A stretch of 64,000 bases of DNA from an uncultured Phycisphaerales bacterium. GTDB taxonomy: Bacteria > Planctomycetota > Phycisphaerae > Sedimentisphaerales > Anaerohalosphaeraceae. Shown here piece after piece: positions 1 through 64,000 of this stretch. Positions within the stretch are counted from its first letter, which is position 1; the number at the start of each line of letters is the position of its first letter. A model generated the notes under the pieces. The model saw only the letters and a list, made by a program, of their open reading frames with translations. It was not told the origin of the DNA and made no database searches. Location of the stretch: positions 62,001-126,000 of the forward strand of contig CALMLO010000033.1 in the NCBI GenBank assembly GCA_937868095.1, in the 5' to 3' direction. The position numbers were made by a program, and so were the translations under genes.

Positions 1-2
1 CC

Positions 3-389
3 GGACGCTACGAGGGCTTCGATGAACGCATCCGCATCGGTCTGGGAGCCGAGCAGCTGTCGATCGGCGATTATGTACTTACCGGCGGCGAATTGCCCGC
101 TATGGTGGTCATTGATGCTGTCGTCCGTCTGCTCGACGGCGCACTGGGCGACGGGGCTTCCGCCGCTGATGAATCCTTCAGTGAGGGACTGCTCGAATAC
201 CCCCAGTACACCCGGCCGGAAGAGTTTGAAGGGATGAAAGTCCCGGACATTCTCCTCAGCGGGGATCACGGGCGGATTGCTCAGTGGCGAAATCAGCAGC
301 GCATCGAGAGAACCAGGCAATTTCGACCGGACTTGTGGGAACAGTACGAAGCCCGTAAGAAAAACAGGAAAGACTCTGAAACACAATAA
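3..389 (+). CDS. trmD: tRNA (guanine-N1)-methyltransferase, C-terminal part (5' end outside window)
   Basis: The reading frame is open from the left edge and ends at 389. It begins [10 protein letters not shown] and contains [16 protein letters not shown], the signature of the SPOUT-fold knot of TrmD, which methylates N1 of G37 in tRNAs to prevent frameshifting. The C-terminal DNA/RNA-binding part follows, with [11 protein letters not shown] and [11 protein letters not shown], both typical of the family. About 128 residues are visible, roughly the second half of a 230-250 residue protein. It lies 17 nt upstream of rplS, the usual bacterial ribosome-biogenesis order, so the two are probably co-transcribed. 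The missing N-terminus is due only to the window edge. Confidence 0.95.
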
Positions 390-406
390 AAGCAGGAGAA
401 CTAACC

Positions 407-775
407 GTGAAAAAAGATTTGATAGACGCAGTTGAAAATAAAAGCCGCAAAAAAGAGATTCCCTATTTCGAAATCGGAGACACCGTGGATGTGCACTGCC
501 GCATCGAAGAAGGCGGCAAGACGCGCGTCCAGGTTTTCAGCGGCATTGTAATTGCCCGCAAAGGACGGGGAATGAATGAGATGTTTACCGTCCGGCGAAT
601 CGTCAGCGACGAAGGCGTCGAGCGTACTTTTCCGCTTCATTCGCCCAACATTGTGGACATCAAGCCGCTCCGCAGCGGCAAGGTGCGCCGTGCCAAACTT
701 TACTACCTCCGGGAGCGCAGCGGCAAGAGCGTGCGGCTGCCCAAGCGGCACAGCAAACACACAGCCACTACATAG
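407..775 (+). CDS. rplS: 50S ribosomal protein L19
   Basis: A 122-residue protein of the normal L19 length, located at the 30S/50S interface. Family landmarks are visible: [33 protein letters not shown], the FTVRRI segment, and the basic C-terminus with [13 protein letters not shown]. The start is GTG at 407, chosen because GGAG at 395-398 sits at a suitable distance and the N-terminus aligns with the family length. It follows trmD closely and precedes a yraN gene by 16 nt, so a trmD-rplS-yraN transcript is likely. Nothing unusual is seen. Confidence 0.97.
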
Positions 776-791
776 CCGGCAGAGGCGGTGA

Positions 792-1190
792 ATGTTTCTG
801 TTCGGCACCCGTGCGCGTTTGCTGGCCGATCCGAAGAAACTCGGACGCTGGGGACAGCGCCAGGCCGAACGATTTCTTCGGCGAAACGGCTGGCAGATGC
901 TGGCACGGAACTTCGCCGCCGGCAGCGGTGAAATCGACTTGATTGCCGCCAGCCGCAGCGGCACTATTGCTTTTGTAGAAGTGAAGACCCGGCGAAGCGA
1001 AGCGTTTGCCCCGGCGGTCTCCGCCGTCAACTATCGAAAACAGCAAAAACTCATCCGAACCGCAAAGTGCTTTCTGAGACAATACAAACTCTCCGATTGC
1101 CCTTTGCGGTTCGATGTGATTACGGTCATTCTTCCGAGGCAGGGTCCGCCGCAGATTCGGCACTATCCGGCCGCCTTTCGTCCGAGCTGA
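792..1190 (+). CDS. yraN: YraN/UPF0102 family endonuclease-like protein
   Basis: A 132-residue protein with the UPF0102 pattern. An N-terminal GRWGQRQAERFLRRNGW segment is followed by SGEIDLIA and FVEVKTRRS, the Asp and Glu-x-Lys residues of a restriction-endonuclease-like fold. Family members are often annotated as putative Holliday-junction-resolvase-like nucleases, but the function is not firmly known. The ATG at 792 follows an AGGCGGTGA stretch that can serve as ribosome binding site. Position directly after rplS is common in bacteria. It converges with the minus-strand gene that ends at 1192. Confidence 0.9.
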   Translation: MFLFGTRARLLADPKKLGRWGQRQAERFLRRNGWQMLARNFAAGSGEIDLIAASRSGTIAFVEVKTRRSEAFAPAVSAVNYRKQQKLIRTAKCFLRQYKLSDCPLRFDVITVILPRQGPPQIRHYPAAFRPS

Positions 1191-1191
1191 C

Positions 1192-1917
1192 TCATTCAAG
1201 ATGGACAACGCCATGTTTGCGGTCGGCTACTAACGAAGCGGATTTAATGTAATCATAAAGTTCACGCGGCCGGCGGACTTTTTCAAACTCAAAGACAGGG
1301 TCGGTCTTGTCCTGCGTCATCAAGGTAACCTTCCCGATACCCAGCAGGCAATCCAGCAAAGAACGATGCAGTTTGATATCAATCACCCGAAACATATCCA
1401 GATTGTCCACCTTTCGATTGAAAACGCCGCGATTCCACTCAATTCGGTCCGGCGTTATCTGATAAAGAATGCTCTTTAAATACAGCGCCTTGTACAAAAT
1501 CTTCATTAGAGCCACTACGACGAACAGCGCCCCTGCCCAATGAGCGGCCTTGCAAGCCAGACGCACTGATTCCTGCGCAGCCGTCTGCTCTCCCAAATAT
1601 TTTTCAAAGGGTATCATCAGAGCAATCCCAACGGCCGCAATCAGCAAACCGGATAAGAAGGTGCCGGCCATTCCCCACAAAGAAGGCACCACCCGCATCG
1701 GAGTTGTGCAGGCCGGCCCTGAATCGGTCTTCTGAGCCGCCGGTGTTTCTGAAGGGGCCGGCCGGATTGGCCGACGCAGCCCGCCCACATGGTGCGAGAC
1801 CGGCAGCGAATCCTCATCCTCCGTCAGGAACTCTTTGCAATAACGGCATTTCACGGCATCTGCAAGAATCATCTCGCCGCAGAATGGACACGGCTTTGTT
1901 TTTCGCGGATTTTCCAC
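1192..1917 (-). CDS. Zinc-ribbon and bacterial PH-domain membrane protein
   Basis: About 241 residues. The N-terminus has a short zinc ribbon with two CxxC pairs (PCPFCGEM and CRYCKEF), followed by a proline-rich linker. Two hydrophobic segments follow (around SLWGMAGTFLSGLLIAAVGI and AGALFVVVALMKILY). The C-terminus resembles a bacterial PH (bPH2/YdbS-like) domain, with ITPDRIEWNRGVFNRKVDNL and DPVFEFEKVRRP. The start chosen is GTG at 1917, because a strong GGAAAGGAG lies just upstream; a longer ATG start at 1965 lacks such a site. Such proteins are membrane-associated and of unknown role. It is transcribed alone and converges with yraN. Confidence 0.75.
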   Translation of the reverse strand: MENPRKTKPCPFCGEMILADAVKCRYCKEFLTEDEDSLPVSHHVGGLRRPIRPAPSETPAAQKTDSGPACTTPMRVVPSLWGMAGTFLSGLLIAAVGIALMIPFEKYLGEQTAAQESVRLACKAAHWAGALFVVVALMKILYKALYLKSILYQITPDRIEWNRGVFNRKVDNLDMFRVIDIKLHRSLLDCLLGIGKVTLMTQDKTDPVFEFEKVRRPRELYDYIKSASLVADRKHGVVHLE

Positions 1918-2063
1918 AAAAACTCCTTTCCAAATTCTGATATGAAAGGATTCTTCTCTTTTCAACCATCGTCGAGTTTCGTGTTATCTCTTGAAAAACC
2001 ATCGGTTTACAGTATAATCCGGAATTTAGGAATCCAAAATCTTTTTCGCGGAGCAATGAAGGT

Positions 2064-3392
2064 ATGGCTTTACCGGTTGTGGCTATTATCGGACGTCCGA
2101 ATGTCGGCAAGAGCAGTCTGCTCAACTCGCTGGCCGGCGAGCGCATCAGCATTGTTGACCCGACAGCCGGCGTAACACGCGACCGGATCAGCACCATTCT
2201 TTGCCACGCCGAGCGCTACTTTGAGCTGGTAGATACCGGCGGCTGGGGCATTGTGGACGCGGACGCCCTGGAAGAGCACGTTGAAAACCAGATTTTGCAG
2301 GCCATCGGCAGCGCCGATCTGGTCGTGTTTCTGGCGGATATTCGCGAGGGTCTGACGCCGCTTGACACGGAAATAGCCGCCCTTCTGCGAAAGCACAATC
2401 TGCCGGTTATCCTGGCCGCCAATAAGGCCGACAGTCCTGCCCAGCTGGCCGGCGCAGGCGAGTTCGGCAAACTGGGCTTTGGGGAGCCCATCTGTATTTC
2501 CGCCGAGCAGAAAATCAACCGAACGGAACTGCTGGACCGCATCGTAGAGGCCTTGAGCCATTTGCCTGCGGAAACGCCGAAAGAGGCCGAGATGAAACTG
2601 GCTATTGTCGGCCGCCGCAATGTAGGCAAAAGCACCTTTCTGAATGCGGTCGTGGGGGCGCCTCGCGTCATCACCAGCGAAATCCCAGGCACAACCCGCG
2701 ACGCCGTCGATGTCCGCTTCGAAAAAGACGGACGGTGTTTTGTGATAATTGATACCGCCGGCGTACGAAAAAAAAGCCGTATGCAGAACGATATTGAGTT
2801 CTACGGCTATACCCGTGTGCTCCGCAGCATCCGACGGGCGGATGTGATTCTGCTGATGATGGATGCGACGGAGCCGGTCTCGGATGTTGATAAAAAACTG
2901 GCTCATTTGATTCAGGATGAATACAAGCCCTGCATCCTCATCATCAACAAATGGGACCTGGCCAAGGGTAAGGCCCATTCGCAAGACTATGCGGATTACC
3001 TCGAGAAGACAATGGCCGGCCTTCGTCATGCGCCGATTGCCTTCACCACGGCCCTCGAAGGGAAAAACATTCAAAGTGTGCTGGATTTGGCAATGGAGTT
3101 GTTTAAGCAGGCCTCTGTGGAAATCCCGACAGCCAAACTCAACAAGGTTGTCCGCCAGATTGAAGAGGAGAAGGCCGGCGGATACAGCCGGGGTCTGACG
3201 CCAAGAATTTATTATGCCACGCAGGTGGCCGTGCGGCCGATCACACTGCTGCTGTTTGTCAACCGCCTCAACCTGTTTGACCCGGCTTACCAGCGGCATC
3301 TGGTCCACCAGTTTGGAGAACTCCTTGGAATTGAAGAGGTTCCGATACGGCTCCTGCTGCGTCCAAAAACTACTGGAAAAAAGGAAGAATAA
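2064..3392 (+). CDS. der: Ribosome-associated GTPase Der (EngA)
   Basis: A 442-residue protein with two tandem GTPase domains, the hallmark of Der, which acts in 50S subunit maturation. The first domain shows the P-loop GRPNVGKSSLLN, DTGGWG and NKAD. The second shows GRRNVGKSTFLNAV, IDTAGVRKKS and NKWDL. The C-terminal KH-like domain includes the RGLTPRIYYATQ and RPITLLLFVN segments. The length matches the family. The ATG at 2064 is preceded by AATGAAGGT, a weak ribosome binding site, but it gives the canonical N-terminus MALPVVAIIGRPNVGKS. The next gene on the same strand begins 24 nt downstream. Confidence 0.97.
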   Translation: MALPVVAIIGRPNVGKSSLLNSLAGERISIVDPTAGVTRDRISTILCHAERYFELVDTGGWGIVDADALEEHVENQILQAIGSADLVVFLADIREGLTPLDTEIAALLRKHNLPVILAANKADSPAQLAGAGEFGKLGFGEPICISAEQKINRTELLDRIVEALSHLPAETPKEAEMKLAIVGRRNVGKSTFLNAVVGAPRVITSEIPGTTRDAVDVRFEKDGRCFVIIDTAGVRKKSRMQNDIEFYGYTRVLRSIRRADVILLMMDATEPVSDVDKKLAHLIQDEYKPCILIINKWDLAKGKAHSQDYADYLEKTMAGLRHAPIAFTTALEGKNIQSVLDLAMELFKQASVEIPTAKLNKVVRQIEEEKAGGYSRGLTPRIYYATQVAVRPITLLLFVNRLNLFDPAYQRHLVHQFGELLGIEEVPIRLLLRPKTTGKKEE

Positions 3393-3416
3393 TCGTCATT
3401 TTCTGTTCCGCCGCTG

Positions 3417-5420
3417 ATGACAGAGAAAACGACAAAACCTGAGCCCGAATCTTCCTGCAAGGCGGCTTGTTTTGTTCAGCGTTTTCGGCATCCGCTTTTT
3501 ATATGCCTGCTGGTGCTTTTGACCTGGTCGGCCTTCAGCAATATTCTCGGCAATGATTTTATCGATTTTGATGATACCGAATACATTGTCGATAATCCCT
3601 ATGTGCGGATGGGTTTGACCAAAGAATCGGTGCAATGGGCCTTTACACATTTCTTTATGGGCAACTGGCATCCGCTGGCGCTGCTGAGCCACATGGCGGA
3701 TGTCGAACTGTTCGGGCTGGACCCGGCCGGCCATCATTTGAGCAGTCTTCTGCTTCACATGCTCACTGCCCTGATTTTGTTTGAATGGCTGTACCGATTG
3801 ACCGGCGCTTTCTGGAGCAGTGCGGCGGCGGCGCTTTTGTGGACCGTTCATCCGCTCCGCGTGGAATCCGTCGCCTGGGCAGCCGAGCGTAAAGATGTGC
3901 TCTGCGGCTTCTTCGGCATCCTTGCGCTGTGGGCCTACACGGCTTATGCGCGGCGGCCGGCTTTTTGCCGATACGGTCTGACCATCGTTTTTTTCCTTCT
4001 GGGCCTGCTGTCCAAAGGAATGATTGTCACCTGGCCGTTTCTGTTTCTTCTGCTGGATGTTTGGCCGCTGGGACGGTTCCGGCAAAGGCAGGATGCGGCT
4101 CGACTCTTTGCTGAAAAACTCCCTTTCTTCGCCATTTCTTTTCTATTCAGTCTGATTCTTTTGTATGCACAAAAACACGGCGGGGCCGTCAGTGACTGGG
4201 CGGTCTGCCCGTTTCCGATTCGCCTGGAAAATGCGGCCCTTTCCTATTTTCGCTATCTGTGGAAAATGATCTGGCCGGCGGGGCTTTCGATTCTGTATCC
4301 ATTCTGGCCTCAGTTTCATCCGCTGCGGCTGGCGGCGGCATTATTCGGGCTTGGTGCAGTCAGCGCGGCCGCCTGCACTCAAATCCGGAAACGAGGGTGG
4401 ATTTTTACGGGATGGTTCTGGTATGTGATTACGCTGCTTCCTGTGATCGGCCTTGTTCAAATCGGCCGGCACTGTATGGCGGATCGTTATACATATTTGC
4501 CTTCCATCGGAATTAATATTGCCGTTCTTTGGTCCGTCCGTCAGTGGGCCTGCCGAAACCGCCTTCGGACGATGCTGTCCGCCGCTGCTTTTATGCTAAG
4601 CATCGGTGCCTTTCTGTTTGTCTCATGGATGCAGACATACCGCTGGCAGAACACCCTCACGCTTTTCGAACACTCAATTCGTGTAACGGGCGACAACCCG
4701 ACCCTCGAAATCAACCTTGCCTATCGTCTGGCCAAACTTGGGCAGATAGAGCGGGCGATTGAAATGACCGAGTCGGTGCTTCAGCGCCACCCCAAACTGT
4801 ATCAGGCGGCGGTCAATCTCGGCTCGTTCTATCTGCAAAAAAAGGACTATACGGCGGCCCTTTCGTATCTTCAGAAGGCCCTTTTGAACCATCCCCAGCG
4901 CCGCGAGGAGGTGCTTGGCTATCTGGGGGCCGTCTATAAGCAAATGGGACAATTGGACACGGCCGAACAATATTTTCAGGAGTGCTTGCGAAGCAATCCT
5001 CATCATGCCCGCGTGCTCACGGAACTGGGGGAAATCCGCCTTCAGCAGGGCCGTCCCGCCGAGGCCGTCGATTTATGGCAGCAGGCCCTCGGCGCAAATC
5101 CCTATTTCCTGCCGGCTCTTGAAAATCTGGCATGGACACGGGCCGTATGTGCAGACGAATCCATCCGTCAGCCCGAAAAGGCGCTCGAACTGGCGCAGCG
5201 GCTGTGCGCTCTTTCCAGCCGAATCACCCCCCGGCAGCTGGATATTCTGGCGGCCGCTTATGCCGCCTGCGGAGATTTTCAGCGGGCGGTGATGCTCGCC
5301 GAACAAGCCCTCCAACTGCTCGCCGACGACACAGATGCCCTCCGAACCGGCATCGAAGAGCGGCTGCGGCAATATCAGTCCGAAAAACCTTTCCTTGAAA
5401 AAGATTGCATGGAGAAGTAA
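3417..5420 (+). CDS. Polytopic GT-C-like membrane protein with C-terminal TPR repeats
   Basis: A 667-residue protein. The first ~390 residues hold about ten hydrophobic segments with the signature FIDFDDTEYIVDNPYV in the first external loop, then GNWHPLALLSHM and WTVHPLRVESVAWAAERKDV. This arrangement is typical of the TMTC-like/PMT-like (GT-C fold) proteins common in planctomycetes and deltaproteobacteria. The acidic DD pair is where such glycosyltransferases place catalytic acids. The remaining ~270 residues carry several TPR repeats (for example KDYTAALSYLQKALLNHPQ and GQLDTAEQYFQECLRSNP). It may glycosylate or assemble surface proteins, but substrate and activity are unknown. It follows der at short distance and may share its transcript. 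Confidence 0.8.
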   Translation: MTEKTTKPEPESSCKAACFVQRFRHPLFICLLVLLTWSAFSNILGNDFIDFDDTEYIVDNPYVRMGLTKESVQWAFTHFFMGNWHPLALLSHMADVELFGLDPAGHHLSSLLLHMLTALILFEWLYRLTGAFWSSAAAALLWTVHPLRVESVAWAAERKDVLCGFFGILALWAYTAYARRPAFCRYGLTIVFFLLGLLSKGMIVTWPFLFLLLDVWPLGRFRQRQDAARLFAEKLPFFAISFLFSLILLYAQKHGGAVSDWAVCPFPIRLENAALSYFRYLWKMIWPAGLSILYPFWPQFHPLRLAAALFGLGAVSAAACTQIRKRGWIFTGWFWYVITLLPVIGLVQIGRHCMADRYTYLPSIGINIAVLWSVRQWACRNRLRTMLSAAAFMLSIGAFLFVSWMQTYRWQNTLTLFEHSIRVTGDNPTLEINLAYRLAKLGQIERAIEMTESVLQRHPKLYQAAVNLGSFYLQKKDYTAALSYLQKALLNHPQRREEVLGYLGAVYKQMGQLDTAEQYFQECLRSNPHHARVLTELGEIRLQQGRPAEAVDLWQQALGANPYFLPALENLAWTRAVCADESIRQPEKALELAQRLCALSSRITPRQLDILAAAYAACGDFQRAVMLAEQALQLLADDTDALRTGIEERLRQYQSEKPFLEKDCMEK

Positions 5421-5474
5421 AAATAAATACCGCAAAAAGAAGAGACCTTATTCATTCAGAAAGAGAGACTGATT

Positions 5475-7259
5475 ATGGATGCACTTCTTTTGATGGTCGT
5501 ATGCGGAGCCGGCTATCTGCTCGCCTACCATACCTACGGGCGATTTCTGGCGCGCAAAATCTTCAAACTTGACCCGCAAGCCGCAGTGCCCAGCCAACAA
5601 CTGGAAGACGGCGTGGACTATGTCCCTTCCCGCAAAGAAGTTATCTTCGGTCATCACTTTACCTCCATCGCCGGCACAGGGCCTATTGTGGGGCCGGCCA
5701 TCGGCATTATCTGGGGATGGCTGCCGGCTATTCTGTGGGTTACCCTCGGCTGCATTCTGATGGGGGCCGTGCACGATTTCGGCACGCTGGTGATTTCCCT
5801 CCGCAACGAAGGCAAAAGCGTTTCGGAAATTGCCGCCCGCTATATTAACAAACGTGTCCGGCTGATTTTCTTCTTGATTGTGTTTCTGGCACTGCTGATT
5901 ATCATCGCCGTCTTCGGTGTGGTCATTGCGACGGTATTCAAACTTTATCCGGAATGCATTCTTTCTGTCTGGCTGCAGATTCCTATCGCCGTTGCCCTCG
6001 GCTGGGCGATTTACAAGAAAAATGCTTCGCTGAAGTCCTCGACTTTTCTGGCTGTGCTTGCGATGTATGCGACAGTGGCCCTCGGGGCCTGGCTGGAAAG
6101 TTTCTGGAAGAGTCAGTACGGCCATAGTCTGTTTGCGTTTCTGGACTCCTGGCCTATTCCTTCTACAGGAACCTGGACTCTGCTGCTGCTTGTCTATTGC
6201 TATTTTGCCTCCACTCTGCCGGTGACAACCCTGCTTCAGCCGCGTGATTATATCAACGCCTGGCAGCTGTTTCTTATTATGGGCGTGCTGGCGCTTTCCG
6301 TTCCTGCGGCGGCCTTTCGGTACGAGCAGTTTCATTTGACTGCACCAGCGTATCATCCCCGCTTTGCCGATGTGCCTCCGCTGGTGCCGATGATGTTTGT
6401 AACCATTGCCTGCGGCGCTATCAGCGGATTTCATTCCCTCGTGGCCAGCGGCACCAGCCCCAAACAGATTTCACGCGAAACCGATGCGCAGTTCATCGGA
6501 TACGGCTCGATGCTTGTGGAGGGAATGCTGGCTGTTTTGATGATCCTCTGCCTTGCAGCCGGCGTCGGGTTGGGCAGCGGCGATTTAAGCGGACGAGCGG
6601 CCTGGGACCACTTCTATACCGGCTGGATGGAAGGGCGAGGGTTAGGGAGCAATCTGGAGCCGGTGGTTCTTGGGGCTTCCAATATGCTTTCGGCCCTGGG
6701 GATTCCGGCGATTCTGGGGGCAGCGATTATGGGCGTGTTTGTCTCTTCGTTTGCCGGTACAACCATGGATACCGCCGTCCGCATTCAGCGGTACGTCATT
6801 GGAGAACTGGCTTGCGATTTCAAACTGCCGCGGCTGGCCAACCGCTGGACCGCCACTACGCTGGCAGTGCTCACGGCCGCTGCGGTGGCCTTTATCCATA
6901 CCTCCGGCGGCAAGATTACCTTTGGGGCCGATGCCACCGGTGCTCTGCGGCTGTGGCCGCTGTTCGGAACGGTCAACCAGCTGCTGGCGGCTTTGGCGCT
7001 TCTGGTGGTTACAATGTATCTGAAACGCAGCGGCGGGAAAAAACATCTTGTTGCCGCCATTCCTTGTGTGCTGATGCTCCTGCTGACCGGCTGGGCAATG
7101 GTTCTCAATGAAATCAGTTATTACCGGCAGCAAAACTGGCTCCTGGCCGGCTTAGGGGCGACGGTGTTTCTGCTGGCCTGCTGGATGACTGTGGAAACAG
7201 CTATCTTATTCTTCAGGCCTGCTTCTAAGGAACCGGCAGAGGGACCGGAGAAGAACTAA
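5475..7259 (+). CDS. cstA: Carbon starvation protein CstA family transporter
   Basis: A 594-residue membrane protein with many transmembrane helices. The family signature is clear: YHTYGRFLARKIF near the N-terminus, FGHHFTSIAGTGPIVGPAI, GAVHDFGTLVISLRN and SGFHSLVASGTSPKQI. Members are peptide or pyruvate uptake systems induced during carbon limitation. The length corresponds to the shorter CstA type. The ATG at 5475 follows AGAAAGAGAG at about ten nt. The last 35 nt overlap the 3' end of the minus-strand cdaR gene, a tail-to-tail arrangement. No regulatory gene for it is visible nearby. Confidence 0.93.
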   Translation: MDALLLMVVCGAGYLLAYHTYGRFLARKIFKLDPQAAVPSQQLEDGVDYVPSRKEVIFGHHFTSIAGTGPIVGPAIGIIWGWLPAILWVTLGCILMGAVHDFGTLVISLRNEGKSVSEIAARYINKRVRLIFFLIVFLALLIIIAVFGVVIATVFKLYPECILSVWLQIPIAVALGWAIYKKNASLKSSTFLAVLAMYATVALGAWLESFWKSQYGHSLFAFLDSWPIPSTGTWTLLLLVYCYFASTLPVTTLLQPRDYINAWQLFLIMGVLALSVPAAAFRYEQFHLTAPAYHPRFADVPPLVPMMFVTIACGAISGFHSLVASGTSPKQISRETDAQFIGYGSMLVEGMLAVLMILCLAAGVGLGSGDLSGRAAWDHFYTGWMEGRGLGSNLEPVVLGASNMLSALGIPAILGAAIMGVFVSSFAGTTMDTAVRIQRYVIGELACDFKLPRLANRWTATTLAVLTAAAVAFIHTSGGKITFGADATGALRLWPLFGTVNQLLAALALLVVTMYLKRSGGKKHLVAAIPCVLMLLLTGWAMVLNEISYYRQQNWLLAGLGATVFLLACWMTVETAILFFRPASKEPAEGPEKN

Positions 7260-8271
7260 CCGGAATCAGACGAATCCGCACCATCGCCGGCGGGTCCGGT
7301 GCCTCAATCAATCCGCGCCGGAGCAAATCCTGAGGGAAATTATAAATCACCGGACGGGGCGGGGTCTGCTCCAGCAACTGATCGCCGGGGAGGACTTGAA
7401 TCAGCAGATGATAGGGCTGCAGCTGGTATTGAGTTTTCGCCTCCGGAGTCGAGCGGAAATGAATGGTTTTTAAATCATCCAGTATCTCCACTTTGTACGC
7501 CCCGACCAGCTCCGCCGGCATAATAAATCCAATGCGGTCGGAGGTAGTCTGAAAGACCTGAGCTTCCAGGGGCAGCGAGGAGGGCATTCTTACCAACACA
7601 GTCTGGGAGGCATACTGCCGTTTTTCGCCGGGCCCCAACACAATAAACGGTCGTTCTCGAACAGGCCGAAAACGAGCGGTCTCAATCTGGTTGGCTGTGA
7701 GCACCACCCGAGCGGCCGTTTCTTTTCCTTCCTGAACATACATCGGGACTGTCGCGGGTTCAACGCTCTCAGGGACGAGCAGCTGGTTGGCTTCATCTCT
7801 GATCTCCACCGGCACTTCCTTCAAAACCAGCCGCTCCACTTGCACCCGGACGCTGGCAGGGTCGCAACCCACCACAGACAGAGCCAGTGCCCGCAACCGC
7901 ACCCCTTGGCGAATCAATTCTTCCAGAGAAATTTGGTATGTTCCCGGCTGGGTATGTCCATATTCCTTGGGGTCATAGTAAAAATCCAGCCGTTCCCGAT
8001 AGGGGTCGGCCTCGGGGGCGCGATGCCGTTTTTCCAGTTCTGCTATCTTGGCCGGCGCACCGCGAAAGGTGATTTTCACAGCCAGCCGGCTCTTGCCGTC
8101 TTCAAAGGTAACGAAATAATCGGGCTCAGCGCTCGGCGACAGTTCGACGGAACCAAACAGGGAGGTTTCCTTCTCCAGAGACAGAAAGGCCCACGCCCAT
8201 ATTATGACCGCTAAGAAGGCCGCCATCGCGATTTTTTTTAATTTCGCCGCCACTGCAAAATTCCCAAACAA
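7225..8271 (-). CDS. cdaR: YbbR-domain protein, CdaR-like regulator of diadenylate cyclase
   Basis: A 348-residue protein with one N-terminal membrane anchor (KKIAMAAFLAVIIWAWAFLS) and an extracytoplasmic remainder of beta-rich YbbR-like repeats, including VPVEIRDEAN-type strand segments. In other bacteria CdaR binds and modulates CdaA. The start codon follows the cdaA stop directly (the genes abut at 8271/8272), so the pair is almost certainly translated from one message. Sequence similarity alone is moderate; the call depends partly on the neighbour. Its 3' end overlaps the cstA 3' end by 35 nt on the opposite strand. Confidence 0.8.
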   Translation of the reverse strand: MFGNFAVAAKLKKIAMAAFLAVIIWAWAFLSLEKETSLFGSVELSPSAEPDYFVTFEDGKSRLAVKITFRGAPAKIAELEKRHRAPEADPYRERLDFYYDPKEYGHTQPGTYQISLEELIRQGVRLRALALSVVGCDPASVRVQVERLVLKEVPVEIRDEANQLLVPESVEPATVPMYVQEGKETAARVVLTANQIETARFRPVRERPFIVLGPGEKRQYASQTVLVRMPSSLPLEAQVFQTTSDRIGFIMPAELVGAYKVEILDDLKTIHFRSTPEAKTQYQLQPYHLLIQVLPGDQLLEQTPPRPVIYNFPQDLLRRGLIEAPDPPAMVRIRLIPVSSSPVPLPVP

Positions 8272-9099
8272 TTACTGCTGCTTGTCCGCCTGCTGCTCCG
8301 TTGCCTGCTCCCCCTGTTCGAGGGCTTCCTTGAGCACTTTTCGAAGTTGGGATTCCGTTACATTTCGCTCCAGTTTTCCATCGGAAGCGATAGAAATAAT
8401 TCCCGTCTCCTCACTGACAACAATTACCAGGGCATCGGAACTGGCAACCAGTCCCAGAGCCGCCCGGTGTCGAGACCCAAGGGAGCCGACCGCACTTTCT
8501 CCTTCCGCCAGCGGCAGCTGAACCCTGGCGGCCACGAGGCGGTCTCCCCGAATAATCAGGGCCATATCGTGCAGGGGAGTACCCGGATAAAAGATGGTTT
8601 TTATCAACTCCGCTGTAATTCTGGCATCCAGCCGCACACCCGTTTCGATAAACTCGCCGAGGCCTACTTTTCTTTCAATAACCAAAAGGGCACCCGTACG
8701 GGTAGCCGCCATTTGAGAAACCGCAGAGATGATTTCCTCCACTCCCCGGCTGATTTGCTGCCGGGAGCTGGCCGAGAAAAGGGAGGTTTGCCCAATCCGG
8801 ATGAGGGCCCGACGAATTTCCGGCTGGAAGGCGATAATGGCCACCACCAATACCGCCAGCAAAAAGCCGTTAAACAAGAAGGCAATCCGCTCCATTCCGA
8901 AGGTCTTGACCCCTACGTTAAGTATCAGGGAGCCAACTGCCAGAACCAGCACTGTTCCTCGAAGCAGACGCTCTCCGCGTGTTCCTTCGAGAAAATTCAG
9001 CACGGCATAGATGACCGCGCCGATAATGAAAAGTTCAGCCAGAATAATAAGCCGCTCATAGAGGGAAATGCTTAAGATGTGCTCAACAATCACCTGCAA
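8272..9099 (-). CDS. cdaA: Membrane diadenylate cyclase CdaA (DisA_N domain) with altered DGA motif
   Basis: About 275 residues. Three N-terminal membrane helices end in the typical FQPEIRRALIRIG, followed by a DisA_N cyclase domain that makes c-di-AMP from two ATP. The GSRHRAALG (RHR) motif and SEETGIISI are intact. The usual LHDGA motif instead reads LHDMA (Asp178-Met179-Ala180), so the conserved Gly is replaced. The start is TTG at 9099 or GTG at 9093; an in-frame stop just upstream excludes a longer form and neither start has a good Shine-Dalgarno. A 27-codon ORF (9090-9173) ends across this start and could couple translation. It pairs with cdaR. Confidence 0.88.
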   Translation of the reverse strand: MQVIVEHILSISLYERLIILAELFIIGAVIYAVLNFLEGTRGERLLRGTVLVLAVGSLILNVGVKTFGMERIAFLFNGFLLAVLVVAIIAFQPEIRRALIRIGQTSLFSASSRQQISRGVEEIISAVSQMAATRTGALLVIERKVGLGEFIETGVRLDARITAELIKTIFYPGTPLHDMALIIRGDRLVAARVQLPLAEGESAVGSLGSRHRAALGLVASSDALVIVVSEETGIISIASDGKLERNVTESQLRKVLKEALEQGEQATEQQADKQQ

Positions 9100-9225
9100 G
9101 GGTTGTCATTCCAATCATTGGGGGCCGTGTCAGGACCTGATGCCTGCTTGACGACCTGTTTGGTCAGCCGCATCGTATCAGAAAAGCCAGCGTTTTTCTT
9201 GTTTGCAGTTATGCCGGGTCCGCTT

Positions 9226-9450
9226 CTACCGGGTGTACATTGGCGTCAGCCGGCTTGGCTGATCCAGCATCAAAATAGCGTCAATATCCTCCTGAAACAT
9301 CAGCCAGGTGGAATGAATGGCATGGTGGTGCTGCTGATCCACTTCGTTCACCGTCATACCTGGTGAGCCGGCACAACCCGTCAGAAATCCAACCATACAA
9401 ACAAACAAACTGAAGACCACGGTTTGAAGCAGCCGTTTTATTCGTCTCAT
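9226..9450 (-). CDS. Small predicted lipoprotein
   Basis: A 74-residue protein that starts MRRIKRLLQTVVFSLF and continues through a hydrophobic stretch to the lipobox LTGC, then AGSPGMTVNEVDQQHHHAIH. It should be lipidated and membrane-bound after signal peptidase II cleavage. The mature part is about 45 residues, rich in His and acidic residues, and ends in SRLTPMYTR. The ATG at 9450 was chosen because it gives a compact signal peptide; an ATG at 9462 adds four residues. I do not recognise the family. It lies at the edge of the putative origin region, on the same strand as cdaA, 126 nt upstream. Confidence 0.65.
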   Translation of the reverse strand: MRRIKRLLQTVVFSLFVCMVGFLTGCAGSPGMTVNEVDQQHHHAIHSTWLMFQEDIDAILMLDQPSRLTPMYTR

Positions 9451-9648
9451 CTTTGGCCCCATGCAGTTTTCTGATTCGAGCCCATCGGGCACTAAACTCC
9501 ACTGAAAATTATACTAATGTTCTGCAAAACCGCTGTCAATGGAAAAACAAACAACCCTGCTTTTTTAGAGGCATTTTGGAGAAGTGTACCTGTTTGGAAG
9601 ACTCCAATTCTACTGAAAAAGGTATGGAAAAGCCGGAACCTGGACTTA

Positions 9649-9657
9649 TGTGCATAA
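9649..9657 (-). promoter_or_regulatory. DnaA-box match TTATGCACA
   Basis: On the minus strand this 9-mer fits TTWTNCACA completely. It lies in the gene-free region upstream of dnaN. Confidence 0.45.
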
Positions 9658-9771
9658 TCTGTGAGCGAAGATGTGATTTCTGTGAACAGCGTTCCAGGCC
9701 CAGCCGGTTAGTTTACCTATCTTACGAACCATGAAGGCAAACTTTACAGTTTAAACAAAAACTCTCACAGG

Positions 9772-9780
9772 TTATCCACA
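9772..9780 (+). promoter_or_regulatory. DnaA box TTATCCACA
   Basis: Exact match to the classical high-affinity DnaA box, 270 nt upstream of the dnaN start and inside an AT-rich gap. Confidence 0.55.
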
Positions 9781-9893
9781 GGAAACTCGCCGAAATTATC
9801 TCTTGTAACTTGTGTTCTACAGGACAGTTACGGCTGGTTGTTCACGGAAAAGCCAAGATTTTAACAGTCTATATGACGAATAAGACTAAAGTC

Positions 9894-9918
9894 TTTCTTT
9901 AATTCTTATTTAAAGAAA
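9894..9918. repeat. AT-rich inverted repeat, possible DNA-unwinding element
   Basis: A perfect 9-bp inverted repeat (TTTCTTTAA / TTAAAGAAA) with a 7-nt AT-rich centre. It is the most AT-rich part of the gap and lies near the DnaA-box matches, as expected of an unwinding element. It has no following T-run in either direction that would make it a clear terminator. Confidence 0.35.
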
Positions 9919-9969
9919 ACCACCAACCAAGAGGGCTCAGGAAAAGCCGCTGTTTCCTTCAAAATCCAT

Positions 9970-9997
9970 TTGCAAATCCTTCCCGTTCATGTACACT
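9970..9997 (+). promoter_or_regulatory. Possible sigma-70 promoter for dnaN
   Basis: TTGCAA (9970-9975) and TACACT (9992-9997) are separated by 16 nt and lie 52 nt before the dnaN start. The match to TTGACA/TATAAT is fair. No other better pair was seen close to the gene. Confidence 0.4.
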
Positions 9998-10049
9998 ATG
10001 GGATCTATAGAATGTTCAACCGAGAGAGATATTTTTGCAGGGGAAAGCA

Positions 10050-11143
10050 ATGAAACTGGTGCTGAATCGTCAAGTATTTCAGGAGGCCCTGACGCTGGCC
10101 GGTATGGTTATCCCGCGAAGTACACCCAAGCCGATTCTGCAGTGTATTCGTCTTCGGACGCAGAAGGGCAAACTCTTTCTGTCGGCAACCGACCTGGAGG
10201 CGGGTATTGTTTGCGAAGTAGACCAGGTGGAAATTGCCGAAGAAGGCGATGCCGTTGTGCCGGCTGACAAGGTCAGTGCCATTGTCCGGGAGACGGCCGA
10301 TGAAACGATTCAGCTGGAGGAGTCTGAATCCACCCTGCATATCACAACGGCGGACAGCAAGTACACCATTTACGGCCATGACAGCCGGCAGTACCCTTCG
10401 GTGCCTGAATTTACCGGCAAGCCGGATTTGGAAGCCGCCCTCGAGCATCTCAAAGAGGGGATTACGCAAACCATCTTTGCGGCGGCGCGGGAGAGCACCC
10501 GCTATGCCCTCAACGGCGTCTTGTGGGAAATCAGCGACAAAAAACTGTATTTGGTGGCGACGGACGGCCGCCGTCTGGCCCGAAGTGCCTTGACGCTTCA
10601 GAAAGCCGCCCGTGTTCCGGAAGAGAAAATCATTGTCCCAGCCAAGACTATGGCTCTGCTGGAGAAATTGCCGCCGGACCCGGAAGCGGTCGTGTCCGTC
10701 TCATTTTCTGAAAACCGCGTTTCCGTCTCCTGCGGACGAATCACACTGAGTTCGACGCTTGTGGAAGGCAATTTCCCCAAGTACGAAGATATTATTCCGA
10801 CAGACTACGAAAAGAAAGTTGTACTCAATACTCAGGCCGCTATCAGTGCCGTCAAACGAGCTGCTCTTCTGGTGAGCGAAGACAGCAAGGGAATCAGAAT
10901 CTCCCTCCAAAACGGACAAATGCTCTTTTCCAGCCGGGCACCGGAAACCGGAGAAGCGCAGATTCAAATGACCGTTGATTATGACGGCCCTTCGATTGAA
11001 ATCGGGTTTAACCCGCAATTCCTGCTGGAGGCCTTTCGGGTCATTACGGCAGACACCTTCGAACTTCATCTGGGTGAACCGGATCGTCCCGGCTTAATCA
11101 AGAGCGGCCCTAACTTTTTGTATATTGTGATGCCGGTTCATTT

Positions 11144-11147
<4 letters not shown>
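10050..11147 (+). CDS. dnaN: DNA polymerase III sliding clamp, beta subunit
   Basis: A 365-residue protein of standard clamp length made of three repeated domains. Family landmarks include MKLVLNRQVFQEAL, STPKPILQCIRL, the GHDSRQYPSVPEF segment, ATDGRRLAR and the C-terminal LYIVMPVHL. It forms the ring that tethers polymerase III to DNA. The ATG at 10050 is chosen over the upstream TTG at 10035 because GGGGAAAG lies about 3 nt before it and the N-terminus fits the family. The stop overlaps the next start as ATGA, so dnaN is translationally coupled to dciA and gyrB. Confidence 0.97.
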
Positions 11148-13980
<2,833 letters not shown>

Positions 13981-14116
13981 CCAAAAAAGACAAAACAACC
14001 CCTTTTAAGCCGAAAGCAGATTTTTTCCTTGAAAGCCCTTTCCATTCTGGTAAGAATACTTTGCTGAATCTGATAAAAGAAAATGGATTGCCGAAACCGG
14101 CGCAAGGGAGGCTAAT

Positions 14117-14788
14117 ATGAAAAACGTAGCGGCGAGTTTGCTGATTGCAGTGCTGAGTTTTGTATGCGGCTGTACGAACAGCAGTCAGAAGAAGACGGAA
14201 CGCGTCAATACAGATGTAATCGATGCAGAAAAGATTCAGCTTCAGAACCGCATCGATCGCAAATTCGACGACCCTCAGGCCCACTATCAGTTGGGTAAAA
14301 TCTACCAGCGGGAAGGCCTTTTGGAGCGGGCTGCCTGGGAGTTTACCCTGGCGCTTCAGTTTGACCCGGTTCATTATTCTGCCCAAGCCGCTAAGGTGCG
14401 GGTTTATAAAGATTTAGGGCAGGCAGACCGTTCGGCTATCGCCGCAGAACTCTTTATTGACCAGGCCGGCGGCTCCGCGGAATCGCTTACTCTTTTGGGT
14501 CGGGCCTTTCAGACGGAGGGTCTGGATGATTATGCCCTCACCTGCTATCAGAAAGCCCTCGACCGTGCCCCCAACTCTGCCCTGCTTCACAAGCAAATTG
14601 GGTTTTTCTATCTCAGCAAGGGGGATACCCTCCGAGCCGAAGAATACCTTCGAAAAAGTATCCAGATTGACCCTTATCAGCCGGATGTTGCCGAACAACT
14701 GGGCAAACTGGGTGTTGTGATTCAAGTACCTCAACCAACTCAAAGCCGCTCCTCCTCCGCCCCTGCCCAAACAACGACTGCCCCGTAA
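14117..14788 (+). CDS. TPR-repeat lipoprotein
   Basis: A 223-residue protein with a signal sequence ending in a Cys-containing lipobox-like site (LSFVCGC, cleavage probably before the Cys at about residue 21). The body consists of TPR repeats, such as DPQAHYQLGKIYQREGLLE, SLTLLGRAFQTEGLDDYALT and LHKQIGFFYLSKGDTLRAEE. The tail is Ser/Pro/Ala-rich. It probably acts as an envelope protein-protein scaffold, but no specific partner is visible. The ATG at 14117 follows AAGGGAGG. Its stop TAA lies in the same frame as the downstream msrB, 18 nt before that gene's apparent start. Confidence 0.82.
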   Translation: MKNVAASLLIAVLSFVCGCTNSSQKKTERVNTDVIDAEKIQLQNRIDRKFDDPQAHYQLGKIYQREGLLERAAWEFTLALQFDPVHYSAQAAKVRVYKDLGQADRSAIAAELFIDQAGGSAESLTLLGRAFQTEGLDDYALTCYQKALDRAPNSALLHKQIGFFYLSKGDTLRAEEYLRKSIQIDPYQPDVAEQLGKLGVVIQVPQPTQSRSSSAPAQTTTAP

Positions 14789-14806
14789 GCAGAAAGGAGA
14801 AGGCAT

Positions 14807-15244
14807 ATCCAGAACAAGAAGAATAAAACGGTCCCTCCGGAAAAAGTTACCAAGTCTGATGACGATTGGAAGAATCTCCTCACGCCGGAGCAGTATCATA
14901 TCTTGAGGCAAGCCGGCACCGAAGCCCCCTATACAGGCCAATATAATGATTATTTTGAAAAAGGGGTGTATAAATGTGCCGGCTGCGGGCAGATTCTGTT
15001 TACCTCTGAAACCAAGTTTCCCTCCCATTGCGGCTGGCCTGCGTTTTATGATGTGGAGCAGGAAGGACGCGTCCGCCGGCGCATTGACCGAAGCGGCGGG
15101 CGGGTGCGCGTGGAAGTCGTATGCAGCTGCTGCGAGGGACATTTGGGACATGTTTTTGAAGACGGCCCTGCCCCGACAGGGCTTCGGTATTGCATCAATT
15201 CCGCCGCCTTGACGTTTGAGCCCGCCTCCCCCCACCAGCCATAG
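14807..15244 (+). CDS. msrB: Peptide-methionine (R)-S-oxide reductase MsrB, unusual start
   Basis: The product reduces methionine-R-sulfoxide in proteins. Visible landmarks are WKNLLTPEQYHILRQAGTE, the zinc-binding CAGC and CSCC pairs, CGWPAFYD and the catalytic RYCINSAALTFEP. The only conventional start in frame is TTG at 14903, which would remove the conserved first helix and has no ribosome binding site. An in-frame ATC at 14807 lies 7 nt after AGGAG (14795-14799), so I place the start there, giving 145 residues. This is either a rare AUC start or a base substitution or sequencing error in an original ATG. The domain itself is intact. Confidence 0.8.
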   Translation: MQNKKNKTVPPEKVTKSDDDWKNLLTPEQYHILRQAGTEAPYTGQYNDYFEKGVYKCAGCGQILFTSETKFPSHCGWPAFYDVEQEGRVRRRIDRSGGRVRVEVVCSCCEGHLGHVFEDGPAPTGLRYCINSAALTFEPASPHQP

Positions 15245-15279
15245 GGCTGGAAAGAGTATTTTTCCCAAAAACAAAAGAC

Positions 15280-15308
15280 TTGTGTATGATTTATGAAAAT
15301 GTTATGAT
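15280..15308 (+). promoter_or_regulatory. Promoter for tRNA-Pro
   Basis: TTGTGT (15280-15285) and TATGAT (15303-15308) are 17 nt apart, an ideal spacing, and lie 25 nt before the tRNA start. Confidence 0.5.
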
Positions 15309-15333
15309 TCTCTCTATAGATAATAGCAAATTT

Positions 15334-15408
15334 CGGGGCGTGGCGCAGTTTGGCTAGCGCGCTTGACTGGGGGTCAAGAGGTCGCAGGTTCAAGTCCTGT
15401 CGCCCCGA
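15334..15408 (+). tRNA. tRNA-Pro(GGG)
   Basis: A 75-nt cloverleaf. The acceptor arm CGGGGCG pairs with CGCCCCG at 15401-15407, followed by discriminator A. The anticodon stem CTTGA/TCAAG encloses the loop CTGGGGG, giving anticodon GGG for Pro CCC codons. The T arm contains GTTCAAGTC. The terminal CCA is not encoded. Confidence 0.93.
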
Positions 15409-15424
15409 GTCTTCTTAAAATCGG

Positions 15425-15450
15425 GCCGTTTTGACAAAAAGTAAAACGGC
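15425..15450. terminator. Hairpin between tRNA-Pro and the GH97 gene, possible bidirectional terminator
   Basis: A perfect 8-bp inverted repeat GCCGTTTT/AAAACGGC with a 10-nt loop. On the minus strand it is followed a few bases later by ATTTT, so it could stop the long carbohydrate-locus transcript; on the plus strand it follows the tRNA. Confidence 0.5.
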
Positions 15451-15502
15451 TGGTACACTGAAACCGCCGCTGAGCATTGAGCGGTACCTTTCCTGCTTTC
15501 CT

Positions 15503-17401
15503 TTATTGCCGGGGGACTTGTGTAATCCAGACGACAGCACCGCCGCGAGGGCTCATCGTGACCATAAGTTTGTCACCGGCCTTAACGATCTTACTTTCGC
15601 GTTTGAAAGCGGCGGGGTCTTCCGGATCATCACCAAACACTTCAGCCTGCCATGTACCCTGTCCCAGATAAGTCAGGTCGATCGGTAATCTGGCGGCTTC
15701 AGCTCCGTTGAGCACACCAATGTACCATTCCCGTCCGCGGCGTCGTGCAAACGCGGCTGTTTTGCCGATCTTGCTGCCGGGCAAAACAATTGTTTCATCC
15801 CAGGTGGAAGGTAAATGCCGCAGCAGGTCCTCGGCGGGATTATCAATAAAGTCCTGGTATTTGCCGGCGAAGTGCAGCAACGGCGAGGTCATATTCACTC
15901 CCTGTGCCAGCAAATGTGCCCAGGTATAGCCAACCATCTCCCGACGATCGAAGGCAGTGGGTGTATAATCAGCCGGACCGGCCAGGAAGCGTGTAAAGAG
16001 GACGATCTGGTCATGATCGGCGGCTTGAATGCGGCCATAGCGTGTCATGTGATATTCATGGCCGCGCACGGCTTCGCGCGTCAGTTCGTGCGGCCAGGTA
16101 CGTTGGCGGCCGGTAGGTTTCACGGCACCGTGAAAATTGCAGAGAAGATGCAATTCGGCGGTATCCTTAAGCGCCCCCTCGTACCAGCGAATAATCTCAG
16201 CCGTGCAGGGAGGGATGAAATCGATCTTGATGCCCGCGGCGCCAAGTGCAGCTACCTTTTCCAGGTATTCGCGTCGTGTCTCGGCGGTTCGCATTTCTGA
16301 AGAATTGACCCACACCAGGATCTTGACACCCTGTGTCTTGCCGTAGTTAATCACTTCCTTGAGACATTGCCACTGATCTTTACCAGGGGCACGCCAGTGG
16401 CGCCATCCTTCGTCGATCAGGTAATATTCGAAGCCGAGTCTTTGCGCTGCATCGACCCATTCCTTTTGGTCATCCAGCTTGGGAGCGCCGATAGCCCACC
16501 AATGCCAGAGGGAGCGGCCGGGTTTGATCCAGTCGGCATTGGCCAGTTCGGCCGGCGGTGGCGGGCAGAGGTTCGTTACAATGTCGCTGTTGACCAGTAT
16601 GTTAAGCCCCTCGGCAATAATGGCAACACGCCATGGCGTGACGATTGAACCTCTATGGCGCCAGCCGTCTGATGAAGCGGGGAAGATCGCTCTGAGTAAA
16701 TTGCCTTCACGAATCAATCCCATATCCGGAAAACAATCGTTGTTGGCCTCGGTGAGGGCTACATAGAGATCTTCTCCCAGTTTGAAGGTGATCGGAGGGG
16801 ACAGGGCCGTATCGACCGGCATGGAATCGAATGTTCCCGATTCAAAGGGTTTTTCGTATCCGTGATCATAACGAGCCCACCAGGCATCTGAATCCAAGGG
16901 CAATGCCCATGCGGTCGACTCACCGGCAATAGTGTGCAAGTTGTCATCAAGCTCGACACGGGTGCGCACTGCCGCCCCGTCATCGTAAGCCCGTATCTCC
17001 AGTTCGTACTTCATACCGCCGATTGATTCCACCGGGATCACAGCTTCATTGCAATGGTTGACCGCCACAGCATGATTACCAAAGGTCGGGTATTGCTCAT
17101 TGATGGTGCGGTTGCGGGGTTTGCCGAGCGTCACGGATTTCCCGAGATGATTGCCGTCGACGGTTAATCCCAGCGGCGCAGCGGCCAAGACGGATGTATC
17201 CAGACGCGTGACCGACCAGGTTAGCTGGCCGGCCGTATCAGGCTGGATTTCAACTTTTATTGTACCGTTCGGACTTTTCACAGTCACCGGCAAATCATCG
17301 GCTCCCAATACATTTCCCCGCAGTACTGCAGCCAAAAAAATTACGCTGTACACCCAGACAATTAAGGTTTTTTGTCTATGAGCATTCTTCTTGTAAATCA
17401 T
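15503..17401 (-). CDS. Glycoside hydrolase family 97 enzyme (alpha-glucosidase/alpha-galactosidase type)
   Basis: A 632-residue secreted protein with an N-terminal hydrophobic signal (VYSVIFLAAVLRGNVLG). The GH97 N-terminal beta-sandwich starts at VTVKSPNGTIKVEI. The barrel has SLWHWWAIGAPKLDDQKEWV, YYLIDEGWRHW, GIKIDFIPP, FHGAVKPTGRQRTWP and EAVRGHEYHM. A C-terminal beta domain ends in GGAVVWI. GH97 includes inverting alpha-glucosidases and retaining alpha-galactosidases; I cannot decide which from the residues seen. It is the last gene of the minus-strand carbohydrate locus and has no dockerin or CBM. A hairpin lies just beyond its stop. Confidence 0.9.
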   Translation of the reverse strand: MIYKKNAHRQKTLIVWVYSVIFLAAVLRGNVLGADDLPVTVKSPNGTIKVEIQPDTAGQLTWSVTRLDTSVLAAAPLGLTVDGNHLGKSVTLGKPRNRTINEQYPTFGNHAVAVNHCNEAVIPVESIGGMKYELEIRAYDDGAAVRTRVELDDNLHTIAGESTAWALPLDSDAWWARYDHGYEKPFESGTFDSMPVDTALSPPITFKLGEDLYVALTEANNDCFPDMGLIREGNLLRAIFPASSDGWRHRGSIVTPWRVAIIAEGLNILVNSDIVTNLCPPPPAELANADWIKPGRSLWHWWAIGAPKLDDQKEWVDAAQRLGFEYYLIDEGWRHWRAPGKDQWQCLKEVINYGKTQGVKILVWVNSSEMRTAETRREYLEKVAALGAAGIKIDFIPPCTAEIIRWYEGALKDTAELHLLCNFHGAVKPTGRQRTWPHELTREAVRGHEYHMTRYGRIQAADHDQIVLFTRFLAGPADYTPTAFDRREMVGYTWAHLLAQGVNMTSPLLHFAGKYQDFIDNPAEDLLRHLPSTWDETIVLPGSKIGKTAAFARRRGREWYIGVLNGAEAARLPIDLTYLGQGTWQAEVFGDDPEDPAAFKRESKIVKAGDKLMVTMSPRGGAVVWITQVPRQ

Positions 17402-17459
17402 GTTAATCTCGCTTTCATTCGATTTTCTTATCTTGGTTAGACGCTATACGACATCAAGG

Positions 17460-17708
17460 TTATGGTTTTGATCTCAAAACCTTCACAGTCTCACCCTTGT
17501 ACGCAACAACGGCATCGGGCTGTCCGGTTGGATTGATACCCACGCCATGACCGACGGCTACCCATACAATATGGAACATCCGTTCGTCGCACACCTCCAG
17601 GTGCAGCAGGCCGGACTTCAATTTCAACGTTACTCCTCGTCCATCTTTCTGAGCCGACCGGACTGGATTCGGTGCAATGATATCTCCAACTTGAGAAACA
17701 CCCTTCGT
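17460..17708 (-). pseudogene. Remnant of a glycoside hydrolase N-terminal beta-sandwich
   Basis: Between the GH97 and GH3-GH27 genes an open frame of about 83 codons has no usable start codon. Its translation contains GVTLKLKSGLLHLEVCDERM and ends in KGETVKVLRSKP followed by TAA. The pattern resembles the N-terminal beta-sandwich of GH31-type enzymes, but no catalytic part follows. It is probably a decayed or truncated gene, left by deletion. The family call is tentative. Confidence 0.4.
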
Positions 17709-17769
17709 TCACAAATTTCGATCCCATCAGAAAAGAGAATCGGATTTGCCTTTGAATCTTACTTTAAGT

Positions 17770-20700
17770 TTATTTTTTCACGGGTGCGATCTTTACCAGG
17801 ACAACACCATGGCGACCGACATCGGCCTGAAATTGGTCTTTGAAACTCCCCAGGTCCTTCTGACGCCACAGATCTCGTACAGTTTGTTCACCACTGATCC
17901 CAAGATCGGACCAGTTAACGGTAACGGTTTGTTCACGCAGGCCGCGATTAAACAAGCCGACGGCCTTGGAACCGTCTTGCATGTCTTTAGCCCATACTTC
18001 GAGTTTGCCATTCTGAGAAATTCGTCCGGCCTGACGTCCGAGAGGATCCTGATTGACTTCCAGGACTTCGTCGTTTGTCAGCAGGTTTAAGGTAAAATCG
18101 TCGAGCTGCGTCATATCACAGCCGATCAAGAGCGGAGCAGAAAGCAGGCACCAGAGACTGATATGAGTGTACTGCTCGTTAGGCGACAGACGACTGTCAC
18201 GCAATTGTGGTCCCCAGCCGACCTTGCCGATTACCAGCATATCCGGATCGTTGAAATGCCCCGGACCGGCGTATTTCTCAAGACCGGCCTGTCGAAAGCC
18301 AATTCCAGACATACTGCCCCAGCTGTCATTGATGTCCTGTGTGGTGCGCCATGAGTTGCCGCCGACCTGAGCTCCCCACTCCCAGACGTTACCCATTCCG
18401 TATTGGCAAAGGCCGTAAATGATGTCACGCGGCTGTTCTGACAACGCTTCATACATCCGCTCGAAGGGAATCTTGGCTTTCGTCAGGTCGTCCCCGCCTG
18501 TATAGGTGATATTCGGCACAGAGGAAGGATCCCAATCCTCAACCCCGCGATATGCCTCGAAGGCGGGATTGTAGGAACACCAGTCATATTTAAGATAGTC
18601 GAATCCCCACTCAGCATATTGCTGTGCATCCTGAAGTTCATGGTCAAAACTGCCAACGCAACCGCCGCACGTCCAGGGCCCCGGTCCCGAATAAATGCCG
18701 ATCTTGAGACCCTTGCTGTGCACGTAATCGACCAGACCCTTCATGTCCGGGAAGCGAGGATTGGGCAGAATCCGACCCTCGGAATCTCGCTTGGGTCCTT
18801 GCAGGGTGGGGTCATCTGAATCGCGATGCACCTGCCAAAAATCGTCAATATTGATATACGTCCAGCCGTGGTTAATCAAACCGCTCTCGACCATGGCATC
18901 AGCCGCGGCCTTGATCTTTTCAGCCGTCACCGAAGCGGCAAAGCAGTTCCAACTGTTCCAGCCCATCGCGGGCGTAAGACCGATGTTGGAACCACAGACG
19001 ATTCCGAACTCCTGATCCGCCCGGCCGAGTGCATTTTTGGCGTGGAGCATCACCTTGTATTTGCCGGGCTTTTTTAATGTGCCTGTTATCTGTCCGGTTT
19101 TGGAATCAAGACTCAGCCCTGAAGGAAGTCCATCGGCTGAAAACATCATCGGGCGGTCGCCCGCGGCTGCGATCCTGAACAAAAACGGAGATCCGGGACG
19201 AACGCCAAATACCTTTGCCCCATTGATGCGGGGCGTTGAAGCGGGCTTTGGTGTCAGAATTACTGCGTCCTCAATGGGCGGAATATCAAGTTTCGGCTTG
19301 GCGTTACGAATCAGGGTCATCTTTAAGTCCACCCAGTCGGCATGGTCCCAATCGTATCCATCCCCGGCATCCAGGGCCAGAAGCGACAGGGTTTTGACGC
19401 CTCTCACATCTATGGAGAAACCTTTTGCCGCATCTCCCGGCTTCATCAGACCGCTGCTCCAAACCTCTTTCCCATCGGCCGTAATTTTAAAAACCACCGA
19501 ACCCCGGCCGTGGGTTTCATCATCCAGACCCGCCAATCCTGACAATTCGACTCCCTTTCCGTCCAGCAGCAGCGGTATTTCAGAATTGGCGTGTGTTCCG
19601 ATGCCGTTTTGAAATTGTTGCCCGGCGATTTGCAAGTGCCTGTTATCAACAGAGCGGTTAGAACGTGCCTGCCCCCAACTCTGTTCAACACGCGAAACGT
19701 CAAGCGCAGACAGCAGGATTGTTTCTGTTTGAGAATTTTCCGCAGCGGATGCCGTGCTCCCGGCGGAAACAATTTTTAATGGTAATTCCAATCGGATATC
19801 ATCCGAGGCCGCACCGACGAGGATTTCATAGTTTCCCGGCTCGACCACGTACTGTTTTTTCTGAGTATCCCAGTAGCGCATTTGTTCAGCGGGGACTTCA
19901 ACCGTCACTTGCTTTGATTGACCCTTTTTGACATGAACCCGGGCAAAACCGCATAAAGCGAGTTTGGGCTGCGGAACACTGGGATTGACGTGACGGAAAT
20001 AAACCTGGGCTACATCGTCACCATCAAAACGGCCTGTGTTTTCAATCGTAAACGACAGTTTCGCGATGCCATTGGCGGGTATCTTTTCCGAGGCCAGCTT
20101 GCCCTCCCTATATTCGAACGTTGTATAACTCAGACCATGCCCAAACGCATAGAGGGGCTTGCCTTGAAAGTACTTATAAGTCCGATTTTCCATCGAATAG
20201 TTTCTAAAGTCAGGTAAATCTGAGGTTGCGCGATAGAATGTTATTGGTAAACGGCCCGATGGATTAATTTCGCCAAACAGAACTTCGGCAACTGCCTGTC
20301 CGCCGTTCTGGCCCGGATACCATGCCTGCAATATTGCGGGCAAATGCTCATCTTCCCAGGTCAGTGCAATGGCCGAGCCGCTGCAATTGACCATGACGAT
20401 AGGCTTGCCGGCTGCATAAAGTGCCCGCAGAAGCTGCGATTGCACTTCGGGCAGTTCAATTGAATCACGATCGAATCCTTCGCCTTCCTGTGCGGGCGTG
20501 ATACCGCCGACATAAATGATCAAATCCGCATTAGCCGCATGTTCAAGAGCTTCGGCTTTGAGTTTCGACACGGGACGGTCCGTCTCATTATCCTGTCGGC
20601 TCCAGGCGGCGGTCCCGGGTTTGGTGGTAACCGGACTGCCCATCGCATAAGTTATTTCAATTCCATCTCCGGCCAACTGTTTAATGCCGTCCAAAATTGA

Positions 20701-22584
20701 AATCGGATGAGAAGCCGAACCATGGTAGTTGCCCTCCAGCATGGACTTGGAATTACCATTGGGGCCGATGACTGCAATACGTTTGTACCGGGAGCGGTCA
20801 AGCGGAAGAATGCCGTCATTTTTCAGCAGAACCAGTGACTGACGGGCAACCTCTAGGGCTACTTTCGCGTGTTCGGGCGTGTCATTGTCCCGGATAGAAT
20901 ATTTGTTAAAAGGCACTTTTTCCGGCGGGTCAAACAGGCCGAGACGAAAACGGGTCCACAGCGTGCGGTACAACGCCTCATCGATTTCTTTTTCGCCAAG
21001 CAGTCCTTGCTGGACGGCCTTGACAAGCGCATTATACTCGCTGCCGCAGCAAAGATTAACACCGGATTTAACACCTAATGCAGCGGCCTTTTCAGCGGTA
21101 TCGACATAGGCATGTCCACGCCTGTTCGACATATCTCCAATTGCGCCGCAGTCAGAAACAACATATCCTTCAAACCCCCATTTCCCGCGTAATAAATCCT
21201 GCAACAGAAGTTTGCTGGCACTGCATGGAACCCCATAAACCGCGTTATAAGCGGTCATCACACCGGCCACTTTGCCGCCGATAATTGCTCGTTCGAACTG
21301 GGGCAGATACGTTTCATAAAAGTCACGCTCCGGCGGCTCGGCATTGAAACGGTGGCGCTCCTGCTCCGGGCCGCTATGTACAGCGTAATGCTTTGTGCAG
21401 GCCATTGCCAGCATATAGTCGGGATGATCCCCCTGAAGTCCCTTGATAAACCCGACAGCAAGCTCGCCGGTTAAAAAGGGATCTTCCCCGTAGGTTTCCT
21501 GCCCGCGACCCCAGCGCGGGTCACGGAATATATTGATATTCGGTGTCCAGTAAGTCAGACCGGTCCACCATTTGGAGTTGCCGTTATTCCTGGAGGCATA
21601 ATCGTTAAATTTGGCGCGGCCTTCAATGCCGATGACGGTGCCTTCCCGGTGAAGCAATTCCGGATTCCATGTCGAGGCCATTCCTACCGGCTCCGGGAAA
21701 ACCGTAGCGATACCGTTATTGGCAACACCATGCAGGGCTTCATTCCAATAATTATAAGCAGGCAGCTTCAGCCGCTCGATGGCTGGCGCATCGTTTTGAA
21801 TCTGGGCCACCTTCTCGGCCAGTGACATGCGGCGAATCAGATCGTTGATACGCTCATGTAACGGTTTGTCAGGATCCCGCCAGATCGCCGGCTCGTTGAT
21901 ATCCGGTATGCGGACCGCATCACCGAAAAAAGGGTCAGCAATGTCGGAAGCTTTAAATTTGAGAACCGATTCGCCGGTGGAATTTTTAATTTCGAAGGTA
22001 TTAAATTTTGCATTTTCCCGAATTGCCTTAAACACGACCTGCAGCGGGCCGCGCAGTTCGTCACCGGTATGTTCAACCTGGCCGGTGATGTAACAGATTT
22101 TTCCCATCCCGCCGGCAACCGAATAAATATCAAAATTTTCAGCCAGTGTTACGTCACCACAGGTCACGCTGAATACTCGTTCACCGGGGGAGCGCACAAA
22201 CAATTCTGTTTCACCAATGATAATGGTGTATGTGTCAGCCGGCAAATGCATGACGCTAACCGAAAACTCCTGACCGTAAATCTCTTCATAAAAAGCGGAT
22301 ACGTCGCCTGAGCCGTCCTCAATAGGAACTGATTCATCGGCTTTGTAGTGTGCAAAATCGCCGGTTACACTCACCTGATAGCTGCACGACCCGCAGACCC
22401 CCTCGGCTGCATAGACAGCCGGTGTCGAAAACCATTGGCCGACAATCGACATAAGGAAAAGAAGGGTAAAAGTCACGGAATTTCTTCCTGATACCAACAG
22501 GTCCAAATCCTGATTTTTAAATCGAATCGTAAAGGTTTCTGCCAGCGACTTTGAAACGAGACTTATAAGGTTGACTTTCTTCAT
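17770..22584 (-). CDS. GH3-GH27 fusion enzyme with NPCBM and Ig-like linker domains
   Basis: A single 1604-residue frame. Order: an unusually long N-terminus with a membrane/signal segment at about 37-60; a beta-rich, malectin-like region (65-225); GH3 beta-xylosidase-type domains (about 235-930) with YNYWNEALHGVA, ACTKHYAVHSGPE and nucleophile Asp in GYVVSDCGAI; an NPCBM-like domain (970-1100); a putative-Ig domain with GLPSGLSLDSKTGQITGTL; and GH27 (1195-1604) with LTPAMGWNSWNCF, nucleophile Asp in YLKYDWCSY and acid/base Asp in TTQDINDSW. Both active sites look intact. It could remove xylose or arabinose and alpha-galactose (or beta-arabinopyranose) from one polymer. It lies 43 nt after GH43. 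Confidence 0.9.
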   Translation of the reverse strand: MKKVNLISLVSKSLAETFTIRFKNQDLDLLVSGRNSVTFTLLFLMSIVGQWFSTPAVYAAEGVCGSCSYQVSVTGDFAHYKADESVPIEDGSGDVSAFYEEIYGQEFSVSVMHLPADTYTIIIGETELFVRSPGERVFSVTCGDVTLAENFDIYSVAGGMGKICYITGQVEHTGDELRGPLQVVFKAIRENAKFNTFEIKNSTGESVLKFKASDIADPFFGDAVRIPDINEPAIWRDPDKPLHERINDLIRRMSLAEKVAQIQNDAPAIERLKLPAYNYWNEALHGVANNGIATVFPEPVGMASTWNPELLHREGTVIGIEGRAKFNDYASRNNGNSKWWTGLTYWTPNINIFRDPRWGRGQETYGEDPFLTGELAVGFIKGLQGDHPDYMLAMACTKHYAVHSGPEQERHRFNAEPPERDFYETYLPQFERAIIGGKVAGVMTAYNAVYGVPCSASKLLLQDLLRGKWGFEGYVVSDCGAIGDMSNRRGHAYVDTAEKAAALGVKSGVNLCCGSEYNALVKAVQQGLLGEKEIDEALYRTLWTRFRLGLFDPPEKVPFNKYSIRDNDTPEHAKVALEVARQSLVLLKNDGILPLDRSRYKRIAVIGPNGNSKSMLEGNYHGSASHPISILDGIKQLAGDGIEITYAMGSPVTTKPGTAAWSRQDNETDRPVSKLKAEALEHAANADLIIYVGGITPAQEGEGFDRDSIELPEVQSQLLRALYAAGKPIVMVNCSGSAIALTWEDEHLPAILQAWYPGQNGGQAVAEVLFGEINPSGRLPITFYRATSDLPDFRNYSMENRTYKYFQGKPLYAFGHGLSYTTFEYREGKLASEKIPANGIAKLSFTIENTGRFDGDDVAQVYFRHVNPSVPQPKLALCGFARVHVKKGQSKQVTVEVPAEQMRYWDTQKKQYVVEPGNYEILVGAASDDIRLELPLKIVSAGSTASAAENSQTETILLSALDVSRVEQSWGQARSNRSVDNRHLQIAGQQFQNGIGTHANSEIPLLLDGKGVELSGLAGLDDETHGRGSVVFKITADGKEVWSSGLMKPGDAAKGFSIDVRGVKTLSLLALDAGDGYDWDHADWVDLKMTLIRNAKPKLDIPPIEDAVILTPKPASTPRINGAKVFGVRPGSPFLFRIAAAGDRPMMFSADGLPSGLSLDSKTGQITGTLKKPGKYKVMLHAKNALGRADQEFGIVCGSNIGLTPAMGWNSWNCFAASVTAEKIKAAADAMVESGLINHGWTYINIDDFWQVHRDSDDPTLQGPKRDSEGRILPNPRFPDMKGLVDYVHSKGLKIGIYSGPGPWTCGGCVGSFDHELQDAQQYAEWGFDYLKYDWCSYNPAFEAYRGVEDWDPSSVPNITYTGGDDLTKAKIPFERMYEALSEQPRDIIYGLCQYGMGNVWEWGAQVGGNSWRTTQDINDSWGSMSGIGFRQAGLEKYAGPGHFNDPDMLVIGKVGWGPQLRDSRLSPNEQYTHISLWCLLSAPLLIGCDMTQLDDFTLNLLTNDEVLEVNQDPLGRQAGRISQNGKLEVWAKDMQDGSKAVGLFNRGLREQTVTVNWSDLGISGEQTVRDLWRQKDLGSFKDQFQADVGRHGVVLVKIAPVKK

Positions 22585-22627
22585 ATTTTCATCCCTGCAT
22601 GCGTTTATGTTTCTTGTTACTCTTCGG

Positions 22628-23983
22628 TTATTTGAATTTCCACCAATTGAAGTTCATAAGAGCCCCTTTGTCTCCAGTGAAAACCAGATACAGGTCGTGT
22701 ATTTCGGCAGCACCGTGAACCGAGCAACGCTTCGTTTCCCAGTTTTGCCAGCCGCCGGTACTTGAAACGGAACAGGTTCCCACCAGCGTTCCGTCGGCAC
22801 TATCGAGACGAATCTCAATATTGCCGCCATTCGTTCCTGAGGCCACCCGGGCCTCGAAAGAGGTTGCCCCCTCGCCGAAATCCACACCTTTGACTTTTAT
22901 ATAATCTCCGTCTTCGATATCACAGACATTCATTCCGCCTTCACTGCAGGGTTCGGTTTTAATGCCCTCGCTCCAAGCGATGGTTTCGGCTTCGACACGA
23001 ACATAGGGGTTGAGCGGCTTAATCTGTTTCACTGCATCGGCCTCTTCCCACCAGGGAAGCTGCCGAATCGTGCCGTCCGGGTTATACGTAATTTCGGTCA
23101 CGCAAACGGAGCGCCGCTCGTGGTGCCGGTCCGTTTGCTTGAAGTTCAGCTTGTAATTGAACCCGAACAGATACCACTTGCCTTTGTACTCAATGACGCC
23201 CGGATGATTGCCGCTCGAGCGGCGGTCCGGCGGCATGATATAGCCCTTATATTCCCAAGGGCCGACAGGACCGTCGCTCATGGCATACCCGATGCCTTCG
23301 GGGCAGCAGGTGGAGGCGTAGGCGTTGTAGCAGTGACCTTCACGCTTCCACACCCATGGGGCCTCCTGGTAATGAAAGGGATCCGGCTTGCCGGCCTCTT
23401 TCCGAATCAGACTGTCCCTGGTTATCTCACCGGCAAGGGAAATCATATCCTCGTTCAGTTTGACATACCAAAGGTTAGGGTTTCCCCAATATAAATACGC
23501 CTGGCCGTCGTCGTTGATGAATACGGTCGGATCAATACTGTCGTATTGCGGACCGATCAGCGGCTTGCCAAGAGGATCGGTAAAAGGTCCCAACGGACCA
23601 TCGGCCGTCAGAACCCCGATCCCCGCGCCTTGCACGGTAACATACATGTAGAATTTTCCATTGCGTGCAATGGTTTGATGGGCCCAGGCGCCGTTTTCGT
23701 AACCGCCCCAGCCGGTCCAATCAAAACTTTTCAGGCTGGCCATCGTTCCCCGGTCCGTCCAGTTCACCATGTCCGTAGAGGTATAGCAGAGCCAGTCACG
23801 CATGCGGAACTGGCCTATGCCGGGAGGAGCGTCCTCTTGGTCATGGGTGGTGTAAAGATACACAACGCCGTCGTGCACCAACGGTGCCGGGTCAGCCGTG
23901 AATTTCGTTTGAATGATGGGGTCGGCCGCGTAGGATGCGGCGATCATCAAACAACCTGTAAGGATTCCCGTCCATTTGTGCAT
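22628..23983 (-). CDS. GH43 arabinosidase/xylosidase with CBM6
   Basis: A 451-residue secreted enzyme. After a short signal (ILTGCLMIAASYA) comes a five-bladed GH43 propeller. The three catalytic acids are visible: Asp in TADPAPLVHDG, Asp in YDSIDPTVF and Glu in FHYQEAPWVW. A CBM6 module occupies about 330-451 and begins VRVEAETIAWSEG, with DIEDGDYIKV and a final MNFNWWKF. GH43 enzymes mostly release arabinose or xylose from hemicelluloses. It has no dockerin, unlike its upstream neighbours. The ATG at 23983 has AAGGGAAA upstream. The GH31 gene ends only 16 nt before, so the two are probably co-transcribed. Confidence 0.92.
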   Translation of the reverse strand: MHKWTGILTGCLMIAASYAADPIIQTKFTADPAPLVHDGVVYLYTTHDQEDAPPGIGQFRMRDWLCYTSTDMVNWTDRGTMASLKSFDWTGWGGYENGAWAHQTIARNGKFYMYVTVQGAGIGVLTADGPLGPFTDPLGKPLIGPQYDSIDPTVFINDDGQAYLYWGNPNLWYVKLNEDMISLAGEITRDSLIRKEAGKPDPFHYQEAPWVWKREGHCYNAYASTCCPEGIGYAMSDGPVGPWEYKGYIMPPDRRSSGNHPGVIEYKGKWYLFGFNYKLNFKQTDRHHERRSVCVTEITYNPDGTIRQLPWWEEADAVKQIKPLNPYVRVEAETIAWSEGIKTEPCSEGGMNVCDIEDGDYIKVKGVDFGEGATSFEARVASGTNGGNIEIRLDSADGTLVGTCSVSSTGGWQNWETKRCSVHGAAEIHDLYLVFTGDKGALMNFNWWKFK

Positions 23984-23999
23984 AGCAAATTTCCCTTAA

Positions 24000-26954
24000 C
24001 TAAAATTTAACTCGAATGAGCTCACCCGTATAGGTAACGGATTTCATGTCAGCCGAACCGGTCTCGATTCCGGCGTTCCGGTCCGGGGAAGCCACGACGA
24101 TGTTGAGCTTACGTGCTGCAGCCATGCCGGGAAATGAGCCCTTTCGAGATCCAACCGTCAATGTTCGGGTCGAATCGTCCCAAATGAGCTCATAGGCAGC
24201 ATATTGTCCTTTTTCGTAATCGTAAGTCTCGTTATCATCTTCGTACAAAGTGAACTTCGCATCAGCCCCCGGGTAAACTCGGATCTCATACGGGGCGTCC
24301 GGTTTTTCGGTCGCGTACTGCATGACAGGACCCATGGGTATAATTGACCCGGCGCGTACATATAACGGTAGAATATTAAGCGGACACGCTTTTTCCACTG
24401 TTTGCCCGCCCTTGTGCCTCAGATTCGTCCAGAAGTCATACCAATCCGTACCCAACGGCAGATAGGTCTCCATGGTATTGTTCAACTCGAATTTCCCGCT
24501 TGCGAGGTCACGAATATCAGTCGGTGTCCGCCAACCCAGACGGATAACGCGTTCGCCGCCGGCCTGGTAGAATTCCAGCTTCAGCGGGACTTGCTGCCCT
24601 TTGCTGAGGTTGACTTTGGCGCTGCGATAGCGTGCAGCATTCTCTCGCCAATCTTCTATGACTTTCTTGCCATCCAGATAAAGCCGGAAACCGTCATCGC
24701 CTTCGACTCCGATTTCGTACTCACCGTCTTCCGGTGCCACTAAAAATCCTTCCCAACGCGCGGAGAAGTTGTTGAAACCGTCCAGACCACCGGGAGGATC
24801 AGCCAGCGGCGGACCGGGCCACTTATGATCCACAACCTTATCAATTTCTTTTTTCTTGGGTGTATTGAAGTTGACACCGGCAAAATACTGCACGGCCAGC
24901 CCCGGCTGTCCATCGGGTGTTCGCAGATACTCTGTCGGCAGGGTTGGAGCAGGCGGCTTGTCCCTGCGATACATAGCACGGGTAACCGGATGCACCAGGA
25001 ATGCCGGTCCGAACATGAAGCTGTCACTGATATTGCGGACCTTGACATCATCCGGGAAATCCATCGGCAAACCGCGCATCAGCGTGTAGCCATCATTCGT
25101 AACCTTCCAGCTCTGGCTGTAGAGATACGGCATCAGGCGATAGCGCAGATGTGTGATGTCCAGTAAGGCCTGATACATCTCCGGATCCATTTCCTTGAAA
25201 ATATAGGGTTCACGCTCAATGTTGGTCCCATGGATGCGAAAGATCGGATTGAAAGCCCCAAACTGGTACCATCGCACGAAGAGTTCACGATAGGCCTGAT
25301 TCTTTTCGCCGCCGGGGTAGTTGTTGACGAAGAAACCGCCGATGTCCTGCGTCCACCACGGATTACCGGACATGGTCACTTCGAGTCCGCCTGCCATCTG
25401 GGCCTTTAGCATATCCCAGCTTGCGAATGAATCACCCGACCACGAGGCGGCCGCATAACGCTGTGCACCTGTCCAGGCCGAGCGGGTCAGCGTAAACACA
25501 CGCCGGTTGTTCATTGCACGCTGGCCTTCGTAAGTCCCCTTGGTGGTCATGAGGGTGTAGGAATTAAGATAACGGGAGAAATCACCCATCGCATTGCTGC
25601 CCAATCGCTTGATATCCCGTGCTACTTCATTGGGATTCCAGCAGGCCGTACCGACCTCGACTTCGGTGCCGTCCATCCAAAGGGCATCCACGCCCTTATC
25701 AAACAATCCTTTCTTGATATGTTTGAAATAGATCTGCCGTCCCTTTTCGCTGTAGGCGTCATAGATACGGGCTTTCTTCGAAATCCAATGCAGCGGCTCA
25801 AAACGCAGGCCGTACTTGTCCAGTTCATGGGCCAAAGGCGTGTCATTGCCCACGGACGGCCAGATGGAGATCATCAGCTTCATATTCAGGTCGTGAATCG
25901 CCTGGGCCATCCCCTCCGGATCAGGATACCGTTCTTTGTTCCAAATCATACCGCTCCAGGTACCGTCTTTATCGGAACCCCAGTACTGCCAGTCTTGTAC
26001 GATGTAATCAAGCGGGAACTGCTCCTTGCGAAAGGTTCTGGCCACTTCGACAATCCGTTCCTGCGTCTGATAGCGCTCCTTGCTCATGAACAGGCCCAGG
26101 GCCTGCTTGGGATACATGGGGGCGTGACCGGTCAAATCGCGGTATCCCGCAATCACATCATCCATGGTCTCACCTGCAAAGAGGTAGTAATCCACGCCCC
26201 CCGGTGCACTTTCGGCCCACAACGTGGCGCCGGTCGCATCGTCCTTAAATCGCATGATGGAATAGGTGTCCCACATGATGCCGTAACGTTCGGTGGATAC
26301 GATCATGGGAATGACAATGCCCATATTGGTCTGGATCAACAGCAATTCCTGCCCGCGACGGTTGATTTGAGCCGGTGCGGCATCAATGTAGCCAAAGCCA
26401 TACCATCCCTCGTTGTCTTTCAGGGTAAAGGTATTCGTTACCTCATAGGTGGGGGCGCCGGAAATTTCAACCTGTTTGATCTCGGCATGGTCGTCGTCTC
26501 GTTCTTTCGTCAGTACCTTACCGGCTGCATCCATAAACGTAAGCGCACCGGTCTTTTTATCGGCTCTAATCTGAAGATTGGCCGATACGATTGTGACCGT
26601 CTCTGCGGCCTCCTGCACCTTAAACGGAACAGCCGCCGGTTTGGCCACAACAACGATACTGGGATGTTCCCAGCAGCTGCGGCCGAGGTTTTCATTCACC
26701 CGTACTGTCAAGGGGCCGTAAAAGATGACATTCTTTGTGAGGCCATTGACATGAAGCTGAACACCATTCTCCAGCGCAGTGCAGGCAAAACCGCCCTCGC
26801 CGGCAGTTTCCACCGCCTGCAAGTGTCCATGCCGATCCAAACCGGAAGGAGCGGCCTGCAGGAAAGCGCCAAGAAAAAGGAACAAAATAATCAGAAATTG
26901 GATGGTGATTTGATATTGTTTATGTCGGCACAAAGCAGAATACCTGATTTTCAT
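24000..26954 (-). CDS. GH31 alpha-xylosidase-like enzyme with PA14 insert
   Basis: A 984-residue secreted protein with signal FLIILFLFLGAFLQA. The N-terminal beta-sandwich is followed by the catalytic barrel (FPLDYIVQDWQYWG, nucleophile Asp in DALWMDGTE, acid/base Asp in ASWSGDSFASWDM). A PA14 domain (about 690-830) with ARWEGFLVAPEDGEYEIGV and GDDGFRLYLDGKKV is inserted after the barrel, then a DUF5110-like C-terminus with GADAKFTLYEDD. PA14-containing GH31 enzymes studied elsewhere are alpha-xylosidases that act on xyloglucan oligosaccharides, so this is the likely role. The ATG at 26954 follows GGAGAAGTAGT. Confidence 0.92.
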   Translation of the reverse strand: MKIRYSALCRHKQYQITIQFLIILFLFLGAFLQAAPSGLDRHGHLQAVETAGEGGFACTALENGVQLHVNGLTKNVIFYGPLTVRVNENLGRSCWEHPSIVVVAKPAAVPFKVQEAAETVTIVSANLQIRADKKTGALTFMDAAGKVLTKERDDDHAEIKQVEISGAPTYEVTNTFTLKDNEGWYGFGYIDAAPAQINRRGQELLLIQTNMGIVIPMIVSTERYGIMWDTYSIMRFKDDATGATLWAESAPGGVDYYLFAGETMDDVIAGYRDLTGHAPMYPKQALGLFMSKERYQTQERIVEVARTFRKEQFPLDYIVQDWQYWGSDKDGTWSGMIWNKERYPDPEGMAQAIHDLNMKLMISIWPSVGNDTPLAHELDKYGLRFEPLHWISKKARIYDAYSEKGRQIYFKHIKKGLFDKGVDALWMDGTEVEVGTACWNPNEVARDIKRLGSNAMGDFSRYLNSYTLMTTKGTYEGQRAMNNRRVFTLTRSAWTGAQRYAAASWSGDSFASWDMLKAQMAGGLEVTMSGNPWWTQDIGGFFVNNYPGGEKNQAYRELFVRWYQFGAFNPIFRIHGTNIEREPYIFKEMDPEMYQALLDITHLRYRLMPYLYSQSWKVTNDGYTLMRGLPMDFPDDVKVRNISDSFMFGPAFLVHPVTRAMYRRDKPPAPTLPTEYLRTPDGQPGLAVQYFAGVNFNTPKKKEIDKVVDHKWPGPPLADPPGGLDGFNNFSARWEGFLVAPEDGEYEIGVEGDDGFRLYLDGKKVIEDWRENAARYRSAKVNLSKGQQVPLKLEFYQAGGERVIRLGWRTPTDIRDLASGKFELNNTMETYLPLGTDWYDFWTNLRHKGGQTVEKACPLNILPLYVRAGSIIPMGPVMQYATEKPDAPYEIRVYPGADAKFTLYEDDNETYDYEKGQYAAYELIWDDSTRTLTVGSRKGSFPGMAAARKLNIVVASPDRNAGIETGSADMKSVTYTGELIRVKF

Positions 26955-27054
26955 ACTACTTCTCCATGAATTACAAGATCATTACAGACAGCCAAATGTA
27001 TATTATGCTTGTCCTTTATTAATCGAGGACCGCCATTTGTGCTCCGAATTGTAT

Positions 27055-29025
<1,971 letters not shown>

Positions 29026-29127
29026 TTATTTACCGGCAGAGCGAATTTATTTGTCAGCGTTTCCATCTATGGTTTCAATCGCACTGGGAACCCATGACCT
29101 TTTCGCCCGTAGGGTATGTGGCATTTT

Positions 29128-32100
29128 TTACAATGAACTTTCAAGCCAATTACATGAAAATTCAGCAAATTCACGCAACGAAATCAGGCAGTCGCCGTCT
29201 AAATCCAACTCGCAGTTTTCCTGGAGCCAATAGTCGATCAATATCACAAAATCCTCAAGATCGACAAGGTTATCTCGATTCACATCGCCGTAGAGATACC
29301 GGCCTTTCACCTCAATCTGGTCAATGGCGATATTACCGAAGCCGCCGCCGACAGCGACTGCCCGGAAACGAATCTGGATCGGGCCGCTAAAGTCCGAAAG
29401 ATTCACAATGGCCTGCGTGTAGGGCTGGCTGATGGAGGTGTGCTGCTGGCCGCTGACGCTCCAGACCCCATAATGCCACGTGCCGTCATAGACATCCACG
29501 TTCAGGGTCCCGATATGCACGCCGTACATATGGTAGTAAAACGTCAGAACACGACTGAAGCCGTAAATCACCGGACTTTCGAGGATGGCATTATTGCCGG
29601 CTGTGTTGGCATATCCCAGCGAGGTTCTCATATAAACATACCATGTGCTGCCCTCGGCTCCGCCGGATGGACCGGTCATCGGCGTCGGCGTGCTGCCCGA
29701 ATGGCGGAGCCAGTCGTGGGTGTCCTCGCCTGTAATGTTCACCCAGTCGCCGAATCCGTCCTCAAAATCGGCGCCGCTGAGCGTTACCGCACGGCTGTCA
29801 AACGACATCGCCTCGACCTCGTTCGAGTAAGCACTTTCAAAAATGTCGGTGTCCACAGCGGTAACAACATAATAGTACGTTGTGTAGCAGGCAATTGAAT
29901 AATCTGTAAAGCCGGGGCTGCTCAACAAGACATCGTTGAGCCGTATGTATCCGCTTCCCGGCGTGGTTGACCGATAGACATAGTACCCCGCCAAATCGCT
30001 TTCCGTATTGGCCTCCCAGTGCAGCATCACCAGGCCGTCACCGGCCACCGCCATCAACCCGGATGGTGCCGCAGGCGGAATTGCCGGCGTAGCGGCACTG
30101 GTTTGTGGGGAATCGGCGCTTTGGCCGACACTGTTGACCGCGCTGACCACGTAATAAAAGGTCGTCTTCTCGGGCAGCCCGGTGTCGCTGAAGCCGGTCC
30201 CGGACACACTGGCCGCCAGATCATAAGGCCCGCCATTGACGACCGAACGTTTTACATTGTAGTTGGTTGTCCCGACAGAGGCGTCCCATGCCAGATCAAT
30301 CCGGCCCGCGGCAATCCCCGTTACATGCAGACCCGTCGGAGACAAAGGCACGTCGATGGGAATCTCTTCGGCATATAACAACGAGATGGCGGCAGCATCT
30401 AAGGCATTGGCATAGATGCGAAACTCATCCACACACCCGTTTAAATAAGGGTCGGCCGCATATTGAGACCGGCCAATATAGTTTTGCGTCGTGTCCCCCA
30501 GTGAATCGGGAGTCAGACTCATCGAATTGCTGCGTCCGACTTCCGCACCGTTGATGTAAAGAATCCCGGCACCACCGCTGATTGTCACGGCCACGTGCGT
30601 CCAGACACCTGTCGGCAGAGCAGCGATGCCGTTAATTTGCTGCTCGCCGCCGGCACCGCCGGTGGTAATCGCAAAACGAACCGTTCCTGTCACACCGTTA
30701 CGCGGCGTCAGGAACATATTGACACCTGTACCGGTTCCAAAATCAAATACACGCGACCAGTTGTCAATTGTATTGAGATAGACCCACGTCGCTATGGTAA
30801 AGTCCGTCAATCCGCTCACTATACCGGTCGGCAGACTGATATAGTCATTTACTCCGTCCAGACTGACGGCGTTGCCGAACTTCCCCGACGTCCGGAGCGG
30901 CCCGTTGACCAGCGTGCCGTGCCAACCGTAACCGGTGGTATCGTATGCTGTGGTTCCGCCGGTCTCGTCAAATTTCAGATACGTGTGTACGACAGACGGC
31001 ATCACCTCATTGCTGTTGGCACTTTCTCCGCTCGGAGTGTTTGCACTGACAACATAATAGTATGTCTGGCCCGGAAGGATGCTTGTATCCGAGAAAGCAG
31101 TGCCGGTAATATCAGCGGCGACCGCGGTGTACGGCCCGCCGGACACGACTGAGCGTTTGACGTTATAACTTATCGCATTGGTCAAAGCGGTCCAGACCAG
31201 ATTTACCTGGCTGTCTATGATCATCGTCGCACTCAGTCCCATGGGGGGACCGGAGGGTGCGGCCCAGGTATAACCTGGAAGCCAGTCGAAATAGGCCTGC
31301 GCGCCCTCCTTTGAACTCAGTGTGCAATTTGCCGGAAGATTATCGTTCAGATCATCAAGAAGATCTCCAAGGAAACCGCAGAGATACGAGACATTCCCCT
31401 GATTATCCATGGCACGCTTGATTGCATTGCCGAAACCCGCTGTGGTTCCATTGACCAAGTTCCAGGGATCATCTGGTATCGGAAACCAAAACATCTCTGT
31501 GATGATCATCGGCCACCGATCAGCGGCCGGCTTGTATTGCCTGTCCCACAGGCTTTGCACCTTGACCGGATCGTCGAACACGCCTCCGTATGCCGGATAA
31601 AAATGAGCTGCAATACCGCAATTCGAGCCGGTAAAGGGATATTGGGCGTGTTGGTAGGGCGAACCCTGCCACTCCAGCGTTGGCACCCAGATGACATTGT
31701 CCGCCCCTGTGTTCCGAATCGCATCGATCACGGGCTGAATCCAGTCTCGGAAGGCCTGAAAGTATTTCGGAGCGTGGTTGCCCCAATCGCCGTTGCCTGG
31801 AACCGACTCGATATCAACCGGCTCGTTCATGAGTTCGAACATGATGTTGTCTGCGTTCTTGACACCGGGAGCATTGGCGACGGTCTGCCAGAATGTGATC
31901 AGACGCTGTTGCTCTACGACACCGGCATTATGGGTGCCGTTATCGGGTGTATTAATCGGCCCCGTCGCGGAAAGCACCAGGTAAAGGCCGCGCGACCTGA
32001 GATGGTTGGCGTAAGGAACGAGAAAGTTGTTGATCCAGGCGTCGAACTGGACCGGATCGACTAGGCCCGACGTAGGCGTCCAGCCGCCAATCGTATCGGT

Positions 32101-32457
32101 ATTGACACGCACAAAGCTGCAATACCATCCATGATCCCGGTCGTATTTAGGGCTGGTGTCGCTCATCACAGTGGCTGCGGCTTTCAAGTAATTTAACATG
32201 CCGGCCACCTTGTTCGGATTTGTCCAGTCGGACGGATCGCTGTACCACCTCCCCTGGCCGTTAAACCAAGTCGCCGTCGGCTGCATATATCCATGGAGAA
32301 GCACGTTCTTGCTGGTGGGATCCTTCAGGAAACGTCCTTCGACATGCAGTTTAGGCGTCGCCATGCCCTCATAGCCCCACGCAATACCCGCAAAGGTGAC
32401 AACCATAAGCAGAGCCATAATACGAATGAGATACTCTGGGTGGTGTTTCTCTTTCAT
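29128..32457 (-). CDS. GH5 endoglycanase with Fn3, LamG, MAM and dockerin modules
   Basis: An 1109-residue secreted protein. After the signal (LLMVVTFAGIAWG) a GH5-like barrel spans about 33-400, with acid/base Glu in MFELMNEPVD and nucleophile Glu in MIITEMFWFP. Then follow Fn3 (about 410-495), LamG (about 500-690, YLKFDETGGTTAYDTTG), two Fn3-like units (700-880), a MAM domain (about 885-1050, DFEDGFGDWVNITGED and LTFYYHMYGVHIGTLNV), and a two-repeat dockerin with GDVNRDNLVDLEDF and LDLDGDCLISLREF. It probably makes the first internal cuts in the target beta-glycan. It is the only likely endo-acting beta-glycanase in the locus besides the beta-helix protein. Confidence 0.9.
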   Translation of the reverse strand: MKEKHHPEYLIRIMALLMVVTFAGIAWGYEGMATPKLHVEGRFLKDPTSKNVLLHGYMQPTATWFNGQGRWYSDPSDWTNPNKVAGMLNYLKAAATVMSDTSPKYDRDHGWYCSFVRVNTDTIGGWTPTSGLVDPVQFDAWINNFLVPYANHLRSRGLYLVLSATGPINTPDNGTHNAGVVEQQRLITFWQTVANAPGVKNADNIMFELMNEPVDIESVPGNGDWGNHAPKYFQAFRDWIQPVIDAIRNTGADNVIWVPTLEWQGSPYQHAQYPFTGSNCGIAAHFYPAYGGVFDDPVKVQSLWDRQYKPAADRWPMIITEMFWFPIPDDPWNLVNGTTAGFGNAIKRAMDNQGNVSYLCGFLGDLLDDLNDNLPANCTLSSKEGAQAYFDWLPGYTWAAPSGPPMGLSATMIIDSQVNLVWTALTNAISYNVKRSVVSGGPYTAVAADITGTAFSDTSILPGQTYYYVVSANTPSGESANSNEVMPSVVHTYLKFDETGGTTAYDTTGYGWHGTLVNGPLRTSGKFGNAVSLDGVNDYISLPTGIVSGLTDFTIATWVYLNTIDNWSRVFDFGTGTGVNMFLTPRNGVTGTVRFAITTGGAGGEQQINGIAALPTGVWTHVAVTISGGAGILYINGAEVGRSNSMSLTPDSLGDTTQNYIGRSQYAADPYLNGCVDEFRIYANALDAAAISLLYAEEIPIDVPLSPTGLHVTGIAAGRIDLAWDASVGTTNYNVKRSVVNGGPYDLAASVSGTGFSDTGLPEKTTFYYVVSAVNSVGQSADSPQTSAATPAIPPAAPSGLMAVAGDGLVMLHWEANTESDLAGYYVYRSTTPGSGYIRLNDVLLSSPGFTDYSIACYTTYYYVVTAVDTDIFESAYSNEVEAMSFDSRAVTLSGADFEDGFGDWVNITGEDTHDWLRHSGSTPTPMTGPSGGAEGSTWYVYMRTSLGYANTAGNNAILESPVIYGFSRVLTFYYHMYGVHIGTLNVDVYDGTWHYGVWSVSGQQHTSISQPYTQAIVNLSDFSGPIQIRFRAVAVGGGFGNIAIDQIEVKGRYLYGDVNRDNLVDLEDFVILIDYWLQENCELDLDGDCLISLREFAEFSCNWLESSL

Positions 32458-32526
32458 AATCTTTTCGCTTTCATAATAAGATTTCTCTGGCTGAATGTCA
32501 ATGCCGCCTCGAACAGCGTGGGTTGG

Positions 32527-34974
32527 TTAATTGGCCAGCCAATTCCCGGCAAATTCCTGAAATTCATACAGATTGATCAGGCAGTCGCCATTCAAATCCA
32601 GACCACAATCGGCCTGCAGCCAGCAGCCGCCAAAGTCCACGAGGTCATCAATATCCACATAATTATTCCCATTCATGTCGCCGTAACGAATTCTCCCTAG
32701 GATTTCGATATTATCAACGGCCATATCGCCGCGGGGGCCGCCGACGGCTGTGGCCCGAAGACGAATCTGTATCGGTCCGCTATATCCGGTCAAATCCACG
32801 GCCACCCAGGTGTATTTATCCGCGTTGCTGGTGTGCTGCTGACCGCTGATGTTCCAGACGTCGGTATGCCAAGTGCCGTCGTACACATCGACACTCAATG
32901 TACCGACCTCCGCGCCGTACATATGATAATAAAACGTCAGGAACCGACCAAAACCGCCGATGACAGGACTTTCCAGGATCGCTGTATTTCCGGCACTGCT
33001 GGCACCGCCGGGTGAGGTTTCAAGGTATACATACCATGTGCTGCCGTTGGCCCCCCCGCTCGGACCGGTATTGGGCGTAAGGGTGCCGCCGGAGTGCCGA
33101 GTCCAATCATGGCTGTCTTCGCCCGTGATGTTGGTCCAGTCCCCCCAGCCGCTTTCAAAATCAGTACCGACCAGTTGTACGAGCGTTCCGTCATTCGGTA
33201 TGGCCTGGACTTCATGGCTGTATGCGCTCTCGAGTGTATCGAAATCCACCGCCGTAACGACGTAGTTGTACAGCTTAAAATTAGCGGCCGTGTCATCGGT
33301 GAATTCCGGACTGCTTAACAAAGAACTGTTCAGAAGGACATAGCCGCTGCCCGGTGTCGTTGACCGATAAACACGATAGCCGGCCACATCCCTTTCGTTG
33401 TTGGCGTTCCATCTAAGCGTTACTAATCTGTCACCGGCGATGGCTGTAAGGCCGGATGGCGCCAATGGAGGAAGCAACAATGCAATGCCCTGAGCTTCGG
33501 CTGAGTCAGCGCTTTCGCCCCCGGACGTATTGGCGCTGACGACATAATAATACATCATATCCCCAATGATATCTGTGTCGCTAAAGCTTGTTGTTTTAAT
33601 TTCAGGTGCGATGACCGTGTAGGGTCCGCCGCTGTTGATTGAACGTTTCACGTTGTAACTGATTCCGCCAATGACTTCATTCCAAGTCAGGTTGATCTGA
33701 CCGTCCAGTGTTGTCGTGGCCGTCAGTCCCGTAGGGGGAACCGTATAATCCGGGGTAAATTGCCACCAGTTGATATTGAACAGATAACCGCCTCCGCCGG
33801 TAAATTTCAAGTATAAGTCGTGTTGTCCGGTTGCGCCGCTGACAGGGCAGGATACGGTTGTCCAGGTTTGCCAGCCGCCGGTAATCGGTACTGTGCAGGA
33901 TCCTATCTGTGTTCCGGTTAAGCTGTCCAGATACAGTTCTATATTTCCGCCGCTGCCGGCTGAAGCAACCCTGGCATTGAAGGACGCGGCACCTGCATCA
34001 AAATCAACGATACGAAAAACAAGATAATCCCCGTTTTCGATATAGCCGACATCAAGTCCCCCTTCAGCACAGTCCTCGGTCTGAGTGCCTGACTGCATAG
34101 TATACGCTTCCGCTTCGATCTGAGAATAGGCCGAGATCGGTTGAGGAATTCCCGAAATGCCTGCCGCGTCCGCCATTTGGAGAAAATTCCACATTGCCGG
34201 TCTCCACACCTGGTCTGCCCAGTGACCTGCTTGCGGGACTTGCCACCAATAATGGTCAATGCCATGGGTCGTACAGAAGTTGTGACAGTTTACATTTGCA
34301 GTGACAATGCTCTCGTAATCATACTGACCCCAGGAAATAAACAGTGTCTTTAGCTTCTGCCTGGCCTCGGCACCCCCATTGGGAAATAACGTGTCATCTC
34401 CGGCTTTATTGGGTGCTGCAGCCGTGGGACTCAGATGGTGAAAGGTATCCAGATTTGCACAGCCGACATTGAACGCATATCCGCCTCCCCAGGAATAGCC
34501 GTAAAGCCCGCGATGGTCGGCGTCCGCATACGTAGAATAATTCGAATCTACGAACGGGATGGCGTCATTAATCGTCATGCCGGCAACGTCGCTCCAGTCG
34601 CCGTCGAATTGGTCGTCCAGCGCCACAATGATTACCGGCTGGATCTTTCCCTGGCCAATCAGATTGTCGCAAACGACGTTGGCATGAATCGACCAATCGA
34701 GAAAAATAGTGTCCGCACCGACACCGATACCCTGATAACAGTAAATGACGCCGTACTTATGATTCGGGTTGTAGCCCGGTGGGGTGTAAACATGCATGTT
34801 TAGATTGCGTCCCGCAACCGATGAATAATAGCTGACATTCCAATGGACCGTACCGGCCGGGTATCGGCCTGACTGGTCATATCCCGCCGGCGGCATAATT
34901 GGAAAATCATCTGCCGTCACGGGCACGGACATTACGAAAAGTCCCGCCAACGCTAAAAAAATGATTCGTATCAT
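32527..34974 (-). CDS. CE1-like esterase with CBM6, Fn3, MAM and dockerin
   Basis: About 815 residues. Start is placed at ATG 34974, preceded by GAGGGG and giving the clean signal MIRIIFLALAGLFVM; an ATG at 35004 adds ten residues and is less well supported. The CE1-like alpha/beta hydrolase (about 25-275) has the nucleophile Ser in LYGYSWGGGY and catalytic His probably in QVPQAGHWAD. A CBM6 (290-410), two Fn3 (415-590), a MAM domain (595-760) and a dockerin with GDMNGNNYVDIDDLV and LDLNGDCLINLYEF follow. The esterase likely deacetylates or deferuloylates hemicellulose. It sits 35 nt after the beta-helix gene. The CBM6, Fn3 and MAM parts are near copies of those in neighbouring genes. Confidence 0.88.
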   Translation of the reverse strand: MIRIIFLALAGLFVMSVPVTADDFPIMPPAGYDQSGRYPAGTVHWNVSYYSSVAGRNLNMHVYTPPGYNPNHKYGVIYCYQGIGVGADTIFLDWSIHANVVCDNLIGQGKIQPVIIVALDDQFDGDWSDVAGMTINDAIPFVDSNYSTYADADHRGLYGYSWGGGYAFNVGCANLDTFHHLSPTAAAPNKAGDDTLFPNGGAEARQKLKTLFISWGQYDYESIVTANVNCHNFCTTHGIDHYWWQVPQAGHWADQVWRPAMWNFLQMADAAGISGIPQPISAYSQIEAEAYTMQSGTQTEDCAEGGLDVGYIENGDYLVFRIVDFDAGAASFNARVASAGSGGNIELYLDSLTGTQIGSCTVPITGGWQTWTTVSCPVSGATGQHDLYLKFTGGGGYLFNINWWQFTPDYTVPPTGLTATTTLDGQINLTWNEVIGGISYNVKRSINSGGPYTVIAPEIKTTSFSDTDIIGDMMYYYVVSANTSGGESADSAEAQGIALLLPPLAPSGLTAIAGDRLVTLRWNANNERDVAGYRVYRSTTPGSGYVLLNSSLLSSPEFTDDTAANFKLYNYVVTAVDFDTLESAYSHEVQAIPNDGTLVQLVGTDFESGWGDWTNITGEDSHDWTRHSGGTLTPNTGPSGGANGSTWYVYLETSPGGASSAGNTAILESPVIGGFGRFLTFYYHMYGAEVGTLSVDVYDGTWHTDVWNISGQQHTSNADKYTWVAVDLTGYSGPIQIRLRATAVGGPRGDMAVDNIEILGRIRYGDMNGNNYVDIDDLVDFGGCWLQADCGLDLNGDCLINLYEFQEFAGNWLAN
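33757..34137 (-). repeat. CBM6 module, DNA copy 1
   Basis: DNA encoding the CBM6 in the CE1 esterase. It closely matches the segments at 35177-35560 and 37807-38185, sharing stretches such as CCACCAGTTGATATT and GGTAAATTTCA. These are diverged direct repeats in consecutive genes. Confidence 0.65.
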
Positions 34975-35009
34975 TTTCCCCTCGCACACCTTTTTTTCTT
35001 TCATTTTCG

Positions 35010-37571
35010 TTATTCCCTTATCATCCAGTTACCGGCAAATCTCGAAAATTCATACAGTGCAATGACACCATCACCATCCAAATCAAGAGCGTGGTCGTCC
35101 TGAAGCCAATAAGCGATAAATTCAGAAAAATCACTCAAATTTACAACAGCATCTTCATTCATGTCGCCATACGGGAGGAACTGCCACCAGTTGATATTAA
35201 ACAGGTAAAAATCGCTTCCGGTAAATTTCAAATATAGGTCATGGACCCCGGTTGCGCCATAGACAGGACAGGTCTGAGTTTCCCAGGCCTGCCAGCCGCC
35301 GGTGTTTGGAACTGCGCAGATTCCTATTTGTGGTCCAGTCACGCTGTCCAGGTGCAGTTCAATATTGCCGCCGCTCGTATTCGATGCCACCCTGGCAGCA
35401 AAGGATACCGCACCGCTGTTGAAATTAATATTTTTGAAGACAAGATAATTGCCGTTCTGTATGTACCCGACGTTCTGTCCGCCTTCACTGCAGGGCTCGG
35501 TCTTGGTTCCCGATTGTTCATTGGAATCTTCCGCTTCAATCTGAGAATAGGCCGAGCGCGCAGGGACTGGAGGCGGCGGCGGGATTAAATCAAATAAATA
35601 TTGGTATGCAGGTTCCAGCCCGGCATTGTCAATGATGTCCAGGGCTTCCTGGGGCCAATTTGCGTCAGGATAAACATGAAGATTTGTTACTGTGCAGTTT
35701 GGTGCGCCCAAGTACACTGAGCTGCTGGTAGAATAGATATTATCGTAATGATTATCGTGCTTTCTGCCCCAATCATTTAATTCAAAATTATCCTGACCCG
35801 GAACAACCTCAAAAACCAGATCCGTTCCGGTATACCATGCCGTCCCCTCATCCGGGTGATACACCCCCTGGAAATGCGTCGTGGAGGCTTTCACGTAATT
35901 ATAACTCGCTTCGGAATCCGGTTGGGCCCCGAGCGTATAGAAAGCACCGGAATCGTTGAGTGTCTTCATACAGTCATAAACGCGGTTGTTATTGAATGTG
36001 ACATTTCTGCAGGTCGTTGTGGGATTGCCCGGCTCTCTGGAAAATTCGGTACCGTCAAATTCACACCAGCCCCATCCGACACTGACACCGCCGTAATTGG
36101 TGCCCTCGATGTGATTGTGCACGATATTCAGTGTATCTACAAAATAGGCCGAAATCGCCTGATGAGCCAGGTACAAGTTCGTTGTATTATAGATACAATT
36201 GTTTGATATTGTAATATTTGTACATATTCCTTCAACAGAAGGAGAGTATTTTTCAGCCGTGCCGGGGCCTCCGTCTCCCTCATAGATATGCTGGGGATGC
36301 CCAACTTGTATACCCGATCCGCCGATATCAGCAATAAAATTCCCAACAATCGAGCAATTGCTGACATCGTTGACAAGGCTGATTCCCTCATTGCCTATAT
36401 GCTCGACGATATTCTCAATAAAATTGATTGAGTCGGCGCTGGTGACATTGACGGCACCTAATATGACATCATACGCCCTGTATTTGTCGGCATGCCAATC
36501 CGTATTCGCAAAAGCCTTGCAGATAGTGGTACTCTGGCATGTTGTCTTGCCGTAGGATCCATCCACCTGGGGCAACTCGGCTTCCGTATTGACGAATTGT
36601 ATGTTCTCAAATGTGATGTTTTGGACCCTGTTTGTTCTCGAAGTACCTGCTATGTCAATCAGAGTTCTAATTGTCGGGGCATAGACAACTGCTGTTGACA
36701 TGTCCCCGTCCTCGTACCGTGCGTAGTAGTACAATGTAGAAGTTGACCTGTCAAAATAGAACTCGCCTGCACAATCGAGGAATTCATACGCATTTTGTAT
36801 TTTATGCGAGCCGTTGGTTGAAAATCCGGCACCCCATCCCTGATTCATCGCAATAGCGGCCATGGGCTGTTGGAATTTTAAGATCCGAGAGGTACCTTCT
36901 GCAGCGATCTCCCTTACGCATACGATATTTTGGTTCCAGGTGGTACTGTTTATGATTTCAACATCTTCGGGATTTCCAAGGTCAGGAACATCGGCAGTAT
37001 GGTATTTTGCCCCGTCCGGCTTTGAACCGCTAATCCAGGCCCAGTCCGCCTGGCCTGCCGTTATACTATACGTACCCCAACTACCCTGGCAGTTGACAGT
37101 CTTGCTTGCCATATAAGCTCTTCTGTCATTGACAATCAGGGTCCGCAGCTTGGTGTTTCGGTTCAGTGTCGCCTTGTAGATGTTGCCGTCATGCCGGGTC
37201 CACCCGGTTACCAGCGTACCCCCGTTGAGTACAGGCACCTCGTCCGGATATGCCAAATAATATATCCTGTATCCGTTTGTCCCTGAATCCTGCGGCTCAA
37301 ACGTGATGGGGCTGGTAACAGTATAGGTGCCGCCTCTCAGAAATACATAGATGTCTCCGGTCATACTGCTGTTGATTGCGCGTACCGCATTCCTCGCCGC
37401 CGTGAGCGTCTGAAAAGGTGCGCTTTCCGTCCCTGGATTGGAGTCGCTGCCTGTGGGGGATACATAATAGACCGCCTGAGTTGCAGCAAATGCTGAGGGT
37501 ATGAACGTGGCTGCCGCAAACAAAGCGATCAGCCATATTCCGTATCGTTTCATCATCATTCTTTTTAACAT
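35010..37571 (-). CDS. Right-handed beta-helix glycanase-like protein with CBM6 and dockerin
   Basis: An 853-residue secreted protein. After the signal (IALFAAATFIPSAFA) it starts VYYVSPTGSDSNPGTESAPF and has VFLRGGTYTVTSPITF, the pattern of right-handed parallel beta-helix carbohydrate enzymes; GH141-like proteins show similar starts, but I cannot fix the family. Repeated coils with NITFENIQF, CSIVGNFIAD and ITISNNCIYN fill residues about 130-660. A CBM6 (680-795) and a two-repeat dockerin ([28 protein letters not shown]) end it. Substrate could be fucosylated or xylan-like, by context only. Start ATG at 37571 follows GGGGATACAACG. It precedes the CE1 esterase by 35 nt. Confidence 0.8.
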   Translation of the reverse strand: MLKRMMMKRYGIWLIALFAAATFIPSAFAATQAVYYVSPTGSDSNPGTESAPFQTLTAARNAVRAINSSMTGDIYVFLRGGTYTVTSPITFEPQDSGTNGYRIYYLAYPDEVPVLNGGTLVTGWTRHDGNIYKATLNRNTKLRTLIVNDRRAYMASKTVNCQGSWGTYSITAGQADWAWISGSKPDGAKYHTADVPDLGNPEDVEIINSTTWNQNIVCVREIAAEGTSRILKFQQPMAAIAMNQGWGAGFSTNGSHKIQNAYEFLDCAGEFYFDRSTSTLYYYARYEDGDMSTAVVYAPTIRTLIDIAGTSRTNRVQNITFENIQFVNTEAELPQVDGSYGKTTCQSTTICKAFANTDWHADKYRAYDVILGAVNVTSADSINFIENIVEHIGNEGISLVNDVSNCSIVGNFIADIGGSGIQVGHPQHIYEGDGGPGTAEKYSPSVEGICTNITISNNCIYNTTNLYLAHQAISAYFVDTLNIVHNHIEGTNYGGVSVGWGWCEFDGTEFSREPGNPTTTCRNVTFNNNRVYDCMKTLNDSGAFYTLGAQPDSEASYNYVKASTTHFQGVYHPDEGTAWYTGTDLVFEVVPGQDNFELNDWGRKHDNHYDNIYSTSSSVYLGAPNCTVTNLHVYPDANWPQEALDIIDNAGLEPAYQYLFDLIPPPPPVPARSAYSQIEAEDSNEQSGTKTEPCSEGGQNVGYIQNGNYLVFKNINFNSGAVSFAARVASNTSGGNIELHLDSVTGPQIGICAVPNTGGWQAWETQTCPVYGATGVHDLYLKFTGSDFYLFNINWWQFLPYGDMNEDAVVNLSDFSEFIAYWLQDDHALDLDGDGVIALYEFSRFAGNWMIRE
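35177..35560 (-). repeat. CBM6 module, DNA copy 2
   Basis: CBM6-coding segment of the beta-helix gene. It matches the copies in the upstream and downstream genes. The similarity with copy 3 continues into the dockerin region (35030-35140 compared with 37660-37770). Confidence 0.65.
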
Positions 37572-37631
37572 CGTTGTATCCCCTTAATTCATCACCCTAT
37601 TTATATGCCCGTTACGTTTCTTATCGATGCA

Positions 37632-41543
<3,912 letters not shown>

Positions 41544-41684
41544 TTACTTACCCCCCCCCGTAACATTCATCGTTTATAAGAATTTTTTCCCTTATCTGTC
41601 AAAGCATTACAATTACGAACCGGGATTTTCCTGTAAGATCCAATCAGCTTGGCTCCATCCCCCCTATAAAAATCTCTAATGGCA

Positions 41685-41705
41685 GGGCCGGTATTAAACC
41701 GGCCC
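41685..41705 (-). terminator. GC-rich hairpin after the PEP-CTERM gene
   Basis: A perfect 8-bp stem GGGCCGGT/ACCGGCCC with a 5-nt loop, 40 nt beyond the PEP-CTERM stop. A TTTTT run follows about a dozen bases later on the minus strand rather than directly, so it may attenuate rather than fully stop transcription into the GH95 gene. Confidence 0.45.
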
Positions 41706-41744
41706 CACCATCTGAATTCCATATTACCCTTTGTTAAAAACCCT

Positions 41745-42599
41745 CTATTTCTTTCTGCGAAGCAGCAAACCGCCAAGGCCCAGAAATACCAATGTGGCCG
41801 GCTCCGGAATCGATGTAATGACAATTTGATCGATCGACGTATACAAGCTGGGATTTTCCGTCTGTGCATAAGCGAAGGCATGGCCCGTGGTTAATTCGTT
41901 TATAACTCCCGACGATTCAAATGTGTCGGCTAATGAACCCGATAGGAGAGTAATCGTATCACCCTCAATGGTCAGGGAGTAACTGGTTGAACTGATGTCC
42001 AGGATCAGGTTCAGAACCGGCGAAAAGTTCGCGGTGGCGGCAAAATTTGCCCAATCATCCCAGTTCAGTGTGTCAAAGTTCCAAGTGGCCAGCTTGGTAT
42101 TGACGCCGCTGACAGATCGGTAGAATAAAGTGGAAATCCCGTTAAATTGAGAATTTTGGCCGGTTGCCATGCTATCGCTTTCAAACTGAATATAGAAACC
42201 TGGCCATAAACCTGCGTCGTACTCCGTGGCAGCATCAGTATTCTTGACGCCGATAGCAAGGCGGTCTGTGCCTCCGCCCCAGTCCCAGCCATCCGGACTC
42301 TGCAAAAAGCTGACTCCCCGAAACTCAAAACGAGTGATACCGGACCCGATGGCGGCTCCTTCTTTGGATGTAATTGCCGCTCGAGCCCAGGCGACTTGTG
42401 AGTTTTGGAGGGTTACAATTGTCCCGGATTCTACGATGGCGCTGCCGTCGCTCCAGGTCCCCGCGTTAAATCCTGTGCCGATGCCATTGGTGTTGGTTCC
42501 GACATTACCATCATCAAAGTGATCATCCACAATCGTTACGCCCAGGACAGCAGGCGACAACATCCCCATGACTGCTGCAATTACCAATACGCTTTTCAT
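41745..42599 (-). CDS. PEP-CTERM sorted secreted protein, concanavalin-like N-domain
   Basis: A 284-residue protein. The start is ATG 42599, with GGAGGATGG upstream; a longer frame to 42659 has no such site. Signal MKSVLVIAAVMGMLSP is followed by one beta-rich domain with TIVDDHFDDG, SKEGAAIG, ITRFEFRGVSF and SLTIEGDTITLLSGSL. The C-terminus is IPEPATLVFLGLGGLLLRRK, a typical PEP-CTERM signal for exosortase-dependent sorting. No exosortase is in the window. The N-domain is strikingly like that of the next upstream gene (42806-45121). It may bind glycan, but I see no proof. Confidence 0.82.
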   Translation of the reverse strand: MKSVLVIAAVMGMLSPAVLGVTIVDDHFDDGNVGTNTNGIGTGFNAGTWSDGSAIVESGTIVTLQNSQVAWARAAITSKEGAAIGSGITRFEFRGVSFLQSPDGWDWGGGTDRLAIGVKNTDAATEYDAGLWPGFYIQFESDSMATGQNSQFNGISTLFYRSVSGVNTKLATWNFDTLNWDDWANFAATANFSPVLNLILDISSTSYSLTIEGDTITLLSGSLADTFESSGVINELTTGHAFAYAQTENPSLYTSIDQIVITSIPEPATLVFLGLGGLLLRRKK

Positions 42600-42744
42600 C
42601 TTTCCATCCTCCACATTAAAGTTAAATTCATTGCTTACAAAACAATTTGCCATATTCACAAAATCCTTTTACACCAGCACTATTCGCAACGTACACACTT
42701 CACACAAACTTCACGTTTGCGGCTTGCAAACACTCTCCAAACCA

Positions 42745-42778
42745 GGTTTCCGGGTACCTCATCAGATACCCGGAAACC
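42745..42778 (-). terminator. Long hairpin after the LamG/half-dockerin gene
   Basis: A perfect 12-bp inverted repeat GGTTTCCGGGTA/TACCCGGAAACC with a 10-nt loop, 27 nt beyond the stop of the 42806 gene. Stem strength suggests a terminator or mRNA-stabilising structure, although the T-run after it on the minus strand is short (TGGTTTGG). Confidence 0.5.
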
Positions 42779-42805
42779 GTTTTCTGCTTTATGCCGCATG
42801 AATCC

Positions 42806-45121
42806 TTAATCAGGATAGATGCGATAGCTGTCCAGCCATTTTTCTGCAAATATCGCAAAATCAGCCAGATCGACTATGCAGTCATTATTAAAGTCATACG
42901 GCAGGTCGTACAACTCATAGTTACAGACCCAGCCGCCTCGGACCGCCAGATAATCCTGCGCGATCTGCTCGGTCGTACGGGCATAGTTATACACTTTAAC
43001 ATCATCAAGAACGCCGTAGAAAAACTCGCTGCCGTTATCGTTGTTGCAGCCCAATTTGAAGCCCGAATTGACACCGGTTCCGTACGTAAAGCCGCTGCCC
43101 GTCGCAACCAATGTACCATTGTTGTACATTCGGGTTATTAAGGAGGCTGCATCGTAGGTCACTGTGATATGATGCCACTCACCCTCAACCAGCGTGGTCG
43201 CCACTCGGCCGGCCCCGCCTTCCCGCTCAAAGCTGATCTCGCCTGAGGTCGGGTCCTTGTCAATTCGCCACATCATATCAGCATTGTTCCAGGAGCCGCG
43301 GCGGTTGATGATGCCCTGCCAGTCGCCGTTGTTTCCAACCCACCGTACCCAGAAAGAAATCGTCAAAGCATTGCCCATTTCTTCCATCTTCACAGCACCG
43401 GCTGTTGCGTACTGACCCCATGTGTTGTTCGGGTCGTTTCTATCGCTGTTGTTGAAGAACAAGCCATAACCGCCAAGCTCAGGCACACCATCGACCAAAC
43501 TTGGCAAAGTGCCCTCGGCACTTGTATTCATCAGCGTCATATCAAATCTGCTTGCCGTATCCGGAGTCGTCTGAATGTCCTCATTTACCTCAATCGTATC
43601 CAGCGGATAGTGAATGAGCAGACGCGGAATCCATAACCAGGCAGCCTCGGAAGGCTGGGAAGGAATCCCGTCTGTATCCGGATCACCGTTGTAAGCGATG
43701 CAGTAGTACTGCCCCTCTTCGGCAAGTGTAGCGCCGGTAACGAGCAGGGTATTCGTTTGGGTACCGGAATACGGACCGCCGTCGGTTAAGGCAATATCCT
43801 CCGGATCGCCTACTTTGAACCAGCGGTAAGCGGTGGCAATTGCGCTGCCCATCACGCTGAATGATGCGTTGCCCTCGGCATCGACATACATGCTTTTCGG
43901 ATGCACTAATATCCTGGGTATAACGCCGATTGTCGTAAACTTCCAGACAGAGCCGGAGATATTATTGGGATCGCCCAAAGGATAACCTTCTCCCGTTTCA
44001 GGATTCTTGATATGCTCCACGATCTGCCAGTAGTAAACCGTTCCCTGGGATAACACAATCGGCCCATACTCATTGTACGGATTGGTCTCGTACGGATCGG
44101 CCGCGTGAACCTGCGGGACATAATCAAGCAAATGAACATTGGGGTCGTCGTTAGGATTGCCCTTGGAAAGGAAAATGAAATGTCCCAGAATATCCGGGTT
44201 CACGGGATATCCTCTCTCTTCATCCGGATCGGGGCCGGCCATCCAACTTAGTGTTATTTGTGCTTTCTCATCGGGAAGGAGCACACCGACTGAACCGTCG
44301 AGATTCTCGGGCAAAACCACCGGATTATACGGGCCCCACAGCGTTACACCCTCTTTGATCACAATTCGATCAATCGAAATGTTGATACCGGGGTTTTCCG
44401 ATTGGATATAAGCAGTCGCATAACCCGCGGTCAATTCGTTCGTGATTCCGGCAGCCGCAAATGTGCCGGACAGCGAACCCGACAGAAGGGTGATCGTATC
44501 GCCCTCAATGGTCAGCGAATAACCATCGGCTTTCAGATCCAGCGTAATGTCCAGTACCGGCGCCAAGTTCCGTGTTCCGGAATCCCAGTTCAATGTATCA
44601 AATTTCCACGTCGCCAATACGGTTTTGGTATTGTCACCGGCTTCATAAAACAAAACAGAGGTCCCGTTCCATCCGCCGGTACCATCTGGTGTCGTGAGCG
44701 AAGTGTTTTCAAACTGAATCCAGAAACCGGTCGGCAACCCTGCGTCGTAGTCCCAGGCTTCATTACCTTGCTTGACACCGATACAATTCCGAGCCGTAGA
44801 TCCAGTGCCTGAATTGCCCACAGCAAAGCTGACCCCCCGAAACTCAAAACGAGAGATATCAGTCCCCATGGCAGCCCCTTCCTTGGAGGTTGTCGAACAT
44901 CGGGACCCGCCGTGAACCGGACCGCTAAGGGTCACTTTTGAATCCGCTTCCGTAACGGTGGCACTCCATCCAATGTCCCAGTAATTGAATCCCGTACCAA
45001 TGCCCTTGGTGTTGGTATCGACCACATTGTCATCAAAGTGATCATCGACAATAATCGTTTCACCAATAACCCCGGACGATAACAGTCCAATAAAAACAGT
45101 GATCATAACTAATGGTCTCAT
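42806..45121 (-). CDS. Surface protein with beta-domain, Ig-like, LamG and half dockerin
   Basis: A 771-residue secreted protein. The signal (LVMITVFIGLLSSGVIG) is followed by a domain closely related to that of the PEP-CTERM neighbour (TIIVDDHFDDNVVDTNT, TSKEGAAMG, RFEFRGVSF). An Fn3-like part (about 260-390), an Ig-like domain (about 390-490, with EGQYYCIAYNG), a LamG domain (500-730) and a single EF-hand dockerin half (YDFNNDCIVDLADFAIF) come next. GGAGGA lies 6 nt before the ATG at 45121. No catalytic residues are recognised. It probably binds glycans or the cell surface and is the first structural gene after the sigma/FecR pair. Confidence 0.8.
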   Translation of the reverse strand: MRPLVMITVFIGLLSSGVIGETIIVDDHFDDNVVDTNTKGIGTGFNYWDIGWSATVTEADSKVTLSGPVHGGSRCSTTSKEGAAMGTDISRFEFRGVSFAVGNSGTGSTARNCIGVKQGNEAWDYDAGLPTGFWIQFENTSLTTPDGTGGWNGTSVLFYEAGDNTKTVLATWKFDTLNWDSGTRNLAPVLDITLDLKADGYSLTIEGDTITLLSGSLSGTFAAAGITNELTAGYATAYIQSENPGINISIDRIVIKEGVTLWGPYNPVVLPENLDGSVGVLLPDEKAQITLSWMAGPDPDEERGYPVNPDILGHFIFLSKGNPNDDPNVHLLDYVPQVHAADPYETNPYNEYGPIVLSQGTVYYWQIVEHIKNPETGEGYPLGDPNNISGSVWKFTTIGVIPRILVHPKSMYVDAEGNASFSVMGSAIATAYRWFKVGDPEDIALTDGGPYSGTQTNTLLVTGATLAEEGQYYCIAYNGDPDTDGIPSQPSEAAWLWIPRLLIHYPLDTIEVNEDIQTTPDTASRFDMTLMNTSAEGTLPSLVDGVPELGGYGLFFNNSDRNDPNNTWGQYATAGAVKMEEMGNALTISFWVRWVGNNGDWQGIINRRGSWNNADMMWRIDKDPTSGEISFEREGGAGRVATTLVEGEWHHITVTYDAASLITRMYNNGTLVATGSGFTYGTGVNSGFKLGCNNDNGSEFFYGVLDDVKVYNYARTTEQIAQDYLAVRGGWVCNYELYDLPYDFNNDCIVDLADFAIFAEKWLDSYRIYPD

Positions 45122-45294
45122 ACAAAGTCCTCCGAATTTTTTTCACTTCAATTCAAACAACACTCATGACCCGCGGCAGTTCATTCTCGGGAAACCGCCA
45201 TACCCATCAAAACGCTACTGTACTATTGATCATTCTCTCACCTCCGCTTAACCATAGTTCTGTTACCCTCAACAACCCGATCGTATATTCTTAG

Positions 45295-45311
45295 GCATGA
45301 CAATGTCATGC
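45295..45311. promoter_or_regulatory. Palindrome upstream of the LamG gene, possible operator
   Basis: GCATGACA and TGTCATGC are arranged around one central A. It lies in the 238-nt gap between fecR and the LamG gene, about 170 nt upstream of the latter. The rest of this gap shows no gene. It could be an operator or a hairpin after fecR. Confidence 0.35.
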
Positions 45312-45359
45312 TTGACTAACTATTACTGCTGGTCCTGAACCCTTTTTTACCAATCGCGT

Positions 45360-47039
45360 TCAGCGCTGCATGCTGTCAATCCTTTTCAACACAAGAACCG
45401 GTTCGGCAAAAACGCAAAAATTCTCACGAAGCGTACTATTCGCCATGTAATCGATTTGATCGACATTCTCCGATGTTGCCAATGTCAGGAAACGATCCGT
45501 ATCTTCGAGTTTGACCGAAACATCGTTCAGGACCCCCTTTTGGCTATACCCCAGAAGCGAATAACGCAGTTGGCCGTCTACCAGCACATAAAAGTTTGCA
45601 TTACACCGTTTGTCATCAAAATCAGCAAGCCCAACCCGAGATGTAAAGCGATCTATCTTGAGATTATAGTGGCGGCGAATCGCATCCAGATCGAAGGTAA
45701 TTCCGTGATTCGAACCCGGCATAAAGATGCACGATTTCCCCCGCTCACTGTACTCCTGACCGTTAAACTGAACTGTCCGCTGCTGTGCATCGAGATAATA
45801 CATTCCCGGAGGCGGATTGCCGAACAAATCCGCACAATGAACCCCGCTTGTTATCAGGAAATCTTCAAATACATCACCGCGGCTGCTCACAACCGTTCTG
45901 CCGTTCGGTATGAAAATGCCGTCAATGAAGGGATGGCTTTTAATGGGAAGGTAGTTTTTTGCAATAAGAGTTTCTCCCCCGCGGTGCTCGGTCGTGAATC
46001 CCTTTATGTAATTCAAACGCATTTGCGAGTTGCCGGTTCCCAGACCGTTTCCATTTCTGACGATATCCGCCAGATCAAGCAACAGAGGCTGCCTCCAGAC
46101 AATATTTTGAGTCGAATCAAAGGTGCGGACAAAATAGTTCTCATGCAAAGGAATTTCCGTTATGGTCTGGGTGCTGCCGGAGGCATTTCGGGCCTGACCC
46201 GCACTGACTTTTACATTGATTGTATGATCATTCTGACCAACCAGGAGGACCGTTCTGCCTTCAAAAACATGCAGTTGGGTATTGCCCCCCAAATCGGCCT
46301 CTACTCCAAACTCGGTCCCCATATCGATGATTTTCGCAATCGGGGTATACACGGAAAATCCGATCGCATTTTTCGGGACTGTTGCATAGACCTTCCCGAA
46401 GCTCAAACCTATCCGATCTTCGGCAAGAATCTTAAATTCTGCGGGACCTTCCAGAACAACCCGTGCCTGATTATCAAACAGCAGCTCCGCGTATCCTTCC
46501 CGCAGCAGCCACCGCTTTTCTCCGGTTACCAGCCGGGTCCCCTTTTCCACGGGGGAGGCAATGTCTGCCCATTTTGCATTCATGCTGTCGCTAAGCGTAG
46601 CCACTTCGATCCCATGCCGCATAGAAATCAAATGAGCATACGCAATTACGAAAATCAGGGTAGCGGAACACAGCAGCAAAGAATAAATTGAAAGCTTGCT
46701 GACTTTAGGGCGAATCTTCCGGATTTCAGTTAGGGTCTTATCCTCTTTTTCAGGCTCTTCTTTTGAAATCTCTACGGCCAGAGCGGTTCTTTCATAATCT
46801 GCCATTTCCTTCCAGAACGCGTTTTTTAAAGCTCCTTCGATTGTAATTTCATCATAAACAATCTCCTTGCCTCTATCTTGGAAATTAGAAATCATCATCA
46901 TCAAAGAATTATAGTGTCTAGCGGCATCGGGATTGGCCGAAAGGATTGAATTTAACTCCTCAAATTCCTCCGGTCCAATGGTTTGCTCCACCAGTTTGAG
47001 GGTATATACCGTAATTTTTGAAATTTCTTTCTCGTCCAT
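45360..47039 (-). CDS. FecR-type anti-sigma regulator with C-terminal NPCBM-like domain
   Basis: A 559-residue protein. The first ~120 residues are cytoplasmic, acidic and helical, followed by one transmembrane helix (YSLLLCSATLIFVIAYAHL). The periplasmic part carries a FecR domain (about 190-290), with LREGYAELLFDNQARVVLEG and YTPIAKIIDMGTEFGVEA. The C-terminal ~170 residues resemble an NPCBM/NEW2 carbohydrate-binding fold (SNHGITFDLDAIRRHYNL, RFTSRVGLADFDD). FecR proteins control the activity of an adjacent ECF sigma factor across the membrane. The sigma gene stops 12 nt upstream. The binding domain suggests direct sensing of a glycan, which is inference. Confidence 0.85.
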   Translation of the reverse strand: MDEKEISKITVYTLKLVEQTIGPEEFEELNSILSANPDAARHYNSLMMMISNFQDRGKEIVYDEITIEGALKNAFWKEMADYERTALAVEISKEEPEKEDKTLTEIRKIRPKVSKLSIYSLLLCSATLIFVIAYAHLISMRHGIEVATLSDSMNAKWADIASPVEKGTRLVTGEKRWLLREGYAELLFDNQARVVLEGPAEFKILAEDRIGLSFGKVYATVPKNAIGFSVYTPIAKIIDMGTEFGVEADLGGNTQLHVFEGRTVLLVGQNDHTINVKVSAGQARNASGSTQTITEIPLHENYFVRTFDSTQNIVWRQPLLLDLADIVRNGNGLGTGNSQMRLNYIKGFTTEHRGGETLIAKNYLPIKSHPFIDGIFIPNGRTVVSSRGDVFEDFLITSGVHCADLFGNPPPGMYYLDAQQRTVQFNGQEYSERGKSCIFMPGSNHGITFDLDAIRRHYNLKIDRFTSRVGLADFDDKRCNANFYVLVDGQLRYSLLGYSQKGVLNDVSVKLEDTDRFLTLATSENVDQIDYMANSTLRENFCVFAEPVLVLKRIDSMQR

Positions 47040-47051
47040 GCTATTTCAACC

Positions 47052-47576
47052 TCAAAAAGACAGCTGCCTTTTTATACACTTTAAAAGAGAATTGTGGATT
47101 CTTGCCATAACCCGATATATGTGACCGGTGGTTCGGTTAAGGTTCTCAGCAATTTCCGGTACACGAATGCGTTGAATGTACCGCATCCTAAGCATTTCTT
47201 GTTCGTAACTCTGAAGTTTCTTAAAACAATGACGTAAAGCTGTGATTTGATCGTCTTGGGTTTCAAACACATCCGACTGATCAATTAAATTTTCGATTGC
47301 TTGACTATCAAAAGTAATCAAACTTCGTTTCTGTTTTCGACAGTATTGCCTAACCAGATTCCTGGCGATGGTGATACCCCATGCTGAAAAATTGGTTCCT
47401 TCCCGGAAATCATCAAAATGTTCCCACATAAAAAGGCTTGTCTGCTGCATGATGTCTTCTGACGCAGCTTGATTGGGCATCAGAGCATAAATAAAACCAT
47501 AAATCCGTTTTTGATTAGCCGTCAATAAACGGATGAACAATTTGTATTTCGGACTGTTGTCTGCTTCTTTCATCAT
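47052..47576 (-). CDS. ECF-type RNA polymerase sigma factor (Rhodopirellula/Verrucomicrobium family)
   Basis: A 174-residue protein. Region 2 has YKLFIRLLTANQKRIYGFI, MPNQAASEDIMQQTSLFMWE and FSAWGITIARNLVRQYCRK; region 4 has YEQEMLRMRYIQRIRVPEIA and LNRTTGHIYRVMARIHNSL. The pattern matches the planctomycete/verrucomicrobial ECF subfamily. It likely recruits polymerase to promoters of the downstream carbohydrate genes, with the FecR product as its partner. The start is ATG 47576 (a second ATG follows directly). It is the most upstream gene of the minus-strand series. Confidence 0.93.
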   Translation of the reverse strand: MMKEADNSPKYKLFIRLLTANQKRIYGFIYALMPNQAASEDIMQQTSLFMWEHFDDFREGTNFSAWGITIARNLVRQYCRKQKRSLITFDSQAIENLIDQSDVFETQDDQITALRHCFKKLQSYEQEMLRMRYIQRIRVPEIAENLNRTTGHIYRVMARIHNSLLKCIKRQLSF

Positions 47577-47854
47577 TTTCTATGTTTTTCCTCTTATGGT
47601 TATCACCAAAATCATATTTTTGGTGCATGATTTTTTGAATTTTGAGGCCGTCGTCAAAAGTATGTAATCGGCAAAATTTTTTATAACCACCTGAAAATAA
47701 TGGATTTATATGAATTTTAGCGATGACAGGTTAATGTAGAAGTCAGCGACAACGATATTCTGGAACATACCGACCAGGGCTATCGACTCAACCACCGCAT
47801 TATGGTCAGATTCTGTGACTCCAATACAGATTTATCGGGTCAGAATAAAAATTT
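47577..47854. other. Gene-free stretch with remnant coding sequence and GGTCA-type repeats
   Basis: No intact gene is seen. A plus-strand frame from about 47732 reads VEVSDNDILEHTDQGY and onward for about 45 codons without a start, which looks like the tail of a lost gene. From 47838 short units of the form GGGTCA and TGACC recur in both orientations (to about 47940), as in repeat remnants near IS200-like/RAYT elements. The upstream promoter of the sigma factor should also lie here, but no clear match was found. Confidence 0.35.
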
Positions 47855-48139
47855 ATGGGGTCAAAATCTGTCCCTAAAGGTCATTTTTTAAAGAGTCAAA
47901 AAACTGACCTTATAAATTCGGGGGTCAGTTCTAAGGTCAAAATCCGCTGTTTGTGGATACTGGAAGCACTAAATAAAGGGCAAAAGTTACGGCGGGAAGA
48001 TGTGGAACGCGGCTTAAATTGTTCTGCTAAAACGGCCCAACGGGCACTTGATATTCTCAGGAATGGTGTTATAATCTGGTTTGAAGGTTCGAAGAAGAAC
48101 GAATACTATGTTTTAATCAAGACTGGGAATCCTCAGTAA
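47855..48139 (+). CDS. Small winged-helix DNA-binding-like protein
   Basis: A 94-residue frame whose last 65 residues look like a winged helix-turn-helix: KIRCLWILEALNKGQKLRRE, then LNCSAKTAQRALDIL (recognition helix) and GSKKNEYYVLI (wing). The first 28 residues overlap the repeat-like sequence and may not be coding; a shorter product is possible, but no better start was seen. There is no good ribosome binding site. It may be a remnant of a mobile-element regulator. Moderate to low certainty that it is expressed. Confidence 0.4.
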   Translation: MGSKSVPKGHFLKSQKTDLINSGVSSKVKIRCLWILEALNKGQKLRREDVERGLNCSAKTAQRALDILRNGVIIWFEGSKKNEYYVLIKTGNPQ

Positions 48140-48419
48140 GTTCTTGAAATAACGTAGTTTGCGATAAGAATCCATGACTGGCTTCAATGAAGTCCTGGGC
48201 CAGGGGTTCTAAAGATTGCTAGTCAATCCGATTCACAACGAGCACAGCAACCACCGACAGCAGGGCCGCAGAAGAGCACGGACTCTCTGCAAAAACAATT
48301 CAAAGCAGGCAATATGGAAGGGTATTTAAGGAGATTGAACGTTCAAAAAGCGAGTGTTTTTGGACTGTTTTGGGGCAGGGAGAAAATATTCGAGGGCCTT
48401 TTGAGGATGGAAGAAAATT
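48140..48419. other. Intergenic region before the response regulator
   Basis: About 280 nt without a supported gene. A short minus-strand frame ending at about 48220 encodes a hydrophobic stretch (LLSVVAVLVVNRID), which may be the tail of a decayed membrane-protein gene. AAGGAG at 48328-48333 and GAGGATGGAAG at 48404-48414 are purine-rich; the latter could serve the downstream ATG. Confidence 0.3.
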
Positions 48420-49067
48420 ATGAGAATTGTTCTGGTAGATGATCATGAAATTGTTCGGGAGGGAATGTGCGCGCTTTTGCAAAGACGGCCGGATGTCGAA
48501 GTTGTCGGCCAGGCAGGAGACGGCCGAACCGCCGTTGCCCTTGTGCAGAAACTTCAGCCGGATATCGTCATTATGGATATCGGCATGCCCAATCTCAACG
48601 GGATTGACGCAACCCAGCAGATGCTGGCGGAGAACCCCCATCTGAAAATCCTGGCCTTATCTACCCATTCTGATGCGTGGATGGTGGCCAAGATGATTCG
48701 AGCGGGTGCCAAGGGGTACATGCTCAAAGAATCCGCCTTTTCGGAGTTGGCCAATGCCCTCGATGTCATTATGGAGGGCAAAACATACCTTTGTTCCAAA
48801 ATTGCCAGCGTTGTTTTTACCGATTATGTCAACATGCTCACCAACCCAAACTGGAAACTTGGGGAACTGCTCACCACTCGCGAACGGGAAGTCCTTCAGC
48901 TGGTTGCCGAGGGGCGTACGACAAGACAAATCGCCCAAATCCTTGGTTTGAGCCCCAAAACGGTGGATTCTCACCGCGACCACATTATGAAGAAACTGAA
49001 CATTCGCACAGTGGCGGGACTGACTAAATACGCCATCCAGGAAGGACTGACCTCTCACAGCCCGTAG
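48420..49067 (+). CDS. NarL/FixJ-type response regulator
   Basis: A 215-residue protein. The receiver domain (1-120) has the acidic pair VDDHE, the phosphoacceptor Asp53 in VIMDIGMPN, the Thr/Ser position in ALSTHSD and the Lys in GYMLKES. The C-terminal LuxR-type helix-turn-helix has LTTREREVLQLVAEGRTTRQ and GLSPKTVDSHRDHIMKKLNI. It should activate or repress genes on phosphorylation. A rho-independent terminator follows directly. The next gene on the strand encodes a kinase-like protein lacking phosphoacceptor residues, so its true kinase partner is probably elsewhere. Confidence 0.93.
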   Translation: MRIVLVDDHEIVREGMCALLQRRPDVEVVGQAGDGRTAVALVQKLQPDIVIMDIGMPNLNGIDATQQMLAENPHLKILALSTHSDAWMVAKMIRAGAKGYMLKESAFSELANALDVIMEGKTYLCSKIASVVFTDYVNMLTNPNWKLGELLTTREREVLQLVAEGRTTRQIAQILGLSPKTVDSHRDHIMKKLNIRTVAGLTKYAIQEGLTSHSP

Positions 49068-49097
49068 TTATGAAGACGACCGGGCTTTGTTTTTTTG
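49059..49097 (+). terminator. Rho-independent terminator after the response regulator
   Basis: The stem AGCCCG (49059-49064) and CGGGCT (49081-49086) is followed by TTGTTTTTTT. The 5' arm overlaps the last codons of the gene. Confidence 0.6.
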
Positions 49098-49331
49098 ATT
49101 TTGCTCGATAATCTTGCCTGCCTTGGTTTTATCGGACGCTGGAGGTGTTTTTTTCATATCCTGTATAAAGGCGGTTCCCTATTTTACCGATGATAAGACA
49201 AATAAGGCCGGATGCGGATACTTTCTCTCTTTGATTCCTGCGGCAAAACTTCCGACAAAAGTGCTCGAAAAAGTATTTTACGCTGCGGCCGTCGAACGGC
49301 TGGAAGCAGCTTTTAGAAAGGGAAGTCTGAA

Positions 49332-51314
49332 ATGACTCGTACAAATCGAACCTCAACGAAGCGCTCCTCGAAAGCAGCCGATGCGTCAGTGAACCGCCTG
49401 CCGTCTTCGGATGAGCAGAAACCGCTCGAGAACAAACTCGGGCCGGCTGAAGAGTCGCTCCGGGCCGTCTTTGATTGGGTTCCTCTGATGATTTGGGATT
49501 GCGGCCGAGGAGGAAAGATTCGCTATGTCAATCGATATGCGGCAGAGACGCTCGGCCTTTCCGCTGAGCAGCTCATCGGCAAAAACTATGATGAATTGTT
49601 TACCAAAGATGCAGAACAGACTGTTCAGGCGGCTCAAAAGGTGAGCCAGGGCAATCCCTCCCCTCTCAGGCAGCGAGGGACATTGCGGACGGCAAACGGC
49701 ATTCGATGGGTGCTGGCCGAGCGGGTTCCTTATCAGAATGCCAAGGGAGAAATTGCCGGTGAGATTATTTTTGCTCACGACATTACGGAGCAGAAGGCCG
49801 CAGAAACCCAATTGCAGCAGGCCGATCGTCAACTTCGTGCCGCTGCCCAGCGCATCCGTGTCCTGGCGGAAGAGGCCGCCGGTGCCGACCGAGCCAAAAG
49901 CGAATTTCTGGTACGCATCAGCCGGCAGCTGCGCGCACCGGTGAACTCCATTCTCAGTTTTGCGGAGATTCTGCACAAGGAGGAGCAGGACGAAGAACAT
50001 CGGCAGTATCTTCAGACGATTCAGCATTCAGCCGAAGCCCTGCTGTCGCTGGTTCAGAGTATTCTTGATTTTGTTAAAATCGAAGCCGGCAAAGTTCCTA
50101 TCCAACTGGTGCCCTGCCGCTGTGCGGAAATTGTCAAAGATGTGTTCGACGGGATGGGCTCAGCGGCCCGCGCCAAGGGGCTGGATTTTACCTGGGAATG
50201 CTCGCCGCAGCTGCCCGAACTCATTTATACCGACCCGATGCGGCTCCGCCAGTGTCTGCTGAATCTGCTCAGCAATGCCGTACAGTTTACGGAACAAGGC
50301 CGTGTTGCCATTCGGGTGTATCCGCAGGTTGCGGCCGGACAAAAACGGATTCGTTTTGATGTGGAAGATACCGGCATCGGAATTGAACCCTCCCGACAAA
50401 ATCTGATTTTTGAATCGTTTGCACAGGCCGAGCATGCGGATGGCCGTCCAAACGAAGGCACAGGTCTGGGGCTGGCCATAACCAGACGGCTGATCGGTCT
50501 GCTGGGCGGACATCTGGAATTGAGCAGTCGGCCCGGCAAAGGCAGCACCTTCTCTCTGATTCTTCCGTCGTTTGTGGAGCCGATGCAGAATACGGCCGCC
50601 GTGGACCCCAGCCGTTCTGAGGCGGCTGCCGCGGAGGATGACCGCCATATCGGATGTATCGGCAGGATTCTGCTGCTCGAAGATCATCCGCCGCGTCCGG
50701 TTCAGGCATCCCTGCTGCTTCGGCGGGCCGGTCTGGAAGTCGAGGTTGTCCCAACGCTCAGGGAAGCCCTGGAGCGGCTGCATCAGGTTTCCTGCAATCT
50801 GGTCCTGGTGGCGCTGGAGACGGTTTCGGAGGCCAAGAAGGCCGCCGCACGGCTGCGCGACTTTGATGAGCAGCTTCCGATTGTGGTCATCACCAGCGAT
50901 TCCTCGCGGAAGGCGGCCGAGCAGTTCAAGATTGCCGGCAGCAATGCCGTTCTCGTTGAGCCGGTCTCCCGTGTTCAGCTGTATGAAACGCTCCGGTCGT
51001 TTCTGTCGGTTCAGGCCGCCTCGGCGGTTCGGCAGGATTTTTTGGCTGACGAATCTGCCGACACCCTGCTCGAACGGCTGCCGGCGATGATGGAACAAAT
51101 GATGGAATCATACGCCCGAAGCGACTACGAAATGCTCTCCGATTATGCAAAAGTTTTGGCTGACCTGGGCGAGCAGTCTCATCATTCCTTACTGCTCGAG
51201 AAGGCCCGCCGTCTTGGGGACTATCTGACCGGCGGCGTTTTTCAGCCCGATGAACTGCACAAGCAGGTGGAGGAACTCAACGAACTCTGCCTGCAAATCA
51301 GTTTGGGCCGCTAA
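49332..51314 (+). CDS. Hybrid histidine-kinase-like protein lacking phosphoacceptor residues
   Basis: A 660-residue, probably cytoplasmic protein. Order: PAS (about 40-155), a short coiled linker, HisKA-like helix pair (185-250), HATPase (295-410), receiver-like domain (440-560) and a helical Hpt-like tail (580-655). The ATPase motifs are intact: NLLSNAVQF, DVEDTGIGIEPS and EGTGLGLAITRR. In the H-box, where the family has FLANxSHExRTP, this protein has FLVRISRQLRAP, so the phosphoacceptor His is Arg198. In the receiver the acceptor Asp is Ala494 and the conserved Lys is Glu (VLVEPVS). The Hpt-like tail has no AHxLKG-type His. It may act as an ATP-binding scaffold or regulator rather than a kinase. 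Confidence 0.85.
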   Translation: MTRTNRTSTKRSSKAADASVNRLPSSDEQKPLENKLGPAEESLRAVFDWVPLMIWDCGRGGKIRYVNRYAAETLGLSAEQLIGKNYDELFTKDAEQTVQAAQKVSQGNPSPLRQRGTLRTANGIRWVLAERVPYQNAKGEIAGEIIFAHDITEQKAAETQLQQADRQLRAAAQRIRVLAEEAAGADRAKSEFLVRISRQLRAPVNSILSFAEILHKEEQDEEHRQYLQTIQHSAEALLSLVQSILDFVKIEAGKVPIQLVPCRCAEIVKDVFDGMGSAARAKGLDFTWECSPQLPELIYTDPMRLRQCLLNLLSNAVQFTEQGRVAIRVYPQVAAGQKRIRFDVEDTGIGIEPSRQNLIFESFAQAEHADGRPNEGTGLGLAITRRLIGLLGGHLELSSRPGKGSTFSLILPSFVEPMQNTAAVDPSRSEAAAAEDDRHIGCIGRILLLEDHPPRPVQASLLLRRAGLEVEVVPTLREALERLHQVSCNLVLVALETVSEAKKAAARLRDFDEQLPIVVITSDSSRKAAEQFKIAGSNAVLVEPVSRVQLYETLRSFLSVQAASAVRQDFLADESADTLLERLPAMMEQMMESYARSDYEMLSDYAKVLADLGEQSHHSLLLEKARRLGDYLTGGVFQPDELHKQVEELNELCLQISLGR

Positions 51315-51328
51315 GCCCTTTCGAGCGG

Positions 51329-51832
51329 TTAATAAACATAGACCAGCCGAAGTTTGACATTCCATTCATTTTTGGCGCTGCCGGTTTTGTCCAGGGAGAT
51401 TTGTTCACACTGCAAATCCGGCCAGCGGGCCAGCATAGCGGAAAGAAAACCGGCCACGGTTTCAATTTTGACGGACTTGAAAGACAAATCGGCGCTTTTG
51501 CGTGTTTTGCCCTGCTGTTTGATGGCCTGGCGAACGTTCAGCGTATAACTGCCGGAAGGGATTCCCAATTCCTTTGTGAAGCGGTCCACTTCAGTTGTGA
51601 AATCAAAATCGCCTGATTGTCCGCTTTGCTCCTGATAGTTCACACGAGCCGGTTCGAGCTGCAGAATTTGCTCAATCAGTTTAGCCGCCTCGGCGTGTTG
51701 TTCTTTTTTGCTGTTCCATGCTTCCTTCTGACGCGGATAAAAGACCAGTCCGCTGGCCATGGCCCATCCGGCGGCCAGCACCGGCAGCAGAATAAAGAAG
51801 AAATCCGGCTGTTTCCAAAAATTCTTTTTCAT
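51329..51832 (-). CDS. GspM/PilO-like small membrane protein
   Basis: A 167-residue protein with one N-terminal membrane helix (FFFILLPVLAAGWAMASGLV), a coiled region and a small alpha/beta C-terminal domain (VETVAGFLSAMLARW-like segment, then NEWNVKLRLVYVY). Its size, topology and place at the end of a type II secretion operon match GspM or PilO. Start ATG at 51832 overlaps the upstream stop as ATGA, showing coupling to the GspL-like gene. The family is recognised by position and architecture rather than sequence identity. It ends 14 nt from the convergent kinase-like gene. Confidence 0.65.
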   Translation of the reverse strand: MKKNFWKQPDFFFILLPVLAAGWAMASGLVFYPRQKEAWNSKKEQHAEAAKLIEQILQLEPARVNYQEQSGQSGDFDFTTEVDRFTKELGIPSGSYTLNVRQAIKQQGKTRKSADLSFKSVKIETVAGFLSAMLARWPDLQCEQISLDKTGSAKNEWNVKLRLVYVY

Positions 51833-53265
51833 TGGCCTGCTCCTTCCTTTTTTGTCTGAAGGACAATCTCAAACTTATCCCGCGGCGGAGCAGGCGAAAT
51901 CTGGTTGCTCTCCACCTCGAGTTTGGGGTGTTTTTTAAATTCGTCCAAAAGTTGGAGCGTACTCCTGCGGCCGTTTGTGTCTCCCTGCAGCCGAAGGGCT
52001 CGTTCTGTAATGGAAATCTGCTGTACCTGAAAATCGACCGACGGCGGCGTCTTTATAAGTGCTTCGAGCAGAAAAGTAAGCCGCGCGGGCACCGAGTTAT
52101 CATCGCCGGTGCCGAATCCTTCCTGCCGCTGCCGCACCTGGCGAAGCACATTTCGCAGACGTGTCAGGATGGGCTGATTGGGCGGGGGCTTTTGGCCGTA
52201 CATGCAGCCCTTGTAGTCGGCGAGCAGTTTGTCATCGAGCCGGGCAATATAGGTTTGGAGCCGCAGCGATTTCATCTGAAAATAAAGACCGATGGACACA
52301 AGAATAACCGTCAGGGAGATGCTGATCAGCCGCAGCGATTTCTGAAGCATTTTTCTCTGTCCCTGATAGGGCAAAAAATCCCGGCGGAAGTCTGCCTTGC
52401 GGCTCCGATGAAGAGAAGATAAGGCCGCTCCCCAAGCCGCCGCGGCCTGAATCGGATCGCCCTGCTCGCCGGCCGGCCATTCGAGATGTTCCGTTTTGAC
52501 CGGATAGGATATTTTCTGAGCAAGCGCCTCCGGCTGGACCTGCTCTGTCTCGCCGGTCAAAATCAGGGATTCAACCGGTTCGCTCGACGCCCAGCCGGCC
52601 AAGGTGAGCTGAATCTGGCCGGCCAGTTGAGGAACAAGGTCTTCGCCCCTGACCAGCCCGACCCGCCGAAAATAAACCGCCCGTCCCTTGTTGGCGTTTC
52701 GCAAAAAGAGACATTGGGTCCCGCAGAGCCACACAAACAGATTGCGGCTGTCCTGGAACGAGGGTGATTTCTGTTCGAGAGCACGGGCCAGCGAGACGGC
52801 CTCCGGCTCCATCAGCACCGGGTCGGTTCCTTCCGCCTGAAGGTCCAGCAGCAGATTGGTAAGCGTCTGGCGGTCGGCGGCGTAAACCATCACCTCTGCT
52901 CCCTGCGGATGGGTGTGAAGAATCTCGTAGGCCACCGCCAGCGCAGCAGCATCGGCGGCAGCGGCTTCTTCCGCGTCAAACTTGATGGTATGGTCAATCT
53001 GGCGGGGGTCAGAAAAGGACGAACGCACCGGATACTGAGCATAAAAATCACTGCGAAGAGAAACAACCGCCCCTTCCGTCGGCAGATTTTTGGAGCGGAT
53101 TGCCCGCCCAATGGCGGCGCCGAGCGACAGCGCCCCTGAGGCGGACGAGTCGGCGGCTGCGCGGAAACAATCAATGACAGAAGCATCCGGTTTGCTGGAG
53201 TCAATCACAGCAACCGTCGCTTCCTGCCGGCTGACGGCTATTCCTAAAACAAGTTTGGGCTCCAC
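51829..53265 (-). CDS. GspL-like protein (PilM/actin-like domain plus PilN-like domain)
   Basis: A 478-residue protein. The first ~290 residues form an actin-like fold as in PilM/GspL (LGIAVSRQEATVAVIDSS, VYAADRQTLTNLLLDLQ, LAGWASSEPVESLILTG). A single membrane helix (LRLISISLTVILVSIGLYF) and a small periplasmic region (VDFQVQQISITERALRLQGD) follow. It would link the ATPase to the inner membrane platform. Start is GTG at 53265, with GGAGAG close upstream. It follows the GspK-like gene by 16 nt. Confidence 0.75.
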   Translation of the reverse strand: MEPKLVLGIAVSRQEATVAVIDSSKPDASVIDCFRAAADSSASGALSLGAAIGRAIRSKNLPTEGAVVSLRSDFYAQYPVRSSFSDPRQIDHTIKFDAEEAAAADAAALAVAYEILHTHPQGAEVMVYAADRQTLTNLLLDLQAEGTDPVLMEPEAVSLARALEQKSPSFQDSRNLFVWLCGTQCLFLRNANKGRAVYFRRVGLVRGEDLVPQLAGQIQLTLAGWASSEPVESLILTGETEQVQPEALAQKISYPVKTEHLEWPAGEQGDPIQAAAAWGAALSSLHRSRKADFRRDFLPYQGQRKMLQKSLRLISISLTVILVSIGLYFQMKSLRLQTYIARLDDKLLADYKGCMYGQKPPPNQPILTRLRNVLRQVRQRQEGFGTGDDNSVPARLTFLLEALIKTPPSVDFQVQQISITERALRLQGDTNGRRSTLQLLDEFKKHPKLEVESNQISPAPPRDKFEIVLQTKKEGAGQ

Positions 53266-53281
53266 AGTGGCTCTCCTATGG

Positions 53282-54679
53282 TTAACGGCCGTAAAGCACA
53301 GCCAGGGTTTCTACTTTTTTCTGGTCTTTAAAAACCGTTGCCGCCGCCATACATCGGGCATTCCCGCAGCAGCTGGTAATCCGAATTTGGAAGAAAGAAC
53401 TTTGCGTCGTCAAATAAGGGGTCGCCGCCCGAATCTGCTGGGTCTCTTCCGGAAGCAATTCTATCAGCTCGTTGAGTGTTTTAAAAGGTTTTGACTGACG
53501 CTGCTGGATGACGGCATCTGCAATTTTTTTCGGCTCGCCTGTCAGCGTGAAAGCCGCCTCGAGCACCTGCCGCGGGGCGGTATTGATATTGATTTCCTGC
53601 GAACCCCATAAGGCCAGATACCGCAGGGGGGATTCATTTCTGTCGCCGGTGTCCCGACGGCTGCGGCCGAGACTTTCCAGGTCCAGCAGGGAACTGTGAA
53701 ACAGTTTGCCGAAGTCGGCGGCGTTGGCAATCGCAGGCCGAAGGACGTCGCTGCTTTGAGACGCCGTCTGCGCGGTCTGCTGAGCGGACTGGCCGGGAAT
53801 CTGACGGGAGGTGCGAAGAGGCGAGGAGGCCGGGGATGCACCCGCAGCCGGAGCGGCGGTTGAGGAAAGACGCGATTTGATCAGTATCGGCTGCGGATCG
53901 ATGACAAAAGTTTTCTGTTCCTGAATCTGTTTGCACTGTTTTTGAAGGTCTTCGATTTCCTCCGGCTCCATCGACATCCATTCGCAAAAGGTGGTCAGAG
54001 CCGCCTGGGCGGCCTTGTTGGAGGATACAGCCCAGCCCAGCGGCATTTTGGCGTTTTCATCTTCAATCTCGATGGTGACGGCACACTCGCCCAGCGTCAG
54101 TTCAATCGGTTTGGAAACCAGCGGCCAGGGCACACCGTAAGGCCCGGGCACCTTGAGTTTCAAAGGGTCAATTGGCGCAGAAGCCGGCTCGGCTTCTGCC
54201 TCCATGCCGGCATTGGGGTCGGTCATTCGGCGGACTAATTTGGCCAGCAGCTCCGTCAGCGAGGGCTCTTCCTCGGGTTGGGTCAGAGCGGAATCTTCTT
54301 CAGAAAGGCCGGACAAGTCCAGCACCTGCTGAAGTTTGTCTTCCTCGGCTGTATCCAGCCAGGTCTGAAGATAAGCCGCATAGTCTTCCTGAGGCAGCCA
54401 GAACAAATCGGAAAAGTCCGGCAGCCCTTCCCGCGAAACCACCTTGTACTGCCGATCCGGCAGAACCGCCAGAACATACTTAAGGGCCGAGTCGCACGCA
54501 TACCGTGCCTCCTGATAGTCGATGCCGTAGTCAGCCCTGCGCCGGCTTTGTTTGATGCGCAGCGTCAGGGCCGTGGTCAGGGCCGTAAGCACTACCAGAA
54601 TCATCAGCACGACCACCAGCACAATGCCGCGGCATCTGCGGCCGCTTGCCCAGCAGGTTGTTCTGTATTTTGCTTTCAA
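53282..54679 (-). CDS. GspK-like minor pseudopilin
   Basis: A 465-residue protein. The N-terminus ends in GIVLVVVLMILVVLTALTTAL, a prepilin-type hydrophobic helix after RCRG. The long globular part includes insert regions rich in Pro/Ala/Gln. A helix-hairpin-helix-like segment (EININTAPRQVLEAAF) and FKTLNELIELLPEE correspond to the SAM-like domain of GspK. The start is TTG at 54679, directly after the upstream TAA, with AAGGA before it, so the genes are coupled. GspK caps the pseudopilus tip together with GspI and GspJ. Confidence 0.8.
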   Translation of the reverse strand: MKAKYRTTCWASGRRCRGIVLVVVLMILVVLTALTTALTLRIKQSRRRADYGIDYQEARYACDSALKYVLAVLPDRQYKVVSREGLPDFSDLFWLPQEDYAAYLQTWLDTAEEDKLQQVLDLSGLSEEDSALTQPEEEPSLTELLAKLVRRMTDPNAGMEAEAEPASAPIDPLKLKVPGPYGVPWPLVSKPIELTLGECAVTIEIEDENAKMPLGWAVSSNKAAQAALTTFCEWMSMEPEEIEDLQKQCKQIQEQKTFVIDPQPILIKSRLSSTAAPAAGASPASSPLRTSRQIPGQSAQQTAQTASQSSDVLRPAIANAADFGKLFHSSLLDLESLGRSRRDTGDRNESPLRYLALWGSQEININTAPRQVLEAAFTLTGEPKKIADAVIQQRQSKPFKTLNELIELLPEETQQIRAATPYLTTQSSFFQIRITSCCGNARCMAAATVFKDQKKVETLAVLYGR

Positions 54680-55480
54680 TTATCCTTCGCGTTCTTCCAG
54701 GTTGGTTTGGTTCGGTTCTTCGACGGGCGATTCTATCGGCATAAAATCGTTCACGTCCATCACTTTCGGCTGAAATCGATAAGCGATGGTGCGGACTCGG
54801 TCGATGGCAACCGTCCGCCAGATGATTTTTTCTTCGGGAACAGCCCACCGCCCATCCAAATCCTCCACCATCGGCGCAAACGAGGCACCAATCCGAAGCC
54901 CCTTCGGCAGCTCCGTCTGCATCCAGGACGAAAGGAACTTCTGATTATTGCAGGCCTCGACTTTGAAGAAAGTCAGGCCGGCGGCCGTTGGAATAAACAA
55001 AGCCCGTTCTTCAACGGATTTGTTTTCTTCGAGGACCTTGTCTTCGACATTCAGACCGCTGTGCATCCGGTACAGAATCAGCCCGCCCTCGTCCATATCA
55101 TAGGCCGTCTGCCAGACGACCCGTTCGTAGGTGCGCGGCTGGGGGTTTTGGGCCTGGCCGCCGAAATATTTTGATTCGAGCGTAAGTTGGGCCGAGGCGA
55201 AACCGTTGTCGATTTTGTTGCGGACCTGGACGGCGGCATCAAAGCCGGGGGCGGCAATCCGGTCAATATCCTCCGCGATGCGCTGAAGGACCTCATTGGC
55301 CATCCGGGTTTCGTCCAACTTGTCCATAATCACGGCCGCATCGCTGCGCAGGCGCTGATACACCCCCAGAGCACTGGTAAGAATCATCGCGGCCAGAGCT
55401 ACAACCACCATCATCTCCACCAGGGAGAAGCCGTTGGCCTGAACAGATTGTTTATGGGATACGGTCATATTTTCAATCAC
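54680..55480 (-). CDS. GspJ-like minor pseudopilin
   Basis: A 266-residue protein with the prepilin motif NGFSLVEMMVVVALAAMILT (cleavage after Gly, Glu at +5). The globular part contains QRLRSDAAVIMDKLDETR and two regions with ERVVWQTAYDMDEGGLI. It overlaps the GspI stop by 8 nt (start GTG 55480; ATG 55468 is an alternative). The next gene starts at its stop codon. Confidence 0.82.
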   Translation of the reverse strand: MIENMTVSHKQSVQANGFSLVEMMVVVALAAMILTSALGVYQRLRSDAAVIMDKLDETRMANEVLQRIAEDIDRIAAPGFDAAVQVRNKIDNGFASAQLTLESKYFGGQAQNPQPRTYERVVWQTAYDMDEGGLILYRMHSGLNVEDKVLEENKSVEERALFIPTAAGLTFFKVEACNNQKFLSSWMQTELPKGLRIGASFAPMVEDLDGRWAVPEEKIIWRTVAIDRVRTIAYRFQPKVMDVNDFMPIESPVEEPNQTNLEEREG

Positions 55481-56420
55481 AGCAGCACCCGGTCAGCTGA
55501 CAGATAATGGGTTTCAGAGAAGGATCGATTTTGCTGCAGTCAAACGGACAATCCGGCTCCTGAGGAGACGGCTGCTCTTGAGTATCCGTCGTCGGCTGCG
55601 AATCGTCCGGCTTGGTTTCTGTCGGATTTTCGGCAGGGATTTCCGCCGGCCCATCCGTTCCTGAACCGGAACCGGGCAGCAGTTGGGGATTGGCATACAA
55701 ATAAGCAATGCACTCGTTGAGGCGGTCGAAATCCACCCCCAGCGATTGGAGAAATGCGGACTTGGCTTCTTCGAGTGTCTGAAGCCATTGGTCATACTCT
55801 TTGCCCAGGCCGTTCTGAATCAGGTAATTGATTTTTTCCCGCCGCTGCCGCTGGATGAAGTTCTCGTATGCCGCCGCATCCAGCCCCGCCTGCTCCAGGC
55901 AGACTTTGGTCATTTCCTCCGTGGGGTCTTCCTGGGGGCCGTACAGTTCCTCGAGAATCTTTTCTTCGAGGGCCTGCTGCTGGAGAATCTGCTTAATCTG
56001 CTGAGCCGACAGACCGGTCAGCCAGTGTTCGAGCCGAACGGCCTGTTCCTGATTGGCTTTGTCGTAGTAATAGGCGGCACTGACCGCCCGAATCCACATC
56101 TTATTGCTGATCGGTTCGTAAAAGGGCTCGACCGTCAGCTCCCAGCGGATGTCGGGGTATCGCTCACTCCAGCCGGAGTCGGCCTGGTCGCTGATGGTAG
56201 TAACCGTCAGGAGCGACTCAAGATTTTCACGGGCGATTTCGAAGGCCTGCCGACGCCCCTGAATTTCCAGCGTTGCCTGGACGGCATTGTTCATTACGAT
56301 CAGCGCGGAGGCCAGCAGCCCCGCCAGAATCGCCAGCGCGGCAGCAATCTCCACCAGCGTAAAGCCGCCGGCTCTCAAGGCCGGCTGAATGGGAACGAAT
56401 TGTTTAGAATCGCAATGCAT
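55473..56420 (-). CDS. GspI-like minor pseudopilin with Cys-rich tail
   Basis: A 315-residue protein with prepilin segment GGFTLVEIAAALAILAG. It is more than twice the usual ~125-residue GspI length. A helical region around 130-235 is followed by a linker rich in Pro/Glu/Asp/Ser/Thr (GSGSGTDGPAEIPAE) and a C-terminus with six Cys: CPFDCSKIDPSLKP and IICQLTGCCCD. The tail may bind metal or form disulfides; function unknown. ATG at 56420 overlaps the GspH stop by 17 nt. Confidence 0.78.
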   Translation of the reverse strand: MHCDSKQFVPIQPALRAGGFTLVEIAAALAILAGLLASALIVMNNAVQATLEIQGRRQAFEIARENLESLLTVTTISDQADSGWSERYPDIRWELTVEPFYEPISNKMWIRAVSAAYYYDKANQEQAVRLEHWLTGLSAQQIKQILQQQALEEKILEELYGPQEDPTEEMTKVCLEQAGLDAAAYENFIQRQRREKINYLIQNGLGKEYDQWLQTLEEAKSAFLQSLGVDFDRLNECIAYLYANPQLLPGSGSGTDGPAEIPAENPTETKPDDSQPTTDTQEQPSPQEPDCPFDCSKIDPSLKPIICQLTGCCCD

Positions 56421-56982
56421 CGGGTTTTAAGGGCAGAAGAATCGGCACATCTCCTTCCACCAGGCGAACCGGCGTTACCATCCGGGAAATCAGAATCGAC
56501 CACGGGTTGCCGTCCTGATCGCGGACTACCACCTTGCCGCCGTACTGCCAGCCGGAGCGGCCGGCATAAAAGCGGGCCTCGGTCACATCTTCTTTTTCCC
56601 GCGTGTCTTCCAGGTCGTCATACAGGACATAGTCCAGTTGAAATCGGTCTGTAAAATAGCCGGTATGAATGATGGCTTCCTCGTCCGGGATAGTCTGCAA
56701 ATCAAGAGAGGCAAACTGCCGGAGCACATATTTCTGCTCGGAAAAATCAAGAATAACGGCATAGCGGCGGTCGCTTTGGGCGGCCGCCTCCTGAGCCATT
56801 TGAAACAGATTGACCAACTCCTCGGCCTGGTGCTGAAATTGTCGGCCGCCCCACAGCCCGCCGGCACTGATGATGCCTATCGACAGCAGAAAAGCCATCA
56901 GCCCGACTACAATCAGGACCTCCAGAAGCACATAGCCGCGGCAGGGCTTATTCCACATCGGTGCTGTACAAATCTGTGTCAT
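56404..56982 (-). CDS. GspH-like minor pseudopilin
   Basis: About 192 residues. The prepilin segment is RGYVLLEVLIVVGLMAFLL, with Tyr at +1. The globular part includes YAVILDFSEQKYVLRQFASL. The start is ATG 56982, because a longer frame to 57147 lies entirely within gspG and gives no sensible leader; ATG 56958 is an alternative. It overlaps gspG by 35 nt. Confidence 0.75.
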   Translation of the reverse strand: MTQICTAPMWNKPCRGYVLLEVLIVVGLMAFLLSIGIISAGGLWGGRQFQHQAEELVNLFQMAQEAAAQSDRRYAVILDFSEQKYVLRQFASLDLQTIPDEEAIIHTGYFTDRFQLDYVLYDDLEDTREKEDVTEARFYAGRSGWQYGGKVVVRDQDGNPWSILISRMVTPVRLVEGDVPILLPLKPDALRF

Positions 56983-57379
56983 ATCCTTCGCCGCCTTCTT
57001 TGCCGTCGGCGCCGTAACTGATAATGACAAAGGGCTTTCCGCTTTCCGGATTGAGCATATAAACCAGGTCATTTTTCCAGGCATCCTTCGGGATGTCCGT
57101 GGTTTCCAGGTACCCTGTCCAGCCGACCACATCGGAGGGCTGCTCAATCAAGGCCCGCAAACCTTCTTCTTCCGTCGGGTAGCGGCCGGTGTCCAGTTTG
57201 AACATGTTGACCGCCGCGTGCAGTTCTTTGAGAGTGGCCTTGGTGGTTGTGACGCGGGCTTTGTCGGTCATCCCGATGAAGTTCTTGGCCGCAATCCCCA
57301 TCAGCAGGGCCAGAATGAGCACCACCGCCATAATTTCAACCAGGGTGAATCCTTTGTACTGCTTATGTTTACTTGTCAT
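56948..57379 (-). CDS. gspG: Major pseudopilin GspG
   Basis: A 143-residue protein with a perfect prepilin motif KGFTLVEIMAVVLILALLMG. The GspG hallmark LDTGRYPTEEEGLRALIEQP is followed by DAWKNDLVYMLNP and ISYGADGKEGGEGYDTD, the calcium-site region. Length is standard. GGGAGG lies 5 nt before the ATG. It polymerises into the periplasmic pseudopilus that drives secretion. Confidence 0.95.
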   Translation of the reverse strand: MTSKHKQYKGFTLVEIMAVVLILALLMGIAAKNFIGMTDKARVTTTKATLKELHAAVNMFKLDTGRYPTEEEGLRALIEQPSDVVGWTGYLETTDIPKDAWKNDLVYMLNPESGKPFVIISYGADGKEGGEGYDTDLYSTDVE

Positions 57380-57400
57380 AACAACCTCCCATTTCCGGAA

Positions 57401-58612
57401 TTAAAATTGAGTGACGGAAAATTTAATAATCGGCACCATCGTAGCATAGGCAATCAGCCCGATCAGGCCGGCCATCGCGATGATGATAAGGGGTTCTACA
57501 AACTTGCTGAGCCGCTCGATTACCACATCTGATTCGGCCTCGAGATTCTGACTGATCATCCGCAGCATCTGTTCGAGTTCGCCGCTTTTTTCACCGACGG
57601 TAATCATATGGGCGATGGACGGACTGATGACGCCGCTTTCACGCAGCGGCGTGGCGATATCGGAGCCGGACAGAATCCGTTCGCGGGCCTGCCGGACGGC
57701 TTCGGCCATCACAGAGTTGCCCGTTACCTGCGCTACCACCCGCAGGGCTTCGGCCATTGACATTCCGGAACCCAGCAGCGTGGCCAGCGTAGAGGAAAAC
57801 CGCGAGACAATCCGCTGTTTAATCAGCGGCCCAAAACCCGGCAGGGCCAGCAGAAGCCGGTCGCGCAGGGCCGCTCCGCGTGCGGTTCGAACAGCCCGCC
57901 GATACAACCAGCCCAGCCCCAGCAGTGCCCCGACGACTGCCAGGACCCACGGACTGGTCAGCACGTCCGAAATCTTCATCAGGGCCCGCGTCGGCAGCGG
58001 CAGGGTCTGGCCGACCTTCACTAACTCATTGGTAATCAGCGGCAGAAACCAAATCATAATCACCAGCACCACTATCAGACACACTGTCAGCAGAACCGCC
58101 GGATACATCATGGCCGTAGTCATTCTTTCCTCCAGCTGCCGCTGTTTTTCGAGCATATTGGCCATCGTGGTCAGACTGTCCTCGAGTGTGCCGGTTACCT
58201 CGCCCACCCGCATCATACTCACATAGATAACATCAAAATAGGCATCGTATTCGCTCAATGCCTCCGCAAATGATTCGCCGGTTACGACACGGTCGCGAAC
58301 ATCGGTGATGGCATTTTTCAGTTGGGGGTCATTGATTTGCTGAATGAGCACGGAGAGGGCCTCCGTAAGCCGGATGCCCGCCTTCAGCAATGTTGCCAGT
58401 TCTTTGGTAAACGCGGTTACGGCCTTTTTTTTGCTGCCGAACAGGGAGTGCAGCGAGCGGCCGGCAGTTTCAGCCGTAATCAGGTTAACTTCCGTCGGAT
58501 GAAGACCCTTGCTGCGAAGCAAACGACGCGCCGCAAAGGCATTCTCCGCCGACAGAACCCCTGTTTCCGCCTTTTGATTTGTTCCTATAGCTTTGTATGC
58601 AAAACGAGGCAC
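57401..58612 (-). CDS. gspF: Inner-membrane platform protein GspF
   Basis: A 403-residue protein with two T2SSF domains. It begins MPRFAYKAIGTNQ, followed by FTKELATLLKAGIRLTEAL and then TTAMMYPAVLLTVCLIVVLV and RFSSTLATLLGSGMSMAEAL. Three membrane helices are visible. The start is GTG 58612 with GAGGG upstream. It anchors the ATPase GspE. A 134-nt gap to the gspE stop separates it, with no gene visible in that gap. Confidence 0.93.
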   Translation of the reverse strand: MPRFAYKAIGTNQKAETGVLSAENAFAARRLLRSKGLHPTEVNLITAETAGRSLHSLFGSKKKAVTAFTKELATLLKAGIRLTEALSVLIQQINDPQLKNAITDVRDRVVTGESFAEALSEYDAYFDVIYVSMMRVGEVTGTLEDSLTTMANMLEKQRQLEERMTTAMMYPAVLLTVCLIVVLVIMIWFLPLITNELVKVGQTLPLPTRALMKISDVLTSPWVLAVVGALLGLGWLYRRAVRTARGAALRDRLLLALPGFGPLIKQRIVSRFSSTLATLLGSGMSMAEALRVVAQVTGNSVMAEAVRQARERILSGSDIATPLRESGVISPSIAHMITVGEKSGELEQMLRMISQNLEAESDVVIERLSKFVEPLIIIAMAGLIGLIAYATMVPIIKFSVTQF

Positions 58613-58746
58613 CGATAAAATCCCTCTTCAATATCCTATTTATTTATTATCGTCGGGAACAATAGGCCGTATGGTTCATTCTTGGCTTCTCTTTTATATT
58701 ATTCCAATGAAACATTGCCCTTGTTCACTCGAAAGCATTGCCCGAT

Positions 58747-60450
58747 TTATAGGGTGTCTGACTGGGTTACCCGCAAGACTTCGGGGATAGTAGTAATGCC
58801 TGCCAGTGCCTTGCGGGCCCCATCCATCCGCAGGGTCTGCATCCCCGCTTCAAGCGCCTTTTTCTTAATGGCACCGGCGGTTTCACAGCGATAAATCATC
58901 TCCTGAATGTCGCCATTGATTACCATCAGTTCATAAATACCCGTGCGGCCGCGGTAGCCGGTTTCAAAGCACTTGGCACAACCCTTGCCGATGGAGAAGG
59001 TCGCCCCTTCCGACAGGTTTTCCAGCCCCAGTTCGCGCAGTTCGTGATGAGTCGGCACATAGGGTTGTTTGCAGTCCGGACAAATCCGTCGCACCAGCCG
59101 CTGGGCCAGCACACAAATCAGCGAGGAACTTACCAGATACGGCTCCACACCAAAATCCAGCAGTCGGCTGACCGCTCCGGCGGCGTCATTGGTATGCAGC
59201 GTGCTGAAGACCAAATGCCCCGTCAGCGAAGACTGAATCGCCATCGCCGCTGTCTCGCGGTCGCGCACCTCGCCGACCATAATCACATCCGGGTCCTGGC
59301 GGAGAATATGCCGCAGGGCATTGACAAACGTCATTCCCTTCTTGGCGGACACCTGCATCTGGCTGATGCCTTCGAGCTGATACTCAATCGGGTCCTCGAC
59401 TGTCATCACGTTTTTCTCTACGGCATTGATTCGGTTCAGACAGGCGTAAAGCGTAGTGCTTTTGCCGCTGCCGGTCGGGCCGGTAACGAAAATCACACCA
59501 TGCGTGCGGTTAATCATCCGGTCGAAGGCCTCTTTGTCCTCTTTCCACAGGCCCAGCTCCTCCAGCGTCAGCAGGCCGGTGCTTTTGTCCAGGATTCGCA
59601 GCACAGCTCGTTCCCCATAACTGGTCGGCACCGTGCTGACGCGCAGGTCAATTTCCCGCTGGCCGATGCGCACGCTCGTGCGCCCGTCCTGAGGCATCCG
59701 GCGCTCCGCGATATCCATCCCCGCCATCACCTTAATACGCGAAATCACCAGCGAGAGCACATTGCGGTTCAGTGTAAGCGTATCGTACAAAATCCCGTCG
59801 ATGCGGTAGCGCACCTGGAGTTTGTTTTCGTAAGGATGCACGTGGATATCGCTGGCGCGCATCTGCAGGGCGCGGAAGAGAATATCATTCACCAGCCGAA
59901 TCACCGGCGGGCGGTTGACCACATCGAGCAAGTCATCGCTGCTCTGGGCCTCATCGACCAGCCGGTCCAGATTTTGCGAATCCAATTCTTCGGCGACCTC
60001 TTCAATCACCGTGTTTTTCTGCTCGTAGGCGACATCAATCGCCGCCGTAATAGCAGCGCGCGAACTGACGACCACCTCGGCCGGCTTATGAAGTTTGCGC
60101 GAAATGTTATCCACCACCAGCGGATTCATCGGATTGGCCACGGCAATCGTTATCACATCCTCGCGGCCGTTGCGGTAAAAGCCGATCAGGTAATGATGCT
60201 GTGCATACGGAGCCGCCACGGCCTCGATGAACGCCTGCGGAACGGTGGAGACGTCGATTTCGTCCACATATTCCAGCCCCAGTGCCGCCGCCAGCAGCCG
60301 AAGCACCGACTCCTCCGTAAACTGCGGCGCCGTCAGCAGAATCTCATCCATCCGGCGCGTATCCTCCGCATGTTCGGAAAGGTACTGTTCCAGCGCCTCC
60401 GCCTGAATAATCCCGGTCCGTCGGGCCGTCTCTATCAATAACTCTTTCAT
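58747..60450 (-). CDS. gspE: Type II secretion ATPase GspE
   Basis: A 567-residue protein. The N-terminal MSHN-type region (1-150) precedes the ATPase domain with Walker A GPTGSGKSTT, aspartate-box-like TVEDPIEYQLEGISQ, Walker B-like RQDPDVIMVGEVRD and TGHLVFSTLHTNDAAGA. A tetracysteine zinc site is present (CPDC and CAKC about 30 residues apart). It powers pseudopilus assembly. The ATG at 60450 is supported by length; the ribosome binding site is poor. Confidence 0.95.
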   Translation of the reverse strand: MKELLIETARRTGIIQAEALEQYLSEHAEDTRRMDEILLTAPQFTEESVLRLLAAALGLEYVDEIDVSTVPQAFIEAVAAPYAQHHYLIGFYRNGREDVITIAVANPMNPLVVDNISRKLHKPAEVVVSSRAAITAAIDVAYEQKNTVIEEVAEELDSQNLDRLVDEAQSSDDLLDVVNRPPVIRLVNDILFRALQMRASDIHVHPYENKLQVRYRIDGILYDTLTLNRNVLSLVISRIKVMAGMDIAERRMPQDGRTSVRIGQREIDLRVSTVPTSYGERAVLRILDKSTGLLTLEELGLWKEDKEAFDRMINRTHGVIFVTGPTGSGKSTTLYACLNRINAVEKNVMTVEDPIEYQLEGISQMQVSAKKGMTFVNALRHILRQDPDVIMVGEVRDRETAAMAIQSSLTGHLVFSTLHTNDAAGAVSRLLDFGVEPYLVSSSLICVLAQRLVRRICPDCKQPYVPTHHELRELGLENLSEGATFSIGKGCAKCFETGYRGRTGIYELMVINGDIQEMIYRCETAGAIKKKALEAGMQTLRMDGARKALAGITTIPEVLRVTQSDTL

Positions 60451-60492
60451 TTTATTTTTGCGTCTGCCGTTTTCAGAAAGGCCTGAAGATCT

Positions 60493-63400
60493 TTAATACA
60501 GCTGCTCTTCTTCACTGAGTTCAACTTCATCCTCTTCCAGCACACGGACGGGGTCCATCGGTTCCGCCTTTATCCCGGGCCAGTCCTCTGCCTGCTGGAA
60601 GCGGCGCTCATACTCCTCAAAGGCACGGCGATTACGGCCCGATACCCGACGCATGTCTTCCATCCCGCCTTGGTCGCCAGGCCGAAGAATATTGGCCTTT
60701 ACGAATACGTACAAACGGCCCTGTGTGTTGCTGTTATCAATCGCTTTAAATAAACCGCCTACCAAAGGCAGGTCTCCCAGAAGCGGAACTTTGGTATGGT
60801 TTTTTGACTGGTCGATGGTTTCCAATCCGCCCAAAACGATCGTTGTGCCGTCCGGCACTGTGGATACGGTCTTGACATCGGTTGTCAGGCGATCGGGCGG
60901 AGAAGGATATTCACTGAGTTCCCCACCATCCGTGATCTTAACGGAGGGTTTTTCCTTGAAGTCCGTGCGGGTGAGACTGATTTCCAGCCGAAGCATTTCT
61001 CCTTTGCTGATGTGTGGTTTGATTGTTAAAGTAATACCGGCAGTATATTCGCTGAAATTGACTTCGGTTGTGGTTACGGTGTTTGAGGTTCCGGTTGCAG
61101 GGATAATATTGCTCTTTTTCTGGGCCACGGAAATTGTATTTTCAGTCTTAATGGTTCCTTCCTGATTGTCATTAACCAGGATTTTCGGCTTGGCCATGAT
61201 ACGTCCATATCCTTTGGTTTCTACGGCTTCCAGAAGGGCCTGCACGCTGTCACTGTTGAAGAATCCTCTGAAAGAACCGCTGGTGGCCCGTCCTTCTGCA
61301 TAGTCAGTGGGACTGAAGTCGCCGCTGACGGTGCTGAGAGGTGTTCCGCTTCGCAGGGTCAGATCACTGTAGGTCTTTGACAGGACATCTAAGTCATACT
61401 TAAAAGAGTCGTCTTTGGTAATTTCCACCAGCGTGCAATCCAGCAGGACCTGCGGACGATACTGATCCAGTTCGCGGATTAAGTCGCCGACCCACTGCTG
61501 ATTCTTCTTGTTGGCATAGACAATGAGGGAATAAGTTTTCGGATCGGGAATGATGCGGATTCGCTCTTCTTCCTGGGCCGGCGCCGTGGGGGCTGCTCCG
61601 CTTGGCGAGGTCTGAATCTTGGCATCGGGAGAAGATTTCTCGGCCTGCTGCTGGAGGGTTTCCTGAATCAGTTCATTAAGGACATCCGCCAGTTCTTCCG
61701 GGTCTTGATTTTCGAGAGGATAGACGACATACGGCGTAGAAACTCTCTCCAGGGTGCGGTCCACATGAGCAATCACCAGCGAAATGGCTTCGTGCTGACG
61801 CGGCGTGGCAAGCACGAGCAGCGAGTTGGTGGATTCCAGTACAGCAATCTGCGGCTGGGCGGCGGCCACTTCGGTTACTGTTTCACCTTCAATGGTCGGC
61901 AGGGCTATCGCTGTCGGCAGTTCCGGCTGGCCGGGCTGGGCAGCGGCTGCCCCTTGCAGTTGCCGGCCGCTGGTTGTTGTGCTGCGGGTTTGACCGCGGC
62001 TGCTTTCTTCGGACTTGCCCGGGGCGATAATCCCCAGGTCCTCGAGCGTCTTGACTACCGTCAGAGCGTCCACATTTTGAATCTCATATTCCTGAATCGT
62101 CCGCTGGTCTTTCTGTTTGACATCCACGTGCGAAATGACCATTTCAATTGCTTCGTGCTGATCTTTGGTGGCGTTGACCAGCAGAGAGTTGGTGTTGGGC
62201 CGAATGGAAATATACGGCTGATCTTCTCCAGCCGGCGGTGTGCTGACAGCCGGCTGAGCCGGTGTCGGCTGACCGGACTGAACAGCCGTGCGTGTGGTGG
62301 TCGGTCGGGCGGCCGTGGTACGGGCGGTGCTTGACGCCCCCACATTCACATTGGCCAGCCCCAGTTCATTCAGCGCCGAGACCACCTCCGCCGCTTCGAC
62401 ATTCTGAATAAAATATTCTTTGACGGTTCGCAGATAATATTTCGGCACGTCCAGCGTATCAATCAGCCCCTGAATGGTTTGAATTTGTGCTTCATAGCCG
62501 ATCATCAGAATCCGATTGGTCCGCTCATCCGTGTCCAGAAAGATGGTTTCCTGAGTCGGCCCCGCCGGAGTCGGAGCGGCCGGCTGAGGTGTCGCCTGCG
62601 GCGGTCTTGCGGCGATAACCCGTCCCTGAGCATCCCGCCGCACAGTTGGCGTTGCCGCAGCCCTCTGCGCTTCTTCCGCAGGGCTGCCGTCAGTCCCGAT
62701 GACATTGATTCCGCTCATTTGGGCCGTGAGGGTTTTCAGTTTATTCAGAATGTCCGGCGCTGAGGTATATTGCATCTGCCGAAACGCAAAACGTTTGGGC
62801 TCGCCTGCCACATCAACCAGCGCAATGACCTGACTGATGCTGTCCATCCGATAGGCGTAGTCCGTTACAATCAGTGTATTGGTTTCATTGGCCGCCACAA
62901 ACGACGTGCCCAGCTGCATATCCGTAAGCATTTTCTGGGCCGCCGCCGGCGAAATATACTGCAGCGCAAAAACACTGCTGACCACCACATCTCCCGGCTG
63001 AATCGGTTCATCCGGTTTGCGAAGGGCCGGGTCGGCCTGCTTCATCTGGCTGACAGGGACAATGGTAACCAGATTGCCGCGGCGAGTCATCACAAAGCCC
63101 TTGAAGCGCATCACGGATTCCAGCAGCGCATAGGTATCTTTGACTTTGATTTTGCCGTCGTGGATTTTCAGCTGAATATCTCCCCGCACCTGAGACGGGT
63201 CATACATATAATTGAGCCCCAATTGCTTGCCGACCAGTTCCAGAAGGGCCGTAATCTCCACTTTTTCCGGCAGCGTAATAGTCAGTTCCAGTTCCTTTTC
63301 GCCTTCTGGAATTACCGGTTCCGAAGGTTTTGGGGCGGTCTGGATTTTGGGTTCGGCTGCGGCGGGCCGGCTTGTCTGGGCCAGCATGGCCTTCAGTTCG

Positions 63401-63999
63401 GCGATTTGCTGTTCCTGCCGGGCCAACTGTTCTTCCAGCCGGGCCAGCAGAGAAGAAGAAGCCGCTTCCGCTTCTGCCGGGGAGGGCTGTGCAGCCGCGG
63501 TCGGCTGAGCGGCTGGCGTTGGTTCGACGGCCGCTTCGGCTTGTTCTTCTTCGGCCTGCTCCCCTACCGTACGCTGGCGAAGGGCCTCAATGATTTCTGC
63601 AAAGGCCTTCTCCTCATCCGATTCAGCCGCAGCGGTTTGTTTTTCAGTCTCAATCTGTTTCTGAATCTCCTCGGCTTTCTCCTGAGCAGAGACGAGGGCC
63701 TTCATCAGTTCTTCACTGAAAAAGTCCTCCTCTTTGGGTTCGTCGGCAGCCGGCTCTGCAGAAGGTTGCAGTTGGTTGGGCTCCTCAGCAGGGGACACAG
63801 GGGGAATAGATGCAGAGGCCGCCGGCTGATTGGGCTCGACTGCTGCCGTTTCCTCTTTCTCGGCCGGCGCCGCTGCCGGCTCCGCAGCAGGTGCCTGATT
63901 CGGCTCTCCAGTTACTGCCGCGCCATCCTCAATCGCGGAGGCCGCCGGCTTCGGCTGATTTTTTGAAATCCACTGCCGGATAAAATTGTCCAATTGCTC
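60493..63999 (-). CDS. gspD: Secretin GspD (5' end beyond window)
   Basis: At least 1168 codons. The frame is open to the right edge; a TTG at 63993 is not a convincing start, since no signal peptide follows, so the N-terminus lies outside. The first ~220 residues are low-complexity Ala/Glu/Pro/Gln. Then come an N0-like segment (LELTITLPEKVEITALLELV), several secretin_N repeats separated by Thr/Gln/Pro linkers (for example YFIQNVEAAEVVSALNELG and YEIQNVDALTVVKTLEDLG), and the secretin channel (VLLDCTLVEITKDDSF, VPDGTTIVLGGLE, VPLLGDLPLVGGLFK). It forms the outer-membrane pore. It is clearly larger than typical GspD (650-700). Confidence 0.92.
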   Translation of the reverse strand, partial: EQLDNFIRQWISKNQPKPAASAIEDGAAVTGEPNQAPAAEPAAAPAEKEETAAVEPNQPAASASIPPVSPAEEPNQLQPSAEPAADEPKEEDFFSEELMKALVSAQEKAEEIQKQIETEKQTAAAESDEEKAFAEIIEALRQRTVGEQAEEEQAEAAVEPTPAAQPTAAAQPSPAEAEAASSSLLARLEEQLARQEQQIAELKAMLAQTSRPAAAEPKIQTAPKPSEPVIPEGEKELELTITLPEKVEITALLELVGKQLGLNYMYDPSQVRGDIQLKIHDGKIKVKDTYALLESVMRFKGFVMTRRGNLVTIVPVSQMKQADPALRKPDEPIQPGDVVVSSVFALQYISPAAAQKMLTDMQLGTSFVAANETNTLIVTDYAYRMDSISQVIALVDVAGEPKRFAFRQMQYTSAPDILNKLKTLTAQMSGINVIGTDGSPAEEAQRAAATPTVRRDAQGRVIAARPPQATPQPAAPTPAGPTQETIFLDTDERTNRILMIGYEAQIQTIQGLIDTLDVPKYYLRTVKEYFIQNVEAAEVVSALNELGLANVNVGASSTARTTAARPTTTRTAVQSGQPTPAQPAVSTPPAGEDQPYISIRPNTNSLLVNATKDQHEAIEMVISHVDVKQKDQRTIQEYEIQNVDALTVVKTLEDLGIIAPGKSEESSRGQTRSTTTSGRQLQGAAAAQPGQPELPTAIALPTIEGETVTEVAAAQPQIAVLESTNSLLVLATPRQHEAISLVIAHVDRTLERVSTPYVVYPLENQDPEELADVLNELIQETLQQQAEKSSPDAKIQTSPSGAAPTAPAQEEERIRIIPDPKTYSLIVYANKKNQQWVGDLIRELDQYRPQVLLDCTLVEITKDDSFKYDLDVLSKTYSDLTLRSGTPLSTVSGDFSPTDYAEGRATSGSFRGFFNSDSVQALLEAVETKGYGRIMAKPKILVNDNQEGTIKTENTISVAQKKSNIIPATGTSNTVTTTEVNFSEYTAGITLTIKPHISKGEMLRLEISLTRTDFKEKPSVKITDGGELSEYPSPPDRLTTDVKTVSTVPDGTTIVLGGLETIDQSKNHTKVPLLGDLPLVGGLFKAIDNSNTQGRLYVFVKANILRPGDQGGMEDMRRVSGRNRRAFEEYERRFQQAEDWPGIKAEPMDPVRVLEEDEVELSEEEQLY

Positions 64000-64000
64000 A

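Follow-up and report, generated by a model that had tools for sequence, protein, structure and literature searches.

The best known pseudokinase of the histidine kinase type is DivL of Caulobacter crescentus, a HisKA-type protein with a replaced acceptor histidine that lacks both kinase and phosphatase activity, binds a response regulator and modulates another kinase (PMC4211667). In Streptococcus, the regulation exerted by RocA is independent of autophosphorylation and passes via the partner kinase CovS (PMC7028121), and the hybrid kinase ShkA contains a receiver, REC1, that is without phosphorylation residues (PMC7010744, PMC12632262). In the case of ChrS from Corynebacterium glutamicum, an inactive kinase variant still influences signalling and forms a heterodimer with a related kinase (PMC9491836). 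The base rate of HisKA domains without the histidine is 0.9% (PMC12632262), and because of this the loss of the H-box histidine is uncommon but unsurprising by itself.

Here we analyzed a gene coding for a protein of 660 amino acids (positions 49332..51314, + strand) in a window of 64,000 nucleotides, this being the whole stretch of DNA under study, from an uncultured Phycisphaerales bacterium. The protein is predicted to be a soluble PAS hybrid kinase homologue and resembles DivL in being of the HisKA type with the phospho-acceptor histidine replaced. In DivL, however, the replacing tyrosine is conserved across alphaproteobacteria, the partners are known and no pseudo-receiver or Hpt-like tail has been described, whereas here an arginine is found in one species, its congeners have histidine, and the protein carries both a pseudo-receiver and an Hpt-like tail. 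RocA is a kinase homologue whose regulation needs no autophosphorylation, as the sequence would predict for the role of the protein studied here, but it is membrane-bound and has histidine at the acceptor position. ShkA shares the pseudo-receiver within a hybrid kinase, but it is an active kinase with c-di-GMP as ligand and a live second receiver, which is absent here. The lesion in the ChrS variant was a frameshift in the CA domain that arose during laboratory evolution, and not the replacement of the acceptor histidine seen here. By analogy, the protein would be most like DivL or RocA in its working, the pseudo-receiver of ShkA offers a further precedent, and the protein probably joins the known kind of binding pseudokinases to which DivL and RocA belong. 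A literature search combining the taxon with histidine kinases yielded nothing on this system.

In DivL the sharing of the replacement across a whole class hides the order in which residues were lost. Here the steps can be read, as receiver and Hpt chemistry is missing throughout the genus, the histidine is missing in one species, and syntenic relatives with catalytic residues exist. The case thus offers a way to examine which features of a histidine kinase outlast phosphotransfer and whether a pseudo-receiver can carry output by itself; if the protein has truly been converted into a phosphorylation-independent regulator, the five congeners with catalytic residues would be natural controls.

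Domain architecture and phosphotransfer residues

The gene is a single open frame with neither stop codon nor frameshift, and its Pfam domains and its synteny in six of six species identify it as a pseudo-histidine kinase gene of the order PAS, DHp, CA, pseudo-receiver and Hpt-like tail. Pfam matches above the cut-offs cover residues 51-151 (PAS), 188-253 (HisKA), 301-412 (HATPase_c) and 446-554 (Response_reg), the last of them being marginal (31.0 bits for a cut-off of 30.2). Scores relative to those of the congeners differ among domains: the PAS domain (residues 40-155; 49449..49796, +) scores 52.4 bits (58-62 in congeners), the DHp/HisKA domain (residues 186-255; 49887..50096, +) drops to 54.7 bits (84-92), and the CA/HATPase_c domain (residues 256-415; 50097..50576, +) reaches 94.5 bits (95-101). 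The AlphaFold model, built with 15 sequences (mean pLDDT of 73), predicts a folded PAS domain, two long DHp helices, a CA domain whose lid is poorly ordered (pLDDT < 50 at residues 366-376), a receiver of alternating strands and helices, and a helical tail. When modelled alone, the tail (residues 575-660; 51054..51311, +) was again helical (mean pLDDT of 79) and its top PDB matches were Hpt domains (probability 1.00, TM 0.71), yet with a non-significant E value of 0.14. The Pfam Hpt profile gave no match to the tail of this protein, and a weak match, below the cut-off, to that of one sister genus (E = 7e-4).

Examination of the residues that carry phosphotransfer identified losses in every domain that would need them. 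The H-box (codons 198-202; 49923..49937, +) reads R-Q-L-R-A in place of H-E-L-R-T, with Arg198 (codon CGG, 49923-49925) at the histidine position accompanied by E199Q, which removes the acid, and T202A, which removes the phosphatase threonine. Autophosphorylation of HisKA kinases depends on the acid that follows the histidine, and their phosphatase activity on the threonine four residues beyond that histidine. Mutations at the equivalent positions of CovS, E281A and T284A, served as kinase-dead and phosphatase-dead alleles (PMC7028121). In the pseudo-receiver (residues 442-558; 50655..51005, +), which is well conserved among the six species, Ala494 (50811-50813) takes the place of the aspartate and Glu543 (50958-50960) that of the lysine, and the acid pair has changed from DD to ED; in the tail, Lys607 occupies the position of the Hpt histidine, and a phosphorylatable Hpt histidine was found in none of the six species of the genus. 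Comparison of residues hence bore out an initial annotation, made from this DNA alone, on all of the replacements that it had named in the H-box, receiver and tail. Its description of the ATP-binding motifs as intact was overstated: the core residues are kept (N311, N315, D346, G348, G350, G376, G378, G380), but the N-box lysine has become glutamine (K318Q) and the lid reads G-R-P-N-E-G-T-G-L-G where the nearest relatives have C-R-K-Y-G-G-T-G-L-G (Y374N, G375E).

Of the residues of an active phosphorelay hybrid kinase, the DHp histidine, the receiver aspartate and lysine and the Hpt histidine are all four missing. The protein agrees with the sequence definition of a pseudo-histidine kinase, with HisKA and HATPase_c recognizable and the phospho-acceptor histidine absent, and its receiver with that of a pseudo-receiver, namely a PF00072 match without the key phosphorylation residues. 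From motif chemistry, the protein should have neither kinase nor phosphatase activity. We also considered a kinase retaining phosphatase activity alone and judged it unlikely, as T202A removes the phosphatase threonine.

Orthologues, neighbouring genes and the order of losses

A syntenic orthologue is present in all six sequenced species of the genus, the five others being 54-63% identical to the protein studied here, and the gene order (NarL-type regulator, kinase, and then a convergent type II secretion/pseudopilin-like cluster) is shared by the six. An assembly or frameshift artefact is excluded by this order being kept on a contig of 137 kb and by the many scattered codon substitutions; a paralogue mistaken for an orthologue is excluded by synteny and by the neighbour-gene and kinase trees, which agree on the relations between species. 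All five congeners have kept the H-box histidine, glutamate and threonine, together with the N-box lysine and the Tyr-Gly-Gly of the lid (K318, Y374 and G375 being invariant among them), and the histidine is present in all 15 other family homologues compared; a conserved replacement of the histidine of the DivL kind was therefore not found in this genus. In contrast, the receiver has alanine or asparagine at position 494 and glutamate at position 543 in six of six species. Elsewhere in the family, one genus has the receiver aspartate and lysine and a histidine at the Hpt position, and another has kept the aspartate, with arginine for the lysine. The coiled-coil linker (residues 156-185; 49797..49886, +) lacks exactly seven residues, that is one heptad, before the DHp domain relative to all five congeners; such a deletion would keep the helix in register, and the remaining linker is unchanged at conserved positions.

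As judged by these comparisons, the pseudo-receiver is a property of the genus and the pseudokinase state is private to this species. Because the receiver and Hpt losses are common to the genus and the loss of the histidine is confined to one species, the losses entered in at least two steps and not in a single event, the simplest order being a phosphorelay-type hybrid kinase that would have lost its receiver and Hpt residues by the time the genus radiated and its DHp residues in the lineage studied here. The initial annotation had taken the losses in three separate domains as joint signs of one repurposing, an argument that we reject since the receiver change is the older. It had proposed asking whether Arg198 and Ala494 are conserved in orthologues, which is so for the receiver position and not for Arg198, and it had named orthologues with histidine or aspartate and recent frameshifts as evidence against its reading: orthologues with the histidine exist, and the frame here is unbroken.

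The NarL-type response regulator (215 amino acids; 48420..49067, +; Pfam matches Response_reg and GerE) is a conserved neighbour and the likely original partner of the kinase. It adjoins the kinase in the six species and in several other genera, its receiver residues are intact, and it is 84-86% identical to the regulators of the three nearest congeners. It is present in 25 of the 39 family genomes, and in several genera it stands without the hybrid kinase alongside, so that other kinases can probably serve it and its phosphate donor may differ between genera. In two other genera (loci L149 and L150) a different, HATPase_c-like kinase fragment ends just upstream of it, hinting at a swap of the partner kinase.

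Downstream, the convergent secretion-like cluster (51329..56420, -; T2SSK and N_methyl matches, same order in the six species) was used as a control for evolutionary rates and as an anchor for synteny. Two of its proteins, of 167 and 478 amino acids (51329-53265, -), have no Pfam match and yet are conserved in the six species; judging from their place in the cluster, they could correspond to GspM- and GspL-like components.

Selective constraints and competing explanations

Constraint was estimated under a codon model written for this analysis that uses the same neutral branch lengths throughout the locus. With synonymous sites near saturation on the deeper branches, P values that hold the branch lengths fixed and one genome representing this species, the ω values on its branch were 0.83 for PAS, 0.26 for the linker, 0.45 for DHp, 0.30 for CA, 0.15 for the receiver and 0.34 for the tail, the background values across the kinase domains ranging from 0.04 to 0.14. 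The acceleration is sharp in PAS (background ω = 0.04) and in DHp (0.06), and CA and the tail are also raised, whereas the receiver does not differ significantly from its background of 0.10. Values for the receiver, linker, CA and tail are far below 1 (P of 3e-5 or less), that for DHp also lies below 1, and that for PAS is not different from 1 (P = 0.14). A fit to the kinase gene alone reproduced this pattern. Fast evolution of the whole locus is excluded as its source, since the NarL-type regulator (ω = 0.067 for a background of 0.054) and four genes of the secretion cluster showed no significant departure from background; constraint on the regulator was unaltered when the kinase lost its histidine. 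Among alignment columns that do not vary in the five congeners, the protein studied here departs at 34 of 78 in PAS, at 16 of 45 in DHp, at 11 of 92 in CA, at 6 of 40 in the tail, at 2 of 59 in the receiver and at none of 18 in the linker.

The reading that we favour, to which we would give an even chance of being correct, is that of a pseudo-histidine kinase that works by binding and not by catalysis, is encoded next to an intact NarL-type regulator and has had its phosphorelay taken apart stepwise. The ancestor would have been a PAS-DHp-CA-receiver-Hpt hybrid kinase encoded beside the regulator. By the time the genus radiated, it had become a kinase with a pseudo-receiver and a tail without histidine, as comparison of the six species shows, and on the branch of this species alone it then acquired H198R, E199Q and T202A and an altered N-box lysine and lid, with PAS diverging fast. 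The resulting protein would neither phosphorylate nor dephosphorylate a partner; it would most likely act as a dimeric binding protein, with coiled coil, CA core, pseudo-receiver and tail kept for binding, and modulate either another histidine kinase or the neighbouring regulator, which would obtain its phosphate from elsewhere. Such a role is plausible because DivL and RocA regulate by binding without these activities (PMC4211667, PMC7028121), although a binding action that relies on the coiled-coil dimer and the conserved pseudo-receiver is less supported than the loss of catalysis. Weighing against binding, Arg198 occurs in no relative, so that the comparison gives no evidence of selection for the replacement as such, and an ω near 1 in PAS together with raised values in DHp, CA and the tail fits partial relaxation. 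A more specific version, in which a two-component kinase turned within one genus into a phosphorylation-independent regulator with a reshaped PAS domain and the inherited pseudo-receiver as its main output surface, we put forward tentatively and regard as rather unlikely.

Slow decay is a serious rival, which we consider possible though clearly short of probable: the kinase would be jobless in this lineage, PAS and DHp would be free of constraint with the rest to follow, and the open frame would be transient. It is consistent with the ω values of PAS and DHp and those of CA and the tail above background, with the joint loss of histidine, acid, threonine and N-box lysine, and with the life of the regulator without this kinase in several genera, where the kinase is dispensable; PAS evolves almost freely, and a single genome stands for the species. 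Against decay, the gene contains no stop codon or frameshift where about 17 stops would be expected on the branch if the whole gene were unconstrained, the receiver evolves at background ω, and a model in which all domains share a single neutral fraction is rejected (2ΔlnL = 59.6, 5 df, P ~ 1e-11). Every domain also fits its family profile better than neutral simulations matched for identity (104 against 57 bits in PAS, 97 against 73 in DHp, 223 against 166 in CA, 131 against 104 in the receiver and 90 against 50 in the tail), with no matched simulation reaching the real score in any domain; without matching, 7 of 300 simulations reached it in DHp, 21 in the receiver and 1 in the tail. Scores so far above those of the matched simulations show that selection for folding continues. 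The view of the initial annotation that this is not decay is hence mostly upheld, although the acceleration of PAS and DHp means that a relaxation of constraint has contributed; its selected repurposing is plausible, but the same two domains also fit relaxed constraint on input and catalysis with the rest of the protein retained.

The conserved core also allows for a CA domain that binds ATP and phosphorylates the histidine of another kinase in a heterodimer, for which the kept N, G1 and G2 residues, the nearly unchanged HATPase_c score, the presence of at least 12 other HisKA-type kinases in the genome and the known ChrS-HrrS heterodimer (PMC9491836) may be adduced; the loss of the N-box lysine and lid residues, the disorder predicted for the lid and a DHp dimer interface that is diverging too make it improbable in our view. 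We attach an equally small probability to a PAS domain that selection has adapted to a new ligand, the protein being then a new receptor and not a relic. The many changed PAS columns would suit it, as would a Pfam match and predicted fold that hold and a profile score well above that of neutral simulations of equal identity, but ω is not greater than 1, and a single sequence on a single branch does not allow positive selection to be told apart from partial relaxation. Least credible, and very improbable indeed, is a kinase still active on a non-canonical acceptor: the CA core is kept, but arginine cannot stand in for histidine in phosphotransfer chemistry, and the acid and the N-box lysine are lost as well.

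Other kinase-like proteins in the family

Outside the window, the same genome encodes a protein of 420 amino acids (L202:7338-8597, -; G000:C68) with HisKA, HATPase_c and receiver domains and without PAS, in which tyrosine stands for the histidine, the lid is altered and the receiver residues are intact. Orthologues (L182-L201) occur in 20 of the 39 family genomes, across seven genera, with a nearly invariant motif that has tyrosine (18 of 20) or phenylalanine (2 of 20) at the histidine position. Downstream, the same secretion ATPase gene (T2SSE and MshEN matches in this genome) comes next on the same strand in all seven loci examined, one of them cut by the contig end. We take the protein of 420 amino acids to be a pseudokinase that has a live receiver and is conserved across the family, and consider it a stronger candidate for selected repurposing than the kinase at 49332-51314. 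A further protein of 416 amino acids outside the window (L209:6260-7507, +; G000:C65; orthologues L176-L181), conserved in the six species of the genus, lacks a DHp domain; its HATPase_c domain is degenerate and precedes an intact receiver and an Hpt domain in which the histidine is kept.
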